Shown one piece after another: positions 1 to 64,000 of a stretch of DNA of 64,000 nucleotides (position 1 is the first letter of the stretch; every line of letters starts with the position of its first letter). Below the pieces are notes generated by a model, which was not told where the DNA came from, made no database searches, and saw only the letters and a list, made by a program, of their open reading frames with translations. The stretch lies in contig ML680086.1 of NCBI GenBank assembly GCA_007922225.1, positions 4,828,259-4,892,258 on the forward strand, in the 5' to 3' direction. Origin of the DNA: Emydura subglobosa. Lineage: Eukaryota; Chordata; Testudines; Chelidae. A program made the translations under genes and the position numbers.

Positions 1-3
1 CCT

Positions 4-66
4 TCAGGTTGGGCCCGTCTGCCCCCCCGAAAATGGAAATGGATGGGGCAGATGGGCCCAGCCTGA
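4..66. repeat. Short inverted repeat (hairpin)
   Basis: Arms at 4-25 and 45-66 are reverse complements at about 20 of 22 positions by eye. Both contain a gggccc core and are separated by a 19-base spacer. It may be the end of a MITE cut off by the window edge. No gene is associated with it. Confidence 0.6.
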
Positions 67-530
67 GTGGCACTGTAACCCTATGTACAGGTCGCAACAC
101 CACTCCACCTTGGAGCCCTTGGCAAGCTGCCCTTCAACCAGCACAGGAGAGTTTGGGGGTCAAAGCGGGACAGTCCAACGTACCCCGTGACTGTTGGGAG
201 GTCAACAGCACTGACTGGTTAGAAAAATTATGGCTGAGAGAATTCACTTGCTGCTTGCAAGAGACCCTTCAAAATACACCACATCACAAAAACAATACAA
301 GCTGTTCGCCAAACGCTGAACTATGCCTGCAGGTTAAGAAAATAACTTGTAAGACTAGGTAACAGCGCCATCTGGTGACTCCTCTCATAACGATTCCATG
401 CGCATCCACAAGGTAACATTTGCCTCTTCTTGCCCTTTAAAACTAAAACTAGGATTTGATTATTACTAACCAAGGTGTAATTGCTTTGAATATTTTGAAA
501 AGAAAAAGTTAAAAATGATAGACATGTTTA
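67..530. other. Noncoding, nothing recognised
   Basis: The open frame at 9-362 has no domain or splice-site support and overlaps the hairpin. The sequence is unremarkable intergenic or intronic DNA that becomes AT-rich after 420. Confidence 0.5.
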
Positions 531-662
531 AGGACCTGATTCTGAAACCCTATGTTATCTGACTACTCACATCAGAGATCCTACTGAAGTCAATTTAAAA
601 TCAATAGGATTACTTGCATGAGCAAAGATTATTCTTGTAATTAAATGTGCAGGATTGGGCCC
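531..662. repeat. Imperfect palindromic MITE-like repeat
   Basis: The outer ends gacctgattctg and caggattgggccc are roughly reverse complementary. The inner blocks around actactcac / gatcctactgaagtcaat mirror atcaataggattactt. This matches the general form of palindromic DNA-transposon relics common in reptile genomes. The exact family was not identified. Confidence 0.5.
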
Positions 663-1749
663 AAAAACTGTTACTGTGGAAAGAAATTTAAAAAAACTCT
701 GCCAATTCCATCCGCTGAAGAGTATATAACTTTTTTAAAGCTTGTAATATGTACTTTGTTAATAGATTAGAATGGCTCCAAAGTTATTCACAAACATAGA
801 TGAGTTTGCAGACTGGAATTCATAATGATTGAATTGTAGAAGAAAAATCTAAGGAAATGTCTACCCCCCTAATCTGTGCGTTCTCTAGCCCTGAACATTC
901 AGTAACTTCACAGCCAAGAGAATGCATTTGTCCCTTCCTCTCTCTCTATTTTTTTGTGATTTGTATTAGTCTCATTTTCTAAAATATATTATGACAAGCT
1001 ATTTATCTCAGTCCACAGTTTTAAAACCTTGGTGTGCCTTTCCCACTCCTCCTCCCTTGTAGGAATTTCACTAATAAATCACTGTGTGTAAGAAGCCAGG
1101 CTTTCTGATATGAATTCAGAGCATTCCCTTAAGAAGCAATATTCCTGGCCTGAAAGCTTGTGTATTACAACTTGCACGTGGATCCAAAAATGATAATAAA
1201 AGCCTCATATTATCTACCTTGTCTACGAAAAAACAAACAAATAAATAAATAAATTAATTAAGCTTCAGAAAAACTGGGAAACATCCCACCCAAAGAGAAA
1301 ACTTTGTCATATGTCTTTTCATATTGACTTTAAACAGATGAAACTTTTAAATTGTCAGCAATAATCAGCATAAGTATCTGTTGCAGCAGTATTACACGGT
1401 AACAATTTTTATGTTTTCATTTCTCCTTACGATTTTTTTCTTCTTACACAAAGATCCTTTAAAAAAAAAAAAAAGTAAATATGCTTTGGACAGCATTTGA
1501 AATGCCCCAGAAATAAATAAATAAATGTCGTTAGGCAGAAAAAGGTATTTCCTGTTCCCATCCTTTCTCCTCTTGGGTGGATGTTTAGTCTGGGTTTGGA
1601 TTTTTGTTGTACTGCCCCGGTAGCCCTGTTTAAGTGATGTGATCTCAGAGCCTTAGTCAGGGCTTAATTCTTGGGCTCTGAAGCTAGGACAATTTAGATG
1701 AGACACTAAAGAGAGATTTTAAGCTTCTCACTGGAAACATACAGCCTAA
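663..1749. other. AT-rich noncoding with simple repeats
   Basis: No gene was seen. The stretch contains AAAT/AAAC-type microsatellites near 1228-1262 and 1505-1525 and an A-run near 1460-1475. Confidence 0.6.
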
Positions 1750-1970
1750 TCCAACCACCCACCCACCCACCACCCAACCCAAATACAGGCATAGCACAAC
1801 ACAAAACACACACCCAACCCCAACACAAAATACCCATACAGCACACAAAACATACACACAATGCCGCTGCACACACCCAACCCAACCACACACAGCACTA
1901 CCCAAAACACACTGTATAATCCAAACACATACGCCAGCACAACACAAACACACAACTCCCCTTTGCATCC
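1750..1970. repeat. CA/CCCA-rich low-complexity tract
   Basis: This is a degenerate run of cccacc, caacac and cacaca units. On the + strand it is strongly C+A biased with almost no G. The several overlapping open frames on both strands here come from the biased composition and are not genes. Confidence 0.85.
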
Positions 1971-2440
1971 CTACCTCACAACACTGACATCACTGTCCAC
2001 TGCTCCACCAGGTCTTAGAGGCCATCCTGAGCTGCCCAGAGCCCTCCAGCTCCAGGGGGCACCCAGAGTCTCCCCGTGTTACCACCAGCAGCCGGGCAAG
2101 TCAGAGCCACTCAGAGGGGATGGTGACTTCACACCCTGGGACCTGCTGCCAGGAAGACAGGAGAGAGCCCCAGGGAACGGGCAGGCAGGGCTGCGGATTG
2201 GAGAGAGGGGACAGGGGAACATGAAAGCTGAGCTGGTCTCTTTCTCTCCCCTCTGCCACCGCCGGGACTCACCGGCTGCCTGGAGAGCTGGGTTGGGAGA
2301 TGATCACAGCCAGGCTGCCTCCTGACTCTCTCAGCAGCCAAGTGCCACACTGTTTGGCCCCCATTGTTCCGGCGCCCTGCCGGGGGCAATCAGACTTTTG
2401 GTGTCTGATCAGTGTTTGAAAAACCAGACACCTGGTAACC
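1971..2440. other. GC-richer noncoding, repeat-like 3' end
   Basis: No recognisable protein is encoded. The end of the stretch (about 2390-2440), with a gtctgatcagtgtttgaaaa motif followed by ccagacacctggtaaccc, looks like an interspersed repeat, family not named. Open frames on both strands have no homology that I recognise. Confidence 0.4.
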
Positions 2441-2595
2441 CTACCACCACAAGAGAAGCTAGCTATGTCAATGGGAGAACGCCTCTTGTCAACCTAATGC
2501 TGTCTATACCAGGGGTTAGGTAGGTGTAATTGCGTTGCTCAGGTGTAGTTATACCAATGTAAGTTGATAGCGTACATTTGTCTTGAGACTCCCAT
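2441..2595. repeat. MITE fragment
   Basis: The block with gtctataccaggggttagg and gtagttataccaatgtaag resembles the internal part of the reptile Harbinger-type MITEs seen intact elsewhere in this window. Terminal repeats are not clear, so this is a partial copy. Confidence 0.4.
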
Positions 2596-4719
2596 CACAA
2601 GAGGCAGCTAATCTATAAAGGGCCCAGGCACTTGGCAAGCAGACATCCAGACTCCAGAGGAATGACAATTGTCTGAACCATTCCACTCCTCTCAACCATT
2701 CTCCTCCCCCACAACTCCCAGTAGCTTATTGCTGAACTATATGCACAACAAATGATGCATTCAGAAGAGCTCCCTTCTAAGCTGAAGCACAGCATGTGCC
2801 AGTAGCAGCACAATGAAAGGTGTGAAAACCAAGGACATGGCCAAGACATCATCCAGCTTTAAAAAAAAAAAATCCTAGTGTGTGTGTTCAAACAGCAAGT
2901 ACATGAACTCTGAAACCAGAAGAGGACAGCATGGTTCCACTTTGTGCCTCCTGACCTTGACAGTATCCCTTTACACTAGATCAGAGTCTAGCTACATATG
3001 ATAGCAGCAAGTATTGAGATTGCTCCTTAGCTACTCTGAAACACCATTAGTGGATGTTGCATAACAGATGAAGACAGATCAATCTTTGTTAATGGCATGG
3101 CACTACCAATTTGCTGGAGACAGGAACCAATCAGAATTCCCTCCCAGCCCAGGGTTCTGTGTTCTCCTCGTGACAGACAGCAGCACAGGAACTCCAGACA
3201 CCAACTTGTTCTACTGGTCCTGAGAATTTACATTTAACATCCCATGGGGGGGAGGGGGAGCAGTATCAGAGACCGTTAGGATTAAATGCTCTTGTGTGTC
3301 AGGCAGAAGTCACATCTCTTGAGTGGATTTTTTAAAAACTACAATGTAGATTTCAAATGTTTGTTGGCATTCAGCAGTGCCAAGAAAAGGCATTCACCTC
3401 TTAAAGCTACCACAAAGGGTGCCCAGGCACAATAATAAAAACACAAACTCAGTTCCGCTAACTATAGATCATCAACACCATCTGCCCATCAGCAAGCCAG
3501 CTCTTAACAAGACAATTTAATCTGCCATCTGCTTGCTAAGTGGGGGAGAAGCCCAGCCCAGCATTTCATCAGAGCTCACAAAGCTGGACCATGACGTGGG
3601 TCTGAGATTCTAGGTTAATACATTTTATTTCAGAGAATAAACTACATTACTACTACTAATAAACAAGGGAGAAATGTACACAGGTCTGTAAACAGCATGT
3701 CAAACCTATAGTTTAGTCTAATTTAAAATGGTTAGCAGATTATTCAGGAGTTGTTTTTAATGGAGTAATGGTGCCCCAGCGCATTGGCCATTTGTTTACC
3801 AGCATCTAGTTGTGTTTAGGGGAGACTAAGTGGGTATCAGACAAGGAGGGCAATTTCCTCCATTGGTCAGCTGCAATGCAGGCAGACAGGCTGGGAGCAC
3901 CTCCACACTGCTCCGTGTCTGCAAGTTGGCTTAGCACAGAACTGTTTCAGACCAGTCAGGCCAGGCCTAGTTTTATTCATAACTGACAATAAATGCTCCA
4001 ACCAACTGGGAAGCTAACAAAAGGGGAAGTCCACATAGCCTTCCAGTAGTCAGAGGGAACAGCAAACACATTCCTGGGGACAGTAACAACCGCTGAAGTT
4101 TTAGTGAAAGCAGCACGTATAAAATATGCTCTCTGCACCATGCTGTTCATAGGATCGTCTCCCTCTACACATCAATGACATTCCTGGTGAGACTCAAAAT
4201 AGGAGCTGGGATTCTTCTTAGCAGATAAACATTTATGCCCAAACATTAACACCTAACAAACTAACACAGAGCAGCCTCAAACTCGAGCTTTCACTTGGAA
4301 CAAGTTCTGGATTTGCCATACTCGATCAGAACATGGTACCATCCAGTGTGCTATTCTACAAGAGCAAAGGCTTTCAATGGCAAAAGTCCACAGTGGCCTT
4401 GGTCAATTGTGAAAGCATCCGACATGAAGAAAATGACTTTCTGACCTTGCAGGCAAATCAGCTTATAGCCTGAAGCATGAGATTTGCTTACCCACAGTTG
4501 GTACGCTCCTGACTTTTGCTCTACTCAGCCTATGTCTCCTCATGCTTGCTGTCCAGGCAAAGACAAGACTCTGAACACTGAAGGGTTAGTGTTCCAACAA
4601 GACTGACCATGGAAGGTTGTGTTCTCTGAAACCATTCTGCTGAAGAAGGATGTTCATAATATAAGCCCAGTTCAGTCCAAGGCTGTTTCAGACTAGAAGA
4701 CCTTGCCTCACTTCTAGCT
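2596..4719. other. Noncoding, no gene seen
   Basis: Apparently single-copy or very old sequence. No open frame longer than about 80 codons, no splice-flanked exon and no terminal-repeat structure was found on either strand. Confidence 0.5.
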
Positions 4720-4965
4720 TAGGCCTTGTCTATGCACCAGTTTGCATCTATTTAGTTAAACTGGTGCTAACCACTGTGGGAACACTCTTATTTCCAATTA
4801 AACCAGACTTATTTAGATTTAATTTAATCCTGTTCCTTATTGAATTAAGCTAAAGCAAAAAAGCCTGGTTTCAACCAATATCCCTGTCCATGCAGTCCTT
4901 TTCACCAGTTTAGCTAAATCAATTTAAAAATCACACCGTAAGTTCATCCTATACCACTCTGCATG
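4720..4965. repeat. MITE-like repeat, degraded
   Basis: It opens with ggccttgtctatgcaccag, matching the GGCCTTGTCTACAC terminus of the intact MITE at 59162. The interior contains repeated tttagttaaactggtg-type motifs in both orientations. The right end is unclear. Confidence 0.45.
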
Positions 4966-5799
4966 CAGATGAGCCCAGAGTCTATGAAAATTGTGATTCA
5001 AAGCTCAGTACCAAGACAAGAGCAATTGTGACAGTAGTCAAATGAAACCCATCTCTTTCCTGCAGTGTCAGTGAGGAGATAATAGGCGAGTGAATAGCTT
5101 CTTGGCCCAAGTCAGACACATGAACAGGCTGCTGTCTGCACTAAAGGAAAACATATTTCCAAAAGCCAAATGGAAGGGTGACTAACGGTGGCGTTACAGG
5201 GACTCCTCTTCCGAACCTACATGGTCTGTTCCGTCGCTGGTGAGAGCATGAGATATTTCGGGCATTGCCCTGTTCTCCCCCTTTCCCCTCCCCCCCCCGC
5301 GTGGAGTGGGCTATTCTATTTAAGGTCATGCTCTTTCCATAGAACACAGTCACTACCATGCAGGATCACTGGCCCATCTAGTCTGGGCACTGTTCCTTTC
5401 CGTCACTGTAACTGGGTCAATGAGAATTTACCCACAAGTGTCATTTCTGTGGGTTGGCAAAAGCTGAGCTCATCAGGGATTAGGCCTTTTGGTAACTCTG
5501 GCCTTGCAGCCCTAGATTTCATTCTTTCCTTCCACAGACCAGCTGGTAAGCAAATGAAGACACAGACACTCCTCATGAAGAGGAAGCAGAGATCCCACTT
5601 ATGACATTACTCTGCTCTTTGGAGAGCCTTAGGAGTTGCTGCCTGGGGCCACAGAAGGAAAGATTTGACTTGCTAAGGTAATTTCTGTGGTTCCACATTA
5701 GCCATCCCAAAGGAGCTCACTACAGCGAAAAACCCAGGGACAGGGAGGGTGGGACAGAAAAAATCTCTCTACCTGTTTCACTTCACATCTGCCTGAAGA
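4966..5799. other. Noncoding; 138-codon frame not supported
   Basis: A frame at 5188-5604 on the + strand is open but shows no domain, signal sequence or splice context, and overlaps an open frame on the other strand. A short pyrimidine tract lies near 5275-5300. Nothing else is recognised. Confidence 0.4.
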
Positions 5800-6060
5800 T
5801 GCATACAGAAGAGATATTCAGCCAGTAGTGCTCGGTGAAGACATGCACTAATATCAGGCAGCCATCCTGCAGATCTCTTGATACATGATTTCTCATATCT
5901 TTGCTCAGGAATTTGCTACAATCCTGGCAGAGTGGGCACTAAGGCCAGCATGTTATGGAGCAAGGTTTGCTTAGGCAGGTTCCGATTCACTTAGACCATG
6001 CATATGGAAGCAGTAAAGCTTTTTTGGGTCCCTGTCAAGAAGAAATAGGGGGAATCTCTT
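5800..6060 (-). pseudogene. DIRS tyrosine-recombinase C-terminal remnant
   Basis: On the minus strand the sequence reads EICRMAA followed, after a frame change and stops, by VHVFTEHYW. This corresponds to the conserved end of DIRS-type recombinases (DICKAATW...VHTFTSHY in the element at 57.4-57.5 kb). The final Y of the HY pair would be the nucleophile that attacks DNA during integration of a circular cDNA. Several stops and frameshifts make this a dead relic. It points the same way as the DIRS pieces at 13.8-15.6 kb and 24.7-28 kb. The upstream part (to about 6200) may belong to the same element but cannot be read. Confidence 0.65.
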
Positions 6061-7078
6061 TTCCTTCAGTTCTTACATCTAGATAGTAAAGGTTTAGATG
6101 TGTGTTGTGCCTATGGATGCCAGCAAAGCCCAAAGCTGGGCACAAAGTGCTTAAAGCCCAGGGACAGCTTCCTGGTGATGGTAAAGAGGGATATCAACTT
6201 CAATCAGAAAGAAGGGAACGTTGAACAAACTCTGAGGTATGCATTAATTGAAATACTGGTGCCAATATTCCTCAGCCATTAGTTTGTCAATGGCTAGTTG
6301 TGTTTAGTAGTGGCTACATGAGGGCTTTGTTCACTGGTCAACTGGGCTGCAGAAAGACACGTGGAAAGCTTCTTCACACTGCTCTGACCCAGAGAAACAA
6401 CCCCATGTGTACTCAACATTATTATTGATATGAATTAACAGAGCGCATTCAAAAGCATTGAGGTTCTTCATCAGATTCAAACAAATGAACCCATGACAGA
6501 GTGCTACAAACATTTAGTAAATGAGAGCCTTGACTTTAAATCTAAGGATTAGGATACAGTGACAGCCAAATTATTTGGGGGACAGAATTCCACCAGAAGG
6601 GACCTAGGTGGGCAGTGAATGAGTAATAACATGGACGTAACAAATGGGCTGACTTATGCCCTGGGCAGGTCTCACTCCTAGGAGGGTAATGTGGGCTTAC
6701 AAATCTCATGCCAGAACCCAGTTAATAGGCGGACAATGCAATAAAATAAAGTGAAACGTGAATTGCAAGGATACTGAAAAATTACAAAGGCATCACACTT
6801 GTGAATAGCCTATTGGAGGCAGAGAGAAGGTGAAAAGGTGAATGCAACAGTATGAAACTAAGGCATGAATCAAAATGCTAGTTGCTGAAGTTACCTATTT
6901 TAGAAGTCTTTAAGAGAGCACAATCTAGTCAAGATGAGCAGTAAGAGACCAATCACAACTGAAAAAGAACCTCAGACCTCAGACCCCTTGCTACCAGTAC
7001 AGCAAAGATTAAATTGCTCAAGAACACGGATGAGGATCAGACACAAGAAAGGACCTGTATTTGAAACAGACTCTGCAG
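6061..7078. other. Noncoding, no gene seen
   Basis: There are small open frames only, with no recognisable repeat ends. The last seven bases (7079-7085, agtctag) just beyond this stretch form the target-site duplication of the hAT element that follows. Confidence 0.5.
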
Positions 7079-7229
7079 AGTCTAGGACAGGGATGAGCAA
7101 CTGGTGGCCAGGAGCTGCATCCAGTCCACCAGATCATTTTATTTGGTCTGCCAACAGTTAACAGATAATTTATTCTGCCATGACATTTCTTATTTTTTAT
7201 TTCTCAACTTTTATTTTTCTGAGATAAAC

Positions 7230-9305
7230 ACACTGCGAGTATGAAGTGCTTGTTTCGATGTGAAGACCGATCGCTAGGACTGGTTGTGCATTTCTTTGAG
7301 TCGTGTGTATGCTGAATACAAGGAAATTCAATACCCTGAAATGTCAGGTCTAAGTCCACTGTGCAGCAAGCAAGGTGGGAAGTGGCACATTGACAGACCA
7401 GTGGCTGATTCTTCTGCCTTTACAGTTTCACCATGGGTAAAAAATAGAGAAAACTGAGTCTTCCATGCATGGTGGGAGCATGAATGTCTCTGTACTGAAA
7501 ATGGAGATAAGCTCCAATGCCTCATATGTTTGCAAATCATGGCAGCGACAAAGGAATATAACTTGAACTGTAACTACTGCGCCAGTCACAAAGTACAACA
7601 AATATATTGGCAATGCCAAAAATGCCATTGTTGCTGATTTAAAAGGCAAAGCTTTAAGGCAGCAGAGTTATGTCGGCACAGTAAAAAATTCAAGTCTTAC
7701 TGCATCATACCTTGCTGCTCTCAAGCTGCATGGGCTAAAAAGCTTCTCAGTGACAACAAAACTATGTGTAAAGCAAATGGCAAATGTGTTTAGTGATGAC
7801 AAAATGGCAAATAATTTCAAAACAGTATCTTCCCGAACATACAGTTTCACAAAGTTTTAGATACGCTTAAACATATGGAAGAAAAGTTAAAGGAAATTAT
7901 ATGCAATTATTATTTTTCTTTGGCACTAGATGAGTATAGATGTGTCAGTGTTAAGTCAGCTACTGATATAAGTATGGACAACTGATAGTAATTTTAACAT
8001 GCATGAAGCACTTCTGAAGTTAGCCTCATTACATGGAAGAACAAAGGGTGTCCAGATATTTTTGGAGCAATTCAAGAGGCTGCTGCAGATTTGAGAGGTT
8101 TTGGAAAGTTGTCGGCTGTTATTACAGATGGAGCACATGTATGCATGGGTCATAGGTTGGGCTTGCAGGGTTACTGAAACACAGTGGGGTAGAATTGTCT
8201 AACACTGCACTATGTTATTCACCAAGAGTTGCTGTGTGGAAAATCACTGAACTTTGATCATGGTCATGAAAGTTAGAAAGATGATCTGAGGTGGCAACAA
8301 ATCAATGAGTCATTGCAAATTTGTTGCATCTGATGAAGTGTGTTTCTGCCCACAAAAGCTTATGACCAAATAAATTTGCTAGTCTTTAAGGTGCAACAGG
8401 ACTCTCGCTGTTTTGCGCAAATTTGTGGTTTTCTTCAGTGAAGTGGATGCAGACAATGGCAATTTAGAGCTGTATGCTCAAGTGTGAGGAACAAGTTATG
8501 GTACATGCCTTGAGAAATTCTTTGTACTTTGAAAGGAGATAGAATTCTGTCTTTCAGAAAGGTGACTGACATATGGGAGTTTCAGGAAAAACTGGAAGAT
8601 TAAGATTTTCTTTGCACTATGGCTTTTTGACTGACATAATCTGACATTTGAATTGTTTGAATCTGCAATTGTAAAAGATGGACCAGACTGTGTTGGACCT
8701 AGTTGCTCACCTGGATGATTTCCAAAGCAAGCTCGCACCTTTTTATCATTCACCTATGCATTTAGATTTTGCTCACTTTACATCTGCTGCAGTTCCATCG
8801 GAACTGCAAGAGTGAGAGTCACAAGTTTGGCAGATAGTCTAGTGACACTGAAATGTTGCTGCTTAATTTAAACAAATTGTGACCTGTCCGTGACACAAAT
8901 ATTAAGGATTTTGAAAGTTTTTGACCTCACCTGATTCTTTCAATGATCCATTTGCAGCTGTTGTCAATGACCAGCCTTCTGAACTGAAACTAGAACTGTG
9001 GAAACTGCAGGCTGATCTTTTCTTTGTTGCAAAGGAATAATGAAAGGGGCATTCAGTTTTGGAAACTGCTTCCTAAATCTTGTTTCCCAAATCTGAGAAA
9101 GCAGTTGCTGAAATTATGTTCTATCTTTGGGAGCACTTACATTTGTGAAAGTAACTTCTTTACACTGAATTACTTGAAATCAAAGGAAAGGAACCAACTG
9201 ATAGATGAAACACTCTTCTATCTTATGCAGGTTGGATGCACTACAATTGATATAGATGTCCCCTTCTTAGTGTGCATGCAGGCTCATCCTCAAGATTCAC
9301 ATTGA
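7230..9305 (+). pseudogene. Broken hAT transposase (ZBED/GTF2IRD2-like)
   Basis: The readable pieces, in order, are a BED-finger-like stretch near 7520-7590 (CLICLQIMAATKEYNLNC, then CASH), a region at 7600-7860 with many LKLHG/VKQMANVF-type residues, and a C-terminal piece at 9024-9305. The last contains FPNLRKQLLKL, FGSTYICESNFF and KSKERNQLIDE. FGSTYICE followed by KSKxRxxL is the hAT dimerisation region shared with GTF2IRD2 and the ZBED proteins. The frame is interrupted many times and by an inserted repeat at 8.33 kb, so no functional enzyme is made. The family normally cuts and pastes DNA in the nucleus. It could instead be an old domesticated copy, but the stops and TSD argue for a dead transposon. 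Confidence 0.75.
8331..8422 (+). repeat. Reptile interspersed repeat, copy 1
   Basis: It contains gatgaagtg, then tgcccacaaaagcttatg, then gtctttaaggtgcaacagga. The same motifs occur in reverse orientation at 49.70-49.82 kb. The family is common in reptile genomes, but I do not name it. Here it sits inside the hAT element. Confidence 0.7.
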
Positions 9306-9650
9306 ATGGCAAAATACTGTATTGATGGTAAGCAGCAGAGGAAAAAAATGTTACCATGTTTGTATTTTCATATCTTCATCCCCTGCTCTTCTGCATATTG
9401 AAAAAAAGTTAGTGAAATATGTTTAAACTGGTTTTATTTGTTTATTTAAAGGTTGTGCTACAAGGGTCTTTTATATTTATGAACACTTTCATTTTAAACT
9501 GTTAGTACATGATTAATTGTATGTTAAACTGTATTGTAGCAAACATTTGGATTATGCAATATGCAGGTTCTAAAAAAAGGTGTGACCCCCAAAAGGTTTT
9601 AGTGAATTTAGTGTTTCTCTACTACTTAAAGTTGTCTGTCCATAGTCTAG

Positions 9651-10811
9651 AATGCTCTAGTAGTTTAAGAGGTTGTTAATTTATCATTCAGGGAACTACA
9701 AGATCCAGTGTATTAAGAATGCAGATGAAATGCTGCTCTTAGTCCCAGGTCTGAACTCAGAGGAGTGTTTCGGCTGAATCAAGATCTGAACATAACAGAA
9801 GGTAATGCTGCCGCCGCCCCCACTTCAGAAAGACCAGGCAAACTTCCTATTGCTTAATACAAAGTTTAACTACCAAGTTAATGTATGAAGTAATGGCTTC
9901 AGAAACATCCTGCCAAGCCTAAAAGGGGTGAGTTAAACTGTACAGGAAAGCTGGAATCAGAGCTAGCCAGCTTTAAGTGACACTGTTAACAGTGACTGCT
10001 GAAAAACATGAATCCTGGGCACCACTATAATATAAACAAAACAGTAATAACAATTGTCCTCTCAATATCAGAGAGACCTTTGCCCTCCAAAAACAGGCAA
10101 AGCAACCCTCCTCCAGTGTCTGACTCTGCCACTAACCCTAAGTGCTGTTTGATGCATCAGTTCCTCACAAAGACAGAACTGAATATTTGTCCATTTCAGT
10201 TCCCAGCCTACTGAGAAAGAGGGCAGTGACACACAAATGTGATCAAACCCAACACTATTGGGCTGCTATTGGCAAGTAGCTCTTTTGCAGAGTTGTGCTA
10301 CAGGCCTTGTTCACAGGGACATTTACCAAGAGGGACTTGGGGAGGATATGATGGAAGAGAATACTAATTATATCACAGCTCTGTCACCTGGTGGCATCTT
10401 TTGTACCCCCTCCCAGGCCAAGAAAGAGCACAACCTTTCTCTCCTCTCACTAGCACTGCACAATTGGTGTATGGGTGTACATTTCATGCTCTTTGTACAG
10501 GCCACTGTACAGGGAGGAGACCCAACTAGACAAGCCGCAGGTCTGAGCTGACATAACAGATATTGTGCTCCAGCAATGGTGGGAACCTAAAGACACTGCA
10601 CCAGCATTCGAGGCAGGCAGCCCAAGACAGCTGTGCCCTGAAATGGAGAAAGAGGAGGTGGCAGAAGCACTGACCATTACAAAAGCAGCTTGTAACTGGA
10701 TGCTAAAAAGACACTATAATGAATTGAGAGCTGCTGAAAGAAGTATCCTGTCTCCTACTCAACTGTTGCCATGGACACCGGTCGTTCACTGATCCAAGCC
10801 AGGAAAATCAA
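9651..10811. other. Noncoding, no gene seen
   Basis: Open frames at 10258-10551 and 10565-10792 (+) lack any recognisable domain. The CR1 fragment begins about 10812. Confidence 0.45.
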
Positions 10812-11835
10812 AGTGATCAATGGCTCCATATCTGGCTAGCAGCTGGTCACAAGCGGAGTGCCCCAGGGGTCAGTCCTGGGGCCGGTTTTGTTCAACATCT
10901 TCATTAATGAACTGGAGGATGGGGTAGATTGCACCCTCAGCAAGTTTACAGATGACACTAAGCTGGGGGGAGTGGTAGATACCCTGGAAGGTACGGATAG
11001 GATACAGAAGGACCTAAACAAACTGGAGGATTGGGCCAAAAGAAATCTGATGAGGTTCAACAAGGACAAGTGCAGAGTCCTGCACTTAGGATGGAAGAAT
11101 CCCATGCACAGTTACAGACTGGGGACCGATGAGTTAGGCAGCAGTTCTGCAGAAAAGGACCTGGGGGTAACAGTGGATAAGAAGTTGGATATGAGTCAGC
11201 AGTGTGCCCTGGTTGTCAAGAAGGCTAATAGCATATTGGGCTGCATTAATAGGAGCATTGCCAGCAGATCGAGGGAAGTGATTATTCCCCTCTATTCGGC
11301 ATTGGCGAGGCCGCATTTGGAGTATTGTGTCCAGTTTTGGGCCCCCCACTAAAAAAAGGATGTGGAGAAGTTGGAGAGAGTCCAGCGGAGGGCAACAAAA
11401 ATGATTAGGGGGCTGGAGCACAAGACTTATGAGGAGAGGCTGAGGGAACTAGGCTTGTTTAGCCTGCAGAAGAGAAGAATGAGGGGGGATTTGATAGCGG
11501 CCTTTAACTACCTGAAAGGGGGTTCCAGGGACGATGGAGCAAGGCTGTTCTCAGTGGTGGCAGATGACAGAACAAGGAGCAACGGTCTCAAGTTGCAGTG
11601 GGGGAGGTCTAGGTTGGACATTAGGAAAAAGTTTTTCACTAGGAGGGTGGTGAAGCACTGGAATGGGTTACCTAGGGAGGTGGTGGAATCTCGATCTTTG
11701 GAGGTTTTTAAGCTGCGACTTGACAAAGCCCTGGCTGGGATTATTTAGCTGAGGTTAGTCCTGGTTAGTCCTGCTTTGAGCAGGGGGTTGGACTAGATGA
11801 CCTCCTGGAGTCCCTTCCAACTCTGTGATTCTAAG
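10812..11835 (+). mobile_element. CR1 LINE, 5'-truncated, nearly intact 3' half
   Basis: The reading frame (10858-11748) encodes the C-terminal half of the CR1 ORF2 reverse transcriptase. It has [19 protein letters not shown], then the catalytic block KFTDDTKLG (the xxDD aspartates), then the CR1 thumb/C-terminal domain ending [10 protein letters not shown] and a stop. One in-frame TAA at 11350-11352 breaks it; the copy at 41 kb has TAC (Tyr) there. The 3' UTR is short (about 80 bases) and ends ccaactctgtgattctaag, a decayed form of the ATTCTATG tail on which the LINE enzyme primes. 5' truncation is normal for LINE insertions. Few lesions suggest a relatively young insertion. Confidence 0.93.
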
Positions 11836-13761
11836 ATCAGGCACTCCTCAGCCAGCACTCACTTCACTGCTGTCTGCTGGCTATGGAGCTATTTGGCAGC
11901 TCTGCCACAAGTCAGCCTGTAGTGCGAACACAGGCCTCAGCTATTCTGCCACTTTGAGAGGGCCTGGGGCTGAGATCAGGAGGGCAGAACAAGCACGTGT
12001 GGCGCTTGTCCACACATGCCTTTGATGGCTGCCCCACCCTCTTCCTCTGGGGGGAGGGGCTCCTGTGTTCCCAACATGTATAGTCAGTCTGCAGCCTCGA
12101 GTGTGCCTTGAACAGTGGGTGAGGACGATCATGCGACTTGGTGGGGAAGCGAAGCCATTTACACTATCACGGGGACTTTCCTGCCACCCTCCAGGAACAC
12201 CTTCTGCCCAGCCACCAGCAGGGAAAGACAGGGAGCCAGCTCTCAACAGGCAAAGCCAAGGCTGCTTTGGAGATTCAGAGGATGCCCAGGGATCGGTTAA
12301 TGTCCTCTTCCAGCCGGCACCTGTGCACCCCTCCTCACTCACCGCTCACAGCCCCCAACAGGCAGAGCCTGTGCTCCATGCTCCCTGCTCACCTCCTGAC
12401 CCAAGTGCACTACAGCTGTGCTGCCTGCACCCATAAAGACCCCGCTGCCCCATGGGCAGCACTGGTGCTCCCCTCCCGTGCCCATGCCTAACAACCCGTG
12501 TTCTTTTCCGCAGCGCAACCAGGCATGGCACCTGAGCTCCCCTCACCCCTTCCCTGTACACAAACAGGGTGGCAATGGAAACCTCTTAGTTCCTCTGAAG
12601 GCAACAAAAGTGATTCAGAGTTATTGCTACTTCTTTCACGCCCCATGCACACTGTGACTGCATCATAGTTTGATTAATGCTCTGAGGACTTCAGAACAAT
12701 GGCAATTTCAAAATCCACTTGGAGCTAGGATAACGAGGCCCAGCAGGCAGAGCTGCAGCCCAGCTGCCCTAGATTGGCAGCATCTTGCTTGCCTGCAATC
12801 CCGAACTTTGTATCTTTTGATTGGGGAGGATCTTTGGGGAGCACTCAAAGACACTGCTGCATTTCTGGGGAAGCATTCCTGGAAGCTCCTCTAAAAAGCT
12901 GATTTTCATACAGAGTGAAGTCAGACAGCCCTTGACAGCCCAATCCTGCAGCTACTTTGCCAGTGCAACAGCACTGAGAGCTGGCCCTGTACTTCACAAG
13001 CGGAACACAAGAACAGCAGCAGCCGAGTCCTCACAGCAGGAGAGGAAGAGAAACCACCGGCTGCACGTGGTTCCATGTGTTGCTCAAGTTTGTTTCGACT
13101 GGGGGCAGGGTGGGGTGTCACTTGGCACAGCAGCTTGGGCCTGCACCCTGACAAGCTGCCAGGTAACATTAGTGCCATGTGCTGCCCAACGAAAGATCAG
13201 CCCTGCAACTGTGATACAGGAAAGCCAGGTAGTGCAATTGCTCCTCTACAGGGATCATTCTGTAGCAACAAGGAAGAGACCCTGGCTGTGTTCCACCGTG
13301 GTCTGTCGGGATGAATCGTATTAGGAGGAATTACTACAGCTTTACTATGAACTGGCTTCAGGCAGTCTGCCCACCTCTGGCTCAGCTGATACCAACAATA
13401 CTTTGCTCTTTATGTCTTCAGAGTGCTGAACCAACTGAACTAATGCAAGAAAAAGCCATTGTGCCACCGGCCCACTTGCTGGCCAATATGCAGGGCGGGA
13501 CCTGTGTCTTCAAACCAATTGGTGGCACATGCACCAGAGTTGCAGGAGTCTGGCATGTTGCAAGTAACATACTTAGAGGAGACAAATCAGTCCAGCTCTG
13601 GGTGTTGCTGCAACAGCGAACATGGCACAACATACCAAAGGAGCATGTGCAGAATACATGCAACAAGCCATGTCTGGTGACAGCTTCCAGCTCCACTCCC
13701 AGGCCTCCGTAACACCAATAAAACTACACTGCTTATTTGCTGAGACTGCCACTTTGCAGGA
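11836..13761. other. Noncoding, GC-richer, no gene supported
   Basis: Several open frames of 60-170 codons overlap on both strands (for example 12821-13324 and 13311-13712 on +, 11941-12342 on -). None shows a recognisable domain, and none has convincing splice sites. They probably reflect the higher GC content. Confidence 0.5.
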
Positions 13762-13990
13762 CAAGAAGACGTAACGATGGTTCTTTGAGATGCATCCCCC
13801 TATGGGTGCTCCACTGTAGGTGTGTCTGTGTCCTTGTGCTGCTGATCAGGGAACTTTGATAGCAGTGTCCATTGAGCCTGCACATGAGCTGTCCCCCCTC
13901 ATGCTCTGCCACGAGGCTAACCAGCGCTGTGCAGGCAAACCCTCCTCAATTCCTTTTCTATCGCAGAGTTTATGATGAGAACCCCAAAGC
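13762..13990 (-). repeat. DIRS terminal inverted repeat
   Basis: The outer edge, gtaacgatggttctttgaga, parallels the right end of the DIRS at 57.9 kb (gtaactgttgttcttcgaga in the same sense). It includes ccctatgggtgctcc, complementary to ggagcacccataggg in the neighbouring internal region near 14,015-14,030. Confidence 0.6.
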
Positions 13991-14009
13991 AGAGGGGAAG
14001 AGGGTGGGT

Positions 14010-14110
14010 CGTGGAGCACCCATAGGGACACACATCTGGACAAGGTGAGTAACTTAATCCTCTTCTTCAAGTCTTGTCCCCATGGTGCTCTGCTGTACGT
14101 GACTCCCAAG
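14010..14110 (-). repeat. DIRS internal complementary region
   Basis: ggagcacccataggg near 14,017-14,031 and the following gagtaactta...cttcttcaag block match the outer parts of the terminal repeats in inverted sense. In DIRS biology this region aligns the two ends to circularise the cDNA. Confidence 0.55.
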
Positions 14111-14159
14111 CAATGCCCACAACTGGAGGCAGGCGATTCAGAGCTGAGTCTGTTATAGA

Positions 14160-14459
14160 TCATAGCACCAGGGCACCAAATCTTGTGTTTCCAGCAGAGT
14201 CCCCAAGGATGGCATAACGTTCTGCAAAGGTATGTGCAGATGCCCAGGTAGCTGTTCTGCAGATTTCTGATATAGAAATACCCTTGGAGAAGACTGTATG
14301 GATAGTGGACAGGGGTGCTAACTTACAAATCTGATAGAGTTTGATACAGTTCGAGACCCATTTGGAGCATCTTTGAGCTGAAATCACTGCACCTTTTGAC
14401 CTATCTGCAACAGAGAGGAAGTGTTTTGGAGATTTTCTTAATACTCTTATCCTGTTCAA
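14160..14459 (-). pseudogene. DIRS tyrosine recombinase, C-terminal piece
   Basis: The frame includes SVADRSKGAVISAQRCSKWV, then IHTVFSKGISISEICRTATW, then SAHTFAERYAILG. These align with the recombinase C-terminus at 57.3-57.57 kb (FVAVADWMKGSPVSTQRISA, then DICKAATW, then HTFTSHY). The Trp of TATW and the Tyr of ERY are kept. The His-x-x-Arg box reads IHTVFSKG here, so the second catalytic Arg is absent. The fragment is therefore inactive. Confidence 0.8.
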
Positions 14460-14554
14460 ACAAAGGCCAATGCTCTCCTCATGTCCAGTGTATGGAGGCT
14501 GGCTTCCCTATTATCCTGATGAGGCTTGGGATAAAAGGTTGGAAAGTGAATGAA

Positions 14555-14718
14555 TCACCTTGGGAGTGAACTTTGGATGTGCTCTGAGCATGACATTGTG
14601 ACCATCTTGAACTTCTGAGCCTTGACAAATTTGTTGAGCACTCTGAGGTCTAGTATGGGTCTCCAACCTCCCTTTTTCTTGGGTATCAGGAAGTAGTGAG
14701 AGTAAAAACCTGTGTGTC
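14555..14718 (-). pseudogene. DIRS reverse transcriptase fragment
   Basis: FYSHYFLIPKKKGGWRPILD followed by LRVLNKFVKAQKFKMVTM is the start of the DIRS RT fingers, equivalent to FYSQYFLIPNAKGGLRPILD at 24.8-24.95 kb. The YxDD active site is not present; the element jumps from here to the recombinase, showing a deletion. Confidence 0.85.
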
Positions 14719-14721
14719 TTA

Positions 14722-15016
14722 GGCCTGGTCTACACTTACCTGGCGATTTGGTGGCAGTCAACGGGAGTTATGCAAGCCACTCAGATTAGCTTGCGTAACT
14801 CCCATCAACTGCTGTGCTTCCCTTCTGCGTGCTGTCTTCACTGCACTGCGCCGATGGAAACTGCGTTCTCGTCAATGCAGCACTACGCCACTTGAGGAGG
14901 TGGTTTAACTAGGTCGATTTCTGGATCGATTGAGTGGGTCTTCACTGACCGCTCAATTGATCCAGATAGGTCAATTTGACGGTGGCGACTTTGCCGCCGT
15001 CAGTATAGACATAGCC
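14722..15016. mobile_element. Harbinger-type MITE (295 bp, TTA TSD)
   Basis: Ends GGCCTGGTCTACACT and AGTATAGACATAGCC are inverted repeats. TTA flanks both sides (14719-14721, 15017-15019), the 3-bp target duplication typical of PIF/Harbinger. It encodes no protein and relies on a transposase in trans. It splits the DIRS RT sequence and is therefore younger than that element. Confidence 0.85.
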
Positions 15017-15173
15017 TTAGATGTATGGGCATTAGCTCTATGGCTCCTATGCTGAGGAGATGGTTTATCTCCTGCTGTAGTAGGCTCTTGTGAGAAAGGT
15101 CCCTAAAGAAAGATGGGGAAGGGTTTTTCGGGGGGAGGAGGGAGAGGAAGGTGAAATGGATGGAATACCCATC

Positions 15174-15599
15174 TCAAAAAAACTCTAGCATCCATTTGTC
15201 GGAGCTCATCCATTCTCGGGTGCTGTAGAACGGGGTAAGATGGCATCCGTAGAGATGAGAGAAGTTTTCCAGCACCAAATGGTATTGAGGCGAGTGGTCT
15301 GAGGGCACCTCGACCAACCCATCAAAACTGTCATTTTGAGGTGGATGGCTGTGAAGAAGTAGGTTGAGAGTCTGCAGGTTTCTGTTTGGGGAACCTGGAT
15401 TTTGGGGTTCATACGATCTTTGAAATGAATACCGTGATGAACGGGGTCTGAATGAAGGTTGAGGACAATATTTTCTCTTCTGACAATGCGTGTAGATTCC
15501 GAGAGGTTGAAGAGTAGCCCTGGAGTCTTTTAAAGTGTGGAGGGAAGCGTCCGTCTTCTCAGCCAACAGTTTTGTACCTTCAAAAGGAAGGTCCTCCAC
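15174..15599 (-). pseudogene. DIRS gag C-terminus / RT-proximal fragment
   Basis: MEDLPFEGTKLLAEKTD followed by ASLHTLKDSRATL parallels the DIRS at 54.5 kb (QDLPFNGSALFSNQTD then AKLHGLKDSRDML). Its end, MSSDKWMLEFF, parallels ITSDRWVLGIV. The frame is open over 141 codons but isolated from the rest of the element. Confidence 0.8.
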
Positions 15600-15605
15600 A
15601 GTTAT

Positions 15606-16286
15606 TTACACCTCTCTAGGGAAACCGGATAAGTGTAGCCAAGAGGCTTGTCTCATTATGATGGCAATTACTTCATCCCCCTCCCCGTCCCACCCGCCCA
15701 GTCTGCGTGTCAAGCTGGGTAGCAGTATAGCAAAGTTACATATCCAGACCCTCTGATAAGTACACACTGACAAAAGTCAGAGCTCATGAGCATAGGGCAG
15801 AGATGCAGGAAAGAGCAGGCACCACCTGATTGATGCAGTGCATAAGTCAAACACATTGAGAACAAACCCAGGTGTCCCATCATTTCCCTTTGCAACTTTA
15901 GACATCTCTGAAAAGGTCTGATGTTAACAGGAGTTTTCTTGCCAGTTCACTGAATCTTGCAGCTCAGTCTAACCCTAGTTTGACATTCCTGTCATGGAGC
16001 TCACTGTGTCACCACCTGGCACTGTGCCTTCCCTGCAGGAGAAGCTGAGCTGGGAGAGGGATGGTCTTGTTAACACAGACAGTAAAACAAGCAACAACTG
16101 AACAGAGGGAGGGAGAAACCCTGGGGCTGGGGGCTGCTTTGCCATGAGATTTTTCCATTTCAACTCAGAAGACTGATCTGTTAAAGGCCCATCTGTGCAT
16201 TCAGGATTGGTTACAACAAAGGCCATTCACTGCTTTCTGGGCAGAGGCTGTGAGTAACAGGTCCCATCTGGCTGCATGCTCCTTAC
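15606..16286. other. Intronic sequence, no feature seen
   Basis: This lies immediately 3' (minus sense) of the small NDRG3 exon. It is presumably NDRG3 intron. No repeat ends are recognised. Confidence 0.45.
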
Positions 16287-16322
16287 CTGACAGTCAAAGT
16301 CCTGGAAGTTCTGAGCAGCATT
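16287..16322 (-). CDS. NDRG3: NDRG3 small coding exon (12 codons)
   Basis: On the minus strand the exon encodes NAAQNFQDFDCQ. It continues the NDRG3 N-terminus after LLNEK and matches the known vertebrate sequence NFQDFDCQ. It is preceded by a long pyrimidine tract ending tttctcatttgcag (acceptor) and followed by gtaagg (donor). At 36 bases it keeps phase 0 on both sides. NDRG3 is a cytoplasmic alpha/beta-hydrolase-fold protein of the NDRG family that lacks hydrolase activity and is linked to growth, hypoxia and lactate signalling. This exon lies in the family's variable N-terminal tail, before the fold begins. The next exon should begin EHDIE-like, but I could not find it between 1 and 16286, so it is probably outside the window. 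Confidence 0.9.
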
Positions 16323-16638
16323 CTGCAAATGAGAAAAGAAAAACAGTCAATGTTCAGCATGGCTTCCTCCAAACAATCAACAAATCTGTTGTCAACAGCA
16401 AAGCAGTGGGTCCCCCATGAGGGCCTGCACTCTGGCACAGCAGTGGCCCCCAACAGTTTGGACCCTGTTTTCAGTGATTTTCCCAAACCTTGACAGTTCA
16501 GGCTGAATGTCTGCCTCAGGCTGAATTTCTGTTTGAACATTTCAGCTAAACCGATCCCACTGTTTCCAAGAACAAAGTTGCGGGGAAGTATGTTGCTTTG
16601 CCCACATTAAAAATGCTTACCATCATTTTGTTGAGAAC
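16323..16638. other. NDRG3 intron sequence
   Basis: This lies directly upstream of the 36-base exon on the minus strand. The 25 bases next to the exon form its polypyrimidine tract. No other feature is seen. Confidence 0.6.
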
Positions 16639-16646
16639 CTCTAGTG

Positions 16647-16935
16647 CAGTGGTCCCCAAACCTTTTTGGTCTGTATCACCTTTACCCAGTCCACTCCCCC
16701 CGGAGGTAGGGTTGGAACTGCGGCTGGGAGTGGGGCTGTGGCCAGGAGCAAGGTTGGGAGCTGGGGGCTTGTAGGTTGTGTAGTGAAGGAGACTATCTTG
16801 TTTGTTGCAGAAATTAGAAGTTGTATAGTGAATGAGGTTGAGTGGCACTCCCTTCCCCTCCACACCTGGGGCCTGGGCCAGGCCTGCCGCATCTCCGCAA
16901 ATGTTCCTCCATGCCCCCTAGTTTGGGGACTACTG
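16647..16935. mobile_element. hAT MITE (289 bp, 8-bp TSD)
   Basis: Terminal inverted repeats CAGTGGTCCCCAAAC and GTTTGGGGACTACTG are flanked by a perfect 8-bp duplication, ctctagtg (16639-16646 and 16936-16943), as hAT transposition produces. It has no coding capacity. It lies in the NDRG3 intron. The interior holds a 64-base block (about 16774-16837) that recurs at 17.92 kb. Confidence 0.92.
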
Positions 16936-16943
16936 CTCTAGTG

Positions 16944-17915
16944 TCTTCCTGCTTTGGAGCAGAGACTTTGTCCTAAGGTCAGATATATACCTTTTGCTGT
17001 CACTGTAAAAATCTACCCAAATTTGTTGACGTTCACAGTTTCCACATGGTCAGCAGAGGCTTGTGAGAAGCTGGCAGCTAAGTTCTCAGCAGATTCCCGT
17101 GTCACTTAGCACGCTCCAGCCTGGAGCTGGGGGTTGTGCAGGCCTTTCCTTGCAACTGATCCTCCCACTCTTAGGCATCAGAACTGAGAGCAGGGACACT
17201 GCCTTATTCTCTCAACGTTCCCTTGGCTGGCAGTACTCAGACAGGGCAGAGGAGAAGAAGAAAGCAGCCAGATTCAAATGCAGAGGGAAGTGGAGCAGAA
17301 AGGAACAGGATGGGAGGAGGACAGAGGTAGTATAGTCTAACCTTAAATTACACTTTACTCTTTACTACACATTAGTCTTTGAGTTTCCCCCAGCAGACGA
17401 CATCCTTGTATTGAGGGATAGCAGCCACCGCCACTTTGCTCCAGGACCTGGAACAGGACCTAGAATTCCTGAGATCCAATATTCCTCTGCTCCCAGCAAA
17501 CAACTGTGAAACTCACTGGCAGAGTGTGTCTCGCATCTCCTTCTAGTGGCTTGTCCATCTAGAGAATAATGGCCAACTAGTGCATGCAGGTCAAGTAGCA
17601 GATATCTGTGCTGTGGATCTAAAGGCTCCACCCCTGATGATGACCCATTTAGGGGATGGAATTTTCTGAGTTTGCTTTTTTTAAAAACCTTAGAAAATTA
17701 CATGCAAGCCCTCCTCTCATCCACATGAAAAACAAAAGTGTGCAAAATCAAGAATTCATGACAGGAAATGCCAGAACTAAGACGTGTAACCTTAATTCAA
17801 CCCCCTTGTACATACGCATTATGTTGCAGACTAATTACATGATCACATGCTATTTTTCCACAGAATCCATGCCACATTCAGTGCACAAGACAGATCTGCT
17901 CTGGAGATGAATCAG
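16944..17915. other. NDRG3 intron, no feature seen
   Basis: Small open frames only. No repeat termini or exon-like splice structures were recognised. Confidence 0.5.
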
Positions 17916-17979
17916 GGTTGTGTAGTGAAGGATACTATTTTGTTTGTTGCAGAAATTAGAAGCCGGGTAGTGAATGAGG
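17916..17979. repeat. 64-bp block shared with the hAT MITE interior
   Basis: It matches 16774-16837 at 58 of 64 positions by eye (ggttgtgtagtgaagga at the start, agtgaatgagg at the end). The hAT inverted ends are not present here, so either a different element shares the block or this copy lost its ends. Confidence 0.7.
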
Positions 17980-18464
17980 CAGGATGGAAAAGGAGGGTGT
18001 CATGCTTAAGGCAGTGGAATGCTGCCCTGGAGAACTGGATTGACCTGAAGGCACAACCCTATCAACAAAGTATCATTTTTCAAACAGAAGTTTCTTTGTC
18101 TATGTTACAACTACTGTAGGTTTAAAACTGAAACATGTAGAGTTGAATTTCTCCCCAGTTATGCTCTTTATTGTTGTAATTTCACTGAGCTTGGACAATG
18201 AGAACAGATGGATCAATCTAGTGGCTTTCATTTCATGCAGCCTCATGCTGCTACAGGAGAACTGGGGTCTGCAATCACTGCAGGGCTAAGTTTTCATCAG
18301 GACAGAAGTGTGTTGGCATTCTTTAAATCATTACACGTTACAGTTGTTGGTTTGTTACTTTTAGGTTTGATGCAAAAGAAATCATGGCCCCTTCAGTTCA
18401 GGCAAGAAATTTACCGACTGGGTTTCCCCATTTTACAGACAACTCTTACCATTTTCATACATAG

Positions 18465-19645
18465 TGTGACGCTAGCTGGATAAAGGGGGCCCTTGAGGTG
18501 TATTCAGGAGCTCTGTTTACTGCCTTCTACACCAGTCTCGTGTTGGGGGTGTCACGCTGGCTGGATTGTGGGGGAGGGGGGCATTTAGTATATTGTTTGA
18601 CATCAGTATGTCAAAATTGTAGTAATTCACGTAAGATATGCCATGTCAGGTACTGTTAGAAAGGCTATAATGTGCTAAGAAAGATGATAATGTTTATGTT
18701 CATGTGTTATGCGTGTAATGGAAGTTTTGAATATGTTTGAGATATCTGTATTTCAAATTGTGCTGTCTGGGACACACCCCAGACAGGATGGCTGCAGAAC
18801 AATAGCCTGCTTAATGGCCCATTAAGACATTCCCAGGTGCAAGGGACCCAGGGGGAGAAGCCAGGGATATACCTGATGAGTCACCAGGACTTGCCCATGT
18901 GACTCTGAACTCCATTTTGGTTCCTGTAAAATTTGGTTCCTGTAAAATTCCACAAGCATCATGGCAGGGGCCAGAGGATATATAAGGCAAAGCCTGGAAT
19001 CCATTTTGTCTTCAATCCTGTTCAGCTTCCAGTCACCTATCTACCCCTGGACCAAGTCATCTGCAACTGAAGCTGTGAAACAAAGGACTGAGGCCCATCC
19101 AGGTACTGGACATGTACCAGAGGGACTATACAAGCTTGCAAACTCCACAATTTTTCTAGAAACCTGATGTATATGGACTTTCAGTCATTTGTATGTATTT
19201 GATTGCTTTAATCCTTTAACATTTCTCTTATTGTTTGTACCTTTCTTTTTATAATAAACCTTTAGTTTTAGTTACTAAAGGATTGGTTGGCAGCGTGGTA
19301 TTTTGGGTAAGATCCAAACTTATGTTGATCTGGTACTGTGGCTGACCCTTTGGAGTCAGGAGGAACCTTTTCAGTAAAGAGCATAGAGTTTAAATAACTG
19401 GTCTTTTACTGGACCTGGTGGCTGATTGGGAGCCAGAGACTGAAATGCAGTAAAGGGGGCTGTGTGTATCTGTATACTGGCTTCTTGATAACCAGTGTGG
19501 GGAATTAGAAGCACAGTTTGTGGCTGGTGGGGAAGTCTGACTTCAGTGTCACCCACCAGTGCTGGGAAAATCTGCTCTCCTTTTACAGCCTGCCCTGACC
19601 TTGGCATGTTCAGGTGGCTACCCTGGGCACGGGACGGGTCACACA
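18465..19645 (+). mobile_element. Probable solo LTR
   Basis: The region starts tgtgacgctagctgga, with a near-duplicate tgtcacgctggctgga 85 bases later at 18550, and ends gggtcacaca. This gives TGTSAC...GTCACA-like inverted termini. In between are a TATA box (tatataag, 18979-18986) and, about 270 bases on, a polyadenylation signal (aataaa, 19253-19258), in the order expected for U3-R-U5. A clear target duplication was not found, so the exact edges are uncertain. No internal retroviral coding sequence lies beside it. Confidence 0.6.
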
Positions 19646-20939
19646 CCGTTTGACGGTTGCGTTGCCAGCACCATTCTAACTGTCAGTGCCTTTCCCACCT
19701 GGCAGAAGACAAAAAAAGCCACCCAACACACCCCATACTGAGAAGAAGCTCTAGAGAAGCCACCCTGGGAACTCTGCATACTGGACAGCTATGTTCACAC
19801 TGGCATGTGAGGTCCTGCCCTCCAAGATGATGTCAGCTTAGCCATCGAAGATCTTTGTGTGCAACAGCATCAGCTCTAGGTTCTCTGTAAAACATGACAT
19901 GCTGAATGAAAGCAGCCTGCTGTGGCATATCTCCTTTGTATGCGCCATTTATTGGTCTTGGAGAGAACCCTGACATTTCCCTACCAATTCTGTAAGAGCT
20001 TCAAGCACTAATGAGGCTCTGTTTTGCCTTTCTGAGAGATGTGACCTCATCAAGACGTTTCGTTGTTGGAGAAATGTCAGCATTCATTCCATCAACGTCA
20101 CCCACGGGAGAGGGAGCAGAGGAAAAGGCAACAAAGAAACAGGGCCAGTGAGAATATTCTCAAAGGAACAGACGCCATTTGCTCCTCATCCTGATTCCTG
20201 GAAGAATACCAAGCTCCTGATTGGGCATGGCTCTGCAGCACTGTCAGGGGGCATGGAGCTGCCTGTTCCACCCATTTTCTTCTCACTCTCAGGGGAGCTT
20301 CTGTATGATCTGCCATGAGCTCAGAACCTCATTGTAATTTGAAGGATGCACTGAGTATGCCCATATTGCCACAAGACCCGAGCCGAGGGAATAGTCCTCT
20401 CCTTCGGTGCAATGAGGAAGGAAAGTCCTCTCCAGGGAGCTGGCTCATTCTTTGTCCCAGTAGTGGTTTCCCTCCAATTGCTGGAACAACCAAACTGGGT
20501 CTAAACTTGGCTATTTACTAAGTATTGAAGAGTTAGGAAGTGACTAAGCCAAAAATCTCAGCTTGTTGATTAGCTCTGCTGCCTCTCAAACAAATGAGAA
20601 GGGAGGAGAAAGAAATTTCCACTTACAGTCACTATCTGAGCTGACAGATTCCCAGATCTTACTGTGGAAATCCAAGCACGTGCATGACGTGGATAGTCAG
20701 GGCTGCAGTGTAGGGCAGCATTAACTGGGTCCAGAATTTCCTTAAGAGCACAGGCCAGTTCAGTGCCCCCATCACAGAAGACAGCATGAAAGGATTAAAT
20801 ACTTGCTGGGCTTCTGTAGCTTTTCCAAAGTACTGCACTACTTTGACTTGAGAGGGCTATAGCAATGCTCTGCAGAATCCAGGTGGGATCCCAGTTCCCC
20901 TGTCATAAATCTCATGCAGACAGCTGACCTTGAAAGCCA
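19646..20939. other. NDRG3 intron, no feature seen
   Basis: Noncoding. Short open frames on both strands are without recognisable content. Confidence 0.5.
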
Positions 20940-21235
20940 ACAGGCAGGTTGGTGAGGTAACATCTTTTATTGGACCAATTACTGTTGGTGAGAGAGACAA
21001 GCCTTCGAGTCACACAGCTCTTCCTCATCCCGGGAAAGGGTCTCTGAGTACCACAGCTACATGCAAGGGGGAACAGCTTGTTTAGCATGAGTAGTTAGCG
21101 CACATTCTAAGGACCATTCAGAAGTTGGTCCAGTAAAAGAAATTACCTCACCCACTTTGTCGCTCTAATATCCTGAGACCGACTTAGCTAAAACTACACT
21201 GCATGTAATAGGCAGGAGGCCGTTTTGCAGCTAAG
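20940..21235. repeat. Interspersed repeat, copy A
   Basis: It contains cttttattggaccaattact then gttggtgagagagacaagcc, and ends with taatatcctgagaccgactt and aactacactgcat. The last part recurs at 22.78 kb (taatatcctgggactgatgt) and, more diverged, at 28.69-28.74 kb. It is a known-style reptile dispersed repeat, but I do not name the family. Confidence 0.6.
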
Positions 21236-21614
21236 GAAGTCATGGCACCATGTCACAAGAGAAGAGAGGTATCTCCTATCATTTCTATCACAAGGATGGC
21301 CCTGCTAGAGATCTCTTACTGCCCCAGGGTTTTAGCGATGCCATTTGCCACACCAATTTCTATGCCCACCCACAGGACTCCATGGCATGGGCTGCATCAC
21401 ATTGACAGAGCTAGACAGGAGTCCTCATCAGAGCCTGTCAGTGCTGCTCCTTGCAGTCTCTGGGGGGGGTGTAGAGCAATTGCCATTTCTAAGCATCTAA
21501 GCTAGTTCACTCTGTGACTAGAGAGTCTGGCGACCAGGACTCCTGACAGGCTACGCACGGACCCAGGGTCAGCTTGAGTGTGGCTAGCGAGAGCAGAGGG
21601 GTAGTAAGCGTTAC

Positions 21615-21671
21615 CTTCTCGTTCAGGAGGGGTTTGATCTCTGTCAGCTGCACATCCTGCAGTTCATCCAT
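21615..21671 (-). CDS. NDRG3: NDRG3 first coding exon (19 codons)
   Basis: On the minus strand the ATG at 21671 opens MDELQDVQLTEIKPLLNEK, identical to the vertebrate NDRG3 N-terminus as I know it except for D to E near the end. The codon series ends at a gtaacg donor (21614 downward). The ATG has a good context (gtcgccATGG). Upstream in the same exon is 5' UTR; the acceptor is either the cag complementing 21697-21699 or a stronger pyrimidine-rich site ending ttccag at about 21721. The next coding exon is at 16287-16322, giving an intron of about 5.3 kb. NDRG2 has a related start (MAELQEVQITEEKPLL) but is a poorer match, so NDRG3 is the best call. The promoter and noncoding first exon are not recognised in this window. 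Confidence 0.93.
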
Positions 21672-21721
21672 GGCGACGGGCGCAGAGTCGAGTAATCTGC
21701 AGAGTGGCAAATCAGTAACCC

Positions 21722-22344
21722 TGGAACAGAAGGAGATGACAGTGTTAGAGATGATGGCAGTTCAAAAGGGTCCTCCGCACATTGTGACCGATGGCTGCAC
21801 TTACTGCACAACTACTGGGATATGCTGTCTGAAATCTCCTGGAATCATTCCCTGTGCCACATGGTACGTCTACAACACAGTGGGGAAAGCTGCTTGGCTG
21901 ACTCACACCAAATGATCTCCCCTGACTGCAGGAAACCCTACTAGGAATCTCTCACCCATTGAAAACTGCAACACACTGGCCTCCCCCTGCACACAGTCCA
22001 TCTGTTCTCATGGAGGAGACCTGCAGGGCACATGGTTCTGATGCTGTAGAGATTCCCCTGGTGCAACACCACAGAATTTAACCCGGCAGAAAGATCAGGG
22101 CCCTGATTGTGTTGTAGAGATGTGCACTTTTAGAGACACGGGTACTTTACCACTGCTCTGCTCAACAAACAACAGCTGAGATACAACTGTTATCCCTAGA
22201 AGGGATAATGGAGGACACACTATGAACTGGGATTAAGTCCAAACAGTCATTGACAAAGGACATCACCATTCCTAATGGCAACACCACCCCTCCATTATTC
22301 AGGTAGTCAAGACCACAGGAGAATGAGAAACTTCAGTAGAACCT
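21722..22344. other. NDRG3 intron, no feature seen
   Basis: Upstream (minus sense) of the first coding exon. An open frame at 21574-21915 on the + strand is antisense to the exon and not supported as a gene. Confidence 0.5.
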
Positions 22345-22475
22345 GATCAAGTCTTGCTTGTAAGCTCCTCATCTAGGGCCTGTGTTTTTGCTGTGCGTTT
22401 GTACAGCTCCTAGCACAATGGGGTCCTGATCTATGATTGGGATCGTTAGGAATGACCACAATACAATTAAACAAC
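22345..22475 (+). repeat. L2/SINE-like 3' tail
   Basis: The series gtaagctcctcat, tttgtacagctcctagcac, aatggggtcctgatc, acaatacaattaa is the common amniote tail shared by L2-type LINEs and dependent SINEs (gtacagcacctagcacaatg consensus as I remember it). Confidence 0.6.
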
Positions 22476-22764
22476 AGTGCAGGTGAATGAACTGCACAAT
22501 GGCATATGAAAATCACTGGTGACAAATGCAAAGTGACACACACTGGAAGGAATATTAAATACTCTCAGACATTGCTGGGTCTGTACGAACTATAACCATT
22601 CAATAAGACCAGGGCATCACTGCTCAAGGCAGCTCAGTGAAAACTATGGTCAATGTGCAGCTGTGATAGAAAACCACTAACATGTTTTCCTGGGGCTGCA
22701 ATTTCTACATTAGTATGAGTTGGGAAATATTGTAGCTGTGTTATTGCAAGACTCATTTACAATA

Positions 22765-22825
22765 ACTCCCAAGCTGGTCTCTCTAATATCCTGGGACTGA
22801 TGTGGCTACAACTACACTGCATACT
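22765..22825. repeat. Interspersed repeat, copy B (tail only)
   Basis: ctctctaatatcctgggact with aactacactgcatac matches the end of the repeat at 21.15-21.21 kb in the same orientation. Confidence 0.55.
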
Positions 22826-24134
22826 GTTTGTTAGAGTCAGTCCAACCAGGGCAGGCACTAGCACCCTTCGCACAGTTGTGTGTGCATACTCAGTAGAGTT
22901 TTCAAAAATATCAAGTAACAACAGATACCTATCGAATTTCTATATTAACTTTCAGTTCATTCATCTTAACCTCAGCCATCATCCCTCTTTGCACGAATGC
23001 AAATAAAATATTCTGCTTTGGTGCCAAAGGAAGTGAGATTCTCTTATGAGAGATTATGACCCATTGGTGGGCTGGGATCAGCTAATTCCTCCTGGATTTC
23101 TGCCCAAGTTCTTTTGGAATCCACCATTAATAATGATATAATAAGCTGCACTTTTATAGCACCATTCAAACAAGGGACTCAGTGCTACACATTCAAGTCC
23201 ACAACACCCCACGACGTATTATCCCTGGGCTCATACATGTGAAACAGGCAGAGACACAAGGAAACTCACTTGAGACAGTGGAAAAGTTAAACACAGAGTT
23301 CAGAATGCCTGAATCCTGCTATCCATTAGATTCTGTTCACTCCATAAACTTTCAATGCTGCTGCTAATTATCACAAATGCTCGAGAGTAAGCATAAAAGA
23401 TTCTTACTTTGGGCCACAAGAAGGGAAGCCAGATTGTTGCAGAAGGAACTATCAGGCTATGACAATCTAACTAAAGGGAATGGAAAGCCAAAGCTGATGG
23501 CTTGTTATGCCATTTTCCACTCACCTACATATGAGATTTGGTTAAAACAATACCTAAGTTAAAAGCACTAACTGGGGAATCCATCTCCTCCCAGTCGCTA
23601 CTAGGCAACTGGGGATGAGCTCTGATTTTTATTTCGAATTTAATCTCAACATGAGAGGAAGCAACTCGTAGCCAGAAACTGCCCTGCAGGAGACAGACAG
23701 TCTGGTCATTCCCACGATGTCTGCACACTGCTCTCCCTCCTCCCAGAGCTAATGCCCAACAGAGACAAAACATGAATCACAGATCCAGAAAGATTTTATT
23801 CCAGTTTAATCTCTCTGCAGAGCTGCATTAAGAAAATCCATTGCCCCACTCTCCTTCTGCTGCCCTGTTAGTCCCTTCCAAGGGTACTCTCCCAAACACA
23901 AATGGGTGGCATACTGTCACAAAGCGCCAACATCGTCGGATTCACTAGTGTTGCCTAACGAAGGATTAGCTCTTACCCAACTGGCTTGGATAATGAAACT
24001 AGGCATACCCTGAACATTCCTTTGCTTGCGTTCCTCCAATTGAAAACACATCAGAAGGCTGTGTTTGCACCCTGCACTGGAGCCAGGCAGCATTTGAGAG
24101 TGGCCCAATGGTAGCACTGTAAATTGATAATGGC
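22826..24134. other. Noncoding, no feature seen
   Basis: No exon, repeat termini or coding similarity recognised. Short open frames only. Confidence 0.5.
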
Positions 24135-24139
24135 ATTGG

Positions 24140-24679
24140 TGTAGGAAAGTAAAGAGTTAAAGCTGGAGAAATGGTCAGGCCTAAATTAGAAGGCATGGGA
24201 TCATGGCACGGGCAAACCTTGTTTCTGTTAATTGTTATGAATTCTAGTTAGAATCTGTTCTCTCTCCTTTTCCTCCCTTCCTGGCCATCTGTGCAGGGGA
24301 TGAGGCTAATAAAATAACTACCTCCCGTCCTGCGCAAAGCCTTTGGTGGGAAGAAAGCATTATCTTCTTTCCCTCCCTTGCATACTGTGTTCGAGGTAAT
24401 GCGCCTGCGCTCTGTAAGGTAATTCTATAAACAACAAACGGGCAGGTATAATTGTATTAATCATATTATTAATATTCATTTGATAGTTGTTAATGTAACC
24501 AAAAGAGGGTCCATGGGGAGTTGCTGGAAATGTATGCATTTACATACTGTTATGGATAAAAGGATTGTAAAGTAACCCCTTTGTTGCTCACTCGCGGCAT
24601 CAAGGTAGAACGAGCAGGCAATAAAGGGCAGCCGTCGACTCAACCTGCTCATGGGACAACCTGTTTGTTATTTCTAACA
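24140..24679 (+). mobile_element. Solo LTR (540 bp)
   Basis: It begins tgtaggaaag and ends tttctaaca, an inverted TGT...ACA pair. Flanks are attgg (24135-24139) and attga (24680-24684), a 5-bp target duplication with one change. A TATA-like gataaaa (about 24555) and aataaa (24620-24625) sit in the expected order. It abuts the DIRS RT fragment that follows. No internal retroviral genes remain, as after LTR-LTR recombination. Confidence 0.7.
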
Positions 24680-24684
24680 ATTGA

Positions 24685-24953
24685 CCCACAACAAATTGGA
24701 GGAATCTCCTTTGTCCATGGAAAACTGAAATATGGAAATAAGCATCTTTTAAGTCGAGAGCGGCATACCAGTCACCTGGACCCAGAGGGGGGATGATGGA
24801 GGCCAGGGAGACTATGCAGAACTTCAACTTCTTGAGATGTTTGTTAAGGTGACACAGGTCCAGGATGGGTCTGAGACCTCCTTTAGCATTTGGAATAAGG
24901 AAATATTGGGAATAGAACGCCTTTCCCCTCATATCTTGAAGGACTTCCTCCAT
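24685..24953 (-). pseudogene. DIRS reverse transcriptase, N-terminal half
   Basis: FYSQYFLIPNAKGGLRPILD, then LCHLNKHLKKLKF, then GDWYAALDLKDAYFHISVF and RRFLQFVVGQ. LDLKDAYFHI holds the first catalytic aspartate of RT palm motif A in DIRS. The sequence then runs into an unrelated tail at the LTR border, before the YxDD motif. The frame is intact over about 90 codons. A shifted frame continues upstream (25117-24929) with SLFRDPSHKQLHIQEVETF. Confidence 0.88.
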
Positions 24954-25099
24954 AGCGCTTTTTCACAGAAAGTTTCCACCTCCTGTATGTGAAGTTGCTT
25001 GTGAGAAGGGTCCCTGAAGAGGCATGGGGAAGCGGGGTGTGAAGGGAGGATTGAGGAGAACTGCAAGGTGTAAGCCAATTGATATGGTGTTGAGGACCT

Positions 25100-26690
25100 A
25101 TTATCATCTAGGCCCATGCATAATAGAAAGGAGATAGGTGGTTGAGAAATAAACCTGGGAATGGATTCTGTGGCCAGACTGGGACGCCGTCCTCAGGCGC
25201 ACCCTCAAAATGCCACCTTGATGACGCATGGGGCCTGACTGGGTCGCGGAGGAGGATGGTTGGTATGGCAATGCTTAAAATCCTTTGTCTCTGTCCCTTC
25301 TCTTATAGGCCCCTTGTCTCGGCGGGCCCAAGAATCTAGGCAGTGGTTGCGGTTGACAGAATTGCCTCCAAGAAGTCTGTGAAGTATACAGGCTTAGGGA
25401 ACACAAGGTGGCCCTGGAATCTTTCAGGCCGTGAAGCCTGGTATTCGTTTACTCTGAAAACAGATCATTGCCCAGTATGGCCCCCGGACTGGCCACTAAC
25501 CTTGGGGCCAGAACACTGTTGCGGGGCCAGAACCCAGTGTCGGTGTACCCGATGACAGTTGTGTTTGAGGGAGTCTTCAGACTCCAAGGAGGACAATTCA
25601 TCCCTCAAGGACCATGGTGGGGTGGATGGTGCTTCTCCCTGACAGCTACAGTGGGGGGGCCGAGGAATGGTACCACGGAGAGGGTGACCGATAATGAGAT
25701 TCCCTAGAGCAGTGCTGCATAGGTGGAGAGCAGTGCCGAGACAGCAGGGAATGGCACAGAGTCCGGGAATGAGATGGTGGGGATCGGTGCAGTTGTCAAT
25801 AACTGGTGCCAGGAGGATCACAAAGAGAACCAGGGAGATCTAGACCGGCAGTATGCAGCTGGTGAATCCCTCCTTGGAGTCGGAGACTGGAAACACAGGG
25901 CTGGAGACTGGAGTCAACAGAGCGGGGACGGTCATCTTGGTGTGGGAGCCCGGGGCCGAGGTGTTGTGGACTGGTGCCGAGATTCCAGGGAATGGTTATT
26001 GTTGCAGCCCCATAGCTGATTTTCTCCTGGAGGCAGGTGTCTTCACTGGCTCGAGAGTTGATGTAAGGGCACACAGGGTGAGGGACACCGGAAGGGCCAT
26101 GAGGTCCCCGGCCATTTGAAATGCGTCCAGCATCGAAGGCACTACAAGATGGAGGGATCCTCTTCTGCTCCCAGGAGTCAGTGGTGGACAGTGGTACCCT
26201 CAATGGGCTTGAAACCCCAGGAGAAATTGTCTCCTATCACTCCGCCACAGGCAATTGGCCCGAAAGGTCCTTTGCCCGACCCCACCTCTTTATATCTCTT
26301 CAGCATGGGGGAACGCCATCGGTCTGCTCGCTGTTTCTCTTGCAGTTTCTTTGGCACCAGAAAGGGTGAGTGGTGCTCAGAAGGACTTGGTGCCGGTGGG
26401 GTGCTCTGCACCGATGCTGACATGCTCAACACTGATTCAGATGGGAAGGTTGTGAGGCTGGTCTGAGTGCCGCCTCCATCAATGGGGCTTTGGGATGGAT
26501 ATCCCTGTCCTCTTTCGTCCGTGGTCAGAAGCCCTTAAAAATCTTGCACTTATCCCTGATGTGTGTCTCTCCTAAACATGTTAGGCAACTATCATGGGGG
26601 TCATTAAGCAGGAAGGGCTTGTGACACACAGAACACGGTTTGAAACTCGGGGCCCGGGGCATGGCCCATCACTGGGCGAACATTTCTAAT
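25100..26690 (-). pseudogene. DIRS gag, multiply frameshifted
   Basis: Read on the minus strand from about 26660, the start MPRAPSFKPCSVCHKPFLL then HDSCLTCLGETHIRDKCK resembles the DIRS gag N-terminus, whose later part in the 51-58 kb element reads KDKCKICRAFKLRTQKDREI. Further down only short open segments remain (26432-26178, 26203-25796, 25821-25465). Paired CxxC motifs suggest a small zinc-binding domain. Overlapping frames on the + strand here are shadows. Confidence 0.65.
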
Positions 26691-26773
26691 GTACTCAACT
26701 ACTAACTATGAGAACTATATATAACAGTTTATAAAAAAAACCAACCACTGGATCACTTGCTATTGCAACCATC

Positions 26774-27842
26774 TGTGACGTTCCCCTCTGTAATCTGGAC
26801 TGGTGTATCGCTATGTCACCCCAGTCCCTCACTCCTGGAGCCCATCTTGCACATGCCCTGCTATGTGAACTGCCCACTCCTCGGTCAGTTCACTCACAGC
26901 CTCTTGCAGATAAACGGCTCCTATATTAGTGAGTGAGTGCTTTTGGCCAGCCACTTGTGGGATTCTGCAATAGAATGACCACTCAGCCGATATCCCCAGT
27001 CCCAGATGTAACCCTAGGAACTGTCATTTTACAGAATTCAATACTTCCTCTTGAACTGTGCAAGCTCGTAGGTTAGTCGATTTATCAATGAAATCGATAT
27101 GCACCAGCTCTGTCACTCTAAATGAAGTCTCTATACACACTAAACCACATGCACTGCTTTGGATAAAACAAAGAAATAAGTTTAAGTACAGGAAGATTTT
27201 AAGTGATTATAAGCCAGAATAATATGAGTCAGATTGATCAGGAATAAATAAAACAAATTGCATTCTAAACTAAATTTAATACTTCAGTAGCCTTACAATC
27301 TTTGATGTTATTTTACCACACAGGCTGGCTGAGTCCTTCAGCCAGGCTCCCACCCTCCCCGTGGACAGTCTGTCAGTTGCTTGATGTTGCTTCGTAGATG
27401 GATTCCAAGGGAGAGTTCCAGAAGCAAAAACGTCTCTGCATTCAACATGTTTCCTCGTCACCCCCTGGGGTCAGGTGATCGCCCATGTCCAGCAATGGGC
27501 ATGGTTTCCTCCACTTGAGTCAAATGAGTGATGCCTTATCAGGTGGCTCAGGCTAGTCCATTGTTCCTGTATGCAAGCCTCAGCAAGGCATGAACCCTCA
27601 CGTGACTTTGTGTTTGCCTGGATCTATTCAAGCTACGCGAGACATACATTTGGGAATATTACATAGCAGAATTTCATATCTGATATATGACATTGCAGGA
27701 AGCATACTACAATAACAATAATGTTTAGTCACGAGCATTTCAAAAACTCCTTACTAGACAATACACAGTTACACTATAAGGGTGAACATGAATGATACAC
27801 AAATCACACCATAAGGGTGTACATGGAGTACAGCGTGTCACA
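26774..27842. mobile_element. Solo LTR (1069 bp, perfect 5-bp TSD)
   Basis: Termini are tgtgacg at the left and cgtgtcaca at the right, a TGTGAC...GTCACA inverted pair. The 5-bp sequence ccatc directly flanks both sides (26769-26773 and 27843-27847). There is no open reading frame of note. It is inserted between the terminal repeat and gag of the surrounding DIRS. Orientation cannot be fixed, because TATA and polyA signals are not decisive. Confidence 0.88.
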
Positions 27843-27847
27843 CCATC

Positions 27848-28055
27848 ACTGGCAGAAAAAAGAAACTGAGAGGCTGTAGGGCTGGTGGCATCTCATATAC
27901 CGCCATATGAGTGCAGGGCTCCAGAGAGCACCAGAGCGGGCCCAACGGATACCACTATGGAAAAAAAAAACTCTGGCAGTCACGCACATAAGTGTGCACA
28001 CACCTAACATGGAACTGACATGAGCACGCACTCAAAGAAGTCGTCCCATTATCCT
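27848..28055 (-). repeat. DIRS terminal inverted repeat
   Basis: Blocks ggcagaaaaaagaaactgag, gcatctcatataccgccata, gcagggctccagagagcacc and acatgagcacgcactcaaag match, in order, the right terminal repeat at 57.74-57.9 kb (ggcagaaagaagggactgag, gcctcatatactgcagcatg, ggggctctagggggcacc). It is the 5' terminus of the minus-strand DIRS. Confidence 0.8.
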
Positions 28056-28383
28056 GCCAGAGCATTAACAACAGTCCACCTAGGGCTTGCTTATGTGGAA
28101 ACTAGAACCAAAATCACGCACGTACATGCTAATTTCAAAAAGTGCCCTAAATAAACAGGTAACATTTTTATTTAAATTGTATCAAAATAGACTGCTCTTA
28201 TTCTGAAAGACACACGTACACCTACGGAGCAGCACCAGGATAGCTGACAATGTTTATTACAACCCCTTCAGTTATTTCGATTCCAGTTTCTGTGCAGATA
28301 AACCCTCAGAGAGCTGCTCCTCGCTCAGAATCCCAGGCCTGAAACACACACTAGCTTCTTGCAATGCACCTGTGTTAGCATTC
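28056..28383. other. Noncoding, no feature seen
   Basis: No repeat end or gene recognised between the DIRS terminus and the unassigned open frame that follows on the minus strand. Confidence 0.5.
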
Positions 28384-28656
28384 TCATGTATCATGGAAAT
28401 AGAACTTTCCACGCACCACCTGGAAGAAAAGGGATATTATTTTCCAGAGTCTGCCACTCTTCAACAAAACTTTGTGCTCTGCTGCTGAAAGTCCTTCTAT
28501 ATTCATCATAGCCAAATGCAGAGTTTCTAATTTATCAGCTTCAAGACTTGTGACAAATCTAATGTAATTTGTAAAGGCAGGAGTGTGACATCTCTCACAG
28601 AGATAATTCTTTAATACAGTTAGCAAGCTACAATGCAAAACCTTTAAAAGATAAAT
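28384..28656 (-). CDS. Unassigned 90-codon open frame, exon-like
   Basis: On the minus strand a frame runs from an acceptor-like ttttcccag (ending at 28657) to a TGA at 28384. It lacks an early ATG. The translation is protein-like: YLCERCHTPAFTNYIRFVTS, then LEADKLETLHLAMMNIEGLS, then AAEHKVLLKSGRLWKI, with amphipathic helical character and no low complexity. Directly upstream is an in-frame TGA and, at 28680-28745, a dispersed repeat. I do not recognise the family. It could be the 3' exon of an unknown gene on the same strand as NDRG3, a processed or duplicated fragment, or a piece of a transposon protein. The cttttcttccag before GKFYFHDT could also be a second acceptor. No functional claim is made. 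Confidence 0.3.
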   Translation of the reverse strand: MYLLKVLHCSLLTVLKNYLCERCHTPAFTNYIRFVTSLEADKLETLHLAMMNIEGLSAAEHKVLLKSGRLWKIISLFFQVVRGKFYFHDT

Positions 28657-28683
28657 CTGGGAAAACGTATTCTTCTCTCAGTA

Positions 28684-28745
28684 AAAGATATTACCTCACA
28701 CCTATCTTGTTTCTCATATCCTGAGCCAACACAGCTACAACAATA
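28684..28745. repeat. Interspersed repeat, copy C (tail, diverged)
   Basis: gatattacctcacacctatc then catatcctgagccaacacag and ctacaacaatact match the tails at 21.13-21.21 and 22.77-22.82 kb. Confidence 0.5.
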
Positions 28746-29295
28746 CTAATTCTCTCTTGACTGTCAGACTAGCAGAGATTGTGCGGCTTGGGAAGCCTGT
28801 TTTCCAGAGACCGTGTAGGTTTAAAGTTGTGAAACTGGGTTAGTCTTCCAAAGGGCTGCTTACTATCCCTTACAGACTTAAATAAGCAATTCTTATGGAT
28901 ATGAGATGCCAACAATGAAGTTATTTTCAAAGACAAGCAGGAGACAGGACAAGTTCAAAACTAGTGTTTGCAGACTGAACAAGATACTCAGATCTTTGCA
29001 CCCTGGGCATTTGCTCAGTGTTCACACTGCTGCTACCTTGAAGAGGCCCTTCCTTAATTATCCTCTGTAGAAAGGTATTTCTCCTGAACAATCCCTGCCT
29101 TTGTGCCATACCCTGTGTTGGAGCTTATTTTAACAGCTCATCTAGATCCTTTGATTATGCACACCTCAATCTTGGCACATTTCTCTTTTTCCAAGTAAAA
29201 AACCCTTATTTATAGCCCTTCAGGCCCTTTATCACCCTTGTTGCCCTCTGCTTTTTCCTCCGCTCTTCACTAATTCTTGTAACTGTCATTAGTTA
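28746..29295. other. Noncoding, no clear feature
   Basis: Sequence around 29160-29280 (cctttatcacccttgttgcc) may be a minus-strand LINE tail, but it is too diverged to call. Confidence 0.4.
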
Positions 29296-29626
29296 TTATC
29301 TTCGAAAAATCATGGAAGACCGAGATTCCAGAGGACTGGAAAAGGGCAATATAGTGCCAATCTATAAAAAGGGAAATAAGGACAACCCAGGGCATTACAG
29401 ACCAGGCAACTTAACTTCAGTACCCGGAAAAAAAAAGGAATAAATAATTAAGCAATCAATTTGCAAACACCTAGAAGATGATAAGGTGATAAGTAACAGT
29501 CAGCATGGATTTGTCAAGAACAAATTGTGTCAAACCACCCTGACAGATTTCTTATACAGGGTAACAAGCCTTGTGCATAGGAGGGAAGTGGTAGAGGTGG
29601 TATATCTTGACTTTAGTAAGGCTTTA
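29296..29626 (+). mobile_element. CR1 LINE RT fragment, part 1
   Basis: The + strand, with stops and shifts, reads PEDWK, then YKKGNK, then NSQHGFVKNKLCQTTLTDFL, then VVYLDFSKAL. YLDFSKA is RT motif A with the first catalytic Asp. The match stops at ggcttt (29625). The same CR1 seems to resume at about 32970, again about 34090, and ends at 35975. The intervening pieces are later insertions and small deletions. Confidence 0.9.
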
Positions 29627-29649
29627 GTAAGGTCCAAAAATCATCTTCA

Positions 29650-32600
29650 CTCCTTGTTAAAAAAAAAATAAAATGCTGGCACTGGCAATACCTTATTGGT
29701 TCTGCCCCAATTATTTTGCAAATGGCCCACACTCCTCTTAAGTACATTATGCCCTAAAAAATAAAAAAAAAGCCATGTATCCAGCCCTAAATTAGCTAAA
29801 TAAACCATAGCTTTAATAAATAAAAATATAAAAGTCCAACTACCTATGGCTTCCAACTAAGCCCCATATGCCCTAATAATTAAAAGTTCTGAGCATAATT
29901 GCCCTCTCTCTCCCTTCCCAATGAAAAACTAATAAAATTTACAAACAAAAAAAATTCTAAAATATTACTGTACAATTCCTTTATTATGCCAAATAATTTC
30001 ACAAACCCCTATATAACAATATAAACATTAAATATATATTATAAATAGTAATAGACTATAGATCCTGCTTTTGGTTTGTGTTTTGTTTATAAATAATATC
30101 ACATAAATCCATGATAGTACACAAAACACAAAATCAAAACATGCAATATAAAAAATTATATAATATTCTTGCTATTGTTTTACTGTGTATATATTCTGTG
30201 CTATGCTGATATAAACAAAAAAAATAGTGCAATCTCAAACAAATGTTATAAAATAGTACCCCCCTCCGTACTACTGTGTGGCTGGGGCAAAATACTGTAA
30301 AACTTAAAATAATGGCTTTCTGTAATTTTAAAAAGTAACTCACAATTAATGTTACCAAAATAAGTACCCCCTCCCCCCAAAAAGCCAGCCCAAATAAATT
30401 AATTTATTTAAACAAAGTAAATTAACCAAAAAAACCCCAAAGCAACATATTGTTATAGTATCAAAATCAGTCAAATAATTTACAAAAAAGCTAATTTTAG
30501 CTATTACTACATAAAAATATTCCACCTAATTAAAAAAACCACCTGTTACTAAGCTAAAAATATATTATCTGCAATAAAATTTAATAAATCCCTCTGCAAA
30601 TATAGTAATGTACATAAACACCTATATAAATGTACATTGTGCTCCCAAGCCCAAAAAATACAATGTTAAAAGCTTATTAAAAGAATTATAAAAACCAAGT
30701 ACTAAAACCCCCCAAAGTACACCTTGTAAAAAGTACATGTAGGCATATAAAATATTAACATATCCCACCTACATCCCCATTGTGCATCGTTTGTAACACC
30801 TCTAGTACAAAAACAGGTGCATTAAACAAACACCTAAGTAACACACAACACTAACACACATGTACGTCCCAAGCAAAACATTTTTAAAAAATATTAAAAA
30901 AATATAAAAGCATCAACAAAAATACTAAATACAATTATTAAAAAGAAATTTACAAATAAATTAAATATCCTAAACAAAAGCCTTAAAGCCCTTTCAAATC
31001 CCATAATACACACACATTCAGCCTTAAAATATAAAATAAAATTACTTAAAAATATATTTATACCCTTAAAAAAAAAAAAAAAAAAAAAAGAACATGCCTA
31101 AGCCTATTAAACCACACAAAAAGTATAATAAATGCTACCTTCAGAGCTTTAAGTTGCATACAATCATCCAACAAAAACGCAATAAAATTCTATCTAATAG
31201 AATAAAAAAATTTAAAATAATGCCAGCACCCAAAAAATCCTTAAATCGTTAATAAAAAATATTAAATTCCACAGTAAATGCCCAACCTGAAGTAATTACA
31301 GCATATATAATAATAATATCTAATGTTCGCATCATAAACATACACAAAATAAATATAAAAACTAAAATATAACCTATTAAACATCTAACATAAAAATAAG
31401 AAAAATTCAATTTACAAAGCCACACACATAAAAATAAAACCACAATAAAATCAAAATTAAAATATATTTATAAAAAACCACTAACACAATTTACATACCC
31501 TTATAAAAAATAAATTAAATATATAAAATCATCAATATGCTTTATTACCCAATAAAAAACAACAAAAGTCTACCATTATGTACATTAAACAAAGTTGTAT
31601 TTGTATATATACACAATGTACCCAAATTATAATTAATAAAATGTATTAAAAATATTAATCCTGCCCAAAATAAATGTTACTGTAATACTGATATATTAAA
31701 ATTATATAATTTATAAAATATAAAAAAATAGATTTTAGTAAATATTAATATTATAAAATATATTCAGCCTATAAAATTAAAAATCAATACTAATTTAGTA
31801 CAATGCATGCTAACACATTCAAACATAATAACCCTGCTTAGGCACATTCAAAAACAATTAAAAATCATAAATGAAATAATCAAACATAATAAAACTAAAA
31901 TAATCAAAGTCCTAAATGCTGCAAAAGCTGCCACAAAGCACAGTTAGTAAAAAACCCTACTAAAATAGTCCCCTACTGCCACTAAAATTTTAAATCTCAC
32001 ATTAAAATCACATTTAAATCTCACATTGCATCCCATTGTGCTTGTGTGTGTGTTGCAAATAGTTTCTATAATGGCTACAGTGGGACTTTTTTTAATAAAC
32101 TAAGAAATCTCTAAAGCAACTAAACTAAACTAAAAAACTCTGTATACAAGTAAAGCGGCGCTCTGCAATATACCCGGCCAACAAGAAAACACTAATTGTT
32201 CGGACCCCGGCTGGGGTGCCTTGAGCAACCGTCAAAAGTGTGTATCAAAAAGTCATTGTGGTGGCCTATTATGTTGCTTGACCACCATCCTGCAAGCCTA
32301 ACATAGCTTCAGTTGCTTGCTTGGCTATTCTGATCCCTGTAGCATAACATCTTCCAGTTGGCAAAAATAAATAGGATTACTGAGTAACCTTGCAAATGTC
32401 TCAGTTTCTGCATACCACGGCATATAACAAAACAAAATACATAACATGTATGCTTGCAGCTGCACATAAATAATAAAAACAACAAGTTATCCTTAAACGT
32501 CTGGGAGTACACTTTTTCACTGCCATGGGGCATATTTTTACACCACCCCTCCTATCACCAAATGTTGTTTAAACAACCCTAATCATCATCATAAATACAA

Positions 32601-32960
32601 AATATAATTAAAAATAAAAACCCAATATAATATATATAATCAAAAAATTAAATAAAAAATTAAAAATATTAAAAATCACCATTTAAACAAACAAACAAAC
32701 AAACAAACCCCCCACACTCTATCAACACCTAACTCTGCAAAAAATGTTGCCAATCAAAAAAAAAAATCCACTAACTTCCTAGCGGGGCCCCTAAAAAAAG
32801 TCATTCCTATATACAGCCTTCTAAACTGCTTAGCCTCTAAATTTAATATATTAGGATTAATTTTAAACTTTATATTTAATTAATATATCTATAAAATACT
32901 TTGCATATTAAACTTTATTAATCTACAAATCAAGCATACCATGTCTCACTAATATTCACA
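29650..32960 (+). mobile_element. G-to-A hypermutated, AT-rich insert (probable LTR retroelement)
   Basis: The + strand is rich in A, poor in G and retains ordinary C. Remaining Gs are almost all followed by C or T. In 30361-30900 I counted 42 Gs by hand: 24 GT, 15 GC, 2 GG, 1 GA. Flanking CR1 sequence has normal GA and GG, so the change is sharp. This is the mark of cytosine deamination in the minus strand during reverse transcription. A less affected block at about 32040-32545, with aataaa (32366-32371), could be a 3' LTR. No protein can be read because stop codons fill all frames. Neither a matching 5' LTR nor a clean target duplication was found, so the element class is inferred. It may be an LTR retrotransposon or an endogenous retrovirus. 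Confidence 0.6.
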
Positions 32961-32964
32961 CTAA

Positions 32965-33090
32965 TCAGTAAGTGTCCAGTATCAACAGTTATTAGTGGTT
33001 CACAGTCAAGTTGGAAAGCCATATCGAGTAGGTCCAGCAAGGATCAGTTCTGGGTCTGGTTCTGTTCAATATCTTATAAAGTCTGCGGAT
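32965..33090 (+). mobile_element. CR1 LINE RT fragment, part 2
   Basis: The block ttattagtggttcacagtca, then ggatcagttctgggtctggt and tctgttcaatatctt, then aagtctgcggatgat is the CR1 segment that encodes [20 protein letters not shown] and KFADD. About 110 bases of CR1 are missing between part 1 and here, and a short deletion joins FNI to KFADD. This segment carries the RT catalytic DD. Confidence 0.85.
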
Positions 33091-33094
33091 GATT

Positions 33095-34088
33095 AAATCT
33101 TCATTTCCTGCGGTGAATGGGTTTAAAATCCAAGCTGCGATCACCCCCCCACCCACACAAAGAGCCCTTTGCAGTTTGTCTCTTTAAGGGTTTGAAAGAT
33201 TTCACCACCACTCTCCCCACTTGGTGAATGCATTTTAAATGCCCAGCAAGCCCTTTGCAGTTTGTCCCTTTAAGATTTGCCCCTTTGAAAGTTTAGCCCT
33301 TTAAAGTTTGTCCCTTTGAAAGATTTCACCACCCACCTCCCTCCCCGCTTGGTGAATGCGTTTCAAATGCCAGCAGTGAGAGGAAATTCTTTGCTACATT
33401 GTTTCAGTGGCCAATCATGGAAATTGATACTTTCTTAAGAGTTTATTCACAATGCTACATGTGGATACATTATATCATGCTTTCCATCAGTGAAATGGAA
33501 ACATTTGTATCACTGTATTAATATACTAACTGACTCCGTTGTTATTTATCTTACATTCTACAGACACCTGTAGAACCAAAATCAAAGGCAAGCAATATAC
33601 AGGGGGTGGTAGGGGGAGCATAAAAGGCAAATAGCATACAGGTGGGGGGGATGGTTTGGTGGAGGGAAAAATCAAAGGCAAGCAATATACGGGGGTGGTG
33701 GGGGGAGAATAAAAGGCAAACAGCATACAGTTCTAAAGTAATCCAGGATAAGCTGCGATGTATTTGTCACAGTCAAAATGAGAGCATAGTTCAGCTGGCT
33801 CCGTGTGCTGCAGCAATGGCGATCGGGGGAGTAAAAAAACAGCATGAAAATCCTTTTCCTGTTTGTTTGGGGGTGGGGGAAGCAGCACTGCATCCTGGGA
33901 TGATGACACTGGTCACAACAGCCTCTATGGTTAGTTGCACTGTGGGATAGCTTCCCACATTGCACTGCTTTCTAATTCGAATTAAGCCTGGCCAGTGTGG
34001 ACACAAGAAACCAGCACAAACACTGTAGTGTGGACAGTCTGCATTGCTTTCTATAAATCGCTTTCTGTGCTGCAGTGTAGACATAGCC
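33095..34088. mobile_element. Harbinger-like MITE remnant with internal tandem repeats
   Basis: The right end reads ctgcagtgtagacatagcct, the TIR type seen in the intact Harbinger MITEs. Interior tgggatagcttcccacattg is also typical of them. The left end is not matched. Two tandem structures occur: a duplicated gaaagatttcaccacc / cttggtgaatgc unit (33.19-33.37 kb) and a 90-bp direct repeat (units beginning atcaaaggcaagcaatatac at 33581 and 33671). It splits the CR1. Confidence 0.6.
33581..33731. repeat. 90-bp tandem repeat, about 1.7 copies
   Basis: The units start at 33581 and 33671 with an identical 20-mer, atcaaaggcaagcaatatac, followed by gggggtggt, then ataaaaggcaaa and agcatacag in both. 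Open frames over it are spurious. Confidence 0.9.
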
Positions 34089-34089
34089 T

Positions 34090-35291
34090 CAATAAGGGCA
34101 AATGCAAAGTACTTCATTTAGGAAGGAACTATCAATTGCACTCATACAAAATGGGAAATGACTGCCTAGGAAGGAAGTACTGAAGAAAAGGATCTGGGGT
34201 CATAGTAGATCACAAGCTAAATATGAGTCAACAGTGTCATACTGTTGAAAAACAAGCAAACATTATTCTGGGATGTATTAGCAGGAATGTTGTAAGCAAG
34301 ACATGAGAAGTGATTCTTCTGTTCTACTTGTGCCGATTAGACGTTAACTGGAGTATTTTGTCCAGTTCTGGGTGCCACATTTCAGGAAAGATGTGGACGA
34401 ATGGGAGAGTGTCCAGGGAAGAGCAACAAAAATGATTAAAGGTCTATAAAATATGAGCTATGAGGAAAGATTGAAAAAAATGGGTTTGTTTAGTCTGGAG
34501 AAGAGAAGACTGAGGGGGACAGGATAACAGTTTTCAAGTACATAAAGGATAGGATGAGAAGCTTAAATAGTATCAAAGGCAGTTTAGGTTGAAAAACTGT
34601 CAGGGTAGTTAAAAGTGCAATAAATTGCCTAGGGAGGTTGTGGAATCTCCATCATCAGAGATTTCTAAGAGAAGGTCAGACAAACACCTGTCAAGGATGG
34701 TCTAGATCAGCGGCTCTCAACCTTTTCTTAACGAGTACCAGTCGGATCAAGTCAAGTACCACTAGTCCTGACCCGGGTGGTACTCGACTAAAAAAAGGGA
34801 GGAACAGTACTCTCCGCCGAATCCTGACCGCCGTTACCCAAATTTCGGCGGCAGGGTTTCTACCATAGGGATATGCAGAGCCGGCCAGGTTGCATGCACA
34901 AGGTGAAACCCACCGCCGAAACCCTGCAGCTGTTTACCACTTTTAGGCAGCAGGGTTTGAGGCGGGAAGGAATTTTGGCGGCAGCAGGGGGGAAGCCGGC
35001 GGAATGCTACGCATCTTCGGCGGGGGGAGAGGGGAAATCGGCGGCAGTAGAGAAAGCAGATTCGGCGGTGGGGGGGATTTCGGCGGAAGCAGGGGTGCAG
35101 CTGTCGGTATGATACACGTCTTCGGTGGGGGGGGTTCGGCGGCAGCGGGGGGGAATTCGGCGGTAGCGGCAGGGTACGCCTCGCGTACCACCAAGCCGTC
35201 CTCCGCGTACCACCGGTTGAGAACCCCTGGTCTAGATAATACCTAGTCCTGCCTTGAGTGCAGGAGACTGGACCAGACTAACCCTCAAGGT
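34090..35291 (+). mobile_element. CR1 LINE 3' half, part 3
   Basis: It resumes at aagggcaaatgcaaagtact (the CR1 KCKVLHLGRN region) and runs through YKMGNDCLGR, then [20 protein letters not shown], to the 3' UTR with tagtcctgccttgagtgcag. Numerous stops are present. It is interrupted by a hAT MITE at 34708-35229 and then by a 647-bp LTR that separates the last bases of the tail. Confidence 0.92.
34708..35229. mobile_element. hAT MITE (522 bp, perfect 8-bp TSD), CGG-rich
   Basis: Ends CAGCGGCTCTCAACC and GGTTGAGAACCCCTG are inverted repeats. gtctagat flanks both sides exactly (34700-34707 and 35230-35237). The interior is dominated by ttcggcgg / gcggcagc units, giving an unusually CpG-rich island in an AT-rich area. 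The several open frames within are compositional artefacts. Confidence 0.95.
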
Positions 35292-35297
35292 CCCTTC

Positions 35298-35944
35298 TGT
35301 TGATACATGTTGCTCCTTGAATGTGGCCACTCCCCTCTCTGTTTGGGATAGCCGGTTTGAACTGGAATATTAGTACTGTATGCAGATAGTTTGGTGCTGC
35401 AGGCAAAATGGCTGTTAGAGTGCCAGGTGCATAATTAGTGCTGACTGCAAAACATGTACTGTGTGCAACACACAGAAAAGGCGAGAAAAATCCAGACATG
35501 TGATTGGCTCAGACTGGGCCTGGGTGAGGACATTTAAGTTCAAGGGACAGTGGGTGCTGTCCGTCTGAGAGGCAGCGTATGCACGCGACAGACATCTCCA
35601 GCCTCCTGAAGTAAAAGAGACAGTCCGTCCTTTACCACCGAAGATAAACAACCATACTTACCTGATCAGCGATCCTGGTCCCAGCTGTCGTGACACACAA
35701 CTGAGTCCTGCTCCTGTGGTCTTCTTCAGCAATCGGTGGTTTACACCCTGTGGGGAGAAGAACAACAGTGACGTGATATACTTTTGTTAAAGGTTTTGGG
35801 ATTTTTATGGCAGTTAACCCCCGAGCAATTTATTCCTAATTATTAAATCTGTTGTGTTTGATTTCTTAAATAAATATGTTGTGTTACCACTGAACAACGA
35901 GCCCAGTGAGGGGGTCTAAACTCTCTAACCCTTCTTCGGGTTAA
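35298..35944 (+). mobile_element. Probable solo LTR (647 bp, 6-bp TSD)
   Basis: It starts tgttgataca and ends cgggttaa. cccttc lies on both sides (35292-35297 and 35945-35950), restoring the CR1 tail ggtcccttccagtcctac when the insert is removed. aataaa is at 35869-35874. The 3' terminus lacks the usual CA, and a second cccttc at 35929-35934 makes the right edge uncertain by about 16 bases. Confidence 0.65.
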
Positions 35945-35975
35945 CCCTTCCAGTCCTACAATTCTATGATTCTAC
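35945..35975 (+). mobile_element. CR1 LINE 3' terminus, part 4
   Basis: agtcctacaattctatgatt completes the CR1 tail that stopped at 35291. The ATTCTATGATTCTA end is the CR1 hallmark. Confidence 0.9.
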
Positions 35976-36149
35976 ATCAGACCTACACTGAGCAGCTGAG
36001 GGAAGAGAGGTCATGTGTAGTTTGGAGTCACAATTAGAATTTGACAGTCAAAAATAGTACAAACCTTAAATGACTCAAACTGTACCATGGACTCTCTATG
36101 GATAACAATTCCACGCTTGAATAATAAGAATATAGCACTAGGAATATAC

Positions 36150-36910
36150 TAATAATCACATGACCAGAATGGTGATGGTGACTGTGAAATGCTCAGGGAG
36201 ATTAGAGAGACTATAAAAATAGAAAACTCAGTAATAATGGGGGATTTCAACTATCCACATTTGACTGGTTACATGTCACCACAGTACAGGATACAGAGAT
36301 AAAGTTTCTAGACACCATTAATGACTGCTACTTGGAGCAGCTAGTCCTGGAACCCACAAAGGGAGAAGCAATTCTTGATTTAGTTCTAAGTGGAGCACAG
36401 GATCTGGTCCAAAGGGTAAATAGAGCTGAACCACTCGGTAATAGTAATCATAATATAATTAAATTTAACATTATTGAGGTGGGGGAAGGAATACCAAAGA
36501 AGCCCACCACAGTAGTATTTCACTTCAGAAAGAGGAACTACACAAAAATGAGGAAGCTAGTTAAACGTAAATTAAAAGGAACAGTCACAAGAACGAAACG
36601 CCTGCAAGTTGCAGGGGAACATTTTTAAAACACCATAATAGAAGTTCAAATTAAATGTCTACAACAAATGTTTTAAAAAAAATATTAAGAAGCCCCAAAA
36701 AATGCCACCATGGCTAACCAAGAGAGTAAAAGAGATGGTTAGAGGCAGACAGGCATCCTTTAAAAATTGGAAGTCAAATCCCACCAATCTATTAGAATTC
36801 TTTGAGGGGGTCAACAAACATGTGGATAAGGGTGATTCAGTGGATATATAGTATATTTGGACTTCCAGAAAGCCTTTGACAAAGTCCCTCACCAAAGAGG
36901 TGAACAAGAT
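36150..36910 (+). mobile_element. CR1 LINE endonuclease-RT fragment
   Basis: The + strand encodes IMGDFNYPH, then FLDTINDCYLEQLVLEPTKG, then AILDLVLSG and NSNHNIIKF, motifs of the APE-type endonuclease that nicks target DNA (the last is a changed SDH motif: SNH). After a deletion it ends with VYLDFQKAFDKVPHQR (RT motif A). Stops and internal losses make it dead. It appears to be a different CR1 copy from the one ending at 35975. Confidence 0.88.
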
Positions 36911-37860
36911 CTAGATCATTGTCAAATGCAGCAAGTTAGATGCTATGTTGTAGTTACCAAAAGCGAGAGTATTTTCTGGCTTCATATTTCTGCGCAAGGC
37001 CTCTTTTAGAAATGGCAGCATAATAGCTCCCTCTTCGGTAAGTTGTTCGCATCACTGTGAATTAAATAAGCTATAGATATTGTTATCCATGATCATGAAG
37101 GTGCACAGCTCTCTGCTTGCATAGCACAGAACAGGCAGGTGCTCATGATAACATCAGCACAACTTTTAGTTGCAGTCTAATCACACACATCTTCTTTGTG
37201 ATCACTCTATGCCCCTTTCTTACTCAAGGGCAACATCTAAGCCATTAACTGAATTATCCAATAATGGCTCAAAAATCAAAATAATCCATTGAAACAGTTT
37301 CCCCTACTTTCACACTGAAGGTCATTATGACAGTGCACATCCTAGGACTCATTTGGGAAGGGCTCCCCTTTGTTTCTGGGCAGTTGATTCAGTAACCAGA
37401 ATGCCACATACTGGTACTGACAGTCAAATACACAGTGTAAAACTATTTTTTTCTCTAATCTGAAGTTTATAGGAATCTTAGGTGCTACTTATAACAATGT
37501 TCAGAATGGGATTGAGTTGGTGTCCCTCTGATAAAGTTTTACTGCTTTTTCAACTAGTTCCCCTTAGTTTATTCTCTAGATTTATGACTGAACTGATTTC
37601 TTGTTTCAACTGCTTTCCCTGATAACTGACCCTGTGTTCTTTTGTTTTAAAAGAAGAAGCCCAGCCAAAGTTGAAGGATGTGTCCTTTGTGCAAAGCCCA
37701 CACATTTAATTTGTTCCTCTGCCCTCTTTCTTTCAACAGGCCTGACTCTCTTGTCTTTCCTCAGAACAAGCTCTTCACTTGAGGCTTTTTGCCCCTAAGC
37801 AATCTTTTTCTTGCGTTAGTGTCAGTACTAAACAGTTGTCACAGTTACAGGTCTAGCTGC
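36911..37860. other. Noncoding, no feature seen
   Basis: AT-rich sequence between two CR1 fragments. No repeat ends or exons recognised. Confidence 0.5.
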
Positions 37861-37869
37861 ACCTGTCGT

Positions 37870-38935
37870 CCCCTTTCTTGTTTCTCAGTGCACCTTGCAA
37901 CATCAAGATGGCCAGCAATGGAACAGTGGTGGTGACCTGCAACTGATGTGCCATGCTCTCTTCCCTGTCTGACGCCAGAAGGGATTTCCTGTGCATGAAG
38001 TGCAAATTGTTAACTGTGCTGGAGGAAAAGGTTCTTGGATTGGAGGGGCAAGTTGAGATGCTACAAGAATCAGAAGCTAGTTCCTAAAAAAGTAGGTGTG
38101 GGAAACACCAGTACTGCAGGTTCAAGGAAGAATGGAGTTGGCCACAAAGGAACTAGTGAGAAAGGAAGTTAGAGAGAATGCCTGGCAGTTTGTAACCACC
38201 AAAGGCAAGAGGTCACAGAAGAATTCTACATGGTTGGAGTCAGAAAAGGAGTGACAGACTACAGACACCAGAGAGAAGAGAAGCAGGAGGAATTCCACAC
38301 AGCTAGAAGCTCCAAATCCATACCATGTCCTCAATATGGAAACTATGGAAGATAGTCAAGAACCAGCAAGTCCAAGAGACTGGAGAAGAGTACAGAACAG
38401 ATGTGGATGGCAGCTCACCTCAACCTGGAAGAAAAACCAAGCTTACTCACAAAGAGTTCTCTAACATTCCAAGGCAGACAGATGATCCTTGTAGGCCATT
38501 CAATACTCAGAATAATCTAAAGAACATTCTACAAGAGGCAGGTGGACAACAGGAGAGTGTGCTGCCTTCCTGGAGCCAAGACACAAAACATCATTGTAAG
38601 ATTGGATAGGGTTCTGAAGTCAAAAGGCAAGGATCTATTGGTGATGGTTTGCATCAGCACGAATGACACTGCATCGTGGGATATCCTGCAGACAGTACAT
38701 GACTTCAGGGAACCCAGAAGCATGCTGAAGAAATGTCCAAGCCCTTTTCGCGGTAAAGAAAGAAGGCAGAAGATTCTGGAAGTGAATCGCTGGCTAGGTA
38801 AGTAGTGTAGGCCCTTGGTTTTGAGGAATATTGGTACACCTTCTATAGAGAGAGTGGACTGTATAGTTTGGATGGTCTCTAATCTCCTCTGGGACAGTCT
38901 GGCTAGAGTACTCAGGAGGGTGTTAAACTAGTAAC
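37870..38935 (+). pseudogene. CR1 ORF1 remnant with esterase domain
   Basis: This is the 5' ORF of a CR1 element, broken by stops. At about 37.94-38.08 kb a cysteine-rich CAMLSSLSDARRDFLCMKCK is followed by a heptad-like LEEKVLGLEGQVEMLQESEA (coiled coil). At 38542-38805 an open segment reads VCCLPGAKTQNIIVRLDRVL, then LLVMVCISTNDTASWDI, then RRQKILEVNRWLGK. The STND block corresponds to the GTND motif of the SGNH-type esterase domain known in CR1-family ORF1 proteins. ORF1 binds RNA; the esterase role is unresolved. Full-length ORF1 is rarely retained because most CR1 copies are 5'-truncated, so this copy was once near full length. Confidence 0.78.
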
Positions 38936-38949
38936 AAAAGGGGAGGCTA

Positions 38950-40203
38950 AAAGATGGAAGATATGAGTATTCAGCACAAAATTGAAATGTTGAGGACAAA
39001 ATTAAGGAACCAAAGGAAATGGAGAAGAAATTCTTGAACTGCTTATAAACCAATACTAGGAGCCTGGGTGACAAACAAGAGGAATTGGAATTGCTCATTT
39101 ATGAGCATAAATTCAACCTAATTGGTATTAATGAAACCTGGCTGGATGATTTGCACTATTGGAATGTTAAAATCAATGGTTATAACTTATTTAAGAAGGA
39201 TTGAGTAGGCAAAAGGGGAGGCGGAGTAGCACTCCATGTAAAAAATGTTGTTACCTGTTTCTGAATCACTAATAACTCAGAAGAAAATTATCCTGAATGC
39301 TTATGGATTAATGTCTTAAAGTATAAGATGGGGTATTAGCTGGTGTCTACTACAGATCTCCAAATTTCACTGGGGAATAGAATGACGAGCTCCTTACGTG
39401 TAGGGAAAAAAAGCTTTGTCATCATGAGGGTCTTCAATTTGAGTGACATATGCTGTAGGTCTGATGCTGCCAGTATTAAAACATCCTTGGAATTTCTAAA
39501 CCTTATAGATGAGTATGTCCTAACTCAAAAAGTATTTCAGCTAACATGGGGGAATTCTTTATTAGACCTTGTCCTAACAGATAGAGAGGAACTAATCATA
39601 GAACTAAAAATTAATGGTAGCTTTGGTAAAAGTGATCATGACTTGATCACATTTTTAGTGTGCAGGCAGAAAAAAGTGCAGCCTGGGGATAAATATACTG
39701 GATGTTTTAATAGGGCGAATTTCACAAAGCTGAAAACAATTATGAGCCAAAACAGCTGGGAGGAAGATTTTTATCAGAAAAATGTGAATGATAACTGGGA
39801 ATCATTATGAACACCTTACTAGACCTCCAAAAAGCCACAATCCCACACCCAAGGAAGAACACTGTGCTGGTTAAAAACCATCTTGCTTGAGAGGGAAGTG
39901 AAGGCAGCTGTAAAAAATAAAATATAACAAATGGAAAAAAGGGGAAGTTGACAGTAATTAATATAAATCAGAAGGTAAAATTTGTAAAAAAAATTATTAG
40001 GGAAGCAAAGGCACACAAAAAGAAATCTATTGCCAGCAGAGTTAAGGACATAAGGAGGAGCTTTTTAAGGTATATTAGGAACAAAAGGAATCCTTACAAT
40101 GGTACTGGTCCATTACTAGATGGAAATGGTAGAATTATCAATAATAATACAGAAAAGAAATATGCACAAGATACACAATCACAATTTAGGCAAATGCAGT
40201 AGT
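38950..40203 (+). pseudogene. CR1 ORF2 endonuclease domain, decayed
   Basis: It follows ORF1 in the same element. The pieces are FNLIGINETWLDDL (metal-binding Glu of APE endonucleases), GGVALHVKN, SFVIMRVFNLSD (a changed MGDFN), NSLLDLVLTDREE and FGKSDHDLITF (the SDH motif with the catalytic His). Open segments are 39343-39810 and 39948-40202, with stops between. The copy ends near 40203 before the RT, so it lacks its 3' half. Confidence 0.88.
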
Positions 40204-41011
40204 TAATTCACTAGAGAATGATGTTTCTTGCCAGAGTAGCAGCCAGTGCCCCTATTAGCATTCATTACATACCAAACTAGGAGGTGTGGACTAAGGCTTA
40301 ATGAGAGGGCTACAAATCTACAGAAATCCACTGAGAAAAGACCAAATTGGTTGTTACTGTGTGTCTCATTTTAAAAGGCCAGGAATATGCATGTGGAACA
40401 CACTGATGGATCAAGGTTTTGTTACACTCACCATACAAAATCCCTGTTCATCAGTTACAGCAGCAGTTTGTAAACACCTGCATGAACACAAAGGACACCT
40501 GATGGAAAATTCCATCTGCTAAGACAGAGCAGCAGTAAATCCAGGCAGTCTGGGATATCTCTGGGGATCTCAGCCTGCCACAAGCTGTATTTTTCCCAGA
40601 TTGCCTTTTGAAAATGATACAGAGCAGTTAACCTCCTAAGGTTCTCTGAGGAAATGTTTATACGCATCATACACATCTTTTAAAGGTATAAACAAAATCC
40701 ACATAGCTTCAAAGTCATTAGTGCCCTAGAGGCAAATTGCACTAGCAGAGCCCATTACAATAACTCATTCACTGAGATGCAGTACTCTTTAGTGAAACGC
40801 CCACTGGAAGGAACCCTCTCCAACACAAAGTAATAAAAGCCCTTTCAAGCACTTAGTAATCAGGTCACCATACACATCCAAGGGAATGTGCCCATTCCTC
40901 ATTACCACACCTGTACTATGCACACAGCAACAGTTTGTGGAGAAGCTTTTTCTTTAGACTTTCAGGCTACATAACAAGTCTTTAATGCACACAACGGAAA
41001 CAGAGAGGAAG
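40204..41011. other. Noncoding, no feature seen
   Basis: Small open frames only. Confidence 0.5.
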
Positions 41012-41887
41012 GAAGTGGGGGGAGTGGTAGATACCCTGAAAGGTAGGGATAGGATACAGAAGGACCTAAACAAACTGGAGGATTGGGCCAAAAGAAATCT
41101 AATGAGGTTCAACAAAGAAAAGTGCAGAGTCCTCCACTTAGGAAGGAAGAATCCCATGCACAGCTATAGACTGGGGGACCGACGAGCTAGGCAGCAGTTC
41201 TGCAGAAAAGGACCTGGGGGTAACAGTGGATAAAAAGCTGGATATGAGTCAGCAGTGTGCCCTGGTTGTCAAGAAGGCTAATGGCATATTGGGCTGCATT
41301 AGGAGGGGCATTGCCAGCAGGTCACGGGAAGTGATTATTCCCCTCTATTCGGCATTGGTGAGGCCGCATTTAGAGTATTGTGTCCAGTTTTGGGCCCCCC
41401 ACTACAAAAAGGATGTGGACAAGTTGGAGAGAGTACAGCAGAGGGCAACAAAAATGATTAGGGGGCTGGAGCACAGGACTTATGAGGAGAGACTAAGGAA
41501 ACTGGGCTTGTTTAGTCTGCAAAAGAGAAGAATGAGGGGGGATTTGATAGCGGCCTTTAACTACCTGAAAACGGGTTCCAGGGAGGATGGGGCTAGGCTG
41601 TTCTCGGTGGTGGCAGATGACAGAACAAGGAGCAACGGTCTCAAGTTGCAGTAGGGGAGGTCTAGGTTGGACATTAGGAAAAAGTTTTTCACTAGGAGGG
41701 TGGTGAAGCACTGGAATGGGTTACCTAGGGAGGTGGTAGAATCTCCATCTTTAGAGGTTTTTAAGCTGAGGCTCGACAAAGCCCTGGCTGGGATGATATA
41801 GCTGAGGTTAGTCCTGCTTTGAGCAGGGGGTTGGGCTAGATGACCTCCTGAGGTCCCTTCCAACTCTAATATTCTATGATTCTATGA
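41012..41887 (+). mobile_element. CR1 LINE, 5'-truncated copy 2
   Basis: This is the same subfamily as the copy at 10.8-11.8 kb and very similar by eye: [39 protein letters not shown] and [20 protein letters not shown]. It starts just after the catalytic DD, so only the RT thumb and C-terminus remain. A frameshift near 41180-41230 and a TAG at 41652-41654 break the frame. It ends with the canonical ctaatattctatgattctat tail. Confidence 0.93.
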
Positions 41888-42361
41888 AGCACTGTCTAGT
41901 ACAGTGGTTCTCATCTTTTATGCCCAGGAACCAAGATCCACTCATGCTTTCTTGTCAGGACCAATCCAGAACCCACAATCCCTTTGCTGTTGCAAAGGGT
42001 TGTGGGGTTGGGGTCATGGTAAGATTTCACTGCTGAATTTTGGGTGAAGAGAGTGAGGGGGTATCATGGGAGGGACTTTCTCCCTTCACGACATCAGCTT
42101 CAGGGCAGCACATCTTGCAGAGGTTATGGGGCTGACTGCAGAGACTCTTGGAGTGCCTCAAAGCTGAACATGTGCAGGTGGCGGGCAGAAGAGAGGGGCT
42201 GAGATGCTGCATTGGGACTGGGGTGAGAGGGGAGCTGGAGTAGCAGGAGGCAGCAAGCTGCTCCTAACTACAGCAGGATTTTGGCTCTTGAGTTTCCCAA
42301 CCCAGGGTGAGTGATGCTGTGATCACCCCCCTCAATTCTTCCATTCTGAAGACCTTCCCTA
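41888..42361. repeat. hAT-type MITE left end and unassigned sequence
   Basis: cagtggttctcatctttta (about 41901) resembles a hAT terminus of the CAGTGGTTCTCAACC kind and is followed by aggaccaatccagaaccca. The right end was not found, and the rest of the stretch is unassigned. Confidence 0.4.
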
Positions 42362-42548
42362 GTGGTTAGAGCATAGGACTGGAACTGAAGAACTGGCACA
42401 TGAGATTGCTAGTCCAGTAGTAAGAATTTTTAATAAAAATATCTATTTGAGGCTAGTACCATATGACCCAGGACTCCTGGATTCTATTCCTAGATCTTTC
42501 AGGGATTCTCTGTGTGACCACGGGCAAGTCACTTGATCTCCACAGGCT
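42362..42548 (+). repeat. MIR-like tRNA-derived SINE, split
   Basis: ctagtggttagagcatagga is a tRNA-like box A region. After an interruption of about 70 bases, the sequence aggactcctggattctattc, then gtgtgaccacgggcaagtca and cttgatctc, carries the box B and the CORE domain typical of MIR/CORE-SINEs. Confidence 0.65.
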
Positions 42549-43609
42549 ACAGTAAGGGCTAATCGAGACGCAAATTGTACTGAAATAACAAAACATGCGA
42601 ATTAAAACTGACTTAGTTATTTTGGTGCAAATCTCTGTGCAAACACTAGCCACTTTTATTCCGATTGTAAGAGCATCCCCAAAGACCTGCACCAGAACAA
42701 CAACAATAGTTTTAGGGAAGTAATTTAGTTCAGTCGATGCAGGTCGGTGGGCAGGCCAGCCCTTAAATTGGAGCAACAATTCACCTGCCACCAAAGGAGC
42801 TGCAATGAGTGAAAAGCACTTCAGAAAGGAGCTATATCTTGCAGCGGCCCCAGGGAGATGGACGGGAGGAGGTAACGTGTCTGCCATCTCTAACTTCGGG
42901 TTCTGTGCCAGTGGACACACCTGGGAGATTTACAGTGTCTGTAGCCCAATTAAAGAAAAAAAAAAAACCCCCAAAAAGCAGGTCTAGCTGCAGGTTCAAT
43001 TTTAGCTATTGCCAGATATGCTTAATACCAGCAACTACCTGCTGTTCAGTTAGCAAGCAACACGTGAGACCCTATTTACCCTCATACTGCGGTAACCCAA
43101 AAGCACATTCCGCTACTTTAGTCTAACCACTCCAGAAAGTTACAAATGTGACCAAAGATGACAACTCAGAGTTTTGGGCAATTGACATCATTTCATGAGA
43201 CCAAGTCCAGGCTACTGTGACTGCAGGTTTAAATCAAACATTTAGACTTACGTAAGAAACCAAACCAAAGGCTTTACAAAATCCAACAGGAATGAGAATG
43301 GATTTTTCAATAAAAACCTTTACTGAATTTTAGCTTCCCCTGCAGCCTTGTGAACAGAAAATCAAATCAGGTTAGTGCATGAGAGCCAGAGGTGAAACTC
43401 ACTAATCTAGCCTCTCATTTCAAGATGAGTGAAAAGCAAGCACAGCCAACAAAGAGCACAGGCAGAAAAAGAGTACAATTAAATGCTAAGGTCTCCGGTG
43501 TTGACCACTGAGGACTGTGTTAGTCACACAGTAAAGAATAGTGACAACTGTGCTCTTTTAATGAGGGTTAAAGCACTCAAAAATCACACACCCAAATGAG
43601 GTTCTTCTG
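42549..43609. other. Noncoding; long minus frame not supported
   Basis: A 155-codon minus frame (42453-42920) overlaps the SINE and has no recognisable domain. An A-run lies at about 42956-42967. No gene is called. Confidence 0.45.
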
Positions 43610-43790
43610 GGCATGTCTACACACACAAATATTACTGCTTTAACTATACAGGTATCACTAAAGTAATATAATCTTCTAATGTTGATGCATTATACCAGTA
43701 TGAAGCTGCCAAAACTGGTATAGTTTATTTCCCTTCCCATATAGGAATAGCTATACTGGTATAAGGCACCTTTATACACCCATCAGCTTT
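43610..43790. repeat. MITE fragment
   Basis: gggcatgtctacacacacaa at the left resembles the GGCxxTGTCTACAC ends. The interior ataccagtatgaagctg and tatactggtataagg are typical of the same reptile MITE group. Partial copy. Confidence 0.5.
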
Positions 43791-43864
43791 TTTATTGTCA
43801 GCACTGTAGTATCTCAGCAAGAGCCACTGTAGTATCTGAGCACCTTCCAGGAAAGTATTAAGGG

Positions 43865-43940
43865 ATCTATAGAATCATAGGAGTGTAGGTCTGGAAGGGA
43901 CCTCAATAGGTCATCTAGTCCAGCCCCCTGACTAACATGG
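43865..43940 (-). mobile_element. CR1 LINE 3' terminus
   Basis: On the minus strand it ends agacctacactcctatgatt ctatag, preceded by gatgacctattgaggtccct, the standard CR1 3' UTR. It may be the tail of the same element as 44270-44470. Confidence 0.8.
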
Positions 43941-44269
43941 GTCATGCAAAGTTCATTCTCTCTCTCTCTCACAACCTCTCTTCAGAAGAACTGTGTGCAG
44001 TGGAGCAGTTTATTTTAGTAGGGTTTTGTGTGTGTTTTGAATCTACACAGAGCAGAGTGCTTGTATTAGAGACGGCAGGTTGGAGAAGAGTTCCTGGCAC
44101 TTTATGTGAAAGGTGGTGAGGTTTGTGATGGTTCTTCCATTGGGAGTTCATTCCATAGACTCCATCTCCCGCCCCCAAAAGCTCCATCTTCGGCACAGAT
44201 GGGCTTTACCCTCATGCTAGGAAGTTCCACTGTGCCCGAATGGAGCTGCTGACCACAGTCCTCAACCCA

Positions 44270-44470
44270 GAGCTTCAGGTGATCTTTTGAAGAGCCCACT
44301 ATCAAACATTTGTTCCCCCTGCAAGTAGACTGTAATTAAGTCACCCCTTAATGCTCTCTTTGTTAAACTAAACAGATTGAGCTCCTTGAGTTTATCACTC
44401 CAAGGCATGTTTTCTAATCCTTTAATCATTCTTGTGGCTCTTTTCTGAATCCTCTCCAATTTTTCAAAAG
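44270..44470 (-). mobile_element. CR1 LINE ORF2 C-terminal fragment
   Basis: The minus frame reads [20 protein letters not shown] then [20 protein letters not shown], homologous to [20 protein letters not shown] and [20 protein letters not shown] of the copy at 11.4 kb. Probably continuous with the tail at 43.87-43.94 kb, with about 330 bases of other sequence between. Confidence 0.85.
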
Positions 44471-46500
44471 CGAGTGCAATACTTCTTGTGAGGGCTGAAT
44501 GTACTGAACTCTGGGAATGCAGGCAGGCTGTTGGTTGGCTGGTATAAGTGGGGTGGATCCATGCTGTTTGAGAAGGCTTCCTGAACGTGCGGTCTTTTCT
44601 GCACAGTAGGATGATAGTTTTTTGCAGTTGGTGTTGGGTTCTGTTATGGGCTGTAGAAATTCAGGATTGATAAAGTTATTTAGCACCTTGGATGGCTTCT
44701 TGGGGTAGGATCTGGCATTTTCAAGTGAGGCCAATAGGCCTCTAATAATCTCAGCATAGGCTTGGAGAAATTCTTCATGTTGAGTTAAAAAACCTAGCCT
44801 TGACCACTTGTAGTTATTACAGATTTCACCACTCTACTCACAAGACCTTCCCTATGAAACCTGCTAAAAAACCAGTGCTTTGTGCTTCACATTTTCAGTT
44901 CACCTCCTGTAAGCCATACGAATATGATGCCTTCTCTGAAGAAGAGATATTTACAGTCAGACTACAAACCAAAAGCCTGTATAAAAACAGACGGAGAAGA
45001 CAGAAAATGGCAAAATCCAGAGCTGGTCTTTCTACATTTACATGTCTCAGGGATAGGCTGCTGATAGAAAGAAACACTGAGCAAAAGCCAACAACTGAAC
45101 GGCACCGTTCCCTCTAATTTTTCCTCTCTCTCTCTCTCTTTTTTTTTTTTTTTTTAAATTGAGTGACCTACCAATTCCCCCAAGTACTACATTTTTGTCC
45201 TCAGGCAAGTTTTTTAAAAAAGTGAGGGGCACGCGCGTTGGGGGATGTCAGGTATGCAGCGGGTGTGCGCTGAGAGGTGTGGAGTGTGCAGAGTGGCTCC
45301 TTCACAGTATCACACACTAATCCCTGTCCCACTATTTGCAGAGTCACAGAGGAAGGTGATTTGCTGTGCAGCTGCCGCCTTAGGAGCCCTATCAGGAGTC
45401 TGTGTGGGAGAGGACAGGTATCAGACCACATCTTCCCCGGATCAGTGGTTTCAGTCCCCCTGCCCTGACTGGGTGCTCCTAGGAAGGGGCTTGGCTGCAG
45501 CTCTCTTCTCACCACACCCCTGAAAACCAATTGTTGGGGGATGGGAGGAGTTCCCTGTCTGTGAGCAGCTCCAGAGCAGCCACTGACCCAGCCAGCACCA
45601 CAGAGCCTGGCTGGGACCCCCACCTGAGCTCTCACACAAGGCACATCGCTGAGCACGTCTCTGAGACTGGAAACACTTTCATTTGCTCCCCCATAGCAAG
45701 GAGCTGGGGCATTCACACTACGTCACGAGGGGGGAGGGGAATGAGCAGAGCAGGTTCTTAAAGGGCCACACCACATCCCTGCGGGGGCCCCCCCTCCCCA
45801 CAGGAGACATGAGCAGCATGGTTTCTGACCAGCACCATATATACAAGATTGCTGCTCAGCCATGCAGGTTACAGGGACTACTGCTGGATGGAGCGATGAA
45901 GGGAACAATGCAGCAAGGGAAAGCTGGCAGCACGGTAGGGGCAGAGTTAAGGTGATCTGAACGACCAAATGCACGTTTCTATATTTTCAACTGTTCATGG
46001 TTTTAAACTCATGCTGATTTTTTAATTCTTTTGTTTACTATGTAACTACAACGTTATTTTACCCTTAATTATTGTTCTCAGATTTAATTCTAGTTTACCA
46101 GATTTCTTTTAAAATTCATGTTACAACCTGGCCCAGTATCCCTCTGTAGAGTCACCAGTCCATTGCGAGTAGATTCAGTCAGTGGGGATCACATGCATAC
46201 AAGCCAGCTGGGTCTGAGTAGTGGCTAGTCACACTTTCTAGCTCTAGACCCCTCCAGCGCATCCCCAGGTTCAGATCTGAGTCTGGACACCTTTCCTTCC
46301 TTGGGACGCCTTCATGCAGCCACCCTAGGCACTAAAATCAGTGTCTGAGGCTTTCCAACTGACTCATGCACTCCCAAAGCTCCATTCAGGCTGCGGGCAC
46401 TCTGGGATTCTAGCTTAACCTTTTCAGGGAAAACATGGCAAGAAAGTAAAGAACACAGGCTTAGCAAATGAATTTCATAACCACAGAGACGTTACTGTTG
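44471..46500. other. Noncoding, with microsatellite
   Basis: A (CT)n followed by a T-run lies at 45122-45158. GC-richer sequence from 45230 to 45800 holds a 171-codon minus frame and + frames, none with recognised domains or splice sites. The short block aacggcaccgttccctctaa at 45097 looks like a fragment of a dispersed repeat. Confidence 0.45.
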
Positions 46501-46582
46501 AAGCATTTGAGTTACAGATCTTCTGTGTTATACAGGAGGTCAGAGATGATCAAAGTGGTCCATTCTGGCTGTGAAATCTATG
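46500..46582 (+). mobile_element. CR1 LINE 3' tail
   Basis: tacaggaggtcagagatgat, then caaagtggtccattctggct and gtgaaatctatga, is the 3' terminus of the CR1 subfamily also present at 48.5 kb (aggaggtcagactagatgat). Very short copy. Confidence 0.7.
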
Positions 46583-47819
46583 AAAACAACAGAAGTCCTG
46601 CGATGCTCCCTCCTCAAGTCTGATCTCAGCCCTTCTGAGAGTCCACTATTTGTCCTGGTTTCGAGCTGGGTAAGGTCCCTTTCATCCCCTCTCTCTGGCA
46701 AGTCCTTGTATGTGGTGATGGTCTGCCCTAATGCACCAAGCAAAACACTGCTTTTAAGAAGGGTCTCTCCTCTATGCACATGCTCCAACACTGCCCTTTC
46801 CTCCACACACACCCCCTCTTGTTATGCATGCCCCACCTGCTGGCCCTTGTATAGAAAACCCTTTGACCTCTGGGGGGCTCCAGCCTGAGATCTTGATGGC
46901 TCTCAGTGGTAGTCCTTAGACTGGTGTCTGAGCTGGGCACTGTCTGGAATGCAGTACTATATAGGCTGCCCACAGATACAGGTAGGTTCGTGTTCAACAC
47001 AATGCAAAGTGAAGTTCATAATTTGACAGCTGTATCCAGCCTGTCACAATTAGTACAATCAGCTTGAGGAGTTGTAATAAAGACAAAATCATTTCCATTA
47101 GAGAGAAAATATTGTAAATTGAAAGAAAAAGCTATTCCACTCAGGTGAAATTCATTCTGATCTTCTATAATTGGGAAACAGAACTTGTCAAGACGGAGGA
47201 CTGATATAGTAAATATATTCATACACAGCATTTCTGAGAGAGCTTCACAGTGTGCATCTCATTAGCACATGGCACATTGTTTAACTGCTTCTCTCAAAGA
47301 GAAAAGATATAGTAACACAAAACAGAGCAAAGAGGCAACTCCGACCAAAACTAAGGAACAGGAAGGAGCTGAGACTGAAATTCTATGGGGTGCCAGGAAT
47401 ACCCCAACACTAGGGGATCCAGTTACTGTAAATATGTTCAGGGCTTGTTAAAGTTTACATGAGTGTTCCTTTCCTGTTCTCAAAACTACAGTTGAGCCAC
47501 TCACTCTGTAAAGTGAGTTTTGATGCCTGCTTCTCTGGTGAGATTCTGGATTAAGTGGAGCTCTGAGAGGTTTTAATTCATTCCCTTTCAGCACCTAGAA
47601 AGAATAGATTACAAATTATTAATACTTAATTTCAGTAGGCAGGAGACCAGATAGTCCTCAATATGAGAACAGAAGTTTGGAAAATAAACCACCTCCATTT
47701 GCAAACCATAAGTGATCCCTGCAGATCCACAGAAATCACCAAGTTCTGATTTACAGGGGATTTGTACAGATCTGAACAAATGAGCTTTCTGACCTGAATG
47801 CAGAAGCAGATGCCTGATC
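46583..47819. other. Noncoding, no feature seen
   Basis: Open frames on both strands at 46540-47000 overlap each other and have no recognisable content. Confidence 0.5.
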
Positions 47820-48562
47820 AAAGCCTCCTACCCTGAGGCTGAGGGGAGCTATCATTGCAGTCTATAAACACATCAAAGGGATAAATACCAGGGAAGGAGA
47901 GAAGTCATTTAAGTTAAGCCCCAATGTGGACACAAGAACAAATGGACAAACTGGCCATCAACAAGTTTAGGTTTGAAATTAGGCAAAGGTTTCTAAACAT
48001 CAGAGGAGTGAAGTTCTGGAACAGCCTTTCAAAAGGGGGAGGGGGGGGGCAAAAAACCTAACTGGCTTAAAGACTGAGCTTGATACGTTTATAGAGGAGA
48101 TGGTATGATGAGACCGCCTACAATGGCACGTAGCCGATCAGTGACTGATAGTAGCAAATATCCCCAATGGCCAGAGATGGGACACTAGATGGGGAGGCTC
48201 TGAGTTACTACAGAGAATTCTTTCCTAGGTGTCTGGCTGGGGGAGTCTTGCCCACATGCTCAGGGTCTAAGCGATTGTCAGATTTGGGGTCGGGAAGGAA
48301 TTTTCCACCAGGGTCTTTTCGCCTTTCTCTGAAGCATAGGGTACAGGTCACTTGCAGGTTTAAACTAGTATAAATGGTGGATCCTCTGTAACTTGAAAGT
48401 CTTTAAATCATGATTTGATGACTTCAGTAACTCAGCCAGAGATTAGGATTCTGTTTTAGGAATGGATGGGTGGTGAGGTTCTGTGGCCTGCAATATGCAG
48501 GAGGTCAGACTAGATGATCATGATAGTCCCTTCTGATCTTAAAGTCTATTGGTCTATGAGCC
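47820..48562 (+). mobile_element. CR1 LINE, older subfamily, 3' end
   Basis: It begins in the ORF2 C-terminus (gaggctgaggggagctatca) and reads on through ttgaaattaggcaaaggttt and ttctggaacagcctttcaaa to a long 3' UTR. It ends aaagtctattggtctatgag. The TCTATGGTCTATG tail and the 3' UTR mark a different, older subfamily from the copies at 10.8 and 41.0 kb. Dead. Confidence 0.88.
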
Positions 48563-49699
48563 TCTAAAGACTCCAGAATAGTCCTTTGTTTCTTTGTTTT
48601 AAAATTAAGACAAGAAAACAAGATAGATACTTCACATGAAAGGTGTGAAATGGAGCAGATACTCATCTGTCTGCAGCTTTTTGCGAGGCAGATATTCATA
48701 GATCACCACAGCAGATTTAACTTTAACTTGCTTGTTCCGTTCTGGACTATTCTCAATAATGGAAAGGGGCCCTTAGTCCTGAGAACTCATCTCAGAGAGT
48801 TGGTTATTTCTCCGGGAGGTCACTGGAATTAGAGGCTCAGCCAGAGGAGGCTACATGTGGCCCCCTGCAAAGGAAAGGCTTGCGGTGCTAGCAGTAGGCT
48901 CCCACAGCTCAGTGTTGCATCTCCCGTCCCTGGTAAGGAAATGTCTCCACCAGCTATGCAAAACACAGGGAAAGGCCTGCCCAGCATAACAACCTCCAAT
49001 ACCAAGATGCAGTCCAAGGTGAGGCTCTCCACTGGCTAGGCCCTGACTAGCCCAGGGACCAGCTCTTTCTTCATGGGCCAACACAACAGCTATGAACAGC
49101 AGGAACCCTTAAGACAAAAAGCCAGAACGACACTTCCAGGGAGCATGGCTTTTTCAGCAGCAGGTCCTTGACTGTAGAACTCCATTCCACTACAAATTAG
49201 GACAAGCACAGATTTTACAGATGGTCACAGATTACCACAGCCTCATCTCTGCACAAACCTTTCCACAAAACCTCAATGAGGATGGCTCAGTATTACTTAT
49301 CTGTAGAGAAGCAATCAAATACTGTTGTGAATATTATACTCTTGAAACATCCTACAGACACAAGAAGTTCCCCCTCAGGCAGAGATTGGGCCTGGAAATT
49401 TAGAGCAAAATTTAGTTTGGCAGAGATGCACGATGGAGGCTGTGCCTCAGGTGGCAAAATAGGACACTCCTGTTTAGATCTGTGATGGGGTGTCCATCCC
49501 ACAAAGAGCTGGAAGGGGTTAAGGTGGCCAGGTAGGTCTATTAACTCCACAGTATCAGTATAAAAACTTTTAAAATTGTGTATTAAAGCTTATATAATTT
49601 TGACTACTGACCAGATTAATTGTTAGAGTGTAAAATGGTCATTTGCTAAGAGAACTTTCCACAATTCTGAAACAGCATGTTGTACATTACCAGGTTGAT
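48563..49699. other. Noncoding, no feature seen
   Basis: Small open frames only. No repeat termini recognised. Confidence 0.5.
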
Positions 49700-49822
49700 G
49701 AGTTCCAGAGGGGTAGCCATGTTAGTTTGTTTTTAGCAAAACAGCAAGAGTTCTGTGGCATCTTAAAGATTAACAAATTTATTTGGGCATAAGTTTTTGT
49801 GGGCAGAAACCCACTTCATCAG
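49700..49822 (-). repeat. Reptile interspersed repeat, copy 2
   Basis: gttccagaggggtagccatg, then gcaagagttctgtggcatct, then taaagattaacaaatttatt and gcagaaacccacttcatcag. It is the reverse-complement relative of 8331-8422 and lies at the 3' edge of the hAT-type gene described next. Confidence 0.8.
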
Positions 49823-49830
49823 CTGTTTCT

Positions 49831-51100
49831 TTAATGTGCATCTGTCATCTTGCCAGATATCTTTGTAAGATGGAAATGATCTCTCCAGTCAGCACTGTTA
49901 ACGGGCAGCGATAAACACCTCAGAGCTATTATGGCCAAACTTGGAAAGCGATCTTTTAAGTTGCACCAAAATTCCCCAGTGTCAAGGCACCTCATTTCGG
50001 AAACTGCACTGCTGTAGCTACGAAACTCAGCTTTTGCCAATGCATTGTCTTCAAAACATGGAAATAGATTTAGTGATGCAAGGTCTGAAAGTTGGGTTTG
50101 ATTGGAATTAAATACTCGCAGGCTTTCAAAAATCTGTCAGCAAGCTGACAATGCCATTCAGAACCAGTCACGTAGGCTTCAATTTTATCTCTATTTTTCG
50201 ATAAATCTCTTAGCTAACAGGTTGAGTCGTACCACTGAAGGACTTTGCCCAATTGGCCAAATCATTTGCCACCTTATCTAATCTGATTTCTGGTTTTTTC
50301 ATAAGCAGTGAGAGTTGCTATTATTCTTGGGGCAAATGGTTCTATTGCTGCAATATCTGCTTTTATTTTCATTGATTTACCTAAAGTAGCCACATCTTCA
50401 ATAGATAAACTACAGCTTTGCTCCCACTCCTCCTCCACCTCAAAAAAAAAAAAAAAAAATCCACATAATCCTGCAGGTGGCTGGCCTGAAAATGGTCAGC
50501 TTCAAACCAGCTGTTCCACCATGTGATTCCACTTTCCTTTTTTCCTGCAATGATTGACGGAACCATGTTTTGTGGACAGGGCAGGCAGTGAATGCGTGTT
50601 TTATGGCAATGATAAGTTCATTTATTTTCCAAATGTTTTCCTCCAGTTATCACCCACTATGTTGAAAAGACGTGTAGTGCACATTACGTGCACTGCATTC
50701 AGAAAAAAGCGTTTTGAGATTCATTCCCAGGTTTTTTTTATGCATGCAGCATTGTTAGTGACAAGCAGTGACTATCAAAAGGAATTCCATATTTCTGAAC
50801 TGTTTCCACCACTGTGTGACGCAGAGTTTTAAAGTTAACAGTCGCCAAACAGACACACTATTAGCGAAGACTTTAATTCCAAACTATCTTCCCCTAGTCG
50901 GCTTGAAATGTCCACAAAAGACACACAGGGCACTGTGAGGATATTCATTATGTAGCACCCTGCAGCATCAATAGTTTCGTCTGGTATGAGACTAATTCTA
51001 AAACACTGATTCAGCAGTTCTTTCAGGTAATTTACATCTCTTTCAAAAAGCTTTGGTAAGTATGTTTTTCGGAGGTGACCGGAGGTAGGTATAATGCACA
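49831..51100 (-). pseudogene. hAT-like transposase, C-terminal part
   Basis: Minus-strand pieces, in order, are IIPTSGHLRKTYLPKLFERD then VNYLKELLNQCF (51100-50835), VMCTTRLFNIVGDNWRKTFG and IIAGKKESG (about 50690-50500), and the C-terminal AEFRSYSSAVSEMRCLDTGE, then FWCNLKDRFPSLAIIALRCL, then SLPVNSADWRDHF (50040-49831). FW...FP.LA..A...L..P..SA is the hAT C-terminal dimerisation motif. The first piece resembles CGGBP1 (IPKSDQLRRAYLPDGYENE), itself a hAT-derived protein. Stops and shifts abound. The N-terminal part lies at 57945-58334, on the far side of the DIRS. Confidence 0.75.
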
Positions 51101-51290
51101 TTCTCCTTCAAGTGATTGCTCATGTCCATTCCAATATAGGTGAGAGCATGTTGGCATGCATGGTTCCTGGAACTTTTTTCCCTTAGCAGACCCCGTAGGG
51201 TCAGCTCTGGTGCCCCCTGGAACCCCGCGCGGATACCGCGGTATATGAGGCACTGCCGACCCTACGGCCCCTCAGTTCTTTCTTTCTGCC
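51101..51290 (+). repeat. DIRS left terminal inverted repeat
   Basis: Blocks gctcatgtccattccaatat, agcagaccccgtagggt, ggtgccccctggaacccc, tatatgaggcactgccgacc and tttctttctgcc recur in reverse complement and order at 57738-57893. The outermost ttctccttcaagtgattgct is unique to this side and matches the internal region instead. Confidence 0.92.
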
Positions 51291-51431
51291 CATGATGGTT
51301 GCTGGAACCAGAACTTGCTTTTCTACAAGTACTATTCCCCTTCTTTGAACTCTGTTATTCGAAGTACTTTAGTTAGTTTTAAGTAGTTGTTAAGTAGTGT
51401 AGTTAGATAAGAAGTCCCTGTGGGACTTACA

Positions 51432-54400
51432 ATGGCCGGGCCGTGCCCCGGCCGCCTGGATTTAAGCCGCCTCCACGATTGATACCTTAAGTGCCTGGGG
51501 ATGTGGAGACAAAAATCACATAGTGGCGTCTGCAGCGCCACGTGCACCGCCCCCCCACACGGATAAAAAGGCAGCCTAGGGAGGGTTGACTCAGCAGCAC
51601 GAGCCGCACGTACCTGTCTCCTTATAAGGGGATGAAGCGACCTCACCTGCTGGTGCGTGGTCAGCAACTGCCCGGGAAAATTGTAATCACCTGGTTGGCT
51701 GGTCCATACCTGCCCAGGAAATCATGAGCACCTGGTTGGCTAAACTCCAAGCCATGACCTTAGAAGGTCATGCAGTAAATAGCAACCAATGGGGCTTAGC
51801 CTCTGCTGACTGCGGGAAACTATAAAAGTTCAAACCCAGGTAGCAGAGAGCAGAGAGAAATTGAATCTACTCGGCACCCCGTGTATCTCCTGGTTGTGGC
51901 GGTTCAGCGGGCTGACATCTTTCCCAGCCTGCTTCTCTGCGAACTGATCCCTCAAAGTGGCTCTTTCCCGTCTGCAGTATCTAAAGCAAACGGCAACTGA
52001 ATTTGGCCAACATGGTATACCTGTATATAATGTTTGTGAATATGGATTAACTGTTTTCTGTTGTGTTTGTCTTGTAACTTTTTTGGGGAACTCCAAAACC
52101 GGACACCGTAGTGTGTCACTCTGGCAGCCATGCGTTGATCCGGAGAGATCACGAAATGCTAAAGTCTTGGGTGGCGCATTTTGTCCTTTTGCGCACGGAG
52201 TTCTCCTGCCCTTTGCTATCACTGTTTGCTGTGCAATTGCTTGCTGTGGAACTGTTTATTATAGAAACAGAACTGTTTATTATAAGGATAGAATTGTTTA
52301 TTACAAAATAAAGGGTTTATTGATTAAGCAAACCCCTAGAATCATCACTGTCTCGCCGACCTCCCGTATCCCAAACTGAACCTATCAGAGTTTTTCTCTC
52401 CGTTTCCACAGGGGGAAGAGCAGGAAAGACAAGTGTAAGATATGCAGGGCTTTTAAACTGCGGACTCAGAAGGACAGAGAGATCAGGTTAAAAGCCTTGC
52501 TTATGGAGGTAGCACACCGCCCAGCATCTGAGCCGTACCGCTCCACCTCGGCACCAAGTGTTACCTTGGTGCAGGGTGAACCGCAGGCACCGAGCTCGAC
52601 TCGGCACTGAGCCACATCCCCAGTGTTGAAGAAGATGAGACAGAGCGCAGAGCATGGACACTCCCCTGAGCTGTCGGTACAGGCATGGTCGAGGCGGAGA
52701 TGCACCAGCCATGGCCTATCGAGTCTTCTCCGGTACCTGCATCTCCGAGCAGGCACCGGACTCATGGGAGTGGGAAAGTGCTCCTGCCGACACCGTCAAC
52801 ACTGGAGGATTTTCAGGCGGCAAGAGCCTTGTTGGCCTGCCTACGCCACCTCCGCCCGCCCCCTCCGCCGAGGGACAAGGAGCCGGTGTCCCGGGGCAAG
52901 CCCACATTGGATCCCCCCGAAGGGCGGTGGAGATCCCCACTACAGGGAGGAAGATCTCCCGCCAGACGGCCACCAGGGGTAGAGCAAGGACGCTCTCCCA
53001 GCAGTTGCTCCAGGTTGGTGTCGTCGAGCCGACCTGCACTAGCATGGGACGTGGAGACTCCCTCTCAGTGCCAACGTCAATCCCCGGCACTGGAGGCAGC
53101 ACATGCCAGGAGGCGGCACCGGTCGAGGTCCGCCAGGCAGCGCCTGGACAGCTCCAGTTCCCAATCCCCAGCACCGAGGATTTCGCACCACGCAGTCCCG
53201 GATGTGGAACTCGGTCACCGGAGTAAGGCTCAGCACCGCGGAGTTCGGAGCGGCGCTGGTCTCAATTACCAAGGGGCAAGCAGTGCCGCAAGTCCTCAGT
53301 ACCAAGGCTCCAGTACTGAGAGCCCTTCGGATCACCCCTCCGTCCACTGGCCACTCACGGCGACAGAGGCAATCCTCGTCGAGCTCCATGTCGGAGGCGG
53401 CGAGAAGATGGTCCCTGGCACAACACGACACCTGGGACCAAGGACAGCCAAGGCACTGCTAGTTTAGTGGCTTGGGGTCCCGCAGGGGGGACAGTCATCG
53501 GGACAGCCGACGCCCCCACAAGGCGTCACAGCAGGTGGCATTGTCAGCCCCAGTTTGGCCCCAGATGGGGGTATCCAGATGGGACCAGGGCCCCAATCCA
53601 CCCTGTCAGCAGGGGTGCAGTCCGTGCCCCCAACATGGGAGAAGGCCCATAGACATCGCTCCTGGGACGAGGAGTCGGACCCCACGGAGGGCCCCTCTAT
53701 GGTCCCTTCGGCAGGCAGGGGAGCACCCACAAGACATCCCTAGGCAATCCTCTTCCCCCTCCCTGGATGAGACAGTCTCACAGGACTACATGGCGCCATT
53801 GGAGGGTTTCAGGGTGCACCAGGAGCTGCTCAAGAGGGTGGCCCCAACTTGGGGCTGGAGGTCAAGGAGTTAGTGGAGGCCGTCGATACCCTCTTCAATG
53901 TGCTGACAGCAGCTGCCCCAGCGACAGTGCCCCACCAGTCCATGATAGGGTCCTTGAAATTGTTAAGCCCTGTGGCAAACCCTTTCCTCGGTCACCCCTA
54001 CGTCGGAGGTGGCTGAGAAAAACGTACTATGTCTGGCTGAAGGGTTCGAGTATCCGTTCACTCACTCAGCCCCAGGAAGCCTGGTGGTGGACACAGCCAA
54101 CTAGCGGGAAAGGCAAGGTCAGCCTGGTTCCATTCCTGAGAACAAAGACAACAAAAAGTTATGGATTTGTTTGGGAGAAAAATTTATTCCACAGAAGCCC
54201 TGCAGTTCAGGATTGCTAACCATCAGGCCCGCCTGGGGAGATATAATTTTAGTTTGTGGGACTCCCTCAAGCAGTTTGCTGAGGCCCTGCCCCAGGACTA
54301 GGCCGCAGACTTCACCACCATCCTGGATGAAGGAATCACGGTGGGTAGGGCAGCGCTCCAAACGTCCAGTGACGTTGCTGAATCGGCGGGTAGGGCTATA

Positions 54401-54760
54401 GCCTCTACCATTTCCTTGAGGAGATGATTGTGGCTGCAACCCTGAGGCCTGTCCCAGGAGGTGCAGCAATCAATCCAGGACCTCCCCTTCAATGGGTCGG
54501 CCCTCTTCTCCAATCAGACCGATGCGAAGCTGCACGGTCTGAAGGACTCCAGGGACATGCTTTGCTTCCTGGGCCTGTACATGCCCCAGGCTTCCAGGAG
54601 CCAGTCACAGCCCCAGGCGCAGCAGCAACCAGGCCTCCACGTAGGCCCTTTCAACCCTACAGAAATAGGGAAAGAAATAGGGGGTTTAGAAGACAGCCCC
54701 CCAGCTCATCCTCAGCCCCCCAGCAGGGGCCCCCCAGGGGATCGGGCAATCATAGGAGAC
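51432..54760 (+). pseudogene. DIRS gag, split by a solo LTR
   Basis: An ATG at 51432 opens MAGPCPGRLDLSRLHD, then a TGA and YLKCLG. The remainder resumes after the 909-bp LTR at about 52412 with GKSRKDKCKICRAFKLRTQK, then DREIRLKALLMEV. Long open segments follow (52685-53467, 52654-53226, 53472-53873) in changing frames, rich in Pro, Ser and Arg, as DIRS gag proteins are. The C-terminal part near 54461-54600 reads QDLPFNGSALFSNQTD then AKLHGLKDSRDML, matching the DIRS piece at 15.5 kb. Gag forms the particle in which reverse transcription occurs. No intact frame remains. Confidence 0.78.
51502..52410 (+). mobile_element. Solo LTR inside DIRS gag (909 bp)
   Basis: Termini tgtggagacaa and ccgtttccaca form an inverted TGTGGA...TCCACA pair. 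gggga (51497-51501) and ggggg (52411-52415) flank it, a 5-bp duplication with one change. It has a ccaat box (51786-51790), a TATA box (tataaaag, 51821-51828) and a polyadenylation signal (aataaa, 52307-52312), all on the + strand. Removing it joins KCLG to the KDKCK part of gag, which confirms the insertion site. Only LTR sequence remains. Confidence 0.85.
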
Positions 54761-55530
54761 AGTTTTGATGGTGTGCCCGAGGGTGACGCCCCTACTTCTC
54801 TCCTGGACTCGCCCTACCCCATCCCGAACAGGTTAAGGGCATTCTATCCCGATTGGGCAAAGATTACATCGGACCGTTGGGTACTCGGGATAGTCTCTGG
54901 AGGCTACACCACTACCACCCCAACAACCCCCCACCTCCATCGCTCTTCAGGGACCCCTCTCATGAGCAACTCCTCTTGCAGGACATGGACACCCTCCTCA
55001 ACACAGGAGCAGTGGTTATGGTTCCTCAAGGCAGAAGGGGGAAGGGATTCTATTCGAGGTTCTTCCTTATCCAAGGCAAAAGGGGGTCTGAGACTCATAT
55101 TAGACCTGTGTCATGTGAACAAATATGTCTAACGACTCGGGTTTCGCAGGGTTTCCCTAGCCTCCATAATCCCTTCCCAGGATCCAGGAGACTGGTATGC
55201 AGCCCTCGATCTCAAGGATGCATACTTTCATGGGTCCATTCTCCCCAGCCACAGGCGCTTCCTCTGCTTCACAGTGGCTGGCTCCCACTACCAATTTACA
55301 GCCCTGCCCTTTGGCCTATCTTCGTCTCCAAGGGTGTTCACCACATGCAGTCCAGGTTCCAAGTGCAGGGGAGCGTGACCCTCACTTGTTCCATGTGCAG
55401 CAGGCTGGGACTCCTCAGAAACAAGAAGAAGTCTATACTAACCCCAGTGGAACGCATAGAACCCATTGGGGTCACCCTGGACGCTTCCCAGGCCACAGCC
55501 TTCCTGCCTCAGCCATGTTTCGAGGCGATG
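54760..55530 (+). pseudogene. DIRS reverse transcriptase, YxDD region deleted
   Basis: The pieces in order are PPSLFRDPSHEQLLLQDMD, then GKGFYSRFFLI with its shifted continuation GGLRLILDLCHVNKYV, then DWYAALDLKDAYFHGSI (motif A Asp retained) and ALPFGLSSSPRVFT. In other DIRS elements the YLDD box follows shortly after PRVFT. Here the sequence jumps (about 55345) straight to QVQGSVTLTCSMCSRLGLL, then RNKKKSILTPVERIE, which lies after YLDD in the family. So the catalytic aspartate pair is gone and this copy cannot reverse-transcribe. Two or more frameshifts also occur. Confidence 0.85.
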
Positions 55531-56540
55531 GTCTCATCATCTCTCAGCTACACTGATGCCTCACGACAACAGCCAGGCACCGCCACGAGCTGTTAGGCCA
55601 TATGGTGGCCTCCACATAGTGGTTGGCCTCCATGTATGTGCCGAGCAAACACTCACTGAATTGGGTGGTCACAATCCCCCCGCCCGTTCTAGCCTCCCGA
55701 GATTGGTGGAGATCTCCCAGGGCAGTGTTGAAGGGCGTTCCATTCAGGGAACCGGTCCTGTCGGTCACCCTACTCTCCAATGCCTCGGATGTGGGATGAG
55801 GAGCCCACATCAGTGCCAACCTGAGCACTCAGAGGTTCTGGTCAGGGGAGGACAGGCGCCTGCATATCAGCGTGAAGGAGCTGAGGGCTATTAGCCTAGC
55901 ATACAGGGTGTTCCTCCGATTCCTGACAGGCAGAGTAGTGCAGGTGCTGACGGACAACACCGCAGCTATGTTTTATATAAACAGGCAAGGAGGGGCGCGT
56001 TCCTTGACTCTCTGCAAGGAAGCTACCCGTCTGTGAGACTTTGCCATGAGGCACAACTTTCACTTGACTGCCTCTCACCTCCCGGGAGTGAGAAACGATG
56101 AGGCGGATGGCCTCAGCAAGTCCTTCTACCCCACCATGACTGGTTGCGGCACCCGGAGGGAGTGACTATGATCCTCCAGAAGTGGGGTGTTCCCCAACTG
56201 GACCTATTTGCATCGGCCTGGAATGCGAAGTGCCCGAGGTCCTGCTCGCTTCGGGCTCACGAGACCGGGTTGATTTCCGACGCATTCCTCACCGACTGGG
56301 CGGGGACCCTCATGTACGCGTTCCCGCCCATTCCACTCCTGCCCAAGGTCCTACTGGAAATAAAGAGGGACAGGGAAGACGTCATACTCATCACTCCGGT
56401 CTGGCCGAGACAGCACTGGTTCAGCATGCTACTGGACCTCTCGATTGCCCCACTCATGGAGCTCCTCAGGCAGAACGACTTTTTCTCCCAGGATCATGGT
56501 CGCCTGTCACACCCAGACCTGGACTCCCTGCACCTCACGG
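55530..56540 (+). pseudogene. DIRS RNase H domain
   Basis: The stretch around 55945-56130 encodes VQVLTDNTAAMFYINRQGG then ARSLTLCKEATRL, a stop, and AMRHNFHLTASHLPGVRNDE then ADGLSKSF. TDNTAA holds the second metal-binding Asp of RNase H, and HLPGVRNDEADGLS is the conserved C-terminal His/Asp region. The domain removes the RNA template after cDNA synthesis. Stops and frame changes show it is dead. Confidence 0.85.
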
Positions 56541-57574
56541 CCTGAAGGCCCTGTGGCTGACGGAGGGAGAGAGAGCCTGCTCGGTGCAGATCCAACAAGT
56601 CCTGCTGGGCAGCAGGAAACCTTCTACACAGGTTGTGTATCGGGCTAAGTGGAGATGGTTTACCTCTTCGGCGGAGTCCCCGGGGCATTCTGCCCAGCCT
56701 CTCGCCTCTGCAGGCGATCCTGGAGTACCTGCTCCAGCTAAAGTGCCAGGGTCTGGCACTGACCTTGTTGAAGGTTCACTTGGCGACCATTTCGTCCTTC
56801 CATCAGTCACTAGAGGGGAGATCCCCATTCTCTCATCCCATGTCGGTCAGGTGACTCAAAGGGGTGGAGATGCTGTATCCGCAGGTCTGCGACCCGGGCC
56901 TTCCTGGGATCTCAACCTGGTCCTCTCGAGACTCATGGGGCCCCCCTTTGAACCCATGCTTTCATGGAAGGTAGCCTTCCTGGTGGCCATTACCGCGGAC
57001 AGGAGGGTCTCTGAAATTAGGGCTTTGACCTCAGAGCCCCCTTATACAGTATTCTATAAGGATAAACTGCAGCTGAGGCCGCACCCAACCTTCCTGTCCC
57101 AGGGGAGTTTTCCCAGTTTCATTGTAACCAAGATAATTTTCTCCCTGTGTTTCTCCCAAATCGCATGGTTCGGAGGGGGAGAGGAGATGGCATTCACTGG
57201 ATGTGAGACGAGCCCTGGCCTTCTACATCGAGCGTACAAAGCCACTCCGGAAATCTATACAGCTCTTCGTCGCAGTGGCGGACTGGATGAAAGGATCACC
57301 TGTCTCCACCCAGCGTATCTCCGCATGGATTACATCTTGCATCAAGTGCTACTGTGAGCAGGCGAATGTGTCGCTTCCGGGTGTCATCACAGCGCACTCA
57401 TCCAGAGCTCAGGCCTCCTCTGCGGCCTTCCTGGAGGGAGTGCCCCTGCAAGATATCTGCAAGGCCGCCACCTGGTCATTGGTGCATACCTTCACGTCCC
57501 ACTACACCATTGTTCAGCAGGCGAGAGAGGACGCGGGTTTCGGCAGAGCCAAGTTGAGGGCAAATCACCGGTAA
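56540..57574 (+). pseudogene. DIRS tyrosine recombinase, one frameshift
   Basis: It starts with SRKPSTQVVYRAKWRWF (the N-terminal DNA-binding part), continues in the frame of 56182-57357 through AFLVAITADRRVSEIRAL (first catalytic Arg, RRVSE), then shifts by about 57200 to the frame of 57203-57574. There it reads FVAVADWMKGSPVSTQRISA, VITAHSSRAQASSAAFLEGV (the His-x-x-Arg box), DICKAATW (Trp) and HTFTSHYTIV (the nucleophilic Tyr). All catalytic residues are visible but in two frames. The enzyme would join the circular DIRS cDNA to the genome. This is the best-preserved gene of the element. Confidence 0.9.
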
Positions 57575-57608
57575 CTCCTACCCACCTCTAAGGTATTGCT
57601 TTTTAATC

Positions 57609-57706
57609 ACCTACATTGGAATGGACATGAGCAATCACTCAAAGGAGAAAACAAGGTTACTTACCAGTAACTGTTGTTCTTCGAGATGTGTTCTCATATC
57701 CATTCC
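57609..57706 (+). repeat. DIRS internal complementary region
   Basis: 57609-57649 is the reverse complement of the left outer end 51101-51141 (38 of 41 positions). 57648-57706 is the reverse complement of the right outer end 57884-57943 (58 of 60, one base missing and one substitution). The two halves abut, so an annealed cDNA would bring both element ends together for circularisation. Confidence 0.95.
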
Positions 57707-57737
57707 ACACATACTTGCCGTCCCTGCTGTCGGAGTT

Positions 57738-57944
57738 GGCAGAAAGAAGGGACTGAGGGGCCGTAAGGTCGGCAGTGCCTCATATACTGCAGCATGTGCA
57801 CGGGGCTCTAGGGGGCACCAGAGCCAACCCTACGGGGTCTGCTAAGGGGAAAAAGTTCTGGGAACTGTGCACTCACCTATATTGGAATGGACATGAGCAA
57901 CACATCTCGAAGAACAACAGTTACTGGTAAGTAACCTTGTTTTT
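57738..57944 (+). repeat. DIRS right terminal inverted repeat
   Basis: ggcagaaagaagggactgag, gcctcatatactgcagcatg, gggggcaccagagccaaccc and attggaatggacatgagcaa mirror the left repeat. The outer extension acatctcgaagaacaacag, then ttactggtaagtaacctt, is specific to the right end and to the internal region. Confidence 0.93.
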
Positions 57945-58334
57945 TTCAGGGAGCTTTCCAGCTTTCCTTTTCATAACAGGGTTGTCTAGGACATGTAATA
58001 GAGTATTAGCACTGCAGAAAGCCTCTGTAAGTCGGCAAACTTCTGTTCTACAAAGCATCTGTTCTTTGGTCTTTACAGTAAACTGCTCTCACTGGTTTTT
58101 GTAGTTTAGCTTTCTTGCTCAAACCCAATTAAAGGCCTTCTGCCTTATGTTTATGCAAAGCACTTTCTGTATGTTTGTTGCAGCTTGTTTTTTGCTTGAA
58201 ATCTACAGGAACATTACAAGCTGTAAAAAATAGCAATCCAACACTTTCATGAAATGTTCCTTTTGGGTATTTACTACTCTCTGCTTAGCAGTAGGGTTTG
58301 CCACTTTGCTCCTCCGTACACTTGCTGTCGCCAT
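57945..58334 (-). pseudogene. hAT-like transposase, N-terminal part
   Basis: On the minus strand the ATG at 58334 begins MATASVRRSKVANPTAKQRV, then VNTQKEHFMKVLDCYFLQ. After stops it continues with TVKTKEQMLCRTEVCRLTEA, then FCSANTLLHVLDNP and MKRKAGKLPEK at the DIRS border. Together with CIIPTSGHLRKTYLP on the other side (51100), this follows the order of CGGBP1-like hAT proteins (a KADHPAVRAFL-like region, then SDQLRRAYLP). The ATG has an AGATGG context. Dead by stops. Confidence 0.65.
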
Positions 58335-59158
58335 CTTTTCCTCTCAATCAATTAAACGTCACGCACGTGTTCCTCAAGCTTGACTGCTCAATTACAATAA
58401 ATCTTATTTGCTAAACAACAACCAGGGCCAGCTTTGGGCTGGCTGGGGCCCATGGCAGAAACTAAGGACTGGGACCCCACCTCACCTCCTAGGGCCGAAG
58501 CCCTTACCCTGGCGCCGAATTAGTGGAATTTTGAGGAAGTTGCAGAGGTCTTGTAAAATCACAGAATCTGTGCCCTCTGTGACTGACTCAGCCTTAGTAA
58601 TAAAAATTCTGCAGGCAAAGCCTAGCAGACAATCCTGTGGAGAATGTAAGAGGCAGAGTACTGCCCAGCTGACTCTTCCATAGCTGTACTGGACTTGCAG
58701 TGATGGTAATTGCTGGCTTGCATTGGGTAACAGATAAGACTCTGAGATGCAGAGGAGGAAACTTACCACAGTGGTTTCTCTGACAATGACTGCATTTTAA
58801 TGTTCATCATTTTCAAGTTCACAAAAAGTTTAAACTTAATTTCATTGTGTACAGATTTACTCATAAGAGGGGGTTGTTAGCTCTGTAATTGGCTGCATGA
58901 GTCACTGCTTCCCTTGCCTATTGTGCAAGCACCTGAAAAACAGAAAAAGCCTTTTCTTCCCCTTCTCCCGGTGGACTCCTGTTGTAATTAGGTGTTTCAA
59001 GGATTGATGATCCAACAGATTGAAGGTCCAGATCCATAGTAGACTATAAGACAATAAGGCACCTTTTCTCCCTTCAGCTTTTGATGTTTATCCTGCCATC
59101 TAATTTTCTTGGTGTTTTAGGAAACTGCACCATGCTGCACAAATGCACAGGCCAAGAC
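58335..59158. other. Noncoding, no clear feature
   Basis: cagggccagctttgggctgg near 58432 resembles a hAT-type terminal repeat, but its partner was not found. Open frames at 58408-58683 (+) and 58482-58769 (-) overlap and are unsupported. Confidence 0.45.
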
Positions 59159-59161
59159 TAA

Positions 59162-60213
59162 GGCCTTGTCTACACTAGAAAGTTTTGTTGACAAAAAGTT
59201 TTGCCAGCATAGAGTCACTGCTGTAATTAAATCGCTGTTGTGTGTCTTCACTGTCTCCTTCTGTCAATGGAGTGCATTCACACTATCAGCTCATTTGTCG
59301 ACAAAGTGAACAGTGCACTCTGGGTTGCTATCCTACTGCGCAACTGCACACAGGGTGCTTTGGGAAGGGTTTGCAATGCCTCCTGGGGCAGACACAGCAT
59401 CACATGATGAAAGTTTCTGAATCCCATCATTCCATGGGCATCCTACTAGTGTGACAGCAGCTTTTAAACTGCCATCAGCCAAGCTGACACTGCTGAACAC
59501 AAACACAAGAAGTCCACAGAAGCGGGGAATGGAGGAGAGTGAATGAATGTGTGCGTGTGAGACACATACATGGAGAGAAACAGAGACAGTGTGTGTTGGG
59601 GGATAATGAGTGTGTCTGCATTCATCCTGTCTCTAAGTTCAGATAGCAGCAGCTGGAAGCAACCAACCCCAAGGCAGAAGCTGCTACACAGACAACTCAT
59701 AGCTGGCGTCCCCTGTTCCTCCACCTCTCTCAGCAAAGACAGGTCTGGTACACCTGCCAGGGGGAAGGTGGGAGGAGGCAAGGAGAGGGATACAGCCCCC
59801 ACCTCTCTCCTTGGCTCTGCACAGCACAGCACGGGTTACACCCTTCTCCTGTAGTTTAGGGCAGGCAGGCAAAACTGTTTGCTGTGCTTTGGAGTGAGCT
59901 CTCCATGGTGAGTGAACTTGAAAACTTCCTGGGGCTTTGAAAGGGGAGGGTGGAGGCGGATGACTGCAGAGCAGACGAACTCAAACTGCTTACCACAGTG
60001 GGATAATCGGGAGACTATTTTTGGTGATATAACCTAAGGGCAGTGTCTACACATATGCTTTTTCACAAAAACATTGCTGAAAAAGGCTCTACACCTCTCA
60101 TCTAGGTGTTTTTATTTTGTCAACAAAACAGGTCATTGCAGTGTGTACACCAGGATTGTTTTGTCGACAAAAGGTGACATTTGTCGACAAAACTCTCTAA
60201 TGTAGACCAGGCC
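59162..60213. mobile_element. Harbinger-type long MITE (1052 bp, TAA TSD)
   Basis: The inverted ends, about 35 bases long, start GGCCTTGTCTACACTAG on the left and GGCCTGGTCTACATTAG as the complement of the right. Both continue to a TTTTGTYGACAAAA palindrome. TAA flanks both sides (59159-59161, 60214-60216). The interior includes gcactctgggttgctatcct, typical of the group. Open frames (59464-59854, both strands) have no transposase similarity, so it is non-autonomous. Confidence 0.9.
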
Positions 60214-60239
60214 TAAAACAGAAGTGTTCCCAAAACTGA

Positions 60240-60480
60240 GGGCATGTCTACCTTCCCTCAGAGGTATGATGGCGCACACAGACATAGTTAAACTAATTTT
60301 TATCTAGCTAGTGCGAGTACAAATAGCAGTGAAACTGCAGCAATGCATAAACCTTCCTGGGTCGCTGGGTACTTACTCAAGCCTTCAGCACACACTGAAG
60401 TCTGTGCTGCTGAGACTTCACTTCTATTGTACTTGTGCTAGCTAGATTAAAGCTAGCTCGGGATATCTACAATATGCTCT
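60240..60480. repeat. MITE-like repeat
   Basis: gagggcatgtctaccttccc at the left and the gctagctcgggatatctac block at the right are roughly inverted. The interior ctagctagtgcgagtacaa mirrors ttgtacttgtgctagctag. No target duplication was identified. Confidence 0.55.
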
Positions 60481-62133
60481 GATTGAAGTGTGACTAACGA
60501 GCCTCGTTTTCTAAAGTGTTATGTGCCAACTGAAGTCAAATGATGCTGTGAGCACTCAACACCTCTGGGGGAGACCACCTAAAAGCATGTATTCCAATTT
60601 GCTGCATTTAGCCTGTAAAGCACTTTCACTAAAGCGAGAGTCAAATCATTTCTCACTAAAATCTCACTTTAAGCTTTATTAAACAACTGCACCATAATTT
60701 TAAAAGCGCTTTCAAATTTTATTTTTAGACATGCAGAACAAAACCAACGAGGTAACTGAAGAAGAGGGCGTGCACCTTTACCTAACCGACAGCAAAACTT
60801 GGCCTTGCAGAATCTTTACTACAGACAACGGAACACAGGAAGATCCCAGCTAGAGTAGAAAAAACATCATAAATTGATCCAGTTTTATCTGGAGTCATGG
60901 AGATATGCAGAAACAATTAACTCCACAATGCTATTTGTAGAGGCACTTTTCACAGAGGAGCTGCATTTGAGGCTAAGAGATCTGAGACAATACTAATGAT
61001 CATGTCAGGGCAACCAGACTACACAGAAGACAGACATATACACTATAGCACTTCTCAGCTCAGACAATTATTGCTTAGCTCAGGAGTTTAAGTTTCTGCT
61101 ACAAGTATACAAGTAATTTTAATCTCTTTCAACTAAGCCCTCTACTACAGACATACAGAAAGCACAGCACAAGATTCATATTCTGGAGAACTCCACAAAG
61201 GCTAAGCATATTCCTGCCTAAATTGTACTTGGTTTATGAAAGTCTAAACATTTAATACATTATTCATCCTTCCACACTAAGCAGGGCTTGAGTTTTTAGT
61301 TAATTTCCAACAGTTATGTCCTTATTTTGCTACAGAACAGAAAAAAATATTTAAATTCAGTTTTAATCTAAATTAAATGAAATTTTCTTTTTAAAACTAA
61401 ACCTATTTAAAATTAAATTTGAAGTTACAACAACCTATATTAAAGTCTAAACTTACTATAATCTGTTAAAATCAAATTAAATTAAAAAAAATATTCAAGT
61501 GGTTCATGTTTGCTGCCAAAGATTTAAAGAAAGTCAAACCACTGAATTGGTGGAAGTCACTGGCTAAGCACCTGGAACCAGTTTGTTGAAGTACTAAACC
61601 AGCTTTTATAGTAGCAGCCCCTTCTGCAGGTGTAAAGAGAATACTTTCTTTATTTCAGTTTATTCAACTAGTTTAGTTCAATGACTAATTAATTCAAAAC
61701 TGAGAAACCAATAGGGAGCAGAAAAAACAGGAAAGCTTGTTTTCCTTTTCCAGTCCATGAATAAAAACAAAAGGTATGAAAGGATGAAATTTACTAGTTC
61801 TAAAATCTAGATAGTGACAAGAAACAATCAGTTCAATTCACTAACAGATATTTCATTTGTTTAATAATCAGTTACTTTTAAATACAAATCATGTTCTGAC
61901 AAACTTATTTTACTTATGTATCCAGCATTCTTGTTTGATTTAATAAATTTAAAATACTTTATGTATTTTAACTGAATTGCAATTTCCATACAAATGCACA
62001 AATCACAAGTTGAAAAAAAAATCAATCTCGGAGGAAAAAAATACATTATTCACCATTTCCTAAAGTAGTAAAAAAATAAAAATCAAGAATCTGAATAAAT
62101 ATTTTAAGCTATATAGTTAGCTAATTAAATGTA
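60481..62133. other. AT-rich noncoding, no feature seen
   Basis: No exon or repeat termini recognised. Composition becomes strongly AT-rich from 61300. Confidence 0.5.
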
Positions 62134-62465
62134 CAATAGAACCTCAGCGTTACGACTACCAGCGTTACGAACTGACCAGTCAACCACACACCTCATTTGG
62201 AACCAGAAGTACACAATCAGGCAGCCACAGAGAGAGGGGAAAAAAAAGCAAATAGAATACAATACTATGTTAAACGTAAAGTACTAAAAAAATAAAGGGA
62301 AAGCAGCATTTTTCTTCTGCATAGTAGTGTTTCAAAGCTGTATTAAGTTAATGTTCAGTTGTAAAGATTTGAAAGAACAACTGTAACGTTTTATTCAGAG
62401 TTACAAACATTTCAGAGTTATGAACAACCTCCATTCCCAAGGTGTTCATAACTGAGGTACTACTA
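62134..62465. mobile_element. Tigger/mariner-type MITE (332 bp, TA TSD)
   Basis: Left caatagaacctcagcgttac and right gttcataactgaggtactac are inverted repeats. TA lies on each side (62132-62133 and 62466-62467). The interior gtcaaccacacacctcattt and ggaaccagaagtac is typical of the family in reptiles. Non-coding, depends on a transposase in trans. Confidence 0.82.
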
Positions 62466-62795
62466 TATATAGATAGTGTATCCTCCTGGTTGGTAAAAAG
62501 AAACATCAAGTTTAGCATAATGGCTGTATTTAATTGTAAAACACATTTTAATGGTTAATAACCAATGAGAATCAACCTTTCTTTAGAAAAATAACTGACG
62601 TACAAATGCAAACAAGATTAAAATCGATTATTTAAATCAAGGTTTCCTACTAGCTAATTTAAATTGTTCCAACTGGTTTTACTATAAGCATGTTCCAAAG
62701 ATAACAACCAGTTATTCATTGAATAATCAAGACATACTTAAAATACTATTTACTATAAAAGTTTACATTATGTGCAGAAATGTTTATTTATTGTC
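62466..62795. other. AT-rich noncoding, no feature seen
   Basis: No feature recognised between the two MITEs. Confidence 0.55.
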
Positions 62796-62798
62796 TTA

Positions 62799-63039
62799 GG
62801 CTTTGTCTACACTAGAGACCTTACAGCGGCACAGCTGTACTGCTCTATGTCAAAGAAAGAGAGCTCTCCCATCAACATAATTAAACCACCCTCAATGAGC
62901 AATGGCAACTATGTCGGTGGGAGAGCGTCTCCCACCGACATAGTGCTGTGCACACCAGCGCTTCTGTCAGTAATACTTATGTCACTAAGGGGTGTGTTTA
63001 TTTCGTTTTACTGACAAAAGTGCTAGTGTAGGCATAGCC
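62799..63039. mobile_element. Harbinger-type MITE (241 bp, TTA TSD)
   Basis: Ends GGCTTTGTCTACACTAG and CTAGTGTAGGCATAGCC are inverted repeats. TTA flanks both sides (62796-62798, 63040-63042). The interior has a near-perfect hairpin, ctatgtcggtgggagagcg / tctcccaccgacatag. Confidence 0.93.
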
Positions 63040-63042
63040 TTA

Positions 63043-63739
63043 GTCCCTGGACTGTGCAGTTGGCAATCACAAACAACTTTCAAAAACAAGTCACTATTAC
63101 TGCCAAAAAGGCCATGCAACAAAAGATACACCTACCTTTTATTCAGGAACAGGTCTACAAAAACACACACCCCTCACAACTAATATTCAAATCAATCCTC
63201 CAAACTCCTTATCCCTCCCTTAACAGAGACGACCATGTAATGAAAAATTATTGTAATACATAGGAACAAAGGGGCAGAACTAAAGTTGCATAAGCAGCCT
63301 TAAAATTAGCATTTCCAAACTTTGGAATGGTTGACTTTGCAACTTAAATAACACAACGAACACACACAAAAAACAAACAAAAAAGACACACACACAGCTT
63401 AAGTTTCGTGGGGTTTTAAAATAAAATGCAAAAAATTGCAATGTCCCTCTGCTGTGCTGTAACCCCTCCATATTCCACATAACCCACTTTGTTCTGGGCC
63501 ATTCCAGTGATCTGTCCCACAAAGAGTACAGCTCCCAATGTGTCCTCTCACCCTGTTGTGTGTCCCCCTGGAAGTTCAGCTCTGTGGGATACTACAGTGA
63601 GTCACCGGGGGGCAGGGTACATGCACAAACCATTAGGACCTTCTGTGATGTTGTGCTCTATGAAAATAGCCAGAAAATGGTGATTCTCAATAGCTTATAC
63701 ATCTACCAAACTTTAATTGATTTCCATGTAATCAGCCAT
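63043..63739. other. Noncoding with AC-rich tract
   Basis: A CAAACA/CACACA tract lies at about 63350-63395. No gene recognised. Confidence 0.5.
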
Positions 63740-64000
63740 GGCCAGGTCTACATTAAAACTTTTGTTAGTATAGTAATGTCATTTAGCGGTGCGATTTTTT
63801 ATGACATTTCTATACAAGTAAAAGCCTAAGTGTAGACGTAGTTATACCAGCAAAAGCCATTTTTCTAGAAGGGCTTATTTTATTCAGGGAACCAACATAA
63901 GCTGTATCAGCAAAAAATCCCCTTTTGCAGGTATAAATTGCATCTAAAGAAGAAGGGTTTGCTGGTGTAACTACAGAAGTACACCTTTCTAGAAGAGTAG
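63740..64000. repeat. MITE-like repeat(s), running off the window
   Basis: atggccaggtctacattaaa and gcctaagtgtagacgtagtt look like inverted ends. Beyond them, ttataccagcaaaagcc and the gctgtatcagcaaaa block suggest a second, nested or adjoining MITE. Confidence 0.5.

Follow-up and report, generated by a model that had tools for sequence, protein, structure and literature searches.

G-to-A hypermutation of an endogenous retrovirus in a reptile genome, with edited and unedited relatives

DNA editing of LTR retrotransposons across vertebrates was reportedly described by Knisbacher and Levanon in 2016, and Yu et al. are said to have described plus-strand C>T changes in the 5′ U3 of HIV in 2004. 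In APOBEC3-hypermutated HIV-1 and in mouse and human endogenous retroviruses (ERVs), sense-strand G>A changes lie in GA and GG contexts and the target is single-stranded minus-strand DNA. In HIV, less editing is found just downstream of the polypurine tract (PMC3310730, in excerpt). Hypermutated ERVs are already known from vertebrates (PMC6523648 and PMC7760323, both in excerpt), and G>A editing of LTR elements is especially strong in the zebra finch (same excerpt of PMC6523648). For the lizard, the available part of PMC3880073 gives G>A editing in 85 of 32872 L1 elements and none in LTR elements, a mutator activity of lizard APOBEC1, and an APOBEC3 exclusive to placental mammals.

The element described here lies in a stretch of 64,000 nucleotides from Emydura subglobosa, hereafter the window. 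It shares with APOBEC3-hypermutated HIV-1 and ERVs the sense-strand G>A changes in GA and GG and, as we propose below, a single-stranded minus-strand target. As in HIV, editing is reduced just 3′ of the polypurine tract, here in sister copies (excerpt of PMC3310730), and as in the vertebrate-wide editing of LTR retrotransposons the change is G>A in an LTR element (excerpt of PMC6523648). Editing of lizard L1 is likewise G>A in a non-mammalian amniote; however, in the available part of PMC3880073 it is rare and outside LTR elements, whereas here an ERV family has many edited copies, with an intensity above that given there for lizard L1. Unlike APOBEC3-hypermutated proviruses, the extreme copies L017 and L020 have 71–83% of their GC and GT sites edited too. 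With hypermutated proviruses already known, the notable points are the editing intensity and the record kept in the LTRs. The family is not reported among the matches listed for ERV hypermutation in turtles, reptiles or crocodilians, a set that did not cover Knisbacher and Levanon 2016. In a reptile host, the data argue strongly that retroviruses were restricted through DNA editing by some deaminase that is not APOBEC3.

The first-pass annotation had described a 3.3-kb insert in which G survives almost only before C or T. The insert stands, and its bounds have been corrected from 29650–32960 to about 29629–32987. The features are as follows (window positions).

about 29629–32987, + (sense) strand: damaged endogenous retrovirus, G>A hypermutated (alignment to dispersed copies L009–L028; composition)
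29650–32960, + strand: low GA/GG region of the first-pass annotation (66 GR, i.e. G before a purine, among 284 G)
29961–30662, + strand: piece aligned to ten unedited relatives (ten pairs pooled: G>A 892, A>G 67)
29913–29946, + strand: internal deletion junction, RNase H–integrase region gone (common to L015, L017, L018, L019, L020, L023, L024 and L028)
32258–32271, + strand: small deletion joint, polypurine tract and about 25 first U3 bases absent (junctions of copies compared by eye)
32272–32987, + strand: 3′ LTR without U3 start, terminus ...CCAGTATCAACA (LTR matches in sister copies; composition)
29300–29628, + strand: host repeat, CR1-like by eye, left flank (normal GA/GG)
32988–33110, + strand: host repeat, CR1-like by eye, resuming right of the element (by eye)

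Between 29650 and 32960 a purine follows 0.23 of the G, compared with 7617 of 13946 (0.55) in the remaining window (binomial p = 6e-27) and with an expectation of 0.53 from the base composition of the insert itself. The insert also lies below the minimum of 0.409 among 235 one-kb windows outside it (mean 0.541, sd 0.058). The earlier hand count over 30361–30900 was reproduced exactly (42 G: 24 GT, 15 GC, 2 GG and 1 GA). G density is 8.6% in the insert and 23.0% outside, and the depletion is mildest at about 32000–32560. C density is 19.1% and 22.5%, respectively. Since C is near normal while G falls, one base has been lost, on one strand, and plain AT-richness does not account for the composition, as had been argued at first pass. 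GA and GG are at a normal level in both flanks, in agreement with the earlier remark on the CR1-like sequence, and the change is confined to the element.

The insert represents a damaged endogenous retrovirus lying inside what appears to be a CR1-like repeat, of which about 100 bases are presumably gone between the halves on either side. The window copy has lost its 5′ LTR and leader, and with them the primer-binding-site (PBS)-like sequence, as well as pol and the purine tract, and has kept its 3′ LTR, in which the first part retains more G and the second half is heavily depleted. No terminal repeats were found within the window copy because its 5′ LTR is missing, and Rfam at the gathering threshold gave zero matches over 28000–35000. 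Elsewhere in the window, 52639–57357 is GC-rich with long open frames and looks by eye like a DIRS-type retroelement, and 10840–11352 and 41142–41654 hold open frames that resemble by eye the ends of CR1-type reverse transcriptases.

The signature is not a matter of one reptile locus, as had been assumed at first, and is present in many copies in this genome. A search of the genome with the window copy gave 128 candidates, the best 40 of which were scored (76–100% identity), and twenty 10-kb stretches were taken for analysis. In seven copies (L010, L013, L014, L018, L019, L023 and L026) direct repeats about 4.6–6.9 kb apart match window 32272–32987, and these repeats are therefore LTRs. A homologous PBS-like leader, which we take to fit tRNA-Asn, stands behind six of the seven left LTRs (TGG intact in five) and is missing behind that of L014. 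Paired LTRs flank the element in L010, L013, L019, L023 and L026, and in L018, where the 5′ LTR is clipped at the locus end. All 14 copies inspected have a purine-rich tract ahead of the 3′ LTR. An open piece on the + strand of L013 is an rve integrase core (E = 1.4e-13). In the unedited copy L030 an open frame contains RNase H, H2C2 and rve; the closest solved structure is the foamy-virus (PFV) integrase, and the frame is 51% identical to a goose protein across 70% of its length. The position of the PBS-like leader after the 5′ LTR, of the purine tract before the 3′ LTR and of the integrase frame on + identifies + as the sense strand. GATTC, a candidate target-site duplication, stands on either side of L026; the candidates at L010 and L023 have one mismatch in five, and none was seen in L013. 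The pol deletion of the window copy recurs in eight others, so that nine examined copies carry it.

All 20 copies that were found with the edited query contain a low-GA stretch. A search from an edited copy returns edited copies first, and an edit can then pass for ancestral composition. This bias was removed by a protein search with the integrase piece of L013, in which the best 150 of 2693 candidates were scored and 20 loci taken. The observed/expected ratio of GA was 0.93–1.03 in 13 of these loci, 0.82 in L033, 0.53–0.67 in five and 0.13 in L013's own locus. A piece of about 750 bases was aligned for 19 edited and 10 unedited rows. L016, L022 and L033 (insertions in the piece) and L029 and L043 (the loci of L013 and L025, respectively) were removed before counting, and coverage of the piece was insufficient in L021, L030, L034, L035, L038, L047 and L048. 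Unedited relatives are thus present in the same genome: GA observed/expected is 0.97–1.12 in all ten, which have about 22% G, and low GR is not uniform across the family; uniformly low GR is what the annotation had named as refuting its case. G content is 21–23% in the unedited rows, 8.7% in the window copy and 2.7% in L017, the lowest. A rises from 30–32% to 43% and 49%, and C and T barely shift. Many integrase sites are D or E in unedited copies and N or K in edited ones. The unedited reference spans window 29961–30662; elsewhere we rely on composition and on comparison among edited copies.

Against the ten unedited relatives (at most 697 bases each, 1681 mismatches pooled), the window copy has 892 G>A, 67 A>G, 172 C>T and 126 T>C mismatches. 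G>A is by far the largest class, with a preference for GA/GG context on one strand, which is the outcome that the annotation had named as support. The edited share is.93 at GA,.80 at GG,.47 at GT and.28 at GC (the last from the per-copy table), the C>T share is.13–.18 across the four contexts, and G>A among unedited copies is.09–.13 whatever the context. In 18 of the 19 edited rows GA and GG are far more edited than GT and GC; only the barely edited L045 departs from this (GA.26, GG.05, GT.08, GC.07), and the complete order GA ≥ GG > GT ≥ GC holds in 14 of 19. L017 is the most edited extreme, with GA.99, GG.95, GT.83 and GC.71. In L023, L024, L025 and L028, GT is at or below GC and both are close to background, which leaves GA and GG as the only edited contexts in these copies. 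Minus-strand motifs were pooled without L028, a segmental duplicate of L024, and without L045: TTC, CTC, TCC and ATC have the highest edited shares (.90–.92) and GGC the lowest (.14). AID, which had been offered as a candidate enzyme, was rejected, as its WRC hotspots are among the least edited contexts (TAC.42, TGC.38, AAC.38 and AGC.30 vs TTC.92). Edited and unedited copies in one genome thus yield an enzyme motif, TTC, CTC, TCC and ATC first and GGC last, that can be matched to candidate enzymes.

A single round of reverse transcription on a single template produces both LTRs of a provirus. In three sister copies the LTRs differ asymmetrically, with positions of 5′ G and 3′ A against 5′ A and 3′ G at 43:11 in L010, 59:5 in L026 and 52:6 in L018. 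The 5′ LTR of L018 is only partly read, because its locus starts inside that LTR with the U3 start outside; L014 (67:5) was excluded from this evidence since no PBS-like leader follows its left LTR. In the first 170 columns of the 3′ LTR, G>A is found at 1/33 sites in L010 and 5/34 in L026, and further on at 42/59 and 54/61. The first 170 columns of the 5′ LTR, at the start of U3, carry plus-strand C>T in three sister copies, at YC vs RC sites 11/17 v 6/22 in L010 (Fisher p =.026), 20/23 v 3/18 in L019 (p = 7.5e-6) and 12/21 v 1/21 in L026 (p = 5e-4); in L019 it extends beyond column 170 (12/19 v 1/22). The 3′ G>A excess is absent in the LTR pairs of L013 (2:7), L019 (5:3) and L023 (7:3), and the 5′ C>T excess in L013 and L023. 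The purine tract and the leader retain GR, and in 11 copies the 500-base flank beyond the 3′ LTR has a GR/G of.54. A peak of the kind reported for HIV just 5′ of the 3′ polypurine tract was not seen in composition, the measure for this part, which has no unedited reference; G increases over the last 150 bases ahead of the purine tract.

We propose that the G>A changes of the window copy very probably arose by deamination of minus-strand cDNA, before integration, by a host enzyme of APOBEC type. The annotation's idea of deamination of CC and TC in this strand is borne out by the G>A mismatches, by their GA/GG context and by the identification of + as sense. During reverse transcription, C in minus-strand cDNA would become U and appear as a G-to-A change in the sense strand, the deaminase preferring YC (TC ≥ CC >> AC > GC); other copies of the family would have been edited likewise at varying intensity, and further copies would have escaped. 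From established retroviral replication, the minus-strand LTR DNA would be left single once plus-strand strong-stop DNA had been copied and moved, and the strong-stop DNA itself would be exposed around its transfer, giving C>T in the 5′ U3. The G>A in the 3′ LTR and the YC-context C>T in the 5′ U3 match what is predicted for deamination of single strands, and thus point to editing in reverse transcription. An edit profile set by single-strand exposure fits L010, L018 and L026, and L013 and L023 differ. Since L013, L019 and L023 have no 3′ G>A excess, and L013 and L023 no 5′ C>T excess, some of their internal edits may be inherited from a template that was already edited, or precede strand transfer. 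By analogy with L010, L018 and L026, the window copy, whose 5′ LTR is missing, was probably edited in its own reverse transcription, and we infer that the enzyme belongs to the host's AID/APOBEC family. LTR pairs of this kind naturally preserve the sequence in which the steps of reverse transcription took place.

Whether the edited copies go back to one editing event or to many was examined with trees and with edit sharing. A tree built with G and A treated as one state is star-like. In the G/A-blind tree the heavily edited L010 groups with the unedited L040 (95% bootstrap), and 17 edited rows (not L010 and L045) lie on one side of a branch with non-significant support of 40/94; a topology in which all 19 edited rows form a single clade is not rejected (p-AU 0.22). 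Residual edit sharing was computed after fitting copy, context and site effects, with the close pairs L017/L020 and L024/L028 and the barely edited L045 omitted, and is −0.053 inside the deletion subfamily, −0.050 across and −0.017 among others. Sharing within the subfamily is no higher than across, so these values do not suggest that the subfamily inherited its edits. The window copy shows no special sharing with any other copy (largest residual.08). Site heterogeneity is 2.2–3.7, well above 1. GA is edited in nearly all edited copies (.71–.99 in 18 of 19 rows), and a layer of ancestral GA edits common to all of them may therefore exist, absorbed by the fitted site effects. Non-G/A sites diagnostic for an edited subfamily amounted to three columns, two of them beside C-runs, and were set aside.

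A further reading, to which we give somewhat less than an even chance, is that a pol-deleted lineage kept spreading, mobilised in trans, with each member sampled hypermutated. In a genome that presumably has no APOBEC3, it would have been edited anew in each reverse transcription by a deaminase with YC preference, either APOBEC1 or a member of another AID/APOBEC clade, with about 88% of G lost at most; integration would have stayed possible since purine tract, leader and LTR ends were protected. If this is true, the paired LTRs document in the germline when each strand was single.

A mixed history, also compatible with the editing mechanism, is a real possibility: a lightly edited, mainly GA-edited, pol-deleted template was mobilised in trans and most of its copies were then edited further. 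This would explain the shared pol deletion, the near-universal GA edits next to GT and GC states that differ from copy to copy in a comparison without L045, and the mildly edited L013, L019 and L023 with no 3′ G>A excess. However, the strong context order by itself also yields near-universal GA edits, and L025 and L019 retain 20–30% of their GA sites unedited.

That all edited copies inherited the edits of a single hypermutated master provirus mobilised in trans, which the mechanism would also allow, is improbable. The pol deletion common to nine copies, the three proviruses with no 3′ G>A excess, the 17 rows on one side of a branch and the unrejected 19-row clade speak for it, but the LTR asymmetry of L010, L018 and L026 requires editing in each copy's own reverse transcription. 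The placement of L010 beside L040, a residual sharing no higher inside the subfamily than outside, and GG editing from.50 to.95 within the subfamily argue against it as well.

Misincorporation by reverse transcriptase, e.g. at low dCTP, also yields G>A on the sense strand. It is nevertheless very unlikely, since errors in minus-strand LTR DNA would pass to both LTRs, and G>A in the 3′ LTR only and YC-context C>T in the 5′ U3 require a change after synthesis. Mutation after integration, by CpG decay or by AID at a transcribed locus, is just as hard to credit: old insertions do decay, and transversions and C/T changes are present as well, but the context is GA/GG rather than CG, the flanks are normal, and the WRC motifs of AID rank low. 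A low G content that the virus already had, comparable to that of A-rich lentiviruses, is refuted: the 20 loci that each hold a low-GA stretch came from an edited query, some relatives have normal G, and the two LTRs within a provirus can differ by G>A in one direction.

Some copies share edits in pairs. The strongest residual sharing is.50 for L017/L020,.38 for L012/L027 (82 sites) and.38 for L024/L028, followed by.17 for L018/L019 and.16 for L011/L012. L024 and L028 lie about 200 kb apart on contig C223 and represent an edited provirus duplicated with its flanks (94–95% identical, edits shared). L012 and L027 share edits despite only 78% identity. The near G-free L017 and L020 have edits in common and are 91% identical over 2.6 kb only, either because an edited copy was recopied or because a duplicated stretch has broken ends. 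Directly beside L020, one of the two most edited copies, lies an array of diverged tandem repeats (L020 oriented, 5370–6890).
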